A stretch of DNA of 64,000 nucleotides. Origin: Liolophura sinensis (lineage: Eukaryota; Mollusca; Polyplacophora; Chitonida; Chitonidae). The notes under the pieces were generated by a model. The model saw nothing but the letters and a program-made list of their open reading frames with translations, had not been told where the DNA came from and searched no databases. The position numbers and the translations under genes are program-made. The DNA is taken from assembly GCF_032854445.1 (NCBI RefSeq), contig NC_088295.1, positions 54,727,249-54,791,248 on the forward strand. Direction: 5' to 3'. Shown here in pieces: positions 1 through 64,000 of this stretch; within the stretch, counting starts at the first letter, position 1, and each line of letters opens with the position of its first letter.

Positions 1-2770
1 TATTCAGCGCGTGCACATGGAGGTGCAATTGTTTTACGATCAGTTATTTCATTTTTAACCACGCGTCTCTTTATCGTGTGTAACTGAGACACATGTAATG
101 GCGCCTCGGCACAAAAGGAACCTTCCACATTAACAAATGGATCTTTGACAGATTTCAGTAAATTAATAAAGAAGGTGTCGTTAGGGCAGATGCGAGCACG
201 TTTCACATCAAAAAGATTGTGTATAATTGTCACAAAAACCTTTCCTGTAATCTGTTTTGATTGACACCGGGACATAATGTGAAAGCAATGGAAAGTCTAG
301 TCTGTAAATAAGTAATAACAATCATACATTACACTGCCCTTGGGACGAGAAAGAACTCTGAAGCACCGCGCCATGACCGATGAAGATATTTCGATTATTG
401 GGCTTATTGCAGAAAGGACTTAAACACAGACAGACTTTTATCTCTCTTCATTTCCTCATCAATACGCAAACCAATTTCTTTTAGAGTTCTCTGTCAGTTC
501 GGTTCCGTTTGACGGCCTTTGACATCGCGTGACAAACCAAAGAAGATATCGTCCCCATTTACCATCGTTACGCCGCTGTGCCTAAGACAAGCTAGTAGAA
601 AGTTAGCTAAATACGCTATCCTCAGAATATCACTATAAATGTGGCACGCTTTTATAAACACGTGAACGTTGGGGGCCATCGCAACGCGAAGACATTTATG
701 ATACACGCCATTACGAAGTCAATAATCTGAATCACCACTACCACTTTCCTAGCACTTTCATTGTGAATTTGTGACCTAATTTAGTGACACTGGGCTTACG
801 TCCTGTGGCACAAAGCCTGTTCGAGGTTTTGCTACCTTGAACCTACACGTTTTGTATTGTAAAGGACCTAAAATTTCGCCTGAAAAGGTGAATTTATAGG
901 GGCAAATAAATGTCATAATATATTATTTCTGGCGCTGAAACTTTTTTCAGCAGGGTAAGAAATTATCTCGAAATAAACGTCAAAGCATATCTAGAAGATC
1001 AATGGAACTCTCAGAATCAGGAAAAATGCGGAATTTGGTCTCGGTTGAAAATTGAGGTTACTTACAGTAATTCGAATTAACTCATATTTTCTGTTGTTAT
1101 TTTTTCTTCCGTGAGTTTATAAAACTTTCAACGAACCCAAACACGTCGGCAAAATGATACAAATTTTATCAACTATACATCAACTATCCATCAGTCAAGC
1201 TTCAGTTAAAGAAACATTTTCTGCTCGCTTTAAGACTATGTTCCCATCCCAGCGTTCCCAGCGTTTATTTAACCACATCGGGTCACTTCATGTTATAGCT
1301 CTTAGCGTCAGCACTCAATTCCTTCTGTATCTTAGTGTATAAGATTCTTAGCGTAAAAGACCAAGACATTTCTAAAGGAATGAGACATGCCATTGAAGTG
1401 GTATCAAAGTTCTGACAGGTTGAAATGCCAGGAGTCATCGCGTTGAGACAGTTACACGGGAAACTGACTGCTAAATATCACACTGTGACTGATACAAGCT
1501 TCGGTTTAACTTGGAAACGCAGTATTTTAATATTATGTACTGTTCTTTCAGCTCTTCTGGAATGCAATCGATATTAGAGTGACATTTTAAAGAATGGATT
1601 TAACAGAGGAAAAATCCAGGGACATTGCTATATCCTTAGACAAAGTGCTTTTCGTCTGCTTGGGTGGTCTCGTAAATTGTTCTCCCTGAAAATATTCGCC
1701 TCGGCAAGAATACCTCTTGGAAAGTAATAATATCCAAATCAACTGCATTTTAAAACTCTGGGTTATTATTATTTTAGCTGATGTTTGATGACCCCTACCT
1801 CAAATTACTATGTCATTCCATATTTATTGTCCTTTGACAACAATCGTGGGTGTATTAACGACGTCTCTCTCGTTCATTGTATTCATTGCCAGTAAAATTC
1901 TATTCTGCGACGTCGACAGCCAAGCATTATTACAAATTATTTAATCTGGATTAATTGGCGGATTAATTAACTCAATATAAAACGGAATCACACCGAATGA
2001 CAGCCCCCTCATAGACTGCAGAAACATGATCACAAATAGCAGTCAGTAGAGATCTTTAGATCTTAGGACTTTCCTAAGGACTTTACCAGCAACATCTAGC
2101 TGTGAAAAACGAATTGTATATCCAAAGCATCGAGAGCCAATCGAGGCCTTTGCTTTGAATCACTTTTGTAATTGCGAGGAAATTGAACAAAACGAAAGCA
2201 ATGTAAGGGCGGAAGTCACGGTTCTACCACTGCAAAATGATTTCCTCAATAGCGCCAATTAGACTGCAAAAATTGGCAATAGCTGAAACGCCAAACGATA
2301 CACAGTGGCAAAATTGTTAGTTTCCACTCTGACATTGTCCGCAATTTGCCTCTCAGGAAGTTCTTATTGCGTGAAAAATGATCTGATTCAAACAACCTGG
2401 TCGGCTTTATTGGCTGCAACAATGCTCCTGGGTACTTTCATGGTTGGTCCAATATTGGCGGCCGTCTGGTAAACACGAAACCAACCGATCGGCCCTAAAG
2501 CTCTGTCGCATGACTTTCAAATTAAAGATCGACGCTGGACGTCACAGTTTGGATGATGCTTTAGAGCTGACACCCTTGGGTATGTGTTAACAAGCCTTAG
2601 AGGCGATTTGCTATACACATAAAGGTACATAAACACAAGTAGTCATGTAAAGTGTAAACTTACACGCAGCGGCAAGAAGAGGACGCATACAACCCGGTCG
2701 TTATTGCATTTTCAACGCTAAGCTTTCCTAAGGGTGAGGGACAATCACTTACAAACATGTTTATCACCGA
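1..2770. other. Gene-free stretch
   Basis: No exon, RNA gene or recognisable repeat is seen. Open frames are short (the longest about 70 codons), have no family resemblance and show no splice context. It reads as ordinary AT-rich intergenic or intronic DNA. Confidence 0.6.
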
Positions 2771-2771
2771 A

Positions 2772-3008
2772 CCTTCAGCGTTATTCGATAAAGTGTGTAA
2801 TAAACACTTATCGATAGGACAGCACCTAGTCACTTCCAGTCATAATCAATCCGTAAACCATGCAATCAGTCAACGACGATTTACATTTCATCAAACTGTC
2901 AGTGTTATTCCAGAAAGTGTATTTTGAAAACTTTTAGATAGAAAAGATCCTCGTCACTTTCAGTTTTCGTCATTCCATAAACCAGTCGTTCAGTAACGAT
3001 TTGCATAA
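2772..3008. repeat. Diverged direct duplication, two ~115-bp units
   Basis: The segments about 2772-2885 and 2899-3008 share an ordered run of words: GTTATTC, AAAGTGT, TAGATA/CGATAGGA, GTCACTT, CAGT, ATTCCATAAACCA-like, CAGT, AACGA and TTTGCAT/TTTACAT. This fits an old tandem duplication. The first unit also holds a small inverted repeat (CGATAAAGTGT ... AACACTTATCG). No function is apparent. Confidence 0.45.
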
Positions 3009-3009
3009 C

Positions 3010-6000
3010 TGACATTTCATATCTATCTTTACCGAGACACGTTTTTCTGCGAGTAACTTCAGAACAGTAGGGGAAACTTCGTCCAATATTTTCTTTGGCG
3101 ATAAATAAATTGTTTCAATTTAATTATTAAAATAATTTCTTCGATAAAACTATAAATAAATGATTGAATGTACTAAACAGGATTACATTGCATATAGCAT
3201 TAATTAGGTGTGAACTATATCCTCTTTAAAAACATCACCGTAGACGTACAGAAATCGATATCAACATCGATACTTTGGCGCAGCTTAATTCCAATGGCGA
3301 GAATGGATTGTCATGCATATGGAACACGAAATCATTTATTGGTTAGGTTTCTATTGTCCACACAGCATTATAACATTAATTTTATGAGACTGTTTTTTAA
3401 CAAATGTATTTTGGGGCGAAAACCCCAGAGAAAATGGACGCTTACGTTTAATACGACGAAAAATGACACCATGGAAAGTCTGGAGGGAATGCACAATACT
3501 TGATCATAATGGTTGTCCTGATGAAATTTACATGGCGACTCAGTTTTCAGAGAGAAGACCACTCTGGTTAGGGGGCTCTTGGTGTAGCGATCAACACGCT
3601 TCGTTAACGCAGGAGAATTCCACTTACGTTAGCTTTGGAATCGAACTTTGGGACATTTATTGAACACGACGACAAAGGATATGGCTATCAAAAGGTTCAA
3701 AGACGGCTTGACATGTTAAATTACAGAGTTGCATTTTCGGGATAATAAACGCAAAATATCGCCGCGCAGGCTCGGTCAATCTTATAACAATAGTGAAGAC
3801 GTAATTCGTTATGAAATTGTCCCATTAAATTGCACCATAACGCTGATCACTAAAACTTGAATAAAAGGAGAGGATGAAAAACGCACAAGCGTTTAGACGA
3901 GACGAGGAGTATCAGAAAAGAACGTAATCTGATATTATGCCGCTGTATTCAGTCCGAGGCATCGATCAGAAGCGTTTATGGGACGACAAAGAAAGCAACC
4001 GTTTGGGAAACGTAAAGTCCACATAGAGGAATTAGTCTTGTCCGCTGGGCACTGTGAGGAGATGATGCCCTACCTTGAGGGGAGAACCTGATGAAGTTAC
4101 TCGAATGAAGTTGCCCTGTTTGTCAAGTAGTGGAAACTTTCAGTTACGGTCTTTGCTACGAACGTATTTCATCGGTCACTGCTTATAACAGTATACAAAA
4201 AATTCTGATATATGCCAAAGGACGATTAACTGACACGACAGCTGCGAACATAGTAGTGAGCAATTCCCGTCTAAGCAAGTCGGTCCCAAGATGTGTAAAA
4301 ACTCTCCTTGGTGTACTGTAGTACATGTGAAATACTTCTTTGCTGTAAGGGCACACCTATACAGAAACTCTATTGCACAAAAGAACACGAAGATGTTAAT
4401 TGGACCGACTTGTTTTAAGCGGTTTATGTTCCTGACAGGTTGACAGCTTTTTCATACTCGACTAAGCAAACTATGATAGCAATGCAACATGAATATTTTT
4501 GGATACCAGAGACACTATGGAGCTAGTTAAAACATACTATATATAAGCTACTTATTGATATCATTTCGTCGGCTGTATAAACGGTTTGGGAAAATGGACG
4601 TGTCCTTTTCTAATATGTAGACACAAACTGATTAGGTAAACGACTCACGTGCGCTTTACTCCTTTTCCAGCTTTTATGAACAGATCATTAGTTTGGCCAT
4701 TACGATTTCTTTAATCATCGTCAGTGATATGACTGCTTGTAATTTCGACAAGCAACGTACATATAATTTGCAGTGGTGTTCAATTTGTTGCAGACTTCTT
4801 TACAAAATACCGTCTTTAATTTATTTGCATATAAATTGTTCGTCTAATGTTTTCGTTAGCATCCTTTGTAGAGATAAGACAATTTAGTTAAAAACCTTTC
4901 CTTTCTTTTGGAAAAGGCTAGTTCCACTTGCATGAATCTGAATATGCCGTTGACTGACATATACATATCGTCAATTTTTTGTTGGATTCGATAACAACAA
5001 TAGAGCGGGAAAGAAGATACCATTTTCTACGCTTCAGCAAGGCAACATGATTGTTTTCCATAACGATCATTCAGAACATTGATCAAAATGGCTGGGTACT
5101 GGTCCGCCAATATGACGTCAATTATCAGTTGCCAATTGACAGAGACCGTTTTCTGCCAAGGTCAGACGAGGTCAAACTGTCTGCTGATTACAAGTGTTTA
5201 TTTCGTCTTGGAGCTTTCGGCGTCAAGATATTCATAGGAGTTCCTTCCTATACGAGCCGTCACCTTTTTCTCCTGGACGGTGTCGTGCGGACTGCAGTTA
5301 AACCCTTGGCTGTCTGGTTGAAGTCTTTGTCACCCAGCAGCGGTGAGCAGCCATCAGGGGCTAGCCAAGTGACTGCCTCGCATAGCACTCAACACATTCA
5401 TCATTTATGAGATCCAAATGGGATGATTACTGAGAATTAGTGACCAGTGGCGAAGCAATCCATTACTTAAGCCCGTGTGAGCTTTCTTATTTCTCGTACA
5501 TCTCAAAACTCGTTTTGCTGACATGCATCTCTCCAGGGAAGCAGCCATCAGGGCTTCATTATCAGGCACTAACACCATATTCGGAGGAATCATGAGGTCT
5601 CAGCCCTACATCCCATAAGCTGCCACATGGGGAGAGAGTTTTGTTAAAACTTAATATATTGGCTACATTAAAATAATATATGTGGTCTGTTCTAATGTCA
5701 GCTCGACCCTTTAGATGACCTATCGTTCGTGAGGAACTGGACATTGCCAAGGTTAAGGGAAAACAATAAACTTCTTATCAAATTACATGGTGTTGTCAAA
5801 GTGCATCAAAACAATGGATCACTCTAAAAACGCTGGTGCCTGAAATACGTGCGTTTCAACACATCGCTCTATGAAAAAAACAGATGAATAGAGACAAGTC
5901 AATACTAGTATTTTATTTCTTGTATAAAATTGGCTAAACAAGTAACGAAGGGAGTATCTGAGAAAAGAGCTAAAAAGTCAATCAAAATTTTTGTAAAATT

Positions 6001-8980
6001 AAAATTGAGCCGTATATTAGTAGTTGTAAGTGTTGTTGCAAGAATGCCTTGGATCTGGTTCTATAAAGTTATTTGTCAATAACAAAAATGTTACGTAGCT
6101 CATCTGACTAAAGTGTCAAGGCTTTTTTGACTTTTACTTTAAACTAAGGTGATGTAAGGGACGTGTAAATTTTGCTCGCCTGCTTTTTCTGTTTCATTTT
6201 CTCTATTTTAGACTGTTACGCAACATTTGAAATCAGTCGTCTTTTTGGCGAAATTTAATGGAATTTTTGACCAAACTGAGTTCTTTTTAAGGACATCCGT
6301 ACTTAAAACGCCACTCTTCGAGTTAATTCTGTACAACTTTTATCAGCTTAAGGCATTTTTCTCTAAACAGCAAGCGCAAATCTCTTTTGAATGTTTGAAA
6401 GAAATTTGTGAACTTCACGTTTGGATAAGGAAGAATTTCAGACCCTGATCTTATTCGATGTAGGCCTTAAAACATGTTATATAATTCCTGCTTGTGAGGT
6501 TTGCGGATAACCCTAATTTTCACAAATATTATTTTATCCTGGTTCTCACATGTATCCGCTGAAAACAGGAGTCAATTTCAAAGTTTACATTCAAAGATCT
6601 CTCTCTTCCCGGGATACTCCTGACTTAACATAGGAATTTAGCGTCATTAAATGGTGAAGAAAATGCATTAAATGTTTTTATTATAACATATACGCTTTTC
6701 AGTGTACAATTTTGGCTTGCCCAGCTGGTATATCAAACCTGAGACGACAGGCCCATCTCACACAATTCGAGTTGATGATCAAAGTGGACCACACACTCTT
6801 TTGACAATCTTTACATAACTTACAAGTTAACCAAGTCTTGTCATGAGCGTTGGAATGTATTGTTTCTGTCTTCAGGTGCAAAGCTCGTAGACGACATTCC
6901 GACAACAGCACTTTAGGGACATGTGCAGCTCAATTTAGATTGTGGCTTTTGTATATTATCCGATCGACACGAACCTGTTTCGAACTCTCACGCAGGCGTA
7001 AGCCTTTTAATTTAGGTGCAGTTTCGCACATCGGCGCAAAGCCTTTTCATGACAAACGGACAAGTGTTTTAACGATTTGGAAGGCATTTCCTTACAGCTG
7101 TTGTTTGAGTAATGGTTCCTGAGTTGTGAAAACTCGTTCCAAAGTTGTATCATGATCTTTGGTGGGAATTGTGGAGGAGAGGATTACGGTCTCTAACCAC
7201 AGACAACTCTACGCTCACGATCGACATCTCTTACGGCCTTTATTACGATTATAAAAAATGCATGCCATCCGCTGCTAGTGCTGAATTCGCATGAACAGCC
7301 AGACCTAGATGAGATTGCCACTATGGCTGCTTTGATGGCGATTGCTTTGATCCCGAACTTTGATCCGTCAGCGATTGTTTGCACAGTGGCTCACCGTTGC
7401 CTCTATACAGCCTGGGAACGTGCGAAAGTGTTCGTTACGGCTTTCATCAAACATCTCCCTGTCGGCTCTCAGACCCGGGGGTATATATTATTCAAGATTT
7501 TCGTACTTTACTGTTCTGTGTTTTCCAAAAAACTCTAGTCTAAAGAAGCCAACTAACTATTGGAATATATAATGACTTTCCGATTTTCTGAATGATCGCG
7601 GTGTTGACACGTTGCTTTTAAAGAGTTTCGGCAACGTGACTTAACTTAAGCAGCAGTAATTGATTATCTCCTGCTGAAACTAGTCCAGAACTACGTTAGG
7701 CGACCACGGCTAATTTATAACTGTGATAGTGATCTAGGTGAAGACCTAAGGCCAGTGTCACACGTGCCCTATCAGTGCTATACTATAACCTCCAAGATCT
7801 CCATGTGATACCGTTGACATCTATCAGTACCTAACCTACGATCTGCTTTCTCTGCGTTACCCTTTCTTCCTCATGTTTTATGTGCCCTGCCAAGAGATCG
7901 ATATTTATAGATACACCATTGCTTCTCGAAAGCAACCATTCGGTATTTTATCCAAGTTATAGTTTTCACTGGTATCAAGAATATTCAGTGTTTGTAACCA
8001 TATAACTTCAGTAGACTATAGTTATAGATAATGGTGATTGCACTAATGGAATATAAAAGATTTCTGTATAATAGCTATTAACTGCTTTGAGATTTGATTT
8101 TAATTTGCCCTGCTTTCGTCTTCGTCTGTTAGCTTTGGTGGAGAATTGTGGATTTAAGCGAAGGAATGCATGGCGTTGACAATATACGTAAAAAAACCCA
8201 AAGTACCAGTTGTTGCTACGATCCTGACGACCATATTCATAAGGTACTCGGAAGCTCCTGACAGGTTGTGAAGAATGTAATTTAGGCCTCAATAAAAGAA
8301 TTTGCCTCCCCACCGTCACGCCCAGCACGATATCTTCGCCAAACTAGATCGCGTGCTAGTTGTGTCTTTCACTACCATCTTGTCAAAAGCCGCTGTAGAC
8401 TGTCACTACTACTATCGTGCATGTATGGCAAGCTTAACTTGCATTCCCCTTGCAGTCAGGACAAGCACAAGTTATACGGAAAACCATGGGCTCGTACATG
8501 TGTATATAACGTCAGACCCTTATTAATTCTCCATAAGCGACAATATTAAAGTTTAGTGCGGTAACACAGTCCCAATTTGTTACCCAGTCTGTGAAAAGGT
8601 AACCATAAAAATCTTGACATAGGTTTACCGTCAAAATTTGAACCTTTCTATGCCAGAAGCTGGTAGCAGCCAAGGGAACGCTACTCGCAGCCTCAACACC
8701 ACCTGACACATTGTATCCTCTCGCGAACTCATACCTGCTCAAAGTTTAGACAAGTTCCAATTTTTTGACACCAATCATTCAACTGTACATCAAAAATGGC
8801 TGACTGGTAGCGAGAAAAGACTGCACACCCTAAGATACACAGCACTGCATTCTCATGTCGAAAAAAAAAATTGCTAATAGGAATTTCCATGTAAAGATGT
8901 TAACGCAACTTTATCTTAGTAACAAGATAAATAACATAGAGAGAATGTAACACCACCACCCACTCTTATATATGATATAG
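3010..8980. other. Gene-free stretch
   Basis: No supported gene. The longest open frame (about 5051-5410, +) has a non-ATG start, no conserved motif and no splice signals in the right place, so I treat it as chance. No tandem repeat or SINE is recognised. Confidence 0.5.
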
Positions 8981-8984
8981 TACA

Positions 8985-9165
8985 ATGACAGTATAATGTA
9001 ACTGGGTGGGGTATCATGTCTGGTGTCTTCGGAATAATCTTTCCGCGACGACAGCACCTTGGCGCCATAGACTCGGAATGCCGCGGGAATACACAGTATA
9101 TGTACACGCATCTAATGACTCCTCATCGTCATATGACTGGAAAATTGTTAAGTACTTCCTTAATT
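8985..9165 (+). mobile_element. SINE family C copy, diverged
   Basis: The segment contains GGTGGGGTATCATGTCTGGT, a GACGACAGCACCTTGGCG block and the 3' module ATCTAATGACTCCTC followed by GTCATATGACTG and a TTGTTAAGTAC end. The same ordered modules recur at 43.36-43.64 kb, which defines a repeat family. The last part (GTCATATGACTG...TTAAGTACGACGTTAAA) is shared with SINE family B here, suggesting a common LINE-type 3' tail. The copy is degenerate and its 5' end is uncertain. Confidence 0.6.
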
Positions 9166-9189
9166 CATTCATTTAAAGTCATTCAGCTC

Positions 9190-9490
9190 TTTAGAATAAC
9201 TAATGACACCGTATTATAGCAGGGGGCGGAGGTTTGGAGAGAGGGGAACACTGTGCTCAGGAGAATATAAGTAATTCGGTGAATAGAGCTCAGGACAGTT
9301 ATGCGCAGCAATTTACAAGGTTCTACAATGTTCAACTTGCCCTAAACTCGCTCTTCTCGCCAGCACCTCACTTAATAACATCGTCAATTCGTAACATATT
9401 AATAGTAACCCGAGTTGACATGTCTTTGCGCGTTTGGCCAAGTCGAGTATTATTTTATTCTTGGTAAGACACGATTTGCGATTGAATCTA
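9190..9490. other. Gene-free stretch
   Basis: Unique-looking DNA between the SINE C copy and the 24-bp array. No exon is supported. Confidence 0.4.
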
Positions 9491-9493
9491 GGA

Positions 9494-9562
9494 CAGGGTC
9501 AGGCGAGACAGATAGGTCAGGGTCAGGCGAGACAGATAGGTCAGGGTCAGGCGAGACAGATT
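9494..9562. repeat. 24-bp tandem repeat, 3 units
   Basis: CAGGGTCAGGCGAGACAGAT begins at 9494, 9518 and 9542, a period of exactly 24 bp with nearly identical units. Because 24 is a multiple of three, the repeat stays open in several frames. No protein is supported. Confidence 0.85.
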
Positions 9563-11180
9563 TGTCATGTTGTCTTTATATGGCTGTTAATAATGTTGTC
9601 TTCGTTAGTGTTACAGTCACTAAATAGCCCTAAATATCCCGTCTTTAATTAGTTAAGCTAGCGTTGTCCAACATAACGTTTCAAAACCCTGAATTTTCCT
9701 TCTTAACTGTTCATGACTTCGGCACAGTCATGAGCCACTTTGCAAAGACTGACAGACACCATAGTTACTGACAATGATCGGAATTCAAACAACAATGTAT
9801 TAGAAAATGCTTGTTGTGGCAAATATGGGGTATATAGAATAAATTTATTCCACATTAGACAAAGAAAAAGTGTTAGAACCGTAAATAATTCCATGCACAT
9901 CGACGTGTCAAAGGTTATCGGGGTGACGTTCATTTTGAGGTATTTTGAGACAGGCATTACAAAAATCAGTGGCGAAACAACAACACAGCCTACATTGATT
10001 GTTCGATCCATACTCTTTACATCACATGCGCCTTTCGCTATGTTCACTGTATATCCCGGCCACCGCTAGCAAACTTTGTGCAGAAATCTAGAACAACGCG
10101 GAGATCACTGGGGTCACGATGACGATGCAGGATGCGATGTCAGGAAACCCCAAAACTCGGTCTCATTCTTTCTAATTATACTTTATACACTTGAAATATT
10201 TTTATATAAAACCATGCATATCGTGATTCTAACCAGCCCCTGAAATTGTTGATCGTTGATCAAATAGTTCCACCAGTGAAACCAGCTGTGAGGCAAAGCT
10301 TACAGAAGCCTACGTGACAGAGGTCCAAAGGTCAAGCTTGTTTAGTGGTGGCAGTGGTGTAAAGCGAGAGTAGAGACTGACACTTGTACTGTAAAGACTA
10401 TATGTTCGACCGCTTTGGCTATCATCTGTATTGCCTGAGAGCACAGTGACTTTCCGCCGCCTATTCATGTCGATAAAAGCACGTCAGCACCGTTGAAAGC
10501 ACTGGTTATTGCTGCTGTAGTGTTGTGTCAAGGAATGAACTTGATCCAAACCTACATGTATTTGTTTGAAAACTTACAAGGAATTGGCGGAAGTGCGCGG
10601 GCCACAATAACATAGGTAGAGGTTGATTATGAATCCTATATCCTATGTATCGACCTTGCTGACCGGAATGACGTAGCCAAGTCCTCATGACATCCAGCCA
10701 TTCTAAAAAAAAAAAAAAAAAAAATACGAAAAAACATTTATTTGTAAATTTACGGACTGATGAATCGTTCAACTGGAAACTAATCTATTAATCAATCCCT
10801 CATCAAAAGAAGCCAGCATACACATGGAAAATGTTGGTTCAGTCTCATTTTGGTGAAAACTATTTTGACCAGTGGAGTATTTACGTGCCGAGTGGCATGT
10901 GGTCACACCTTGTCTGACTGGTACGTTGTTCTCTGGCTAAGTAGCTTAAGTGGACAACAAGCAGGCCCGACTTTTTCTCGTTTTCAGCCGCTACCACCCC
11001 CCCCCCCCTCCCCCCTTAACAGATTACTTATCGATATTCACCCCGCTGATATTCCGGATTGAGACATCTTCTCTCCCCAGGCCACAATAAGCAGCTAGTT
11101 GGTATTAATTAAATCGCATCTGGTGGCCCCACACTACTTCCTATGAGGAAGGATAAATTGTTCAGACCTTGCGAACACTT
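9563..11180. other. Gene-free stretch with homopolymer tracts
   Basis: Contains a run of 20 A at 10,705-10,724 and 12 C at 10,997-11,008. The overlapping open frames near 9.7-10.07 kb on both strands have no motif and no exon borders, so they are judged to be chance. A tRNA T-loop-like word (GGTTCGTATCC, 11,190-11,200) at its 3' edge may be the B box of a decayed SINE. Confidence 0.45.
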
Positions 11181-11181
11181 T

Positions 11182-11412
11182 TTATCCTGGGTTCGTATCC
11201 GACATGCTGAGAACATGGCTATAACACGCCAGATTAGATACTGAAGGCAAAGCCTTTGCTTCGTCCTCGTCACTTGGAAACTTGGCCACAAGCGCAATTT
11301 GTGACAAGGCAGAAACTATTGCCGTGGAGCTTTCTTCGTCGTCCCTGGAATCAGGGCGCACTTTAGTCTGGAAGCATGCGGCTTCTTCTTCCTGATAAGT
11401 TGTGTGTGCTGG
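11182..11412 (-). CDS. Possible 3' exon, unrecognised
   Basis: On the minus strand a good acceptor (tgtcttccag, just above 11,412) precedes about 75 open codons ending in TAA. The inferred peptide is acidic (SRDDEESS, SDEDEA) with an amphipathic middle (IVSALSQIALVAKF). The open frame continues into the candidate intron to about 11,661, so it is not proof of coding. The last codons overlap a tRNA B-box-like word, which argues that the end is SINE-derived. No family recognised; the chance of a real exon is modest. Confidence 0.2.
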   Translation of the reverse strand, partial: PAHTTYQEEEAACFQTKVRPDSRDDEESSTAIVSALSQIALVAKFPSDEDEAKALPSVSNLACYSHVLSMSDTNPG

Positions 11413-11661
11413 AAGACAGTAACAAAATTTTTTACAATTCGCAGAAAATATTTTTTTTGTATTAAAAATTTTCAAATGTAACACCTGGATACGGAATGGA
11501 ATCGGATTTTGCGCGACACGATCTTCCGTTGAGCAATACGCCATGGCATCATGGCACCATCGGCTGCTTCTCAGTCTTTTCACCACGAACAAACGCCTCT
11601 CCGATTTCCTAGTGAATTTTTTTTCTCCAGGATGTTTTAATTTTCGGAGTAATATGTGCAT

Positions 11662-13110
11662 ATGACTCGGCTCTTGTGACCAAGGAGTGAAAAGCTTTGC
11701 ACTGGAGAGTAAGAAAACGTCCGTTATTGGATGAAGTTCGGTGGCTACCCGCAGGGCTTTATGGGTTTCATATAATTTAGTTTCGCTAAAAGCAAAAACG
11801 CGGGCTTATCAAAAGAGCGATGCTGTGTCTCTGCTTAGAAATCACGTGGGGCTATGAGACGATGAGGCGACAGGATCAGTTTTCCACGGATCATCACACC
11901 CTAGAGCTCATGTCAGCCTTCATATCGAGCTGACCACAAACAGGTCAGCACAATATTGACCTGTCATTGTTTTATAGTCAGGCTACGCCGTTAAAATACA
12001 GTAATGGCATGGAAGAAAGTGTGTTAAGTATGAACATCACTTCGTGGCATTTCATCTCTTCTTTTGTGCATTTAATTCAGGATGATTGATCAAGATTTCT
12101 TTGAACTTTTTGTTCTTCCCAGGTGTGTCTTTACCCGCAGATACATCATCAATCAAAGATGCATTCCCAAAGTTAGATTGCATTTTTATGAAGATTTTGT
12201 GATTTACTGCCGCGCGCTTCATTGGGAAAATATCAAAATGCTATTTTCCGCCCTAAAATATCTTACTTTGTCTTGAAATCATTTTTGTCCAGTTCTTGAC
12301 GCCCGTCATTCTTTACATTCCGTACGTCAAACTAACAATTCGTCATTTTATGCCATATCCCTTTAGTATGAATGAAACGACGAAATTTTACAAGCTTAAG
12401 ATATTCTAAGTACATGTTGAACATAGCTTGTAATTTAATAACATAGCCCATGATGGCTGGGTAGACTTCTAATTACATTTGATAAAGAAACCTTGAGTAA
12501 GGAAAAAGGCCTGGTGTATTTCCCTGCCAAGGAGGTATAAATATGGCTGCATTCACTGATAATCCGATAGACAACAATCGAAACTACTTCTTCCCGCATC
12601 GTCCCCTCAAAATCTTTGCTCTTTTGAAGCTGGTTCTTGATGAAGACCTTCTAGTATAACCGATATGTGCTCAGAAAGACATCAGTCATGTGTATTGTGC
12701 CCGGTTTTATTCCTGGGTACACCAAAACGATAACGATTTTCCTTTAACTTTAGGGTTTTCAATAATCCCCAAACCCCGTTCTACGTCTTCCGGGATATGC
12801 CTCCAGCTAAAAGTCGCTCCACGACTCTTCAAACCCTCAGTAAAATCGATTTTAATTTGATGTTCTCTTCGTGTGACATCCACCGAACGGTGCTACCTTC
12901 CATTTGACGAGTTGCATCACACCAGGAAGGCGCTGCTTTCAAGTGCTCGACTTACAACTCAGCAATGAGCGCAGACATGGAAGGAAATACATAAAGAATC
13001 CTTGGCCTGAGGGCCCTGTCCAGTTTTCTTCAAATTCTTTTCCAGTTATTTGACACGTACATAATAAACGTCTATTAATCTATCAATCATTTCAGGAAAT
13101 GTAACAAATT
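11662..13110. other. Gene-free stretch
   Basis: No exon or repeat could be supported. Confidence 0.45.
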
Positions 13111-13121
13111 TGTGCAGGTAC

Positions 13122-13162
13122 ATTAATGTGTAGCTTGGTATATCTGCAAGCCACACATTAAT
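13122..13162. repeat. Small inverted repeat (hairpin)
   Basis: ATTAATGTGTAGCTTG (13,122-13,137) and CAAGCCACACATTAAT (13,147-13,162) pair at 15 of 16 positions around a 9-nt loop. They are followed by short repeats of the word TAAACGCTACACA. It may be a remnant of a fold-back element; no gene is nearby. Confidence 0.6.
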
Positions 13163-13363
13163 GCTACACATAAACGCTACACATAAACGCTACACATTTG
13201 CTTTCTGAGAATAGTACTGCAACGTTGACGCTTGTTTCAACAGTTTTGACAAAAGTTTTATATGGACACGTCGATTCACCATTACCGCTTGAGGTATAGA
13301 TGCTAAAATAACGAGTAAAAATGAGTTAAATGTGCAAAATGGACGCACAGTACGATTGTAACT

Positions 13364-13556
13364 TCTACTATTATTATTACTACTGCTACTGTGACTGCTG
13401 AATGTACTATTTTTATCGCTACTATTACTACCATAAGTACTATTACTACCATAAGTACTATTACTTATACTGCCATTTGTACTATTACTGCTAATACCAT
13501 CACTTTTAGTAATAACTGATATCGCTGCTACTATTACTACTTCTTCTACAACTACG
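13364..13556. repeat. Imperfect trinucleotide (ACT/ATT) microsatellite
   Basis: Long run of ACT, ATT and GCT triplets (ACTATTATTATTACTACT...) with a local duplication of ACCATAAGTACTATTACT. Low-complexity DNA. Confidence 0.8.
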
Positions 13557-14395
13557 AACCTCGAATTTTATGTCAATGTCCTTTGATATTCAGAAGCCAT
13601 GATCATGAAATTGGCCAGAAAAATAGCATTATTATTATTCCTGATTTCCTTCTATCCCTTTATAGAAATAGAAAACCACAGTGGTTAAACGTAGACGATT
13701 ATAGCTGCTAAGCTAAGAGATAGGCGTGTATCTGGAAGCTCAGGTGTTTTATCTCTACTCTAAGGTCAAATGACATAGTGGTTCTTAAGAGCATCCTGGA
13801 AGCAGATGATGACGGTCTTCCGTCTGAATCTGTCGCCTCTTGTGGTTGAGATAGAGGAGTTCACCGGTACTAATATCTGAGCTTCTCGTCAGGTTTCTAG
13901 CTACCTCCGGTCATCAGCTGGTTTATGGGCTAATCAGACTTCAAGCAGATAATGCGAGAATTGCATCCAACTACGAGTAAACAAAATTAATCTCTGTGAT
14001 AAACAGCGATGTGTAATTTCCGGAAATTTGGAAGTGCTCTTGAAGTTTGTGAAAAAGGCCTGGTGTATTTCCTGGTGCAGAAGCTCATTTGGAAACTTAG
14101 ACCACACAGAAATGAAATGTTAGTGATTATGAGCTAACCGGCTTCAAAATACATAGTCCATCACAACATGGAAGTATGTCTTTCATTCTTACACTCGTAG
14201 ATAACAATGGACAACGACTTAATGCATCCCCTGCACTGTCACGCGGTTTCGCCATGCACCTCACATAGTTAGTAGTGCAATACCAAGCACAGCATTGGTA
14301 ATAACAGCTGGGTATTTAGCTCGGTGACGATGTCAGATTTATTCGCAAATGAAGAGGTGAAGTTTTGTATGTTAATATGTTAACAGCAACAATAA
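13557..14395. other. Gene-free stretch
   Basis: No supported gene or repeat between the trinucleotide tract and the 32-bp array. Confidence 0.45.
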
Positions 14396-14398
14396 ATA

Positions 14399-14850
14399 TG
14401 TGCGTGTTATGTTAGTGTCAGTTGTATGAATGTGCGTGTTATGTTAGTGTCAGTTGTATGCATGTGCGTGTTATGTTAGTGTCAGTTGTATGCATGTGCG
14501 AGATATGTTGGCATCACCTGAATATATGCATCAACTGAATGTATGTACATAGCCTACCCTGTTGACATCAACAATACGTAGGTATATGTTATGTTATCGG
14601 TGTATATGTGCGTGCCAATTTACCACTTATGTGCACGTTATGTTTACATGAGATGTATGTATGCGTTTATGTGAATATTACGTGTATTCATGTAGATGTT
14701 ATGTTAATGTCAACTGCACGCATGCGCGTGTTATTTCAACATCAGTTACATGTACGTGTGCGTTATATTGACATCAGTTTTATGAAAGTACGTGTTGTAT
14801 TGACGTCAGCAGCATGTATGTGCGTGTATATTGACATTGCCATTCAAACA
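14399..14850. repeat. 32-bp minisatellite, decaying downstream
   Basis: TGCGTGTTATGTTAGTGTCA recurs at 14,401, 14,433 and 14,465 (period 32 bp, nearly identical). It continues as degenerate units (words such as GTGCGTTATATTGACATCAG) to about 14,850. The open frame across the degenerate part has no independent support. Confidence 0.75.
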
Positions 14851-15440
14851 TCATTTTCAATATTGTATTCAAAACGACTGCTTAATGACATGTGAGCTTT
14901 TCCCTGGACTTCAGGGTCTATTTTGATGGAGGTGGTGTGAAATAGCCCGAATACCGTCTGTTAAGGCAGGGTATGACAGGCACGATGACCAAATGGTATT
15001 TGTCCTTCAAATCTGTTAGCCAGCCTAGCGTGACACCGTGTCAATACGGTCTTGTACCGCAATTCCCTTAGCCTTCCGGACAATTAGACGTGGAGAGTTT
15101 GGCATATCGATCTATTGATGGATTATTTGCCACCGAGAGTATTGCCCTAATTCGACATGTGTTTGTCCTCGCTGACAACATATTCACCAACAACATACAA
15201 AGCGATGTTGGTATGATAACTGTTATGGTCATTGTTTTCTGGCAGAAGACAAAGTGCTGGACATTAACGCCGCTTCAGTGAGCCTCGTTTGAACAATACA
15301 CACAAAGTGCTTACGGACTCTCCGATAGAGGTCGAAGGATCCATGACAAATGATGGATCCGATGGTATAAGCCTTAAAATGACAGTATCGAGTAATGCCA
15401 TTTTATTCATAGTCTTAGTTTATGGAGTTGTGAGCTACGA
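14851..15440. other. Gene-free stretch
   Basis: No exon or repeat supported. Confidence 0.4.
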
Positions 15441-15723
15441 TTTATTTATTTATTTATTTATTTATTTATTTGATTGGTGTTTTTACGCCGTACTCAAGAA
15501 TAACTCACTTATACGACGGCGGGCAGCATTATGGTGAATGGAAACCGGGCAGAGCCCGGGGGATATCCAAGACCATCCGCAGGTTGCTGTCAGACCTCCC
15601 CACGTACGGCCGGAGAGGAAGCCAGCATGAGCTGGACTTGAACTCACAGCGACCGCATTGGTGAGAGGCTCCTGGGTCATTACGCTGCGCTAGCGCGCTA
15701 ACAAACTGAGCCGCGGAGGCCCG
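15441..15723 (-). mobile_element. SINE family A, near full length
   Basis: Read on the minus strand it has a tRNA-like head (CCGCGGCTCAG, then a B box like GAGTTCAAGTCC), a body with GTACGTGGGGAGGTC and CCGCCGTCGTATAAGTGA, the 3' word TACGGCGTAAAAACACCAATC, and an (AAAT)n tail. The A and B boxes are those of RNA polymerase III promoters, so this is a tRNA-derived SINE mobilised by a LINE in trans. Shared words with the other A copies define the family. Confidence 0.85.
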
Positions 15724-16413
15724 ATAGTTTCAACTTACAATAACAAGTTACAATCGGGTCGACCCTGATGAAAATATTGATAATCGCGCCAAAATTAAGG
15801 TAAATACAAATATATGCCTTGGGTATACTTTTAGATAATACTTTTGAACTCGATTTGCAAAGATGGGCAATGTATTTGTCTCATGAAGATGTTAGGAGCA
15901 TTCTGACATGTGTTGTTGTTGCTTGTTGTTGAATCATTATGATGTAGATCTCTTTTGAAAATGAAGGCAAGAAAAGTTATTGACCAATACATTGTCCATT
16001 TACACATGCCACATTTATGTATGAGTCAAATTTAACCTAAGATCCCTAGTGTAACTTCAAAAGTGTACAATCGCCTTACAATTCCTTTGTGCATGCGTAC
16101 GGTCTACAATCGATTGAAGCTATAATCTGTTTGCACACGCAAGTCCTGAGCGTGTATTATAAAATTATAAAAGGGTGGTTCAGGTCGTCGTTATCAGTTG
16201 TAAAAATTTATATCTAAATAATGAAGCTAAGTATTGCAAAAAAAAAAAAAGAAAAAAAAAACACGCTGTGCATGCTGAACTTGGTTTCTACTTATTTTCC
16301 CCCACATCCTCTTAATTGCTGCCATCATAAGGCCATTGTTTTGGTGAGATTTTGTTGTTGCAGTACGGTCTTCAGTGAAGCAAATGTTCTCTCAGTGAAC
16401 TTAGACGTCGTTA
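15724..16413. other. Gene-free stretch
   Basis: No exon is seen. An A-rich tract lies at about 16,239-16,260. Confidence 0.4.
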
Positions 16414-16607
16414 ATGATCGATATATTTATTTATTTATTTGATTGGTGTTTTACGCCGTACTCAAGAATATTTCACTTATACGACGGCGGCCAGCATTAT
16501 GGTGGGAGGAAACCGGGCAGAGCCCGGGAGAAACCCACGACCATCCGCAGGTTGAAGACAGACCTTCCCACGTACGGCCAGAGAGGAAGCAAGCATGATG
16601 ATCGATA
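16414..16607 (-). mobile_element. SINE family A, 5'-truncated, with TSD
   Basis: A 3' two-thirds copy of SINE A on the minus strand, with the tRNA-like head missing. It is flanked by a perfect 10-bp target-site duplication, ATGATCGATA, at 16,414-16,423 and 16,598-16,607. 5' truncation with an intact tail is the usual result of target-primed reverse transcription. Confidence 0.88.
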
Positions 16608-16948
16608 GAGGAATGTCACAGAGAACAGGAAATTATCGATGTTAATGAAGATTATGAGAACAGCCCGAAATATATCTTCAGTCACACATATATACAGTGG
16701 TTGTGGCGAGGTAAGTTCGTTTCTACTGCCCCCTGCTCTGTATCGTTCACCCATAATAAGTATAATCGTGAATATACAGACCAAAAATCACTGTAACATG
16801 TGGTAAAAAAAGAGTAATACAGAGACGATGTACCGAAGCAAAGGAGAAACCTTAATCGGGGTAAGAAGTTATGAGGAGAACTAGAGTGTTGTAGATAAAA
16901 AAACACACGACTTTGGCCGATATAAATACTCATATTATGACGATTCCT

Positions 16949-17247
16949 ACATATAATATATGGGGCCTCCGTGGCTCAGTTATAGTTAGCGCGCTAGCGC
17001 AGCGTAATGACCCAGGTGCCTCTCACCCATGCTTTCGCTGTGAGCTCAAGGCAAGCTCATACTGGTTTCCTCTCCGGCCGTGCTTGGGAAGGTCCTGCAG
17101 GAACCTGCGGATGGTCATGGGTTTCCCCCCGTGCTCTGCCCGGTTTCTTCCCACCATAATTCTGGCCACCGTCGTATAGGTGAAATTCTTGAGTACGGCG
17201 TAAAACACCAATCGAATGAATAAAAAAATAAATAAACATATAATATA
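16949..17247 (+). mobile_element. SINE family A, full length, with TSD
   Basis: Starts GGGGCCTCCGTGGCTCAG (A-box region). A B-box-like GTGAGCTCAAGGC follows, then the standard body and a 3' end at CACCAATCGAATGAATAAA with an A/T tail. A perfect 12-bp target-site duplication, ACATATAATATA, flanks it (16,949-16,960 and 17,236-17,247). This is the clearest complete family A copy in the window. Confidence 0.92.
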
Positions 17248-17250
17248 AAA

Positions 17251-17557
17251 GAGTGAGTGAGTGAGTGCTTAAGGTTTAACGTCATACTTAACAATTTTTC
17301 AGTCATATGACGACGACTCATTAGAGTGCATGTAATGTGCCTCCTTGTTGCAGGACGGATTTCCACCGCTCTTTTATCTAGTGCTGCTTCATTGAGCCGC
17401 CCTGCCCGAGCCATTAAACGGGTCAACCAGTCGTTGCACTATCCCCTAAGAAGCTGCAACATCCTCTTTTAAAGTCATAGGTGTGACGCGACCCAGGATT
17501 GACCCTAGATCTACCGCTCCCGAACCGGATGCTCTACCAACTGAGCTATCGGGGCCG
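17251..17557 (-). mobile_element. SINE family B, full length
   Basis: On the minus strand: head GGCCCCGATAGCTCAGTTGG (A box), GGTAGAGCATCC, B box GGTCAATCCTGG, a central domain with GCACTAGATAAAAGAGCGGT and GTCCTGCAACAAGGAGGCAC, the 3' module GTCGTCATATGACTGAAAA, and an (ACTC)n tail. It is tRNA-derived and complete. It abuts the right TSD of the preceding SINE A. An imperfect TSD (TAATATAAA/TAATAGAAA) suggests it inserted later, next to or into that duplicated site. Confidence 0.9.
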
Positions 17558-17588
17558 GTCTAATAGAAACCTGTACCGAATACATGGT

Positions 17589-17606
17589 GGGGGGGGGGGG
17601 GGGGGG
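17589..17606. repeat. Poly-G tract (18 G)
   Basis: Uninterrupted run of 18 G just beyond the SINE B. It could form a G-quadruplex and is prone to length error in assembly. Confidence 0.9.
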
Positions 17607-20270
17607 AGGAAAATCCACGCCGCGTATACAAGAAGGGTTAATTCATCATTCTCATTCAGCTAGACTGAACATTCGTTCTTAAAATTTTTTTGTCAGATAA
17701 AACTGTGTACTTATGACACACTCTATTTGAGATTTACACAGCATGAAGGTTTAGAGTAGTATTCAGTAAAACGATTAATGATTACATGACATTGCATTTC
17801 TGAGACTCGAAACTGCTGACACATTGTTTCATCGTTGACTCCATTCTTCTGATCTGCAATCCCGCTAGTCTATCGCTTTGCCGTTATGGCGCGGTGCCTA
17901 TCTGCAACTACCCATTATGTGCGGACAGCGCTGATGCAGGATCTTCCCGGCAGTTCATCTCAACTAAACGGATATGTAATAGAACTAAGCGCTACATTGG
18001 CCGGGCCAATAATCTACCAGCAAGCCATAACAAAATAGCACAATGTTTTCTTCAGCTGACAAAAACAATTTCACCATCACCGAATGCTTCCCTGCTGAGC
18101 CCTTTTTGATAACTCTAATTACTGCGCGGAAAGTCCAAGCTCTAGCTGGGTTACTTTCATCGAGTTCAGAATTAAACAGTGACTATGGATTGTAGCTTCA
18201 CAGCGTTAACTCGCTGTAATCCTCTCTACGGAGCCCTAATACTCAAAAGACATTATGGGTTTAGCTGTGCAGGACTTTTTAAGGGGATTTCCAGGGATTC
18301 CCTTACCCCCCGATCCGATGCCAACGTATTTCGTGAGCCAGAAATAACGGTCATCTATTCCTTTGAATTTCTGCTTTGAAATTCTGTCTGCCTTACGGTC
18401 GACTAGTCGCCTTTTCTGTTAACTGGACAATGGATTCCTCGACCCAAGCGTAACCAGATCTTTTGCTATTTTGTCATGGAGCCCAGAGATTTCTGTCACA
18501 TATATCAGGACTTGGCTTCAAAGGGGTTAAATCTGCATTATCAAATCTACCCTGAGATAAGCGGGAAATGAAAAAAAGGCTAGCATCTTATCCACGACGG
18601 ACATACGTGCGTATGTCCAGAACAAACCCTCAATGCTGCTTTAATGTTTAATTTACCTCACTTTATCTTTAAAAGCCGTAATTTTTCAGCCTTTGATTGT
18701 CCAAGCGCTACTAAAAGGAACCACTCGTTAATACAGATAAGTAGAGCACGCCGTGCCTAGTAAACTAGGTGATTGGATAAGTAAGTCGTTTGCTGACCGT
18801 ATGTAGCAGTGCATGGTCTAAGGGAGAAGTATTCGTTTGAATTATTGCTAAATGTATAGCATATGAGATTTCCTCAGAAGTTAACATGGAAAATACCATC
18901 AAAATGCCTTTTCCATAAATTATCAATTTTATTGCTGAATGCTGATTGAATAACTCAATGAAAAATTACTACAAACACTGGGAAATTCACCTGTTTCAAT
19001 GTAATCCGGATATAACTGATGGCTGACTTATGAAACAAGACTATACTACCAAAGAAAAGTCATAGAAATTTTAAATGTAAATTTTCCTTAAATCCATTGT
19101 TTAGACTTACAGAGGTAAAGCTCGACATGAAGTTTCATCAAAGTTGTCTAGTTCGATACAAAGGTGAAAAAAATGGAGATGTTTTGATAATCAATATATC
19201 CTTCACGGCAATAAGAGATCTGATAGAAAGTCTAAATGTTCATAAATGTTGATTAGTACACTCTCTCTTTTTGCTGGACAATAAATAGTTCTTGATAATA
19301 AATGGTCGACGATTTCACGTGGCCTTTTGAGCAATCCTGGAACATCAAACGTCATCCACAAAATTGGCGCTCATATATGTATGTATATCAAAAGTAAGAA
19401 AGTTTGTAACTTGCCAGAAGTTGGTGGTTTATCCAGGTCTGAACTGACGATCTATACAGTGTTCGACTAAAGGCTAATGTTATGTTTACTGGAGGTAGTG
19501 GGGCTTCATATTATTAATCAATCCATAGAAAACAGAAGAAATGGGAAGAAAAATAATTACCCGTACTACCCGAATAATTGAGTTGATGAGAAAAATCCCC
19601 GCTGTCCCAGTCCCCGTTGTCCTACTGCATGAATTGGGATTGTAATGCCATCTATAACAGTAATGAACTGCTAAACATATGAATTAAGTCAAAAAGAAAG
19701 GAGGCGAATGTTGGAAGCAATTAATGCTGCAAAATGTACCGCTGCCTCAAAGGACTCAAGGGTGAAGTAAGGATCGAGGGAGTTAGGCAGGTACTTAATG
19801 TCAACGGTAGGCTGCCTGGCGCCAATGTTGTCCACTGTGTAAAATGTGCCAGGCGATCTTCTTCTAAATTAAAACAAAGGTGGTGCTGTGGCAATGACCA
19901 CTGATAAGAGTGGTCAAGAGAACTGCAACACGGTAGAAACATGATCTTAGAAACATGAACTTGTCTGGTTTTGTTAGTTCCGTCCGTGCAAGCGAAAAAA
20001 ACAGTATACTGTTACTGTTAATCATTGATTCCCTTATTGTCTTGATCGTTGCTTTACACCATGATCAAGGACTGTAACAGGTCATGTATATAGGCCTACA
20101 TGGCAGTCAGGTGTATGAGAGGAGAAACCAGAGTGTCCTAGATAACCCACTGATCTTTTGCTAGTTTCTCACGAACTTCCTCGGCGTATTTTGGAGGAAT
20201 ACAAGCGTGTTTCAAAAAAGGTAACACCTCGTGTGCCACCGTAGGTACCACGATCATCTGAACAAACCCC
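17607..20270. other. Gene-free stretch
   Basis: No supported exon. It includes a short near-palindrome, GGACATACGTGCGTATGTCC, at 18,599-18,618. A word at about 19,411-19,440 (CTTGCCAGAAGTTGGTGGTT) looks like a fragment of a dispersed repeat, but there is too little to classify. Confidence 0.45.
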
Positions 20271-20274
20271 CCAC

Positions 20275-20541
20275 AGCTTGGTTAGCGTGCTAGCACAGCG
20301 TAATGACCCAGGAGTCTCTCACCAATGTGGTCGCTGTGAGTTCAAGTCCAGCTCATGCTGGCTTCCTCTCCGGCCGTGATTGGGAAGGTCTTGCAGCAAC
20401 CTGCGGATGGTCGTGGGTTTCCCCCGGGCTCTGCCCGGTTTCCTCCCACCATAATGCTGGCCGCCGTCGTAGAAGTGAAATATTCTTGAGTACGGCGTTA
20501 ATCACCAATCGAACAAATAAATAAATAAATAAATAAATAAT
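20275..20541 (+). mobile_element. SINE family A, slightly 5'-truncated
   Basis: Begins in the A-box region (GGTTAGCGTGCTAGCACAGC). It carries the B box GTGAGTTCAAGTCCAGCTC, a full body with a GGGCTCTGCCCGGTTTCCTC block, and ends CACCAATCGAACAAATAAA with an (AAAT)n tail. About 15 bp of the head are missing or diverged relative to the 16,961 copy. Confidence 0.88.
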
Positions 20542-22835
20542 TTGGTTAGCCCCTAGATACTCGCTGATGATTAAACAGACTATATTCAATAGTTTTGGCT
20601 ACAAATCAATCAACCCAAATCCATTCGAATTTGCTATTTTTATAAAATAGTTCAATTAATTGCTTTTCACAAAATATCAGCATCATCAGTCTATGTTTAA
20701 CCGTTAAAATCGATAATATAGTTCTCAAAACATGTAACGCGGATCTCGGTATAACTTTTTCACCTTAAGAATCATTTTAACACTATATATAGTACAGATA
20801 ACAATCTTATATTAACTGAAAAGCAATGATTTGAAATTTTTGGAAATAATTTGCGTAAAGACAGGATTTCATTAACGAAAATGAAATTTTGCTTCGCCAA
20901 AAATCTCGGATACAGCATCTTTAAGTGAAACACTTGATATGAATTTTGTTCACCTATTAACTTTTAGTGTATTTCAATTGGCATTTGGTGAAACCGTTTA
21001 ACTAAATAGTTTGATCATAACCCGCATCCTCAAAAAGCATTGTAACAGAAACAAAACTGCACACAAGCTTTTACGTGCGGAATAAATCTTTTGAAACAAT
21101 GACTGCAAATGTCATTTATTCTGTTTTTTTTTTACTTTGGTCTTAAATCCACTAGGACTTTATAAAGCTAGTCCCTCTTTCCAAAGGGAAGTCGAAAAAG
21201 TAAGACTACGCGGCTTTTTTGTATATATATCTTGACCTTAGGCCTGGCTATGTATGTTTGTCACACGAAAACAGGCTTATGGGGATGGTATATTAGTGTC
21301 TCTACCCTCTGACGCCTACATGTGCATATTCCAGAATTGCAAGTTTACACAAATGTCCCCCAGCGAGGTTTAAATCGTGTTTTACCACTTTCTAAAACCA
21401 TAGGACAACATGGCAGAAACTTGGTGAAAACGCTTTTGATTCTTGATAAATGTTCGGAATAATGAACACGTTGGCTTGCGAGGCACCCATGAAAGGGACT
21501 GCGGCGTTTCACGTTTGACAATGTAGTGAGCTCACATAACACCCTTTGTGTGTTGAATTGCAATACTGGTAAAGTAGGTCGCAGAAGAGAGTCTCGATGC
21601 GAATTAATTCACAGTGGGTGTTTATCTTGAAAATTCGGCACTATTATTCCTCGGTCGACTGGTCGTTGTCGGACAAAATATTTGGTTAATTTACCTGATA
21701 TGTTGTCGTCTGGTATATTTCTGGGGAGAGAAAGAGCGACGGAGGGGATTCAAAATAGGCCGATGTTATCTACAGATATCTCACAATGATTCGTCTCGGC
21801 TTAAGCCACGAAACGCTGTCGAGTCGCAATGACGAAGGAGGACTCAACGGGAGGGCTAAGGTATCTCGTTCACGTTTGCATCGGTAAAATTTCATCCATC
21901 AAATGGGCTTCATTTCCGGAGGACAAAGTTCTGAAGTTAAGAATAGTAAAATGAAAGTCTTCGCTAAAAAATGCTCTCAGTGTCACGATTGATCAAAGCC
22001 AGCAGAGGTTATTCAAAAACCCTTCTGTACTGTTCCATTACTGCAAAAAACAGTCCAATAAAACCAATATTGTCGCAGGTGAATGGTGTCAGTTGTGAAA
22101 TGTCGTCCATAAACGTGGCAACTGGCATAAACCCAGCTGCTCTTTGATGCCTAACACTATCTTATTTGACCTGTCCATTAAAAAAGGAAACATTTAAATT
22201 ACTGATTTGGGGAACTCATGCAAGACTCTATCTCTTGTCCCGGATCATTTCTGTCAGTCATAAATCCCGTTTGTCTGAGTTAGACATCATGAGGCACCTT
22301 CCAACCGAGCAAAACTACTCCACTGACTCGTGTTATTATCCAAACTTGTGGTTTGTTTACAGTAAGTGGCCTCCAATTATCGTAATGGTGACAAGTGATA
22401 TCACTTACAGAGGCCAGACCTCTCATCCTGGGCTTTGGTTGAACCATATGTACGGCTATAAACCAGTAATAGACCACTCGTATCGCGTAGCATTTTGTAA
22501 CACTTAATGACTTTTTTTCGCTTCTCGTATATTCGATAACAGGCGATGATTTAAAAACGTTTCTATTGTTTATTCGTTTTGTTTCGAAATGGTAAAATTT
22601 CCATGGGAATATCCTCTTGGTCGGTATTAAGCTTAACCAATTTGGTCAGCTACTTCCCGAAAAACGACGAGGATCCATCCCTTTACGTTGTTTTCATGAT
22701 ATTGTTTAGTACACGTGATGACAACACAGGATTTTAAATAACAGTGGACTAGTGATGTTTAATAAATTGCTATTGACGTCACTGCAATTTTTGTTTTATT
22801 TTTTGTATTTTACCTAATTCTGCTTAAACTGTAAT
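20542..22835. other. Gene-free stretch
   Basis: No supported gene. Open frames here (for example about 22,166-22,507) show no motif or splice context. Confidence 0.45.
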
Positions 22836-22837
22836 GT

Positions 22838-22890
22838 TTGTGATGGTGGTGGTGTGTGTGGGGTGGTGATGGGGGTGGGTGGTGGTGATG
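22838..22890. repeat. GT/TGG-rich simple sequence
   Basis: Tract of GGTGGTGGTGTGTGTGGGGT type with interspersed GGTGATG. Low-complexity DNA. Confidence 0.8.
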
Positions 22891-25800
22891 GGAGCTTCAG
22901 GGTGCGTGTAAGTTGCTTCTTTTTAAACATTTACATGAAAAGTTACGTTAAAACCCTAACTGAGGAAAACTGACAATAGATTGGATTTCTTCGGTTACTT
23001 CTGACCATTTACAAACTGACTCCTTGTTTCAGTCTCTGTGTTGTAGACTTTTGTATTGACTGGAAATATACTCCTGGCCCATATGTTAAGTAGCACTTAC
23101 AAAGTTGCTGAAGAAAATTTAAACTGAAGCATAAATGGAGAAGTAATCTATGTATGAGTGACTTGATTTTCTGATTTATGAATGTATGAATATGACTGGG
23201 ATAACCCAAGATCAGAACTACTGAACAACACAGTGTTATATGTCCATTCATCACTGGTGGACAGCTATCAACCATCAGGTAGGCTGCAACCTTCGGGTAT
23301 GTAAAAGATACTTACTGCTAGTTACTGACGCCATTAATAAATTAGTTACACTGCTGGTTGGGAGGGACCTGTCGCTTAATTGGTAATAGAATATTGTGGC
23401 TTTTTCCGTGCATTGTCGTGTTAATAAATAATGTCACTTATTCTTGAAAATGCTCAACAATTCACCCACTGAGTGCTCCCATTTTAATGTTGAGTGGGTT
23501 AATGGTGTATTTTTTTCTATACTGGTTTCCATCAGGCGATCAATTTTTGAAGAGTTAGGAAAGTAGTCTGTAAAAAGTGCATATAAGTAGATCAGGTTCA
23601 AGGCCAAAACGATCGTGTGATTTATATTACGAGTCAACTGCCCATTACTTCATACACATTTAACTAAGAGATTGGTTTTTGGAAATGGGTCCTTTTTCGA
23701 TCCATCAGCACAGGAAATAGACTTGAATGTTGTTAAGAAATATAGGACATTTTGTAAGAATCTCAAAAGGAATACTGGAATTCAAAGCGAGGCAGCAGGG
23801 TAGTGCGTGACATCAAATGTGTTACAGGTGCACGTGCACGGATTAGTGAGCACGGCATGCTGGGACACAAGTCATGAAAAACCCCTAGCTTGAAAGGCAG
23901 AACAGCGGAGGAAATGAAATAAGTCATCTGTCGAGATCCCACTTTAGATATTTAATCCCGAATATAATGTCTCCACGAGGCTAGGAATTATACGGACACA
24001 AAAAGAGACCGATATTTCTCAACGAAGATCGAAAAAAGAAAACGTGCGAGATGTCCTCGCTTATTCCTGGCTGATTTTTCTGTTGTTACTTTTTCCAGTT
24101 TTATGCCAAATTGCCCGCTTTGATTTCTCAGCAGTACTTCATGATCCACGGCACACATCTCTTGCAAATCTATACACCTTTGATCGACTTGTTTTTCCTT
24201 CTGATTTAATCGAATCTCTCAAAGGGTTTCCCCCCAACTAATGGCTTGTCCGAAGCTCCTTGTCTCTCAGGGAGTAATCTACCGTCGTTAGCTTCATTCT
24301 GATAACCGTGGAGGAGATGTGACGTGTCAGATCTTACTGTCCATACAATGAAGCAGTGCTTTCAAATATGTTTTCATCGATTTATTATTACATCGTTTTA
24401 ATATCTTAGTTTCAGCCTAATACTGAAGATGTGACATAAGAAGATAAAATGCATAACACATATAAGATATACTTGTGGCACTTCTTATCTTCAGACACTG
24501 TTTTCAATCATATTGTAAATGTTTGCAATATTTTGAACTCCAAAACGTATAAAGAACCTCCTTTAAAAATTATTCAAAGTTTTCACCCCTTTTAACAGTA
24601 AAGTAATTGTGTGAAAAAGTAATTGTGTAAGTAAATAAAATAGTTCGGACCGAAAAGCTCGATACAATAAAGGATACAGCCAAATTACACTCGGATAGTT
24701 TCAGGCTCTCTCTTTGATTACATTAGAGTGCGTTTCGTTTCTGATTTGGTGACAACGGTTTGATTGATGTAAATAACAGTAGAAATAGGCTTAACATAAA
24801 AGGACTACAGGATAGAGAGTAAATGAGCAGTGACGATAGTGTGATAGTTGGCAAATGTCCCACGTATTGCAAGTAAAACCCCATCTCTTGTCAGCTTACC
24901 TCAGTCGGGGTTGTATTCTGGTTGTTCGAGTATATACTTACAAATAAGCAACAGTTCACATACACTATCAAACATACATGGGTCTATCAAAATTAGGTAA
25001 TGCGGTGATGATGGTTGGCAAAGTTTTAGACGTCACTGCACTAGAATTACACAAAATGCTATGATGTCACCACATTTAATATACAACCACACTAAAACAA
25101 TGTAAGGGATCATCCTAATCATAACTATTTGGATTGAGGGACAAATGATCTTACGTACCTAACTAGATTGCTTAGGTCGCCCCCTGTTCTTGATGTTAAA
25201 TCTCAAAAAAATCTTTGGTACGGCACCAGAATAAATAAGCAAATACAGGTATGCAGTGTCATGTTACTTATTTACATCCAAAGTTTTGGCGTAATTAACA
25301 TAACATAAGTCGTCAGTAAGAGTGAATATTTCCGATAGTGCAATAACAAGTAAGAGAACGGAGTACCCCAGGCCAGTCATCAGAACAATTGGCCTTGCTG
25401 TGAGTTTCGATCGCCCCATCCATGTTCGTTTTTAGTTTTATCGTATTTTAACTGACTGTAAGTTTATAGCACATCTTGCGTGAACAGCATTTTATTGTGC
25501 GCAGTTCCGCTCATAGAAAAAGCTCAGCAACGCCTGTTAAATCCCATAAATTTGCTTTTTAGCATTGCCTTGCTAAAGTACGCGAGGCATAAATAACAGT
25601 ATATTTTTCATCAATTGGAAGTGTGGTTGACGTTAAAGGCAAGGGACTTTGCGACCTGTAGACTCATTCACGCTGGAAGTTGTTTTAAAAGACTCTCAAT
25701 GGTCGTATAAGGCACATGGAAATGTATCGATTTATTGATTTGTCTTGATCTCCGAGCAGTAGCTACCGAGGCGCGCTATAGAGAGTCCGATCTTAAAGGC

Positions 25801-27040
25801 AACCTCTGAAGCCACGGAATCAGTCTAAGCATTCGGGCATAGCGCTTTGTAGGAACATCCTTGATGCTTTGGGTGGAAATTCGAATGCTTGTAAATCTCA
25901 TGTCGCCTCAGCCTATAAGCTAACACCGCACGTGTGTTGATCTTAACGGTTTGTTGAGACAGTTGGTCGCCTTACGGCCCAGTGTTCCCAGATATCCTGC
26001 GATTGAGGTTAAGAATGGTCTGCTGAGATCGTCATATTGACCCTTTTACTCACAAGCTGAAGTAAGCCGGGTTACCTCTTTGGGAGTGAAGGGATCAGAA
26101 ATCTCTGACGAACCCTTGGAAATAACCTTCAACTTGTCAGGTTATCAGCTCGGGAATTAAAACATCAACTGTCCACTTCTTTCGAGGGCGTCAGTTTCCA
26201 TTAACACGACCTTTTTTGTCTCCCGGCTGAGGGCATCGCGCCATTTTTGTCGTTAAAGCGCTTCTAACGGTATCAAACACACGGCGGCTAATCGTCAATT
26301 ACCCCGAAAAGGCCCTGTTTAAAGCTGGAGGTTTCAGAGAGCGCTGACGCCTTGAGCGTCCATCTCACTTCGCCTTCAATCAGAGCAAGGCACTCGCAAC
26401 TCTCTTACTCATCCCTCAACGCAGCCACAGTTGGAATTGGTTTCGTTCATCGTCTTTTGCCTCTTAGATGACTTGAAGTGGACTTCTTTTGTGGACACAA
26501 CACTTAAGGAATATACGACCTGTTGTTGTGCAGTAGGATGCGTCTGACAAAGCCAGCCTGCGATTCCAGTATTTCCAATCGTCTATACATCCACTAATGC
26601 CAATTATTAACGCGACATGTGATGAACAGCCGTTACAAGCAAAACTGCTCAAAATCTAAATGATCATGCACCTAAAATATAACTGTGAACTATATGAGGC
26701 AATGTCTGAAATTTCGTTTAATGCAAAGTAGCAAAAGCACAAGTGTGAGTAATAGCAAAAGCATCGAACATCCGTAGTTTTAAATTGACAGTGTTAAGTA
26801 TGATAACTTGTTATAAATTTGAATATATACCATCTCTACGTCAAACATTGCATAAAGTTTTTTTGAAAACAGTGCAAGAAATGAATGATTAGATGGAGAA
26901 ACGAATAGATAAATGACTGATCCGTATATACAGATGAATATATTAATTTAATGAATAGATGGATATGCAGATGAAAGAATGGATGATTGAATGGATGAGT
27001 TCACGCATTTATCATTTATATTATTCTCTTATTCGACGGG
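22891..27040. other. Gene-free stretch
   Basis: No supported gene. The hydrophobic open frame at 24,044 (AYSWLIFLLLLFPVLC) has no in-frame ATG between upstream stops, so it is not annotated. GATG-type simple repeats lie at about 26,930-27,000. Confidence 0.4.
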
Positions 27041-27059
27041 CGATTTACTGGTTTATGAG

Positions 27060-27150
27060 GGGATAAAATCCCGAGGTGAAGTGAGATTTGAACTCGCGAT
27101 CTTGGACAAGAGCTGGCCCCAAGATGGTTCGGCCAGTCACAGCTCAGTGT
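27060..27150 (-). mobile_element. Decayed tRNA-derived SINE fragment
   Basis: The minus strand contains GCGAGTTCAAATCTCACTTC, a good B-box match, preceded by GGCCGAACCATC, a weak A-box match at tRNA-like spacing. No cloverleaf or tail is clear. Probably an old SINE head of a different family from A-C. Confidence 0.35.
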
Positions 27151-30100
27151 AATAGCAAAGATGAATTAATGAATGGGCAAACGGGTGAACATTAACATTG
27201 TTTGACATGAACATGATTAATTTCCCTTGTATAAAACTGACATGGGCAGGAATTTCCAATTTTTTGCTCTGTAATAGAGTCATACAAGTTTTTAAATATC
27301 AACAGCTGTATTCAGGGAATCAGCAGGGAGTCATCTCGGGTGGGTGTAATATCACTTTGCAGTATAATGGTAATGTTTTACGGCCATTTTATGGACCACA
27401 GCGGGTCACCAATCGGGTAACACGGGAGGTTTGGACTGAAGAGTACCGTCAGGGGAGAAAACTCAATTCCAGATAATTGAAATAGTTATTTCCTCTCTTC
27501 CGTCCAATAATAAGTCAAGGGGGTGCAACACCAATGTCGACAAATTGATCTCTGATGACATTCGTGTGATCCCTGGACGTAGTGGGCTTTCAGAAGACCG
27601 GCCTCATGGTGAGGACTACTGCTACTGTATGCTGTATGTTCACACTTACCACTGCCATCAGTGGCACAAGATTGTTGTACAAACGTTATTGCCCTCTTTT
27701 CTGGCCCACGCACAGCCACGTATTGGTGAAATGGTGACCAAAGACTGATAATAATCCATCAGATATCCAAAATCTCGATCTGGATCAACGCCAAATTTTA
27801 ATGGATACGTCCTCAGTCCAAAGACAACCTGTGTACAAAATTTCATCCAAATCCCTGCATAACTTTTTCCGTATAGTTGCTGACAGAAGACAGACATAAA
27901 AACACCACCTTTAGAGGAGGAAATAAAGTAGACCAATACACCTTTGATAATCTTGTAAAAGTCAGCAAAATATCAAATAAAGGTTGGCTACTTAATTTCA
28001 ATATATTTGTTGAAAGCAGCCTCACAGGGTCGCCTAGACACATACTCGAGGTTGTTTCCTTCGCTGGATTGAGAGGCTCAAATCAGTTTGTTCCTAAACT
28101 CCTTGTTTAGTGAGCGTTAATTCAGAGCGTTACAGAGGCAATCACTACTTAGTTCCCAGATGGCATTCTAAAGTAGGCATATCGTGAAAAAACGAATATC
28201 TCCACAATAACGAGGCCGCCAGTCAAAGCTTCAAGCAGGTCTCCGCGACAGGCATCATTTTGTTCTTAAAGTCAACTTCAGTAGTAGCTTTTCGGATTTT
28301 GCATGAGGTTAAACCGTTTCGAGGTTGACACTGATAGGCGGTTTTCTCCTATCATAACGACAAAGTAGTGCCGCTGTTGACTGAAGGTGGCATTTCTTCT
28401 GCAGAAACCAAGTTTGTACTGGGCATGGAGCGGCAGACAGAATGGAGATATGTCTAAATAGCCAGTAGAAAATATTTTAAATACAGGTTGCAACATTTTT
28501 CCAGTTAAGTCTTGTTCAGATTCTCCTGTTTCCCTTAACTTTTCGGGAATACATATTTCAATGACATTGGTAGATTTTCGTAAGAATTATTATCTATATT
28601 TTTTTGTTCATTCTTCCAATTTTGCTGGAAATTTTACTTTCGCACAGACTGCATTCATATAAAAGTCCTATTAGTAAAGAAATTAATTTACTGACAGGTA
28701 ACAAAGTTTTACTAGTTACATTTTTGAGGTCAAAACTAATAAATATTTCGGGTTAAATTCTGACATTGCCTGCACAGTTTCAGAATTCCCTAGCTTTTTT
28801 GTGCATTTTTGTTCAGGCGCCAAAAAACGTTCTCGGGCGAGCTTACCCTTTCATTGAAAACTGTTTCCGCCAGTATGTCATGATTAAGTTCGTAACAAAT
28901 ATCCATAAGTGAGAAATTGCTGGGATATTGTGAAAGTTTTAAAATGATTTCTTCAGCTCCTTGTGTCTCATTATAAAACAAAAAGTCTTCTTATAGAAAT
29001 TTAGAAAATGGACTACTAAATATAGCTGCATGGCGTAATCTTCATTAGTGGGGAAATTTTGGTTTTTCCTTTTAATTGTTTTTACCAAAGCTCTTCTGGC
29101 TTTTTTTTTTTGGTTTAATTTGTTGGCTTTACTTTAATCAGCTATTGGTACAGTTTGGAGCAAGTGCCATAGGGATTATTGTGTTCCTCGTTACTTATTC
29201 CGATCACGCTTTTAGACTAACCGGTTCTAATCACAAGACGCTACCAGAGGAAATGTTTGTGCGAAAAGACAGCTGCTATGTAAACCCCCTTGACATCATC
29301 GAGTGGTAAACAATTATCCAATTTGTTCCTGAACATTTGCATTAATGAGATATTTTGAACGTTGAATTGTCGATGCAACCAATTTGGCCCTAACCTCAAA
29401 GTCATCAGAGGAAATTTCAAAGTCCTATCGACTTTCATTTCAATACAGTAATCTAGCACTATTTATTCCGTTTTTCTGTAAATATTCGCATTTCTTTGAA
29501 TAAAACCATAGCAACACGGTTATATCTATGAGAGGACGTTGACTCTAGGACTTTGTACAAAGGATGGTTGTTGGTGAACGGTCTACATCATTGTCAACAT
29601 TAGCATAATTTCAATACAGATGACAACATAAAGCAAAACTGACACAAATTTTCTCCAAGCGTCAGACCGATGGCTGTACTATGAGTTCCCATGTTAAATG
29701 GTGACCGTATCACGGCAACACCAGGATCATAATGTCTTTTCTTGCGGATCGGTGTTGGATGATTAAAGGAGAAAGAACTTAAAAACATGAAACTATGCTG
29801 AAAAGAGCACATTTTTTTCTATCTGGCGGTGCCTGCTGCAGCATTTTGCGATTTTTCCTCGCCATACACGTAAAGCCTGTAAACGGAAAAGATGGCATAA
29901 ATCGCTGAGTCCATCGCGTCCTCCATATACATCCGTTATTTTATGCTGGTGGTGTGTTGCATCTCAGTCAGTGAGAGTCGTTAAAACTGCCGGCTTGTTC
30001 GTGTAAACTCGAAACCGACGTCCAACATTCCGGTTTCCCGATCGTCAACTGTACTGTTCGCGACCTTCTGGGAAGAAGAGTTCTACCGGAGATGTACAAA

Positions 30101-30310
30101 CAGCACTCCAGCGGTTTCCGACGGCAATTCTCCTCCTTTTGGGCAGTCCAAAAGGAGTCGCCCACAGCGGATTTTGGCGCTGGCTTTATTTATAATTTAT
30201 CAACTTGAGGTACATATTAGAATTTTTAAAGGCATACACCTGAGAGCAAATGCATAATCTTTTCAATGGTAGTTGATTGATATTTAAATTTTTTTCTCCT
30301 TTAAGTGAGA
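27151..30310. other. Gene-free stretch upstream of the neuropeptide gene
   Basis: No exon is confidently seen. I searched here for a signal-peptide exon ending in phase 1 that would splice to 30,361. The candidates were too short or in the wrong phase (for example the ATG near 29,943, which would give only about 10 residues). Confidence 0.4.
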
Positions 30311-30314
30311 TACT

Positions 30315-31211
30315 ATGCTTAAACCCGTTGAATGGCTTATTTTTTTTTGTTTCCTTGCAGGCAAATGTTCGGGCGAGTGGTCACTGCAAGCTTGCTTGGG
30401 AGGTAAGCTGTGCGAAAATGGCGTGGTACATTTGGATTAGATTAAATATATGCATAGGATCTGTTGTTCAGAAATCTGACGAAACAGGCCTCATTGCAAC
30501 CAGGACCTTCGAAATAATCTGTGACCACTGGATAACACGTTATTGTTCATATACAATGGACAACAGAAAATTGTAAAGCCTTCGATTAGTAGTTCTTCGA
30601 CCAAGCGAGGTTCTCTGGTAAGCGTTGTGCGTAAGAAACTACACGAAAGAATTGGCTTTTCAATGGCCATAGAAAGTGCACGTGAAGCAGCTGTCTGGAA
30701 AGGTTCTTTAGATTTCTCCACTTTTCATCTTGACACACTCTCCGAGTAAAGTCTTTCGTTGAATGGTTTCCGCATTGTGCTGAAGCTATTGTGCCCACAA
30801 GAACGAGTACTTGACCCACTAGAATGTCGTTATTTGCTTACAGGAAATGGCAAACGGTCCGGTGTGGACGGATTTTCCAAAGATGACATTGCCGGCAACT
30901 CAGAGTTCTTAAAACGCCTCCTCTTACCCGAGAACCCGCCTCAAGGCTATCGGCAAGACGAAGCAGAAGATATCCCAAGGGAATCCTGGTCCACCAGCCA
31001 GCTGGATGAAGATTACTTAAACCAATCACCCAAACCAGATGTCATGTACCAGTTGCTGCAAATACTCGGCCGGTTGAAAAAGGTAGACATTTACACAAAA
31101 GATGGAGTCTGTTCAGGAACAATTGAAACCAGACTTTTTGATTGTTTTTCGTCTCACGAAAATGAATTTAGCATTCAAAGAAAAGATACAATTTTCAGCA
31201 CATCCAATTAA
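30315..31211 (+). CDS. GGN-amide (GGNG/CCHamide-related) neuropeptide precursor
   Basis: Seen: exon 30,361-30,402 (phase 1 donor gtaagc) and exon 30,844-31,211 (acceptor ttacag) join to read KCSGEWSLQACLGGN then GKR. Two Cys are separated by eight residues, followed by GGN, an amidation Gly and a dibasic cleavage site. Known: annelid GGNG excitatory peptides and their gastropod relatives have this C-x8-C-x-GGN pattern and a disulfide ring. They are secreted peptides acting on muscle or gut through GPCRs and are related to arthropod CCHamides. After KR follows an acidic spacer with another possible site (FLKR) and a C-terminal PDVMYQLLQILGRLKK block. The 5' end is ambiguous. The frame runs back without a stop to ATG 30,315, giving a short hydrophobic leader (MLKPVEWLIFFCFLAG). 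However, the same bases form a strong polypyrimidine acceptor ending in CAG at 30,360, so the leader may lie in an upstream exon. The 3' end is either TAA 31,209-31,211 or a donor near 31,082. The intron interrupts the mature peptide at its GG. Confidence 0.75.
30361..30402 (+). CDS. GGN-amide precursor exon carrying the peptide core
   Basis: Forty-two bases encode KCSGEWSLQACLG plus one base of the next Gly codon, followed by a consensus donor GTAAGC. The acceptor would be TTTCCTTGCAG. If the upstream ATG at 30,315 is used instead, this exon simply starts further 5'. Confidence 0.7.
30844..31211 (+). CDS. GGN-amide precursor 3' exon (processing site and C-terminal spacer)
   Basis: It starts after TTGCTTACAG and completes Gly, then reads N-G-K-R, giving the amidated terminus. 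The frame stays open for about 120 codons to TAA. A possible donor GTAGAC follows the GRLKK codons (31,082). The part beyond that is less biased and may be intronic. Confidence 0.65.
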
Positions 31212-31420
31212 TAGTCGCTACATTTGTGTTATTGTGTGCGTACAACTATACATTATCAGAAGTACAGAAAAGTAAACCGTTTATAGACGGGAAATGTCCC
31301 ACATATTAGACTATACCGTTGGCAAACAACATACTCTTAATAGTTTATTTTAATGGCAACAGCGGCAATACTGTTCACCCTGTCGTTAAATATGTCACTC
31401 TCACAATGTAAAACGTGTAG

Positions 31421-31612
31421 CTTTTACAATATCTTAACTCTCTGTTCCATTTGAAAGCTTCTAGGGACAGAATGATGTCAGTTACGTTGTGATGGCTCGA
31501 CACACAGGGTGCTCACAGCTTTTACAATATCTTAACTCTTTGTTCCAGGTGAAAGCTTACAGGGACAGAATGATGTCAGTCCCATTGTGATGACTCGACA
31601 CACAGGGTGATC
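31421..31612. repeat. 98-bp tandem duplication
   Basis: Units starting CTTTTACAATATCTTAACTC at 31,421 and 31,519 are about 90% identical through GACAGAATGATGTCAGT and CTCGACACACAGGGTG. A two-copy tandem duplication, about 200 bp beyond the neuropeptide stop codon. Confidence 0.88.
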
Positions 31613-34043
31613 AGCTTTAACCCTCCGAGAAGAGCAATGACAAAACAGTTCAAGATTTCCATATTTTCCTTGACGATTCAAATAACTGGGCGATAGATGA
31701 AAACAATTTTATGGACGTGCACTTATGCTTAAAAAACTACAGTGGATGGATTTTCAAAAGATTCTATATTATTTGGGAAACCTTAAACTTAAACCCCTGG
31801 AAGAACTTTCTCGCCCTTTGTTCAAGGCTTTCTTAAATTTACCTGTGAAACTCCTGAGCATTCTGTTTAAAGATTCTATTAATCTTCTTCGTCTTCTTCA
31901 AATCGATAATTCCCATTCACTGACAAGTGTCCATGATAGTCAGTAGCCTACCGTTGCATGTCCGAAAAGTGACACTTTCAATAACAATCCGGATAAGCCG
32001 AGGTTAGGTTTTCGCTTTGACCTGTTTTCTGACAAACCCGTTGTCGTGTAGGTGAGTAGGACAGTGAATCCATCTCAAAGCGCTCTTAATGCTATGGCAA
32101 TTTCAAAAATCAGGTTTGCTCTGTAACATAAAGGGTGCCTCACTGAGTGTAATATTGTAGCGGAAATCAGAGTAAGTGACCATACAGATAGCTATTGTGT
32201 TTCCCCAGGAACGGGTGGGCTGAATGTAGGCATGTACACACTTTGCCTCCACAAAGGTGCAGGCTGTTGAAGCCCCATGTGAGTGACAGCTCCACAGGGA
32301 TGTTCCGCAGAGACTGATCAGACTGGCATTGTCAATGGCTCCCTTTCGTAGCGTCAAATGTTGATGTTTCCGGACACAGAGATCATAAGGCAGGAAGCCG
32401 CGTTGACGTACTTTCTGATCCCACCTCTCTTTCCAAAAATTACTTGTATTGGGACCAGTTTAGTTCCCATAAGGAATTTGCTACTTAAGACTTCATATAC
32501 ATTCCTTGCCTACCGACCCTAATGCGATACTGGCATAAATCTCTCTTGAGTACGAACCGGCGGCAGCTTGCGTTGCTTGCATGCAAATGGTAAATGTCAA
32601 AAAGGCACTCAAATATTATGCCAGAACAAAAGAAAAAATTCTGACCTGTTAGAAATTTAATAAAGGCAAGTGGACCTGGAACTGTCGCTTTGGATAAGAG
32701 TCATGGGGTTAAATGAATTGCCTAAATTGGTAATGGCAACTGTGCTCTGCCCTCTTTCTACATAGACAATACCCAAACAAAGACTTGTTAACTCAAATGT
32801 GTAATAGAACATACCTTACGAACTAACTTCAGGAGAGATTGTGTTGTAAACTAAGTAAGAGCTAGGTGTTGTAATTTAAGCCGCATGTGCTTTAAAGATA
32901 ACGCATTGTTAATTCTGCACATATTTGTCTTGTGTACATATTGCCGAAAAAATAAAAAAAATGGACTACCTTTTGTCGATATGAAGACAAAAAAACACTA
33001 TGGTTGATAAATCGGAATTCAGCTTTTAGTTTTGTCAAAATTAATGTTTTGAAAAAGTGGAATTTTGTTGAAATAACAGAGTTGATGTTTCCAAAAAGCT
33101 GTTATGTTAGTAACGCTGGTATCTCTTTCAAAGCGAGAACATGTGTGATGTTAAAAGAAATCTAGAATTGCATTGAGCATATGTGATAATCTGCATCTAG
33201 GTCTATTTTAGGTACAGTAAGCAGCCAAATCAACAATATTCAGTAGTTTGTCTTGTAACCTTTCCTTGCATGAAAAGGAAATGAAAACTCCCTTAGAAAT
33301 GCACAACTAAAAAACAATTAATTTGGATATAACTTATGTTCTCTGAGAAAACGGAAAACACCATTCCGCATAAATGAATAAGGTTTCATCAATCAGTGGA
33401 GGAATGTAGAGGTACAATTGCATTCATTTCATTGAGTGAGATGTCGAAAAAATTCCAGAACTGGAATGCAGTGGTTAAAGATAACTTCTTACGCAAATGT
33501 TTGCATACTACCAGGTTCAGTTTCCACAAAAGACATTTCATTATTGGTAGATGTTGTTTGTTTTGATCCGCCATTCATTTTATGCTGTGCGTGATGTCTG
33601 CGTCTCAATTTCTGGTAAACAATGTTTGTTTGTTTTTTATTGGTGAATATAATGAACTTCTATTCAAAATAAATGTGTACTGGCCTTGGCGTGCATGACT
33701 GGTTGTCACAATAAAGGTTGCATTTGGAGCTACGTCGGGGAAATCTGGCAGCGTTTGTTGTGTTAGTTGTTTAATCTCGGTGGCATATATAACGGGTATA
33801 TATAGTGGTTAAGGGTGATATCGACCTTTTCGAGGACTGAGTCAGCAACTGAGTCGTGCTGAAGAATATGTCTCTTATTTATGTTATCACGGTAAACTTA
33901 GTCTGAATATAGAATTGAGTGGAACGGTTGGAAAAGCGGCACCGATCCTGACGTCACAAAGACCCTAACTTAGGGCCACAGACGAGCACATGACTAAATT
34001 GCGTAAGATTATTGCAGCACACGGTTTGAATGCCAACAGAACA
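31613..34043. other. Gene-free stretch with weak open frames
   Basis: Two unrecognised open frames are noted. One is a leucine-rich 73-codon ATG frame on + at 31,725-31,946. The other is a Cys-rich frame on - at about 32,103-32,430, described separately. No repeats are recognised. Confidence 0.4.
32103..32430 (-). CDS. Possible Cys-rich exon, unrecognised
   Basis: The minus strand is open for about 108 codons down to a TGA. It includes a Cys-rich stretch (SLCGTSLWSCHSHG, TACTFVEAKCVHAY) and an N-glycosylation-type NIT. Preceding it is TAA with only a weak AG acceptor. Length alone is not significant in 64 kb. The even amino-acid composition is suggestive of a secreted or extracellular segment, but no family is recognised. 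Confidence 0.2.
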
Positions 34044-34064
34044 CCCCCCCCCCCCCCACCCCCC
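34044..34064. repeat. Poly-C tract
   Basis: Fourteen C, one A, then six C. The G-rich opposite strand could form a G-quadruplex. Confidence 0.85.
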
Positions 34065-34303
34065 GCTTCTTCCCCCGGTGCCTAAATGAGGCGGTTTCCA
34101 AGCTAAGTAAAAATACACTATTCTCCGCAGCAGTGCTTTTGGACTACATCTTTCACAACTATACATAAAGTGATGTAATGCCGAGGACAAAATATTTTTA
34201 CCGTTCAGATCGCCTTGTTTAAGAGAGGCTGACAAGCAAAAATGTCTGCAAAAAAAGCAGGTACGTAGTTTATCGAACACGTCACAGTATATTGTTGACA
34301 GAC

Positions 34304-35190
34304 GTCAAATCTGCTTTCTTGGGAATAAGTTGTTGAATCTACTCTCTTGGAAATGAGGTGTCAAATCTTCTTTCATGGGAATGGGCTTTCAAATCAGATC
34401 TCTTGATAATGAGGTGTCATGTCTCCTTTCCTAGGAATGAGGTGCCACATCTGCTGTCTTTGGGATAGGGTGTCAAATCTGCCCTCTCGGCAATGAGGTG
34501 TCAAATCTCTTTATTTCGAAACGAGCTGTTAAATCTGAGCTCTTGGGAATGAGGTGTTAAATTTGCTCTCTCGGGAGTGACATGTCAAATCTCTGTATTT
34601 CCAAATGAGGTATCAAATCTGCTCTCTCGGGAATGAAATGTCAAGTTGGCTTTCTTGGGAATGAGATGTCAAATCTTCTCTCTTTGGGATAAATTGTCAA
34701 ATCTGCTCTCTTCAACTCAAGTGTCAAATCAGGTCTCTTGGACTGAGGTGTGAAATGTGCTTTTATTGAGAATCAGATTTCTTATCAGTGCTCCTGAAAA
34801 TGAGGTGTCGATTCAGCTCTCTTGGACTGAGGGGTTAAATGATCTATGTTGAGAATGAGGTGTCAAAATTGTTTCTTGAGAAGGAAGTGTCTAATTTGCA
34901 TTCTTGTAAATCGGGTCTCAAATTTGCTGTCTTGGACTAAGGTGTCAAATCTGATTGCTTGAGAATAGAGTTTCAGTCAGCGTCAGCTGTCTTGGAAATG
35001 AGGTGTTAAATTAGCACTCTTGTCAATGAAAGCCAAATCAGCTCTCTTGCGAATGATGGGTCAAACCTGCTCTTTTGAGAATAAGAGGTTAATTTCTACT
35101 ATCTTGGGAATCAGGTGTCAAATCAAATCTCTTGGGGAATGAAGCGTCATATCTGCTTTCTTGGAAATGAGGTGTAAAATTTGACACTAT
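34304..35190. repeat. 28-bp minisatellite, about 31 degenerate copies
   Basis: The unit resembles GTCAAATCTGCTCTCTTGGG plus AATGAGGT. The first six units from 34,304 are each exactly 28 bp, and the phase is kept with point changes for roughly 880 bp. Since 28 is not a multiple of three, a coding role is unlikely. Divergence among units shows it is not recently homogenised. Confidence 0.9.
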
Positions 35191-36960
35191 TGTTTGGTGT
35201 TTGGTTAACGATTAAACCATAATCCATCCACATAAAACAAGGTATTGTGTTTTGATGTGTATTTGAGAGCAAGAAAGGAGGCTAGTTGTCTTTGCACCAT
35301 ATGTGTACTTCAGGGACGGTGCCTGTTTATTATAAAAACAGGCTTGTGGTTTACATGTTTCCTTTGCTATCACCAGCAGTATTCGAGAATTCGGTTTGTC
35401 TTTCTTTTATTAACTGTTTTTACGAAATGAGCGTAATTCAATTGAAATAGTTGGCGTTTCATCTATTTTACTGTTAATAAATAAATAAATTAATTAATTA
35501 ATTAATTAATACACTAAGTTCATCTATGTTGGTTTGGCTCATTAGATTATATTTGGTCAACAGATGAATGGATCGGGTATTTGTACAATAAATGGCTTTT
35601 CAAATGAAGTGCCTTTTCCCGTGCAATGGCGACCCAGGTCCAAGCTGGACGGACCATTGTTCTCTTGTGACATTTGAGTACTACGTTTACGTTCCCATTG
35701 TGCTCAGCAATCGTGATCACAAAGATAGGAGTGAACAATGGACTTCAGGGCTGAGATACGCGTTATTTAGGCCGGAAAGATTCCCTATTACCAGCACATC
35801 ACTCGACAACACATGTCACATTTCACATATCAGAGATTTTTTTTTTATCTGAATTGTAATTTTATCCCCAGTTCTTCTAACACATAGCAACAACTATAAA
35901 TGTATTTGGTAAAACATAATTGCTGCAATGAAAAATGTGTCTATAGCCCAGTTCATGTACTACAGTATCGGAAACTGGTATTGCAAAGTTTACTAACGAA
36001 ATCATCAAGATGTCCCTTTTCTTTAAAACTATGGTCATAGCCTTCGTGCAGACAGTAAAGGCCGATGGCCCACAAGCGCAAGATATCTACCGCCTACTTT
36101 TTTATGTCGTCTTGAACACAGGTTCATCGTTAAGAGAATGGCTCACGCTAAAAACTCAGGTGTCGGCAAATTGAGCGAATTAGAGAGCTGTATGCTTATC
36201 GCAACTAAACAAATCCAACAACACAGCCAGTTATAGAAATCTGGTCGTGGTAGAACTAGAGTGGTAGAAGGCCCCGATTGTTAAGACTGACACGTATGGA
36301 GGACCACTGCGTACTTTATACAGCCACGTGAGTCTTTATCACAAACACAAATACATCTCAGTCAGTCTACTATATGGCAAAATGTTTTAACCTACATGTA
36401 TAAGCCGCCGTCAACGATAACCTTAAAACGTTGTGAATGCGTTCAAGATAATCTTTTAGAGGTTAGATGATGACATTCTGAGGTTGTGCAGTAGGGTACC
36501 ACCGTGTCAGTTACATGTAGGTGTCTGAAGACACTTTGAGGGAACACCTGAGGGTCATCCACACAGCCTGAGGTACACAATGGAACACTAGAGGGGCATC
36601 AATGCACAGCTGTTACGTCCATGTCCTAAATGCGATACATTTCTTCTGACCTCAGGAGTGGATCTTCTCCATGTGGTGTTCAACTGTTCATGTGGTGTTA
36701 ACAAGTACAACTGAAATGTACTATTAGTGCATGGGATACGGACCTTTAGGATTGCGACCGATTAGGTGGGTTGAGTTCAGAGACATAGTCACATAGTTGA
36801 GAAGCGCAATGTTCTTAATCTTAACAAGAGACATCTTATCTGCTCCCACATAAATGAACAGAAGTTCGAGAGCCATAATTTAAAAGAGACCTTTAATTAG
36901 GAATGAACTGACGTTGAAAATGTGGCGTAAGTGAAGTTGTTCATAGAATTACAGAAATAC
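35191..36960. other. Gene-free stretch upstream of the TECR-like gene
   Basis: Contains a (TAAA)/(TTAA) microsatellite at about 35,477-35,510. I found no exon encoding the ubiquitin-like domain that usually precedes the TECR membrane domain, but I could not exclude a short one. Confidence 0.4.
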
Positions 36961-36967
36961 TGCGGCC

Positions 36968-37723
36968 ATGGTATCTTTACGCTCAGACAGTACCAGAGGT
37001 TTGAACCCGGTACCTATCACTTCTGTCACATATCTAGGAGCAATCGTCGTCTTTTTACTGGGTAGCAATCTGCGTGGGTTACCAGAGTTCAAACAGCCGG
37101 GCCCTGGAGCTTGGTTACCAGAGACTCTCTCCAGTGCCAGTCACATCCCCACCTTTATCACCATGGCAGCTTGGGGAGAACATTACGTACGTCGCTTTGC
37201 AGAGGTGTTGTTTGTGCATAACTACAAACGCAAAATGACATGGGTGGAGAGTTTTGGCGCACCGCTATATTACTGGCTATTCGGCTTTTTTATTGGCTGG
37301 TCCGTTAACTACAAGCTCTCTTACCACAGCCCTCATTTGGGATTTTACTGTGCCGGATTAGCTTTGTTCATCGCTGGCGAAGTAGGTAACTGTGTTTGTC
37401 ACGTGATGCTTAAAAACTTAAGGAAACCACCAGATTCAGCCGATGAGACGCCATCTTTGCCAACCTCCAGCCACGTTATTCCTCGTGGATTTCTGTTTGA
37501 ACTGGTCTCGTGTCCCCACTACTTCTGTGAGATTGTTACCTGGTTTGGATTCCTCATGATGACGTTTACATTAGCAGTGGCTTTGTTCCTTCTGGCCTCC
37601 GTTATAACTCTGATTTCATTATCAAAGGACAAACATAAAGCCTATACAGATGAGTTTAATGGAGACAACGGCAAGGAAATGTACCCACCATCTAGAAAAG
37701 CACTCATACCTTTTATACTTTGA
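36968..37723 (+). CDS. TECR-like trans-2-enoyl-CoA reductase family membrane protein, intronless
   Basis: A single 251-codon frame starts at an excellent Kozak context (GCGGCCATGG), with an in-frame TAG about 20 bases upstream. The family (TECR/Tsc13, steroid 5-alpha-reductase C-terminal superfamily) carries out the last NADPH-dependent step of very-long-chain fatty-acid elongation in the ER membrane. Diagnostic segments: HYVRRFAEVLFVHNYKRKM (res 72-90), a GEVGNCVCHVMLKNLR block (137-152), LVSCPHYFCEIVTWFGF (179-195) and the C-terminal KHKAYTDEF ... YPPSRKALIPFIL. Tyr185 aligns with the catalytic Tyr reported for human TECR (Tyr248). Hydrophobic segments near 17-33, 96-113, 121-140 and 193-218 fit a multi-pass protein. 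Odd points: the N-terminal ubiquitin-like domain of canonical TECR (~308 aa) is absent, and there are no introns. It may be a retrocopy, a short TECR-like paralogue, or the last exon of a longer gene (AATTACAG just upstream could be an acceptor). The intact frame and conserved motifs argue for function. Confidence 0.85.
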   Translation: MVSLRSDSTRGLNPVPITSVTYLGAIVVFLLGSNLRGLPEFKQPGPGAWLPETLSSASHIPTFITMAAWGEHYVRRFAEVLFVHNYKRKMTWVESFGAPLYYWLFGFFIGWSVNYKLSYHSPHLGFYCAGLALFIAGEVGNCVCHVMLKNLRKPPDSADETPSLPTSSHVIPRGFLFELVSCPHYFCEIVTWFGFLMMTFTLAVALFLLASVITLISLSKDKHKAYTDEFNGDNGKEMYPPSRKALIPFIL

Positions 37724-37994
37724 GAGTTTTCCTCAAGGCTCTCATCGATACATTCTAAACATTAATCTGTTAATTTTAGCAGAAAGTCTGTTGTCTGAGT
37801 GATGCTAGAACGTGTTCTGTTATTATAACACAATATTTTTTACCTTTGAACTGTATTTTTTAGATTTTTTGGTAGTTAACAAAGTACGAAGGAAACATGT
37901 TTGTGTATCTATTTTACCCTCCTGGCACCAGTTGAATAACATACTTAAAGGAAAAGACCTCTAAAAATCGAAGTAGGCGTTCCTAAACAGTACA

Positions 37995-38360
37995 CGTGAA
38001 ACTATGAATATATATTCTTTCATTTATTTTTTCAGATTTGTGTGAAAAGATTTGAATTTTAAGGTGGGATTACAGTTTAGGAACTCTGACGTCACAGGAA
38101 GTTTTCCAACCCTCATCACAACACTGAATGTTGGAATGAATCTTTTCACCCATGAGTAAAAGATGACTGAAACAATGTTCTCAAACATTCCTTCTTTCTG
38201 GTGAACATCAGGAAAGAAATGGTGATGTGACGTCAGAGTTCCTAGATACCGTCAATATGGCCCATAAAGCCCACCATAGTATTCAAAAATTTAAATGCCT
38301 TTCAACATTCTTAAAAAATCTGAAAAACATAAATGAAAGTATTTTTACACAGTTTTCAAT
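37995..38360. mobile_element. ~350-bp palindromic fold-back (MITE-like) element
   Basis: A perfect 19-bp inverted repeat, TAGGAACTCTGACGTCACA, lies at 38,078-38,096 with its complement at 38,226-38,244. Weaker pairing extends outward (CTTTCATTTATTTTTTCAGATT at ~38,017 against AAATCTGAAAAACATAAATG at ~38,316) and inward (ATCTTTT/AAAAGAT around 38,152). The whole is an imperfect palindrome. The inner repeat contains TGACGTCA, the CREB-type palindrome. It has no transposase, so it would be non-autonomous. It lies about 270 bp after the TECR-like stop. Confidence 0.7.
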
Positions 38361-39630
38361 TGTCTGTATGATGAATCTTGCTTCATATATTAGCTTTCTT
38401 TTACTTCAAGTGTCACACCTATGTTTCAGAGAGAGTACATTATTTCGCGCTTCGCATGACCCTATGAACAGGTTCAGACGCCGATATTACATAATTAGTA
38501 CGTGTGTAGTTATACAACCTGTGAGTGGTACAGGCAAAGTCATTGTGAATAACGTCCAGTGTTCGTACACAAAAGTGTAATATTACACTCTTCATTATAT
38601 AGGGTCTCAGTGAGATCAAAGGGTCACAATGAATACAGAGTGTATTTCAATACGTTATCTCCAACCATAAAATTATAGACCATACCAGCCGCCAGAGTGA
38701 AGTTTTTTGTACGCCGCTAACACCAAACTTATGTCGACATTCTCCTTAAACAACATGGTGTAATATTTCACACAATATAATGTGTTAGTAACGCTTTACG
38801 TGGGCAGGAGTGCAATGCATTCCATCTCTCATTTATACTAGAACACCAGAGTTTGGTAGTGATACCCTGAAGAGGAAAACCAATTTTCGCAACTGATCGA
38901 ACGAAACCAAAGAGTGTTTGTTTGCACTTTATTATGTCGTCTGACAATTTTCTTTGAAAATGTTCAGGCTCGAGAATGGGGAAAAGTCACCCTTCCGTCA
39001 CAGTCTCAAACTGTGCTTCTATATGTGGCAGTGTGAAGTCACATTTGCAACTGCGGTAGAGGGGAGGCAACTGTGTAGTCCAAGTCGGGTTGGGCTTCAC
39101 TCATTCTAACCCTTCTGGCCACAATCCACATTAAATCTGCCATTTATTTACATGTGAACATCTAGCCATACAAATCTATACCAGCGGGCCCCAAAGGTTC
39201 CGGGCCTGATAATCCTGAGACACCACTGTACTCAAACTCCTAGAGATAGGATTTGACGGATGAAGTTGACCAACAGCTTGTCCAAACGACTCCGCGTGAG
39301 GCTGGTAAAACGACTTATCACTTCTTTTGTCACGAGTCCATCCATTCCTGAAAAAAATATAAATTGTCTGTAATAAAACTTCGAAGCCTGTTCCACAAAA
39401 TGATACCACTCAAGAAGTAAAGGCAATTAAAATGCAAAAGAAAACACAACTAAAAATTAATTTAATCTCGCTTGAAAATAGAACGTAAGTTCACATTTAA
39501 ACAGCATTATCGTGCAATTGACTGGTCACATCAGAACGCAAAGACAATTGATTCAATAAAATTAATGTTTTTTTTGGTATTATCGTAATACTATCTCTCA
39601 TTCTATATTCTGCTACACATTCTGCTTTCA
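38361..39630. other. Gene-free stretch
   Basis: No supported exon. Confidence 0.4.
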
Positions 39631-39810
39631 GTATAATGGCTCGGGCGGGACGGCTTACTTGCCTTCAGTAAGGCTCTCAGTGAAGCAGCACTAGATAAAA
39701 GAGCGGTCCTGCAACATCGAGGCACATTACATTCTAAGGATTCCTTCGTCGTCATATAACTGAAAAGTTGTTAAGTACGACGTTAAACCCCAAGCACTCA
39801 CTCACTCACC
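39631..39810 (+). mobile_element. SINE family B, 5'-truncated
   Basis: Starts inside the central domain (GTATAATGGCTCGGGCGGGA), continues through GCACTAGATAAAAGAGCGGT and GGATTCCTTCGTCGTCATAT to GTACGACGTTAAACCCCAAG, and ends with the (ACTC)n tail. The tRNA-like head is absent. Confidence 0.88.
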
Positions 39811-41070
39811 AAACCAGAACAGGCCAAGCGATACCTAGATCTCAGTCAGAAGATAGACACAGTGATGTCATATCTTGTGTATGGTGCGGAGAGAGATTAA
39901 ATAAAGAGCTAAGGGAAAGCAAGTGTAAAAAGAAGATAAGCATGAGTAGAAAAAACACTGACAATCTATTTGAAAACTAATTTTACATTTTTCTCTTACT
40001 TTTCTAGTCTGTTAAATGCTGCCAAATGTGTTGATTGTTGTGAACAGCGTCTATATCTTTATTATAACTGATTCGGGACTGCCATTGCATCAGTGGTAGT
40101 TCATTCGGCAACGAACTTTACAGATCTCTCTATTTAAGTACAATTGTGTACAGAGTAATTCGGGGATTAGGTAATGTAACATAATTATGTATGGGCTATC
40201 CCCATTTTAGCGTTGCAAAGGCATCAACGGCCACCAACCGTGGCTGGCGACAGGCAGCCGACGCAAGTAAAAAACAATCATCCATAGAACACACGCATAT
40301 ATACGTAAGTTCAGACCAGACACCTTGATTGTAATATTTTGTAAATGCCATTGTTATAGATAATTTATAAGGTTAAACGGGCATGTCCATCTTCAGTGGC
40401 CAGCGCTGTAGGAGAAATTCTACTACTAATCACCACATGTGTCATGCCTTGATCTGACTTGCTCTACTTCCATTGCTTGTACGTCGGTATGGCCGCATAA
40501 GCTCTAAGGCCTATAAATACAAGTGGATCTGTTTTTTTTTAATTGTCGGAGAGCACCTAACTTTATTCCACCCTATAAATTTAACTTTTATAGAGATTAT
40601 GTATCAACAAACGCCAACCGTTAATATAATATAATATTATATTATTATATTTTTGAATTTCCAAAGTGTCGAACACATTTTTACTTAAGCATGGCAATAT
40701 TTATAGTTTCATATGTACTTTGGGTATTTGGTATTATTTTGTGCGTCGCCACGATAAGCCGATGTGGCTTAAAGCCATAAGCATTCATTCATTCATTACT
40801 TTATGCGAGGTTTGGCGTGAGTATAGAGTACAACGTGTGTGACGGGGCCTGGCGGGGAATTTGGGGAACCAGTAAAGTCCCAGCATTCCCTGTGCAAATA
40901 AATAAATCAATGCAATACAAATGTATAAATAGACCCGCTTGTAGCCACAGGGTATAGCTCTATAGCCTGGCCCACAGTGACTGTCGTGTATGAACCGAGA
41001 ATATGCCTATACACAACCCTTACCTTGCGATTATTGGCTGGCCTGCATATTACAGGGTCGCTATTAAACC
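39811..41070. other. Gene-free stretch upstream of amidase copy 1
   Basis: No exon seen. A short word near 40,091 (CATCAGTGGTAGTTCATTCG) resembles an A box and may be an old tRNA-derived remnant. An AT-only palindromic patch lies at about 40,621-40,655. Confidence 0.4.
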
Positions 41071-41079
41071 ATATACAGT

Positions 41080-41268
41080 TATTTAGGTCAGAAACCAGAA
41101 CAAAGTACAGCCTCTAGGTCAACATCAACAACTTTGTAACAGCCATAACGTTTACAGAATAACGCGACGGACTCAGCTTCTCGCTCAACATCGGCAAATC
41201 TCACTCGTTCCTGCGGGAATCTTACGCTTGGCTTCGGAGATCGGTGTTGCCTTGGTTTCACGTGTGAA
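41080..41268 (+). promoter_or_regulatory. 5' flank conserved between the amidase copies
   Basis: The word TTATTTAGGTCAG lies about 188 bp before the copy 1 ATG and 186 bp before the copy 2 ATG. AATCTTACGCTT and CTTGGTTTCACGTG/CTTGGTTCAACGTG lie close to both starts. The region probably holds the core promoter and 5' UTR. No TATA box is clear; the transcription start cannot be placed from sequence. Confidence 0.5.
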
Positions 41269-41284
41269 ATGGCGTCAGAAGAAG
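41269..41284 (+). CDS. Amidase copy 1 exon 1
   Basis: ATGGCGTCAGAAGAAG followed by donor GTAAGT, phase 1. It encodes MASEE. The same 16-nt exon recurs in copy 2 (MASGE), which supports this start. Confidence 0.8.
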
Positions 41285-43682
41285 GTAAGTGTATACGCAT
41301 GTATACAACGAAGGGAAAGAGATCTTCTGCGCATCAGAACGGCTCTGCCCGGTTTCCTACCACCATAATGCTGGCCGCCATCGTATACGTGAAGTATTCT
41401 GAGTATGGTGTAAAATTCATAGGGAGACGACTTGCCTGCCAACATTATGAAGCTCACACTTCGATTTTGCTGCGAGTGGAATTCTGTCATTCACCCGTGG
41501 CAAAGCTTGGCTGTTTATCAGTCACGCCTGTTTCCTCTGTCCAAAAAACTGACCACCTCCATGCATGTGCTTGAATTACTAACGAGTATGGGATTTGTCA
41601 CGCACCTGTGGCTGTGAGTGTGGGGAGGACGGAGGTGTTACTCTGGTCTTAACCTAGGTTTGTTAAATAAACCTTAAGCGCGATAACGCATGGCCTGATT
41701 CACTGATACCCTAAGTCATCCGAAGTGTAGCTATGACACAGCTAGCATCAGTAGCCTAAATCGTCTTTTAAGAGTTCCGCTTCGGGAACGGTAGATCCAG
41801 GATCAATCCTGGATCGAGTCACACCTAAGACTATAAAAGAGGAAGTTGCAGCTTCCTCGCTTGGCGTTCAGCATGAAGGGGATAGTGCAACGACTGGTTG
41901 ACCCGTATCAGTATAATGGCTCGAGCGGGACGCCTTACTTGCCTTCGGTAAGTCGTCTCAGTGAAGGAGCACTAGATAAAAGATCGGTGGAAATCCGTCC
42001 TGCTACAAGGAGGCACTTTAAATATAGCCTAAGGATTCCTTCGTAGTCATTAGGTTTTGAGGAAGAAAACGGATTCAATAAGCGATACGGCTGTGGGCAG
42101 GTTATGTAATCTCACAGTAGGTGCTATGAAATGCATAGTCCCAAGCCTCTGTTTTGTGTGGAGCTTGCTTGTACAGGTATCTCATCCTCACCAACAATTT
42201 CTTTTCAGAATGTCAAAATAAAAGATAGAGTCTTAGCATTTGACGCATTTGTTTGAAGGTGTCAAAATTTTAATATTTATTTAGTACTTTATTTATACCG
42301 TAGGCACTACAGAAACTATTGAATCGTGTTTTAAATTTTGTCTTCCAGTAGAAATGGTTTTATGAAATCGAACCCTGTTCCGTTTCAATGTATCCTTCAC
42401 ACTCGTGTTTCATTTTTCTGTATCCTTATATCTTGTTTTACTGGATTGTATTTTGAACACTCTTGTTTCAATTTGTTCTATTTTGAAGTGTTGCTTCAAC
42501 TTGCTGTGTTTTGAACAGTCTTGCTTCAACTTGCTGTGTTTTGAACAGTCAACTTGCTGTGTTTTGAACAGTCTTGTTTCAAATTTCATTCAGAAAAACT
42601 ATGGAAGGCTCCGGCGGTGCATCCCATGTCACGCGAACAGGTTCAAGCAATATCCGATCAGCTCAGACTGGAGTGTTCTACAGAAGAATTGGACACATAT
42701 ACGGGTAAGTTTTCTAACAGATCCACTTAAAATAAACAAAAATATTCGGTGCAGTCGGCGTGATAAACAAAAATGGGAGAAATAGATGGAATCATATCAG
42801 ACTGTGGTACTAAGACTTTATGTGTATTCAGCTGGTTCTGGTAGAACTTTATAAAAGGCAGGTTTGTATCATGCTAGAGAACAGTGTATAAGAACAGTTT
42901 TGGAGAAACAGTCTGATTTCATTTGTAGCAAGCCACGAGTTTGAAATTAGATTTGGATATTATACTTAGAATATCATCTGCCTTCCATGCTTCACTGGGA
43001 GTGGACAACCACTTCTGACTTACATGGCACCAGCTTTATTTATTATTTATATATTTCGCCCTTTCATGGTTTACGAGTGGTAACGATTGTCAGACTTGAC
43101 CCTTAGATTCAAAATGTTGGCTAAAATAGTCACTTTAAACCCATAACCACCAAAGTTTTTCTCCTATTGCAGAAAGTATTGTAGAAGTGTTGAAATCGTA
43201 CCAGCGAATAAACGAACTGGTGGAACCAGCACTTCCGGTCAAGTATCCAAGAACCCCCGGCTACAGGCCACAGCCAGAAGAAAACCGTCTGAATGCATGG
43301 TATGATGAAAGAATTGAGAGACTAAATAATGTGCTCGCCTATAATTTAAAAATGATACTTGTTGCTGCGTCGCTTGGCGCTGAGCACTGAGAGGTTAGAG
43401 CAGGGACACAGGACTGGTTGGCCCGCTGCCATTGTAATGTGACCTGGTGGGGTGTCATGTCTGGTGTCTACCGCATGCTACTAGTACTTCAGTGGCGGCA
43501 GGACTTTGGCGGTATGGACTCGCCCTGCGACAAGAAGTCACAGTAAATGACTCACATCTAATGACTCCTCGTGGGCATATGACTGAAAAATTATTAAATA
43601 CGACGTTCAACTATAAGCATACATACAAACTTACACACACATACATACATACATACATACATACATACATACATACATACAT

Positions 43683-43713
<31 letters not shown>

Positions 43714-46700
43714 TACACACTTACATACAATCTTTTACTACAAAGCATCTTCTTTGTTTCTAGTTTTTATGAGAGTTTGATAGCTAAGACCTGTATTTTT
43801 ATCAGCTATCTCACCTTTATCAATTCTCTACGATTGACAAGTTTTTATATTCTATAATATTTCGACATATCTCTAATGTATATCGACGGCCTATACAGTG
43901 TTGTAGATAATTGTCGATATAATGTATAGCATTTATGTTTGTTAAGGTATTACCGCTGTGACATCAAAGGAGCGGATAAAGGTAAACTGGCAGGTAAAAA
44001 GATTGGCATCAAAGACAACACGGCGGTGGCAGGTGTCCCTATGATGAATGGTTCAAAGATAATGGAGGGTTATGTACCGGAGTATGACGCCACCGTGGTC
44101 ACAAGGATTCTCGACGCAGGTAGATTTAAAGCCATTTAAGGAATCCTCTGGTCTGTATACGTATGAGTAAGAAAATCTGGATGTTCAACTAGTATAAGAC
44201 TGATATACAATGCTGGGGAATCATTTATTTTGTGCATGATGGATAAATGATTTAAACGAATAAGACTTTCGTAGAGCAACAAGCGGACTTTGATGTCGTA
44301 CACTGAAGAATACGTGTTTCAAATGTTCTTCTATGATACGAGCCATGTGAGTAATAAGTATCACGCTGCAGTCGATTGAACACGGTTCAATTTGTCATCT
44401 GTTTAATCCAACTTCAATAAACTATTTTGATCTCAACATCTTGAAGCCAGAGGATCAAACCAGTCAAAGAATAAAAATCAACACATGTTTTTTTTGTATC
44501 AATCGCTTATCCACAACAAGTATAACTTGCTTTTGACCTTCTGTAATTCTTCAGGTGGGCATATTGTCGGGAAAGCTGCTTGCGAAGACATGTGCATCAG
44601 CGGAGGCGGATTTAACAACTCCATTTCTCCGGTTTTGAACCCAGTCAACACGGAACACGTGCCTGGGGCTTCCAGTTCGGGCAGTGCGGCTTTGGTAAGC
44701 TGTCATAAACTTAAAAAATGCTTTGGATTTGAAATTGAAAGTCATTAGAGTAATTATCATGTGAATGCCAATGAATGTTGTCGCTATTCCTCTCTGTTTT
44801 GACGTCTTCAATTCATCCAGGTGACATACATGATGTATGGAGCAGGTGTTCCCTCAAAAGAAAGTACTTTCGCAAAACACTTGTTTCATACGGTTTCAGA
44901 AACGCTTTAATTGGCGTTAATGTTCATTGTTAAGTGAATTAAAATTATACGTGTTTTAAAAGGGGTTGTGTTGATTCTTCAAGACAGTTGTAATACCGCC
45001 TAACTTCTGTCTTTTTAGCTGGCTGCTGGCGAGATAGATTTGGCCACAGGTGGTGACCAAGGCGGCTCTATCCGCATCCCCGCCTGCTGGTGTGGTGTGG
45101 TCGGACTGAAGCCCACTTTCGGCCTTGTCCCTTACACGGGCTGTGTGCCTATTGAGATGACCCTAGACCATTGCGGACCCATGGCCAGGACCGTCCGCGA
45201 CTGTGCTCTCTTCCTGGAGGTAAAAAAATGGATGTTGTCTTACATTTAGGCGTATCGTAAAGTGAATGGTCCGTGGTAAATGATAGAATGTCAAACAAAC
45301 TGTCTGGCAGAATGAATTATTGGGTTAAATATAAAGTTTTATATTAAAGCAACGACCGGTTGACCCGTATTAGTATAATCGCTCGGGCGGGGAGGCTTGC
45401 TTGCTCTCAGTGTGTCGTCTGAGTGAAGCAGCACTAGATAAAAGAGCGGTGGAAATCCGTCCTGCGACAAGGAGGCACATTACATACACTCTAAGGACTC
45501 CTTCGTCGTCATATGACTGAAAAGTTGTTAAGTACAACATTAAACCCCAAGCACTTTCTCACTCAACACAAGGTAGTTTGCGACATGTATGACAATGTTT
45601 GTGACAGTCGATTAGCAATACAGCGATGCTGTTATATTAATTTACAGAATCCACATGTGGAAATCATGAAAAGCTAACCAGGCAGTTCAAGTGCATGTAA
45701 TTGCCCAGTTATTGTCCGAGTCTACGTTAAATGAATGGGCTTAATTTCTATTTCTGAAATAGGTGGTCTTTTAAACACTTCTGGCGAGAAAACTATTAAT
45801 CGCAGCTGAACCGTATTCAGGTACCACGGAAAGTGCATAGCTTATGAGATTATGACTTTTTCCAGTGAGCAGATAATGACTTGTATCCAATGTTTGAGCT
45901 GCACTTAATTAACGCATTTGTCTGTTTTTCTGATTGTTTAGGTGCTTGCCGGTTATGATGATGGTAGTGACCCAAGGCAGCCCCCGAACATTCAGGTCCC
46001 GGAATACAGTAAAATGGTTTGTACTGTAATGTACGCTATATTTATACGTTCTGTTTGCTCCTTAATGATGGTGTTGGATATACAGGTGTATTAGTCAATC
46101 CAGACGCCTTATTTATTGACGGACACCATATGGTGTTGAAAAAACAACGTGATATCACCAGCCTATATAACCATGTAAAGCATGTGTACTTTGTATTTTA
46201 ACTCCTAATTTAATAAATTTATTTATTTATTTACATATTTGATCGGTGTTTTATACGCCGTACCCAAGAATATTTCAATTATATTACGGAGGCCAGGCTT
46301 AAGGTGGGAGGAACCCACGACCATCCACAGGTTGCTGAAAGACCTTCCCATGTACGGCCGGAGAGGTAACCAGCATGAGCTGGGCTTGAACTCACAGTGA
46401 CCGCATTGGTGAGAGGCTCCTGGGTCATGCCCCGCGCTGGCACGCTAACCGCTTCGGTAACGGAGGTCCACCTGGGCGAAATACAAAGTAACCATATGTA
46501 CCTTATTAGTAGTACCGTCTCATTACGCCTTTTCGCATGGGAAGTGTGAACACAATTAATCCTTATCATCTTGATGTGAATAGGGCTTTTAATTCCCCGT
46601 GCATTCAGCTTGATGTGAATAGGGCTTTTAATTCCCCGTGCATTCAGCTTGATGTGAATGGGGCTCTTAATTCCACGTGCATTCCCCTGGAAAGCTTTGC

Positions 46701-49700
46701 CGACGTCGCTTCAGTGAACATATTCTAGAATAAGTACTAAATAGTTGTAAATAAAAGATAGAACTAAAAAGATACAGTTGTAAAAGCGCTTTTAGTAACC
46801 AGCTCTTAAAATGAAACACTGTCCAATGTTTTGTACCTTTTTTCCTGAACTCAAGCAAGGCTTTTTCCCCTTCCTTTGGCACTCCAAGGTTTCATGTCAC
46901 CCTGCACACAAACACAAAAGTTGTTGTTATCCTGTTTCTTGATTTTAGGTCTTGTGCTGATAACCTTGAACTTTTCTTTTAGCTGCCAGAAAAACTGGAA
47001 GGAAAGCGTATAGCGCTGTTACAGGAAGGATTTGAGAACTGTGACAAGGACGTGGTAGATATGGTGAAAGCTGCGGCTCATAAACTCAAGCAAAGAGGGG
47101 CGGTGGTCAGTGAGATCAGCTTACCCTGCCATAAAGACGGTAGGTGGAATCTGACAAGTGGAACCAACCTGATTTGCTGCAATCTTCACTAGTGCACGTG
47201 CGCTTGTAAAGCGCAGAGTCTCTCCTCACTGACAAACTCTCAACTTACAGAACTGCGTTTTGAATGTAATTCTGAGTGTCACCGTGTGAGTTAGCTTTTA
47301 GGTTACTCATTTATTTTCCTTACTATATACGAGGTAAACTTCAACCTCAAAAATATATATCCCCTAACTTTCGCGTGATACAATGCCATACTACCCACAT
47401 GGAGCTTGCATTTTTCTCTACAAAAATATCCAAAAATCATTGTAGCATGAACACTGTTTTTTGAGCTGTGGTTGCTGGAAGTGAAGTCATAGTATTTTGT
47501 TACATTGATAGAAGGGTAGGAAGTAACACTGGCAAAAGTTCGCAGTTCTATGCAAAACTGGCAAGAGTTCGCAGTTCTATGCAAAACAGACAAAATTCGG
47601 ATGTATTTCAAGTAGGTGCCAAAAAAGTGCTGAAATTTATAGTGCATCAACAACATAAAGTGTCTTTGTGTCAGTGTTACCCAACTAGTGCCCCTTCACT
47701 CTTCATTTCGGAGGTAAATCTTGGATCCCATTGCCTGAATTGCGCATGTGTAACCTTTACCACATTACGTCTTCCGTGGACTCTACAAACTGAGAAGATT
47801 ACGACCTAGACAAGCTTGACGTAATATCAGACTAACGTAGAGTTTTCCCGCGTGGGACCCTTGAACAGAATAGGCCCTTCAACCGTGAACAAGAATAGGC
47901 CCTTCCTGAACAGAATAAGCCCATCGTGAACAGAATAAGCCCTTTGAGAGCAGAATTGGCCCTTTGTGAGCAGAATAAGCCTTTTTGAGCAGAATTGGCC
48001 CCTTTTTGAGCAGAATTGGCTCTTTGTGAGCAAAGTAAGCTTTTTGTGAGCAGAATAAGCCCTTTGTGAGCAAAATTGGCCCTTTGTGAGCAGAATAGGC
48101 CCCCTCGTGAAGAGAATACGCCCTTTGTGAGCAGAAATGGCCCTTTGTAAGCAGAATAGGGCCCTTTGTGAGCAGAACTGGCCCCTTTAGGAACAGAATG
48201 GGCCCCCACGTGAGCAGAATTGGCCCTTCGGGGTCTTGGGAGATGCAGCATTAAACATTCAAATGGATATTTTTAGACATTTTAGGGTATTGTATACAAG
48301 ATATATGATTTTCGATTTATAAATGATTTCTGAATTTGTTATTGTTTTTGTAGCTGATTTTAAAAAAGTCTTGTTTCCTGTCTGTTCGGATTATCATTGT
48401 CATGAAGGAAGATGTTTTCTGATTTCAAAGTTCAGTTTCTTTATTGTTTTAAGATTATGACGAGCTATCTACCAATAAAACATTCACAATCGTTGTATCA
48501 GTCAAATAATATGTTAAATACGACATAAAAAAGACATGTTACTCGTCTCTTCCCTACGCTTATATGTTTTTCGTTCTTTTGTTTGACAGCATATCACATC
48601 TGGTCTCCAATTATTATAGAGGGCATGCATCAGACAATGGTCAAGGACAGCGGTGAGTCGTGTGTAGTTGGTGACCTGTATGGCGTCTGGATGAGGTGCA
48701 CGATGTGATGACGCAGTGTACGGCATCACTGTTTTGCCTTTATTCACACAGTTTATGGGCTCCATGGTATATTTTGCTCTCCTTGTAAATCCCTAAGACT
48801 GTAAGAAACACTCTACTCCATTAATGATCTCAGTGAACACTGTGTGTTCCTATTGGTTTTGTTTCAGTTATCAAAGAAGCTTTTAGCATCAAAATATATT
48901 TCAATAAAATTTCGAATTCCGCAGGTATTATAATCAATATGAAATCTTTCCTCTGCTATTATTGCTTTCAGTCAGAAATCTTATAACAGCTGTTTTTTTT
49001 TTTATATTTTGTTTCAGGTCATACTGTGGGGTGGAAGGGCCAGCATTTCCCCTCCATGTTAGACAAATTGGGCCAAGGTTACGCCAGCCGTCACCTTGGA
49101 CATTTCAGAGGTCATCCGGCTGTTCATGATTGTAGGGGAATACGCTAAGACGTCTTACCATGGCCGCTTTTACGCTAAAGGGCTCAGAATCTCGCGAGAT
49201 CCCCTCACCAGAAAAGTACGATGATGCGCTAAAGGACCATGACGTCATCATCATGCCCACGCTGCCGTTCAAGGCCCTGAAAATCCCCAAGGCGAATAGT
49301 ACAGTCGCTGGTATGTCATAATTTTAGGGGTCATGAGTTGGTTTATCTTTAGCCTTCTTTTTCCAAATTGTTGAATTGACTAAAATCCGTCAGACGACCG
49401 TTGGCGAATAAATTATGGGTGAGGTCGATGGTTCAAATCCCACCGGTTCCGCTGTGTTCTTTTCCCTGGGGAAGATGTCACGTATAATTATATTTCTATA
49501 TACAAATGAATAAATGAATCAGGTGAATATGATGGTTGTTGTGGCATGTAACGTGACACAAAAGTTCAACTTGTCTATTCAGAAACGTTTAAATGTTTTG
49601 TTTCCCATTTTGAGAACGAAGAAATAATATCTATCGATTATATACTTTGTGATAGGTCTTTGATATCCTTTACCTGAAGAAAAGTGAAATGTTAGACAAA

Positions 49701-49940
49701 TAAATTTTGGGGCATCACCTGCATTCTTCTCACTCTGTGTTGTAGAGAGAATCAAAACAGCTATATCCATGGTTCAAAACACAGCGCCGTTTGACGTCAC
49801 AGGTCACCCCTCTCTGTCCATCAGCGTGGGAAAGTCTGAGGGACTTCCGATCGGGATGCAGATCACTGGGAACTGTTTGACGATCTCACTGTTCTCCAAG
49901 TGGCTTCATGTCTTCGAAAGTACTCGAGGATCAGAAGTAA
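41269..49940 (+). CDS. Amidase-signature hydrolase copy 1 (bacterial enantioselective-amidase type), 3' exons frame-broken
   Basis: Eleven exons: 41269-41284, 42594-42704, 43173-43299, 43947-44119, 44555-44694, 45019-45219, 45942-46016, 46983-47139, 48590-48652, 49018-49310 and 49746-49940 (about 517 codons, the usual family length). The family hydrolyses amides with a Ser-cisSer-Lys triad. Lys is in GIKDN (exon 4), cis-Ser in GASSSGS (exon 5) and the nucleophile in [11 protein letters not shown] (exon 6). Motifs such as [40 protein letters not shown] and GLVPYTG are those of Rhodococcus-type enantioselective amidases, not of FAAH or mitochondrial GatA. Splice phases agree throughout exons 1-9. 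Exon 10 is 293 nt where a multiple of three is needed; the family frame shifts near 49,091-49,099 and again near 49,170-49,216, and the unshifted frame hits TAA at 49,146. Exon 11 shifts again near 49,872-49,878 and near 49,909-49,915. Either the copy is decaying at its 3' end or the assembly has indel errors. The natural substrate is unknown. Confidence 0.85.
41340..41424 (+). mobile_element. SINE family A 3' fragment in intron 1
   Basis: Contains GGCTCTGCCCGGTTTCCTAC, CATAATGCTGGCCGCCATCG and a degraded GAGTATGGTGTAAAATTC end. Both 5' half and tail are lost. Confidence 0.8.
41764..42050 (+). mobile_element. SINE family B, nearly full length, in intron 1
   Basis: Begins at the tRNA-like head (TTCCGCTTCGGGAACGGTAG), B box GGATCAATCCTGGATCGAG, then the central domain (GGCTCGAGCGGGACGCCTTA, GCACTAGATAAAAGATCGGT). 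It ends within the GGATTCCTTCGTAGTCAT module. A box and tail are missing. Confidence 0.87.
42491..42573. repeat. 30-bp tandem repeat next to the exon 2 acceptor
   Basis: TTGCTTCAACTTGCTGTGTT begins at 42,491 and 42,521, with a third partial unit from about 42,550. The array ends about 20 bp before the exon 2 acceptor. Confidence 0.8.
42594..42704 (+). CDS. Amidase copy 1 exon 2
   Basis: Acceptor TTTCATTCAG, donor GTAAGT, phase 1 in and out. Encodes [19 protein letters not shown] and following residues, the N-terminal helical region of the family. It is 111 nt, the same as in copy 2. Confidence 0.82.
43173..43299 (+). CDS. Amidase copy 1 exon 3
   Basis: Acceptor CTCCTATTGCAG, donor GTATGA, ending two bases into the Trp codon of NAW. 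Contains [20 protein letters not shown] and [10 protein letters not shown], segments conserved with bacterial homologues. Confidence 0.87.
43360..43640 (+). mobile_element. SINE family C copy in intron 3
   Basis: Begins GCGTCGCTTGGCGCTGAGCA about 60 bp beyond exon 3. It carries GACCTGGTGGGGTGTCATGT, GGCGGCAGGACTTTGGCGGT and CATCTAATGACTCCTCGTGG, and ends ATTAAATACGACGTTCAAC. Its simple tail has expanded into the CATA microsatellite that follows. Confidence 0.75.
43640..43720. repeat. (CATA)n then (CA)n microsatellite
   Basis: About 15 CATA units to 43,700 followed by CA repeats to 43,720, directly after the SINE C tail. Confidence 0.95.
43947..44119 (+). CDS. Amidase copy 1 exon 4 (catalytic Lys)
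   Basis: Acceptor GTTAAG, donor GTAGAT. Encodes [20 protein letters not shown] then [20 protein letters not shown] and [12 protein letters not shown]. The Lys of IKDN is the general-base Lys of the triad. It is 173 nt in both copies. Confidence 0.92.
44555..44694 (+). CDS. Amidase copy 1 exon 5 (cis-Ser)
   Basis: Acceptor AATTCTTCAG, donor GTAAGC, ending in phase 0. Encodes [20 protein letters not shown], then VLNPV and [10 protein letters not shown], which carries the cis-Ser. It is the most divergent exon between the two copies. Confidence 0.92.
45019..45219 (+). CDS. Amidase copy 1 exon 6 (nucleophile Ser)
   Basis: Acceptor CTTTTTAG, donor GTAAAA, 67 full codons. Encodes [20 protein letters not shown], then [18 protein letters not shown] and [14 protein letters not shown]. 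The Ser in GGSIR is the acyl-enzyme nucleophile. Confidence 0.95.
45347..45570 (+). mobile_element. SINE family B, 5'-truncated, in intron 6
   Basis: Starts AACGACCGGTTGACCCGTAT, runs through GCACTAGATAAAAGAGCGGT and GGACTCCTTCGTCGTCATAT, and ends with a CACTTTCTCACTCAAC tail. Confidence 0.88.
45942..46016 (+). CDS. Amidase copy 1 exon 7
   Basis: Acceptor TGATTGTTTAG, donor GTTTGT, 25 codons: [20 protein letters not shown] and following. This matches the AG.DG.DPRQ segment of bacterial homologues. Confidence 0.88.
46216..46469 (-). mobile_element. SINE family A, near full length, in intron 7
   Basis: Minus strand: diverged head, B box GTGAGTTCAAGCCCAGCTC, body with a short deletion of the GGGCTCTGCCCGG block, and an (AAAT)n tail at the low-coordinate end. 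Copy 2 has a SINE A in its own intron 7, but in the opposite orientation and at a different site, so the two are independent insertions. Confidence 0.85.
46570..46686. repeat. 39-bp tandem repeat, 3 units, in intron 7
   Basis: CTTGATGTGAATAGGGCTTT begins at 46,570 and 46,609, with a slightly changed third unit at 46,648. In one frame it reads a 13-residue repeat ([13 protein letters not shown]), but there is no evidence of coding. Confidence 0.9.
46983..47139 (+). CDS. Amidase copy 1 exon 8
   Basis: Acceptor CTTTTAG, donor GTAGGT, phase 0 in and 1 out. Encodes [20 protein letters not shown] then a helix [20 protein letters not shown] and [10 protein letters not shown], the alpha/beta segment after the catalytic core. 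Confidence 0.88.
47862..48229. repeat. 20-bp minisatellite, about 18 copies, in intron 8
   Basis: Unit close to GTGAGCAGAATAAGCCCTTT. The word GTGAG recurs exactly 20 bp apart at 48,026, 48,046, 48,066 and 48,086. It produces long open frames on the minus strand with KGLFCSQ-like repeats; these are repeat artefacts. Confidence 0.93.
48590..48652 (+). CDS. Amidase copy 1 exon 9
   Basis: Acceptor TTTGACAG, donor GTGAGT, phase 1 to phase 1. Encodes [20 protein letters not shown]. This is the last exon of copy 1 whose frame is undisturbed. Confidence 0.85.
49018..49310 (+). CDS. Amidase copy 1 exon 10, frame-broken
   Basis: Acceptor TTTGTTTCAG, donor GTATGT. It opens with [15 protein letters not shown], then family motifs appear in successive frames: [20 protein letters not shown] and GRFYAK in the second frame, [20 protein letters not shown] in the third. 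Two net +1 changes restore the correct exit phase, so exon borders are sound while the interior is not. Confidence 0.8.
49386..49520 (+). mobile_element. Decayed tRNA-derived SINE in intron 10
   Basis: GATGGTTCAAATCCCACC is a strong B-box match, followed by TCTTTTCCCTGGGGAAGATG and an (AAATG)-type tail. It differs from families A-C, and the A box is weak. Confidence 0.45.
49746..49940 (+). CDS. Amidase copy 1 last exon, frame-broken
   Basis: Acceptor GTTGTAG. Encodes [18 protein letters not shown] and LPIGMQITG, the conserved C-terminal motif. The family then continues as [11 protein letters not shown] in another frame and KVLEDQK plus TAA (49,938-49,940) in a third. In the unshifted frame it runs to a TAG at 50,024-50,026. 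Confidence 0.78.
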
Positions 49941-51160
49941 AATGGGTGAGAACGATGTTTCACAGAATATTACAGTACTTTTTATGCATAAACATTATTG
50001 AAAAGGTCAATATCTACACTGAGTAGCCATCACGTTGTGTAGGTCATTTTACTTAATACCAAATATAGGTTGTAGTTAAGTACATTGGTGTAAATAAGCG
50101 TAACTTTTTTTGGACTTACCTGAAATATTGTAGAATTAATTCTTAGAAACTGGAGAACGATATTTCATAGAATATGACAGTACTTGTACCCTGTTAATGG
50201 ACTTTTTACCCTGTTACTGTTAATAATGGACTTTTCTCTTTGTATGGTGTTGTTTGGTGTCACAAGTAATTTTTTAGAAAAGGTTTGTTAAAATGTACAA
50301 CATCCTTTTGTGTGGTTAGAAAATTTGATATCAAGGTAAATCATAAAATATGAGTTAGTTCAATTTTATCCGGGAAAGCCACATATACCGAAAGTATTCC
50401 CAGACTTGGTAATTATCCATCTGTGTTATTTCTTCTTAGAAAAGACCAAATGTCTGGTTTTAAGACTTTGTTTTTGTGTAGTTGATCATCTTCTCTGTAC
50501 AGTTTTTATAAGCCTTTGGCTGGCATTATTGCGAAACTGGCGTTAAGCCATTATCATTATCATCCATTCGTTCATTTTTAAAAGCTTTTGAAATAATAAT
50601 GTCGACTTAGTTCAATGTGAGATCTGTTTTTGTGTAGGATAGAATGCTAAGACATACTCAAGAATATTGTTTTGATTCAAAAGACCTATAAAATTCGTTC
50701 TAATGAAATTTTCCAAACTGGCCTTATATTTTTTTATTTATTACCCATCAGTGAAATCCCTGTATTCCCCTCACTGATACAAATGATACCTTCACTAGTT
50801 AGATATCAGTTTTGTTATTACATTTAGCTATTACACTGCTGGAGACCTTGACCCATGACATCATGCATCACAAGGCCGTGCACTTCCGCGCAATATATAG
50901 TTCGCCAAACAAGAGGTAGAAATTCTTCATGTGCTTAATTTACGTAAATCCCTATATTGCATTTGCATTAAGCACCTTTGTAAAATGTGTAATTACTTAC
51001 AGGCAGCATTTAAAACTGTAAAAAGGCTTTGTGAGCGAAATTGCAGCGCGTATTTATAGAATCAGAAATACGACGAAGATGGCACATTGTTTATTTTTTC
51101 ACGCATGCAACAGATAAACTGATACGCATTTATATACATGTAGAGAAAATGTCACGATAT
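49941..51160. other. Gene-free stretch between amidase copies
   Basis: No exon. A patch at about 50,500-50,575 ending TGGCGTTAAGCCATTATCAT resembles the 3' end of a dispersed SINE, but is too short to assign. Confidence 0.4.
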
Positions 51161-51167
51161 AAATACT

Positions 51168-51293
51168 AAATAGAATATTGCACAGTGAATGATGAATACA
51201 ATAAATATTGTTCTTGTGAAAGGTAGAAATGATAACCACTGACTCGAACAATATTTATGGTATTCATCATTCACTGTGCAATATCCTCTATTT
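51168..51293. repeat. Long near-perfect inverted repeat (46/48-nt arms, 32-nt loop)
   Basis: The left arm (51,168-51,213) and right arm (51,246-51,293) share TATTGCACAGTGAATGATGA and ATAAATATTGTTC in inverted order. Differences are one 2-nt indel and about two substitutions. RNA from either strand would form a ~46-bp stem. It may be a fold-back transposable element or a small-RNA-type hairpin; no TSD was recognised. Confidence 0.85.
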
Positions 51294-51596
51294 ACTTTAC
51301 TTGGCGGCGTTCAAGTTTATGGGTCTCAGGTACTTTTCGTCAGTTTCCTGACAAACATCCGGGTATTCGTATCAAGACATTAAAATATTGAACTCATGGA
51401 ATTCTTAACTTTTTCCACAAATTTTTATTTGCACTCTCGACTTTGGCATAGTTTACTTTATACACCTACTTTCACATGTCTGCATTCCTAAAGTAGGAGC
51501 TAAATACAAAAGTTAAATTGCTTCCAGATGAAAATTGAATGAATTTGTATGTTTTTGCGCCTGAACTTTTCCTCATGATTAACATCGAAAAGTAAA

Positions 51597-51640
51597 ATTT
51601 ATTTATTTCATTGGTGTTTTAAACCGTACTAAGAAAAGCA
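51597..51640 (-). mobile_element. SINE family A 3'-end fragment
   Basis: ATTTATTTCATTGGTGTTTT then AAACCGTACTAAG matches the 3' end of family A on the minus strand; only the tail-proximal 45 bp are left. Confidence 0.6.
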
Positions 51641-52160
51641 CAAACATTCTTGGACCCAGTCTTTTCGTTTGATAGACTGGTATTTCAGAGTCTTTAATTT
51701 CGTTTAACTTCTTATCTATTATATACATTGGCAATCCTTACCTGCTCTTAACTTGTGGCATAGATTACATATGTTGACAATTCCGATATACCTACGTCAT
51801 ATGTAGTGCTGGCTATAACCTTCAATACATGATATTTTATGGAGAAAACGTCCCACTGACCTTTCCAATTCACACAGATATTCTTTTCACGCTAGGAATC
51901 AGCACTAACCACAGCCTATATTGACGCCTGTATATTACTCTTGGAAAGAAGAGCGAGTATTTCACCACGGTAATGAGATGATCAATATGATCACAAACAT
52001 AACGTAATGTTATTCGACAGTGAATTATGGAAATTCAAAAGAAAAGTTTTCTGATGTCTCAGTGGATGAATGTGCACAGTTTTGTTCTTAAACACAGAAA
52101 ACAGATCCAAAAGAATGTAAGATCTTTTTAATTTCCTCAGCTCGTGTCATATTTACATTG
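51641..52160. other. Gene-free stretch
   Basis: No exon or repeat supported. Confidence 0.4.
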
Positions 52161-52164
52161 GGCC

Positions 52165-52185
52165 GGGGGGGGGGGGGGGGGGGGG
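52165..52185. repeat. Poly-G tract (21 G)
   Basis: Uninterrupted run of 21 G, the longest in the window. Confidence 0.9.
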
Positions 52186-52233
52186 CGCTCGGAGAGGAGG
52201 ACTTTACTTCAAATGTTTACGCAAACTTGACAA

Positions 52234-52445
52234 TATTTATTCATTAATTTGATTGCTGTTTCACGCCGAACTTAAGAATATTGCATTTACACGACATCGG
52301 CCATCATTATGGTGGGAAGAACCGCTCAGAGCTCCGAGTAAACACGCGATCATCTGCATGTTGCTGGCAGACATTCCAACGTACATTCAAAGAAGAAGTG
52401 AGCAGGCGCTACATTTGAACTCACTCACTTACAGGAGGGCGGCGA
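52234..52445 (-). mobile_element. SINE family A, old diverged copy
   Basis: Recognisable words in family order (GATTGCTGTTTCACGCCG, CATCATTATGGTGGGAAG, TGTTGCTGGCAGACATTCC, TTTGAACTCACTCACTTACA) with many substitutions. The head is eroded. Confidence 0.75.
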
Positions 52446-52925
52446 ATGCCCTTTATCGGTTTCTGCACCTGAACTCTTCTTCCAACATACTTATGAATTT
52501 TTAATTTCGGTAGATTGTATGAAATAATCACCACAGCATATAAAGTTAACTACTGTTAACTAGCTACTGGTGTTAACTACTGTTTTCTGTGGGTTTTGGG
52601 ACTGTATTGTGAAGAACCATGCAGAGTAATGGCGTAATATTGGTACAGAGGAGCAGAGTCATGTCGGCCCAACTCTGTCCGAGTTAATGGACACTTACGA
52701 GGTCATTTCGAAATCCAAATCTAAAGAATTTAACTGGTGTATATACTGATGAGGAAATAAGTGCAATGATAAAACAATATTATTATATATTTGATGTGTA
52801 TTATATACCTGGTGTGTATTATAACCTTACACTGTGAAAGGTAAAGTAACACGAAGACCAACTATTTTTATTTTGACTGTTTTAATGACACAAAATAAAT
52901 GGTTCGCTTATATTAGTTAAAAATA
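52446..52925. other. Gene-free stretch
   Basis: No exon supported; leads into the 68-bp array. Confidence 0.4.
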
Positions 52926-53405
52926 ACACATATGTTCAACATAAATTCAACATAAAAATTCCAATAAACAAACAGGACATCATGTTGAATATAACACATA
53001 TGTTCGACATAAATTCAACACAAAAATTCCAATAAACAAACAGGACATCATGTTGAATATAACACATATGTTCGACATAAATTCAACACAAAAATTCCAA
53101 TAAACAAACAGGACATCATGTTGAATATAACACATATGTTCGACATAAATTCAACACAAAAATTCCAATAAACAAACAGGACATCATGTTGAATATAACA
53201 CATATGTTCGACATAAATTCAACACAAAAATTCCAATAAACAAACAGGACATCATGTTGAATATAACACATATGTTCGACATAAATTCAACATAAAAATT
53301 CCAATAAACAAACAGGACATCATGTTGAATATAACACATATGTTCGACATAAATTCAACACAAAAATTCCAATAAACAAACAGGACATCATGTTGAATAT
53401 AACAC
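52926..53405. repeat. 68-bp satellite-like array, 7 units
   Basis: ACACATATGTTCGACATAAA recurs exactly every 68 bp from 52,926 (52,994, 53,062, 53,130, 53,198, 53,266, 53,334). Units are almost identical. Units 1 and 6 share the variant CATAAAAATTCC where others have CACAAAAATTCC; unit 1 alone has TTCAAC. The near identity implies recent amplification or homogenisation. Confidence 0.95.
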
Positions 53406-54503
53406 AGTATTATGTCATAATAACAGATTATACACTATAGTATCACTCAGGCAAGAGACTTCCTCTTAAAATTAACAGATTAATTCTTTTCAGTGTAGTA
53501 AATAAATGGAAAACGTTTTGTATTCGATAACAAGAAAAAAAATCATTAAGCTATATTTTAGTAACATGAGCAGAGTCCCAAACAACAAAGAGTTTGACTA
53601 CGCTCATAGTAACACAGCAGATAAACCATCGTAAATACTGGTTTTAGATGCATGTGATATTGCTCAGAGTTACGAACTGAAATTTATTGATTATTGGGTT
53701 GATAGTATGCTTTTGTGTTCTTTTCTTCAACCTTTTATGGGGGGGGGGGGGGGGTGCTGCATATTTGAGGATTTTTTTTTACTTAAAAGTAAAGGATTAA
53801 ACATATGTATCTCATCTTGTAAAGGCAGCACTCAACGATCATTGAATCACGATAATTGCGCGCTTCCACCTTATTCCCCTATGTGTTTAATCAAGTGTAC
53901 CGAATTCTCCATGATGATATAGCTTTCTTGAGTTGGTTCAAAAATAACTGAAGCCAAATCTGGAGATTTTACAATAACAGATCACACTGTGACAATCACA
54001 TTGGGCATTGTCCTCATTAGACCTGATTTTATGATCTGATGAAAGTGATGTACGGTTATACTTACGCCTACGTGACAATGCATTTCACGACATTTGAACC
54101 TTATCTAGAGGGTTCAGATTTCGACCTTACTTCGAAAGATGTAGGTCAGTAAGGTCAACGGACAGCCAGATTTGCATCATACTCCACGAACTAGCTGATT
54201 TTTATTGTACTGGACATTACTTCACCTGTCCAGCTAATATCTGTGGTAAGATTTATGTCAGTCTTCGACATATGCTCTGCATCTAGTTAAAAAACAGAGT
54301 GTACAAGAACACTGAAACATACCTTTAGAGACCTTTTCAATGAAGCTGCTTTTTCTGACTGCCCCGGACCGCTTTCTACTGGTATTGAAACACAGTCCCG
54401 TCCATCTGCATGGACACTCTGAAATCACCAGGGGTTTTTGGATTTTCGTCACCTATAGAATCAACGTCTAAGATGAACTGCGGGGGAGGTAAATACATAA
54501 TTA
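53406..54503. other. Gene-free stretch with poly-G tract
   Basis: Run of 16 G at 53,739-53,754. No exon supported. Confidence 0.45.
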
Positions 54504-54676
54504 CTATGGTATTTTGGTAAGTGGGAAGGTCTTCCAGCAACCTGCGGATGGTCGTGGGTTTCCTCCGGACTTCGCCCAGTTTCCTCCCACCATAATGCTG
54601 GCCGCCATCGTATAAGTGAAATATTTTTGAATACGGCGTAAAACACCAATCAAATAAATAAATCTATGGTGTTTTG
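54504..54676 (+). mobile_element. SINE family A, 5'-truncated, with TSD
   Basis: 3' half of the family from GTGGGAAGGTCTTCCAGCAA to CACCAATCAAATAAATAAAT. It is flanked by CTATGGTATTTTG (54,504-54,516) and CTATGGTGTTTTG (54,664-54,676), a 13-bp TSD with one mismatch. Confidence 0.88.
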
Positions 54677-55030
54677 TACCCTATTCACTTCATGAAGTGA
54701 AGTAGTGCCGCGTTTTATTCAACCTATATATTAATTTGTCCTATATATATAAAGTATAACGGTAATTTTTGATGTATGTAAATCTTAAATAGCCATGACA
54801 TGCGATGGAGCTTTCGCGTTGAATTACTATTAGCTTTACATAGCTATTACATAGCTTTTTCGCAATAGCCTTTTCGTCATTTCCACAGTACAACGTTCGC
54901 TGCAGGCCCCTTGCCCACTAGCAATATGGTATGAATATCTCTACGTGACTGTGGCGGGAAAGTTCTTCACTAAATTGTCAAAGGGCTGCTTACCCTGGGC
55001 ATTTTCACTTTCATTCACATGAAACTGACC
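54677..55030. other. Gene-free stretch
   Basis: No exon or repeat supported. Confidence 0.4.
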
Positions 55031-55031
55031 C

Positions 55032-55092
55032 ATACTGTAAAACTGAAAACGTCTTGAGAATGGCGTTAAACAACAATGAAATAAACAAACGA
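55032..55092 (+). mobile_element. 3'-end fragment of another SINE-like repeat
   Basis: TGAAAACGTCTTGAGAATGG then CGTTAAACAACAATGAAATA with an (AAAC)-like tail has the form of a SINE 3' end, but differs from families A-C. Confidence 0.45.
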
Positions 55093-55144
55093 ATTTGTCA
55101 CTGGGAGAGTTAAGACATTATAAAACTGATTTATGGTGTCATTT

Positions 55145-55231
55145 CACATCCATGAGGTTGTTCAGCTATATTCCACATCCATGAGGTTGTTCAGCTATAT
55201 TCCACATCCATGACATTCTTCAGCTATATTC
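55145..55231. repeat. 29-bp tandem repeat, 3 units
   Basis: CACATCCATGAGGTTGTTCA recurs at 55,145, 55,174 and (with changes) 55,203. Confidence 0.9.
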
Positions 55232-55815
55232 CAACTATTCGTTTCAGGGATATATTTAGGTTAACAACTTAGTGGATCGCACATTATAGCATGCTAATTG
55301 TAACGAATTCCAAATTCAGCGCAAAATTTCAGTTTTTTTATATTTAATGACATTTTGATGTATAAAATTTAATTAAATTATATATTACATCCCAGGTAAT
55401 GGATTGCTCACCCAAAAATGTGGCCATTTCGTAGCTATTGTGTGATGGTTTAAAAAATATGCCGTTTTACAAAATTTCGCCAAAACTCCAAAATGGCCCC
55501 CCAAAATACTCATGTGACAATATTTTGAGTCGAGAACATCAAAATTTGCAATAAGATGTTTTATTTAAAACATGTTCAAAAATGGTTTCCTCCCACGTTG
55601 AAAAAAACCATAAGATTAATTTAAATTTCACTGTCTCGCCAGTCAAGTTGTGTATCTTGTGGATGTCACCTGCTCTGCCTCTGCCCCTCACTTTGTAGCT
55701 GAACTACTTAAAGAGCATGCTGGAGACTCTTGGTATATTTTATTTACTATTATACCATGGGACAGGTACAGCTGTGATAAAAGAGTTAAGAGTAAACTCG
55801 TCTTAAAAAACATAC
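55232..55815. other. Gene-free stretch
   Basis: No exon or repeat supported. Confidence 0.4.
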
Positions 55816-55817
55816 TA

Positions 55818-56085
55818 CCAAATAGAGAGAGTGAGTGAGTGAGTGAGTGCGTGGGGTTTAACGTCGTACTCAATTTTTCAGTCAATTGACGACGAAGGTA
55901 TCCTTAGGGTGCATGTAATGTGCCTCCTTGTAGCAGGACGGATTTCCACCGCTATTTTATCTATTGCTGCCTCACCGAGACGACTTACCGAAGGCAAGTA
56001 CGCTGCCCGCCCGAGCCATTATACTGATTCGGGTCAACCAGTCGTTGCACTAGCCCCTTCATGCTGAACGCCCAAATAGAGAGAG
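55818..56085 (-). mobile_element. SINE family B, 5'-truncated, with perfect 14-bp TSD
   Basis: Minus-strand copy from the central domain (GGGGCTAGTGCAACGACTGG) to the (ACTC)n tail. The target-site duplication CCAAATAGAGAGAG is perfect (55,818-55,831 and 56,072-56,085), which suggests a fairly young insertion. Confidence 0.92.
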
Positions 56086-56730
56086 GCTTGGAGAGAGGGT
56101 TTTGTTCCTTGACATAAGCACCTGTGAGATCCCCTATATTGTCTGTCCCTATAACCCTATTTGTGAATTATCCTTGCCAGTTCCGAGAATCTGATTGTCA
56201 AATGGTCTCAGACAGCAATGTCTACTTCAACGCGGCTAAAAGTACACTCATTACCTGAATTAATCACTTATCTGACGGATTCATCTCTCGATCACACTAC
56301 GAAATGTCACGCGACGAACAAAACCCATGCCTAAAATAATGGTACCGCAAGAGTTTCACATCTCCAAATCCATGCCAGCCAGAAACCAATCATTGTTCTT
56401 CACACCTCCGATATTACCGCCATTATCTGGCAGCAGGGCTAATGTTTGTCGTCTCCGCCACTGTCTGTCAGCTCCGCCATTATTGGTCAACTCTACCATT
56501 GTCTGTCAGCTTCTTCATTTTCTTTCAGCTCCGCCATAGTCACACGCCACCAATCATCCTCCTCCACCAGGAGGGCGCGACGAGCCATGACCAACCATGA
56601 CCAACCCTAAACAATAGCCCCTACTTAGCCTATGTTGCACCGTCCGCTCATATATATGCTAATCTGGCTACGCCCGCACAACTGCAGACAGTTATGTAAC
56701 GTATAACTGGGGGCTATTTACAGTGTCCAG
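56086..56730. other. Gene-free stretch before amidase copy 2
   Basis: Contains a short degenerate tandem pattern CAGCTCCGCCATT...GTCTGTCAGCT (about 56,445-56,540). No exon. Confidence 0.4.
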
Positions 56731-56918
56731 TTATTTAGGTCAGCCATTCAGCATAATTGTATGGCCTCCATCCAAGTCCAGAGGGCAAAAGGTTGGTACC
56801 ATAGGCGGCGATAGCCTTCTCATAACTGCTCGTCTGATCGATCTGCTCTCTCAATAGTGCATGAGCAAATCTTACGCTTATCGTCTTAACCCCTCGTAGC
56901 CTTGGTTCAACGTGCACA
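56731..56918 (+). promoter_or_regulatory. 5' flank conserved with amidase copy 1
   Basis: Shares TTATTTAGGTCAG, AATCTTACGCTT and CTTGGTTCAACGTG with the flank of copy 1 at nearly the same distances from ATG. Probably the duplicated promoter and 5' UTR. Confidence 0.5.
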
Positions 56919-56934
56919 ATGGCGTCAGGAGAAA
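56919..56934 (+). CDS. Amidase copy 2 exon 1
   Basis: ATGGCGTCAGGAGAAA then donor GTAAGT, phase 1, encoding MASGE. Same length as copy 1 exon 1. Confidence 0.8.
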
Positions 56935-59900
56935 GTAAGTGTAAAGATGGAGCACAGGGGGTCACTTGCACAAGGCTTTTTGAAAATGAAGGCAAACTTC
57001 GATAGACATAACTTATAATCAGAAATTACAACCCTGTTGTCAATATTTAGTCACCGCTAACATGATATTAAACCCGGTACAAACTCTTGATGAACTTAGA
57101 TGAACTGGTAGCTAATAATTTTCGCAAGAATGTGCAGTTTAATTGCCTCAAAAAGATACTACGTACAACAGCTTCTTCGCAGGTTGTTGTTATCTGATGA
57201 AATCACTTCAATGTAGAACTCTTTAGAAAATGAAGGCATGGAACGCTTATCCCTTGTACAGTGTCAATTAATACAGACCACATTTATGTACCGGTTCGAA
57301 TGAAGTTTGGTCTACGATCACAACTCCGAATTATAAATGCTCTTGTTTTTAATAGTCTTGTTTCATCTCTCTGTATTTTAAATATTCTTATTTCCATTTT
57401 CGGGGCCTCCGTGGCCGAAGTAGTTAGTCTGCCAACACGGCGCAATGACCCAAGAGCCTCTCACCAATTGGGTAGTTGTGAGTTCAAGCCCATCTCATGC
57501 TGGCTTCCTCTCCGGCCGCACGTGGGAAGGTCCACCACGACCTTGTGGATGGTCGTGGGTTTCTTTTCTTCCGAGATCTGCCCGGTTTCCTCCCACCTTA
57601 ATGCTGGCCGCCGTGGTATAAGTGAAATATTCTTGTATACGACATAAAACACCACTTAAGAAAAAAAATAAATAAATAAATAAATAAATAAATAAATTTC
57701 CACTTTCTTGAAGATGACCTGTGGAAGGCACCGGCGGTGCATCCCATATCACGTGAACAGGTTCAGGCAATATCCGATCAGCTCAGACTGGAGTGTTCTG
57801 CCGAAGATGTCGACTCATATACGGGCAAGTTTTCTAACAGATTCACTTACAATAAACAAATATATACGCTGCAGTTGGTCAACACAATGAGAGAAATTAT
57901 ATCTGATTGTTCCGACCAAGACTTGTTTGTATTTTTTCGATTTTGGTTGACTAGACCTAAGTAATGAAGTGAATGTATAATTAAGCAAACAAGGCATTGA
58001 AGCTGCCTGACTTCAAAATGTTTATCACAAGACTATAATCGCCAAATGTTTTTTTTTTCCTATTGCAGAAAGTATCGCAGGAGTGTTAAAATCCTACCAA
58101 CGAATTAACGAGATGGTGGAGCCAGCACTTCCGGTGAAGTATCCCAGAACCCCAGGCTACAGGCCACAGCCAGAAGAAAACCTTTTAAATGCATGGTAAG
58201 ATGAAAAGGTTGTCAAAATATAGGTACTCGGTGAAAGAGAACTTCTTACATTCTTTAACGTCAACTATATATATATATTATAAATACATCTGAAATCAAT
58301 GTCCTCGTTGAAAACGCGACGTTGGTTGATGTGTTTGCGAATCAACCAACTCCGTATTCTCGGTATCCAAGCAAGAATAGTTCTTTGCCCAGGTTGTTCT
58401 CTGAGATTTAACTAATACGCTTGAGAATTGATTCCTGGATGTACGACGATAACTTGAGAGGCTCAGAAAGTTCAGCTCGATTTAAATATCACAACAAACA
58501 TATCTGAATTTATAAATTAAAATTTGACTAAGATATTAGAAATATTATGATAGGCCTATACTGTTAGTTCTGCGGAACAACTGTGTTGTTTCTAATTAGA
58601 AGTCGTGTCGAGAAAATGTTATTTTGGTCATTTTAGCTCAATATACACTTCACTTCATGTAAAGGCTTGTTTTTAATTTTATTACTCTTTTGAAAGCGAA
58701 ACCTAGAACAGATTGTTAAGCCTACTTTACCTGCTGTCTGTCCCCACATCTTCATACGAAACAAAAAACTTCAAAAAAATGTGAAATAATCTGCAATCTT
58801 TTGGTATTTGTATTTTTTTCTTTCTGTAACATTTGCCTTTCATTAAGGTATTACCGCTGTGACATCAAAGGCGCAGCGACAGGTAAACTGGCAGGTAAGA
58901 AGGTTGGCATAAAAGACAACACGGCGGTGGCAGGTGTCCCGATGATGAACGGCTCTAAGATAATGGAGGGATATGTACCGGAGTTTGACGCTACCGTGGT
59001 AACACGAATTCTGGATGAAGGTAAAACCAAATATGACTTTTTGTGGGTAAAACACATGTTTCTGTTATTGTGACAACATTGCCACAAACACATGAAGGAA
59101 GATAATTGACGGGGGAAGGGGGCACGGTACTGACTAACGGTAAGCTGGTTGGCAATGGTGCGGCCTTTTTTTTTTTACCTGTAGAATCAAACCAAGTTCT
59201 TTTGTTTTCCAAATGTTTCTCCTGTGCACTAAACAGTGGCCAGTCACCACAATACGAAAACAAGCTCACGGTTTACGAACTAATATAAAGCTGTGTACTC
59301 ATCAACTTTTTTTAAACCGGATAACCATAACTGTTGTGCCACTTAGTGTTATTGACCAAAGTAGTACGGTATTCAAACAAGGGACGGTATTCAAACAAGG
59401 GACCAAGCAACAAATTTTTATATAAGCAGTGTTCATTGATGTAAGTTTGGCCTCGCGTCATTACATTACAGACAACGTCAGCTTTTAAATTTATTAGACA
59501 TTAGTCCCTCCTTACCATGAGAAAGAGTCGGAATTCCTTCTTCGCTGTGTTATTCTTTAATGGCTTTAAAAGACAATTACCATTTAATAATTTGTTACAA
59601 TTTTCTTCTTTTGTTTTGCCCAGATGTTAAAAAGAGAAGCTATATAACATGGCAAGTCACGGCTACGTCTTTTAGAGCTACGTGTTGAAAACGTCTGGAA
59701 TTCTGTGGAGATCGAAATGTACATATTCTGTGTTAAGGAGACTATTACGGAGATTTTTGGCAAAAAATCCATCAGCGTAAATTCAATACAGTTTCTGCTA
59801 TTATTAAAAAATAACCCCAAAAATTACTTTTCATAAAGTATTAACCTCGTTTGTGGACGTGTTCCTGTTCAAAATACCGAGACAATTTCACTTATACGAT

Positions 59901-62900
59901 GGAGGCCAACATTGTGGTGGGAGAAAACCAGGCAAAACCCGGGAGAAACGGAAGACCATCCGCAGGCGGCAGGCAGATCTTCCTACGTACGACCGGAGAG
60001 GAAGACAGCATGATAGAATAAATAAATACTATAGGTATGAGTCTGATATTTACTGAAAGGCGATAATTTGGGTTATTATTGATAAATACTCAAAATTCGA
60101 TATAGTTAGAGAATTTGTATTTTTGCGAAAAATCTCCTGTATTTGTCTCTCAAAATTCTGTCCCTATTTCACGCTTTGATCTGACGCACATTTCTCTGTC
60201 TCTCAAGGTGGTCAGATTGTTGGAAAGACGGCCTGTGTAAACATGTGTCTGGGCGGGGCGGGATTTAACAACGCTCTGGCCCCCGTGCTGAACCCTGTGA
60301 AGAAAGATCACGTCCCCGGAGGATCCAGTTCGGGAAGCGGGGCTCTTGTAAATGACCTATCATATCATACCAATATATGTATGTAGCAGGAACAAGCAGA
60401 CCTAACGCTGATTATTCCCAACTGCTGTCTAGATGACATGCCTCAGTGAAGAAAATATTCAACCATCTGTGCTTTCAGGATACATGAAAAGTTGTTACGA
60501 AAGCGAAAGATGAAGGAAAATTAAGAGAGACAGATCAAACAATTAGAATAAAGTCATTCTTGAGGCGTGTTTTATATGTCTTAATAACCTCTCTATTTTA
60601 TGAATAAATTCCGTTAATAATCGAAAATACTTTCGTTAATATTCGGAAATGAACTCACTGAGAACGCACGACCAGCTTAGCAAGAAAGGGTTCTCCCCCA
60701 ACAAAATGACGTCAGCACAGCAGGCTACATGATTTCAGGAGTGACCGCTAGGAAAACTGTAGTTTAAAGCTATTTTTATGCACCATGAAGATAGTGGAGA
60801 GGTTTTTTTACTTTTATGCATTAGGCCATATATCATACACTCCGTATTAAGAAATAAAAACCATGCTTTTCATGTTACGTAGCTTAATGTTAAATCTTGT
60901 TCTTTTTTTTCAGCTGGCCGCTGGTGAGATCGACCTGGCTACAGGTGGTGACCAAGGTGGTTCTATCCGGATCCCCGCCTGCTGGTGTGGTGTCGTCGGA
61001 CTGAAGCCCACTTTTGGTCTTGTTCCTTACACGGGCTGTGTGCCTATAGACATGACACTGGATCATTGCGGACCGATGGCCAGGACGGTCCGCGACTGTG
61101 CTCTCTTCCTGGAGGTAGGTTTTCATTAACCATAACATTATCATTAAAGGTAAAAATGGTTTTTGATGATAAAATTTATGACATTTTTTCGAAAAAAAAA
61201 TTTCACTGTTACAGAAAGTACTAACGATATTGTAGTTATTACTTTTAAATAATTATCTTAATTTGTTGAAAAATAACTCCTGTAGTAAAATTTGATCGGG
61301 CATAATTTTGCCACGTACAAGCGTTATGCAGGCTGATAACAAGGTCCCACAAAGAAACCAAGGTGTCTGGAGTTCAAAATGGATGCAGTAGTGAATTTTG
61401 TTATCATGACGTAGATTGGGGATTTATACCAGCTGGTGGGTGGCCTTCAGTTCGACAGGTAATGAGACCAAACCGATAATTTTGTTCGTTTAGAATCATC
61501 AAAGTACTTGTCCATACTTACATAGACTCAAAAAAAGAAACCCGTATGTATATTTTCACAAGATAAATCTACTTTAGATTAAAGTAGTAAAATTAATTTA
61601 ATACAACGTAATTTTAAGCCAAAGTTACACCGTGAGGAAGTCAGAGATTTAGTGATGACAAAATAAGCAACACAGAGAAAAAACACTTGTGTTAAAATCT
61701 AACTCAACAACTTCTGTTGCTTTCATGCAACACAGAAATGTGTTACCTCAACACAAAAATGTATTAGATAAATGTGACGTACACATTTTTGTGTTTAATA
61801 ATATAAAAACACAACTTTACCAAAATGAAGTAATGTATGCATACCAAACTAACTTGTGTTGGTACAACAAATATTGTGTATAACATCTAACACATCTGTG
61901 TTGAATTCTTGTGTCAGGTTTTCACTATAATCTTGCTTAACAACGTTAATGGCGTAAAGGTTCACCAGAAACAAGTTGACCAAATACAGGCTAGTGCTCT
62001 TGGATTCTTTAAATTACACTGCTTTTGTTGTGAAATTCGTGTAAGCAGAAATGACACTTTTAAGTGAGATTTGCATGTTATCAGACTAACTGATATTCAC
62101 GTATGAGTCATATAAAGATATTCGCTTTATATGAACTGTTCTACCTGTCACTCGGGAGTGATAGCAGACAGATAACCGACGCACACCAACTGGTGGATAA
62201 AGTTCACTTTCTTTATTCTCATGTACAAAGGGTACATCTCGCAATAAGCCGTAATGGTTGCACAAGATGTGGTTTGATGTGATGTATGGTAAATGGCTGT
62301 AACAAATGAAATAATTGTATATCTAAAGGGAGATAAAACTGAGACAAAAACACATGAACTTTTTCTGGGAGTTGTCTCCCCTGAATGGTTTACTTTGGCG
62401 GGACGATTATGAATAAAATAACTCGCTAGCATATAGCTTGCTATACTGCTTTGTCCAAAAAGAACTTAGTTTTACTGTTATGATTACTTAACATTATGAT
62501 GAACACTAAAACAAGCTAACAACACCTTATCAATGAATTACAGTACAGCTACGATTTGATGGTGCTGTTGTTGTAAAAGGTCACAGTTCAAATCATCGAC
62601 CGTCCATGTCGTATAACTTGGCTATTTTTACACTGTCGGCCAAGTACACAACAATGTTTATGAAGTTGCACGATAGTAGCTCACAGTTCAGCTCAACATT
62701 TAAATGACGAAACGGAAATGCTTGCTAGCAAATTCTCCATGTGATCAAGGTCCGATCAGGTGTCCAGCAGCTACAAAATTCACCTCCAAACAGAAAAGTT
62801 CCAAAGAAACGTATTTGCGATGCACTACATGAACTGTATCTAATGCCCTGGGACCACATAAGGTGAAAATGGTAACTTGATACATTGTGCTCTACATGTT

Positions 62901-64000
62901 TGGTTACTTAATCCACAATATCGATGGCAGGTTCTGGCCGGATATGACGACGGCAATGACCCCAGACAACCCCCAAACATCCAGGTTCCGGAATACAGTA
63001 ACATGGTGCGTCGTCATTTATCTCTCTATTTTCAGGTGTTGAGTGTAAATTTTCGGTGGAACCTTTGTGGTTCAGTTGGTTAGCGCTCTAGCGTAGCGTA
63101 ATGACCCAGGAGTCTCTCACCAATGCGGTCGCTGTGAGTTCAAGTCCAGCTCAAGCTTCCTCTCCGGCCGTACGTGGGAAGGTCTTTCAGCAACCTGCGG
63201 ATGGTTGTGGGTTTCCTCCCATCATAATGCTGGCCGCTGTTGTATAAATGAAATACTCTTGAGTACGACGTAAAACACCAATCAAATAAATAAATAAATA
63301 AATAAATCTTCGGTTGATTTGAGAGAACATTTTAAAATCTTTACGTTTTGTTTTAGATATGTAATTGTAATTTTAAATATGTAATTGGTATATGGGCACA
63401 TAGCTAAGCGTCCATGTGTAATGAAACTACAGGGAACTAGTTTAACTAGGAACCTGTGCTATCACAAACGTGAAAAGGAAAGACAAAAAATAAGGAATAG
63501 AGGGTAACCCAAGGAAGGCCAATGCTTGTTCTGTTCAAAACTATATACACTATATGTTGTCTTGTTAATGTTACCCACTCGGACGCTTTGTAATGAATAC
63601 TGCTTACAGGACGCTGATACATGTACCTCACTCCCTCCCTCCCTCCCTCCTTCCCTGCCTCGCACTATACAATGGAGATATGTGTCTAATTTACACGGGT
63701 TCCGCGTGGATGGAAATAGGTTATTATATTATATTTTGTCCTCAATAGATGTCATAGTAGTTCACCTGTTGTCTTTGCATCCATATGTTATACATTTTTC
63801 CGCAAGAGGTAGACCGCTTTACAGGCGGGTTATGCTCCCCTTTTGTCGTCAAGAATTCTTCAAAGCTATTAATTTTTATGCAAGCTGACAGAAACCCTGG
63901 AAGGCAAACGTATAGCTCTGTTACGGGAAGGGTTTGAGATCTGTGAGAAGGATGTGGCGGACATGGTGAAAACTGCGGCCCATAAACTGGAACAGAAAGG
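56919..64000 (+). CDS. Amidase-signature hydrolase copy 2 (bacterial enantioselective-amidase type), partial at window edge
   Basis: Exons 1-8: 56919-56934, 57714-57824, 58069-58195, 58848-59020, 60208-60347, 60914-61114, 62931-63005 and 63885 to the end of the window. Exons 1-7 have the same lengths and phases as copy 1. The remaining exons should lie beyond the window. All visible exons are open. The triad is present: Lys in GIKDN, cis-Ser in GGSSSGS, nucleophile in [11 protein letters not shown]. As in copy 1, sequence motifs place it with Rhodococcus-type enantioselective amidases; the physiological substrate in animals is not known to me. The donor after exon 2 is GC rather than GT, whereas copy 1 has GT at the same base. 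A SINE A ends 18 bp before exon 2. This copy is more likely the functional paralogue, since no break is seen in what is visible. Confidence 0.88.
57390..57707 (+). mobile_element. SINE family A, full length, abutting the exon 2 acceptor
   Basis: Element 57,402-57,695: GGGGCCTCCGTGGCCGAAGT head, B box GTGAGTTCAAGCCCATCTC, full body and (AAAT)n tail. TSD: ATTTCCATTTTC (57,390-57,401) against ATTTCCACTTTC (57,696-57,707), 11 of 12 matching. The right TSD is the polypyrimidine tract of exon 2, so the branch point must now lie in the SINE tail or body. Confidence 0.92.
57714..57824 (+). CDS. Amidase copy 2 exon 2 with GC donor
   Basis: Acceptor CTTTCTTGAAG. Encodes [20 protein letters not shown] and following. 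Ends ACGG before GCAAGT; copy 1 has ACGG before GTAAGT at the homologous site. The rest of the donor matches consensus, as is typical of functional GC-AG introns. Confidence 0.85.
58069..58195 (+). CDS. Amidase copy 2 exon 3
   Basis: Acceptor CTATTGCAG, donor GTAAGA, 127 nt. Encodes [20 protein letters not shown] then [17 protein letters not shown]. Confidence 0.9.
58848..59020 (+). CDS. Amidase copy 2 exon 4 (catalytic Lys)
   Basis: Acceptor TCATTAAG, donor GTAAAA, 173 nt. Five amino-acid differences from copy 1 over 58 residues; the IKDN Lys is kept. Confidence 0.93.
59369..59403. repeat. 17-bp direct duplication in intron 4
   Basis: GTATTCAAACAAGGGAC appears twice in tandem, separated by one G. 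Confidence 0.85.
59870..60013 (-). mobile_element. SINE family A internal fragment in intron 4
   Basis: CAATTTCACTTATACGATGG, ACATTGTGGTGGGAGAAAAC and GACCGGAGAGGAAGACAGCA match the family body on the minus strand. The head and most of the tail are missing. Confidence 0.8.
60208..60347 (+). CDS. Amidase copy 2 exon 5 (cis-Ser), strongly diverged
   Basis: Acceptor CTCTCAAG, donor GTAAAT, 140 nt. Encodes [20 protein letters not shown] then [10 protein letters not shown]. About 15 of 46 residues differ from copy 1, far more than in neighbouring exons. Confidence 0.92.
60914..61114 (+). CDS. Amidase copy 2 exon 6 (nucleophile Ser)
   Basis: Acceptor TTTTTTTTCAG, donor GTAGGT, 201 nt. By direct comparison about 20 bases differ from copy 1, but only one residue changes (Glu to Asp in PIEMTLD/PIDMTLD). 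This indicates strong purifying selection. Confidence 0.95.
61668..61918. repeat. Cluster of AACACA/TGTGTT inverted motifs in intron 6
   Basis: Short words CAACACA, AACACA, TTGTGTT and TGTGTTG recur in alternating orientation about every 20-40 bp (for example CAACACAGAAATGTGTTACC). It looks like a degenerate palindromic minisatellite or non-autonomous element; borders are uncertain. Confidence 0.45.
62931..63005 (+). CDS. Amidase copy 2 exon 7
   Basis: Acceptor CGATGGCAG, donor GTGCGT, 25 codons: [20 protein letters not shown] and following. Two residues differ from copy 1. Confidence 0.9.
63047..63314 (+). mobile_element. SINE family A, full length, with TSD, in intron 7
   Basis: Element about 63,058-63,303 with A-box region GTGGTTCAGTTGGTTAGCGC, B box GTGAGTTCAAGTCCAGCTC, full 3' end and (AAAT)n tail. 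TSD AAATTTTCGGT against AAATCTTCGGT (one mismatch). It sits about 40 bp after exon 7. Confidence 0.92.
63631..63659. repeat. (CCCT)n microsatellite
   Basis: CTCCCTCCCTCCCTCC-type run, slightly impure at its 3' end. Confidence 0.9.
63885..64000 (+). CDS. Amidase copy 2 exon 8, cut by window edge
   Basis: Acceptor TTATGCAAG. Encodes [20 protein letters not shown] and the [19 protein letters not shown] helix, matching copy 1 exon 8; the exon continues past the end of the window. Confidence 0.9.
   Translation, partial: MTETLEGKRIALLREGFEICEKDVADMVKTAAHKLEQK

Follow-up and report, generated by a model that had tools for sequence, protein, structure and literature searches.

The TEPs of the snail Thais and the GGNG/EEP peptides of annelids have two Cys residues, a GGN motif and W-[AM]-[IM]-H cores that include a His. 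As described in PMC6617912, members of the excitatory peptide (EP) family arise from a secreted precursor holding one amidated two-Cys peptide, and act on a receptor related to the bombesin and endothelin receptors. The effects given there are myoexcitatory in adults and ciliary in nemertean larvae; in one snail species, which has two EP precursors (Thais TEP-1 and TEP-2), the oesophagus and the penial complex are excited (PMC6617912). The same source places a His between the Cys residues "often," so it is no required feature of the family. Two bivalve members are the GGNamide of the scallop Patinopecten yessoensis, printed as GKCRGRWSIHACLGGN-amide (PMC5996578), and that of the oyster, printed as SKCKGPWANHMCFGGN-amide (PMC4200219). 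Insects have two CCHamide peptides with two receptors (PMC6617912, PMC6585902). Systematic surveys are lacking for Polyplacophora among others, according to PMC6425005, which itself samples some chitons; neither "GGN" nor "excitatory peptide" occurs in its main text, and its supplements may list chiton relatives of the peptide described here.

According to PMC6617912, receptors are the only true indication that EP/CCHamide peptides are orthologous to the bombesin and endothelin peptides. Chordate and echinoderm bombesin-type genes are described as having the neuropeptide split by a phase-1 intron and the C-terminal region by one of phase 0 (PMC12002301). No printed statement on EP gene structure was found in the accessible parts of the literature searched, most of it non-subscription. 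In bombesin genes, the peptide-splitting intron falls within a Gly codon, not many residues ahead of the amide.

The assembly analyzed here was printed as Liolophura japonica (PMC11068029), and the species was corrected to L. sinensis, a chiton (PMC12441733). Five tissues are published for it (digestive gland, foot, gill, gonad and heart), and none of those listed in the accessible text of PMC11068029 is nervous. The window is the whole stretch of 64,000 nucleotides at C1:54727249-54791248, and the genome searched comprised 609,464,459 bases in 632 contigs. The window contains a peptide exon, a phase-1 intron that splits the peptide and a GKR processing and amidation site, which lie as follows (a slash marks an exon boundary throughout).

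30361 to 30402, plus strand: peptide exon (exon 2), (G)KCSGEWSLQACLG(G), 42 nt, phase 1 at both ends
30403 to 30843, plus strand: intron 2, 441 nt, phase 1, gtaagc...ttgcttacag, with the same position in a second gene at C1:63101645
30844 to 31082, plus strand: exon 3, with the (G)N-GKR site and a linker with an LKR site, translated as far as ...LLQILGRLKK

Positions 30363-30402 read AAA TGT TCG GGC GAG TGG TCA CTG CAA GCT TGC TTG GGA G and are followed by gtaagc; from 30844 the letters are GA AAT GGC AAA CGG, preceded by ...ttgcttacag. Joining 30402 to 30844 yields K C S G E W S L Q A C L G G N G K R, that is, KCSGEWSLQACLGGN-GKR, which can also be written KCSGEWSLQACLGG-N-GKR. The initial annotation had proposed this join, and reading the letters confirmed it, with a plausible donor (GGGAG/gtaagc) and acceptor (ttgcttacag/GA). 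Its claim that a phase-1 intron splits the mature peptide at the GG was borne out as well: the 441-nt intron falls in the second Gly codon (G/GA). A search of the genome with the 18-aa peptide as query found nothing, which the intron inside the peptide would explain.

The window locus is very probably a protein-coding gene for an EP (GGNG/EEP, CCHamide-related) neuropeptide precursor of L. sinensis. The annotation of the locus as a GGNG/EEP precursor is well supported by likeness to the known GGNamides, by a WAIH-type copy whose intron lies at the identical codon and phase, and by bombesin/EP-type receptors in the genome. The peptide has two Cys residues with eight residues between them, one of which is aromatic (C-SGEWSLQA-C), a feature of EP/GGNG/EEP peptides, and the join of 30402 to 30844 places a GG and a C-terminal Asn before a Gly and a dibasic amidation site (LGGN-GKR). 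The translated precursor shows a single copy of the peptide; its signal peptide may come from an exon 31 kb upstream or from a read-through. No Pfam family matched either the joined window precursor or that of the second gene. Elevenin was rejected as an identity because elevenin is described as non-amidated (PMC5627052) and a GKR site is present here. The two Cys residues, which give a Cys ring, argued against a bombesin-type peptide, the lack of a His-amide argued against CCHamide proper, and a repeat origin was rejected since exon 3 matches the genome at one place.

Together with the preceding Gly, the window peptide agrees with the scallop peptide at 12/16 positions, with that of the second gene at 10/16 and with the oyster peptide at 8/16. 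GKC, W-S, ACLGGN and the amidation are common to the scallop and window peptides, while R, R, I and H of the scallop peptide are replaced by S, E, L and Q (PMC5996578). The insect CCHamides (CCHamide-1 and -2) belong to a related family and, like the chiton peptides, have two Cys residues and an amide; they end in a His-amide, in contrast with the chiton GGN-amide (PMC6617912, PMC6585902). There is a Gln in the window peptide at the position of the His between the Cys residues, and the second gene has the His. The annotation was thus right that the core departs from WAIH-type members: WSLQ is unusual, and the other three of the four peptides compared have His where it has Gln. The two Cys residues and the GGN are as in the Thais and annelid peptides, whose W-[AM]-[IM]-H core differs from WSLQ. 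The suggestion that the peptide may be new stands in so far as a search of the paper library brought up none of the exact peptide strings; WAIHACLGGN and a Thais-type string were also absent from that library, however, so the absence is weak evidence.

Such a divergent core might mark a dead or nonexpressed EP duplicate that drifts, and has lost its His, while the WAIH-type gene works. The departure from WAIH and the agreement with the second gene at only 10/16 positions would fit this explanation, which we nevertheless consider very improbable. The splice sites of the peptide intron, both Cys residues, the GG, the N, the amidation Gly and the KR are all intact, whereas drift should have lost some of them; exon 3 is open through 80 codons; and 12/16 positions are common to the scallop peptide. 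Judged from its letters, the locus is a real gene with an unusual core that belongs to the known GGNG/EP family.

The short exons leave room for the idea that the motif was assembled by chance from intergenic sequence. The pattern pair C-x8-C-x-G-G/GT ... AG/G-N-G-[KR]-[KR], with its parts 40 to 10,000 bases apart on either strand and with neither the Trp nor a signal peptide used, occurred a single time in the window, and its total over 300 second-order Markov copies of the window was also one. Genome-wide, the pattern W-x4-C-x-G-G/GTRAG was present at 31 places (reversed control, 7) and an exon start YAG/GN-GK at 70 (reversed control, 45). When all 31 and 70 places were paired within 100 kb on the same strand, with the exon start downstream, only the window gene (463 bases) and one other gene (5,315 bases) remained. 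The 1 match in 300 simulated windows and this pairing argue against chance, to which we give almost no credence. By the paired-pattern test there are two GGNG genes in the genome.

C1:63101628-63107153: second EP-like gene, 8.3 Mb from the window gene and sharing its chromosome

The peptide of the second gene is (G)RCKGSWAIHACLGGN-GKR, of the WAIH type, and its phase-1 intron lies in the identical Gly codon. C1:63101645 reads (G)RCKGSWAIHACLGG/, with ttcttttaacag/ before it, and the next exon, 5.3 kb downstream, starts GN-GKRSPPLEPTLQNSIFFKRL. Its peptide exon is 42 nt if the acceptor just before the peptide is used, with the same Cys spacing and the same GGN-GKR; the intron is 5.3 kb long versus 0.44 kb in the window gene. 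Past GNGKR, the third exons of the two genes show no significant likeness (742/2,000 shuffles were as good), and by eye they have a short NS-x-F-x-KRL stretch in common.

No third complete copy was found by the genome pattern searches, which would overlook any gene in which the Trp, the donor or the acceptor had changed. Flanks were read for 17 of the 31 W-x4-C places, the two genes included; the remainder were 11 places in a G-rich repeat at C1:93.09/93.20 Mb and 3 that, by eye, have a stop in the matched letters. Among the 17, a Cys at W-4 was present in the two genes and at C6:72372813, which reads CMFMWVIYTCVGG/gtgag. This last place has the family Cys/Trp spacing and no GN-GK exon start within 100 kb, and it is probably due to chance. 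A single-exon pattern, C-x-GGN-GK, matched the genome at one place, C1:4098912 (control pattern, 2 places); it was rejected, since the letters there spell GKS, a stop lies three residues or fewer ahead of its GCLGG and the first Cys is missing.

Both chiton genes resemble bombesin-type genes in having a phase-1 intron inside the peptide, at G/GN in the chiton (PMC12002301), so that a peptide-splitting intron is not strange. For the C-terminal phase-0 intron of bombesin-type genes, the chiton exon 3 shows only donors in the right phase, AAG/gtagac in the window gene and TTG/gtgagt in the second (PMC12002301). Unlike bombesin-type genes, the window gene would have an extra phase-1 intron before the peptide, and bombesin-type peptides lack the Cys ring (PMC6617912), whereas the chiton peptide has two Cys residues. 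Should the peptide-splitting phase-1 intron be shared, it would add an independent character, open to scoring in whatever genome is at hand.

The extra intron depends on where coding begins. The initial annotation implied a start at 30315, which was not confirmed: the frame is open but crosses a very strong acceptor, and an intron is more likely. The features on this side of the gene are the following.

C1:54726637-54726718 (window -611 to -530; 530 bp before the window): putative signal-peptide exon 1, MTSRNFQRVLSLASIFLCLYLIPRPSE plus G/gtgagt
1 to 30360 (window part; 30,890 nt in all), plus strand: predicted intron 1
30315 to 30360, plus strand: alternative read-through 5′ side, an open frame with an ATG and the hydrophobic MLKPVEWLIFFCFLA

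The letters of exon 1 are aaaATG ACA TCT ... MTSRNFQRVLSLASIFLCLYLIPRPSE-G/gtgagt. In the window's own 30 kb, a strict scan for a separate signal-peptide exon gave 0 candidates and a second scan gave 3 poor ones. Exon 1 appeared only once the search went beyond the window: after 30 kb more DNA had been added, it headed a list of 24 candidates from the 60 kb upstream, its evidence being splice score and hydrophobicity. When both strands of 201 kb were scanned, a hydrophobic frame starting with ATG and ending at a strong phase-1 donor turned up 3 times, namely, at exon 1 and at the two genes' read-throughs, with thresholds that were set after exon 1 was already known. Signal peptidase sites follow a rule on residues -3 and -1. 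Splicing exon 1 to 30361 produces ...PSEG-KCSGEW, a fair site with Ser at -3 and Gly at -1. We therefore consider it probable that an exon 1 lying 31 kb upstream is followed by the 42-nt peptide exon between two phase-1 introns and then by the GN-GKR exon. In the 83 kb upstream of the second gene no comparable first exon was found, which lowers the certainty of this model. One candidate there, C1:63051026, was rejected, its likeness to exon 1 being no better than that of shuffled sequence (1,028/2,000).

The same EP gene could instead have its first coding exon at 30315-30402, where the frame reads MLKPVEWLIFFCFLAGKCSG (MLKPVEWLIFFCFLAG...), a possible short signal peptide. The signal peptide MLKPVEWLIFFCFLAG would then run into KCSG after a 5′-UTR intron ending at 30305, or the segment would be an alternative first exon beside exon 1. 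The open frame with its ATG and hydrophobic core fits such a start, as does a strong acceptor at 30305 directly ahead (20/3,528 were as good), but the frame runs through one of the window's two strongest acceptors, and the start at 30315 is doubted for this reason. The DNA of 30315-30360 is a polypyrimidine tract ending in cag/GC. By a simple weight matrix of our own, applied to the 3,528 AGs on the plus strand of the window, two AGs score as well as the exon 2 acceptor tttttttttgtttccttgcag/GC, itself included, so that only one other equals or beats it; the donor of this exon is GGGAG/gtaagc. The second gene is likewise open in frame from an ATG, and both genes' read-throughs pass the signal-plus-donor scan used for exon 1. 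Yet in the second gene, too, a strong acceptor lies at this codon and in this phase (13/3,528 window AGs do as well), and its read-through would add an extra Cys and a hydrophobic stretch ahead of the peptide. That read-through resembles exon 1 slightly better than the rejected candidate does, through a shared PRP stretch, but not significantly (142/2,000 shuffles were as good).

Polypyrimidine tracts encode Phe, Leu and Ser, and a signal-like read-through, with an in-frame ATG and a hydrophobic stretch upstream, was present at 10/149 strong acceptors when both strands of 201 kb were read, those of both genes included; it is therefore not rare for such a tract to mimic a signal peptide. In the nemertean Lineus longissimus, two EP transcripts are described that differ only at the peptide N terminus (PMC6617912), so an intron near that terminus, alternatively used, has precedent, and the pair fits a read-through start as well. 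We regard the first coding exon at 30315 as unlikely. The segment 30315-30360 is probably the end of intron 1 and possibly an alternative first exon.

On the 3′ side, the stop at 31211 given in the initial annotation is doubtful, since a phase-0 donor at 31082 and a drop in GC come first. The donor, AAG/gtagac at 31082, is weak, with a score of 1.3; the phase-0 donor at the end of the second gene's exon 3, TTG/gtgagt, scores 4.4. GC is 0.50 before 31082 versus 0.33 after it.

31083 to 31211, plus strand: earlier 3′ extension, VDIYTK...STSN-stop, an open frame to TAA
31549 to 31590, plus strand: tentative last coding exon, VKAYRDRMMSVPL-stop, with the best-scoring acceptor listed between 31.1 and 37 kb (7.5)

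From these signals, 31083-31211 is more likely intron 3, with exon 3 ending at 31082. The segment 31549-31590 is a possible but weak candidate for the last coding exon, and no homologous last exon common to both EP-like genes was found. A whole-genome protein search with exon 3 gave one match, its own copy (E 7.8e-49), and among viral contigs no relatives of exon 3 were confirmed. Window positions 31419-31613 form a 98-bp tandem duplication, of which the second copy holds the candidate last exon and the first copy has no acceptor AG.

A partial human neuromedin B receptor sequence was used as a query against the genome and gave 131 scored matches. The genome contains four frames of the bombesin/endothelin/CCHamide receptor group, two of which were checked against the PDB.

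C1:29.69, 29.87, 30.04 and 30.09 Mb (29687732-30087082; 0.4 Mb): four near full-length bombesin/EP-type GPCR open frames

The four frames match at E 2.9e-53 to 2.5e-67 and are 39-44% identical to the human neuromedin B receptor over ~298 aa, with the next match at E 6.6e-40; the class to which they are assigned is bombesin/EP-type, within which EP receptors and their close relatives, the elevenin receptors, are taken together. They form two pairs that are 62.5% and 57.5% identical within and 44-48% identical across. When one member of each pair was searched against the PDB, the neuromedin B, gastrin-releasing peptide (GRP) and bombesin-3 receptors came first. The next matches were endothelin B receptors for pair one and, for pair two, a somatostatin receptor just before endothelin B. 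The fifth match was rejected as EP-type and is galanin-type instead. One EP receptor is reported in the L. longissimus transcriptome (PMC6617912); given that number and the two CCHamide receptors of insects, four would be an expansion, and the chiton frames possibly represent an expanded EP receptor set. Within the range of the searches, three things appear to be new: the peptide (Gln versus His in the three compared relatives), the chiton set of two genes and four receptors and the gene structure. At C6:49564556-49717696 there are five GPCR frames of 400 aa with near-equal scores and 27-28% identity to the neuromedin B receptor, probably a tandem array of another type.

For the chiton, we infer every step that would follow transcription. 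The distant signal-peptide exon, 31 kb upstream, would be spliced to the 42-nt peptide exon and then to the GN-GKR exon. The precursor would enter the secretory pathway, where signal peptidase would cut before Gly or Lys, a prohormone convertase and a carboxypeptidase would act at the KR, the Gly would be used in amidation and the two Cys residues would close a ring. The monoisotopic masses calculated for the oxidised amidated products are 1548.68 for KCSGEWSLQACLGGN or 1605.70 if the N-terminal Gly is kept, and 1568.75 or 1625.77, respectively, for the second gene. Neurons would then release KCSGEWSLQACLGGN-amide, whose target would be one or more of the four receptors; this peptide would be a second, diverged EP beside the WAIH-type one that the other gene encodes. 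To judge by other molluscs and by annelids, its likely effect would be excitation of gut or reproductive muscle.

A joint reading of the genes and receptors, which we offer tentatively and hold to be rather doubtful, would combine two EP channels (WAIH-type and WSLQ-type) matched to the two receptor subfamilies, a phase-1 intron inherited from a common ancestor of bombesin and EP and a peptide exon that can be skipped. If it is true, the two chiton EP channels would parallel the two insect CCHamide systems independently. With two ligands and four receptors, this one animal allows the pairing of ligand copies with receptor copies to be tested directly. If the intron was inherited, gene structure as well as receptors would tie protostome EP to bombesin. 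In-frame skipping of the 42-nt exon, which is phase 1 at both ends, could give a precursor without the peptide.

Other coding features lie in the window downstream of the peptide gene. At 36947-37720 (plus strand), an open frame matches the Pfam domain Steroid_dh (steroid 5-alpha reductase) at E 1.2e-26. Amidase exons (Pfam PF01425) are present at 45019-45250, 58720-59070 and 60914-61126 (plus strand), and two of these pieces, at 45019 and 60914, have almost the same translation, suggesting tandem amidase genes.
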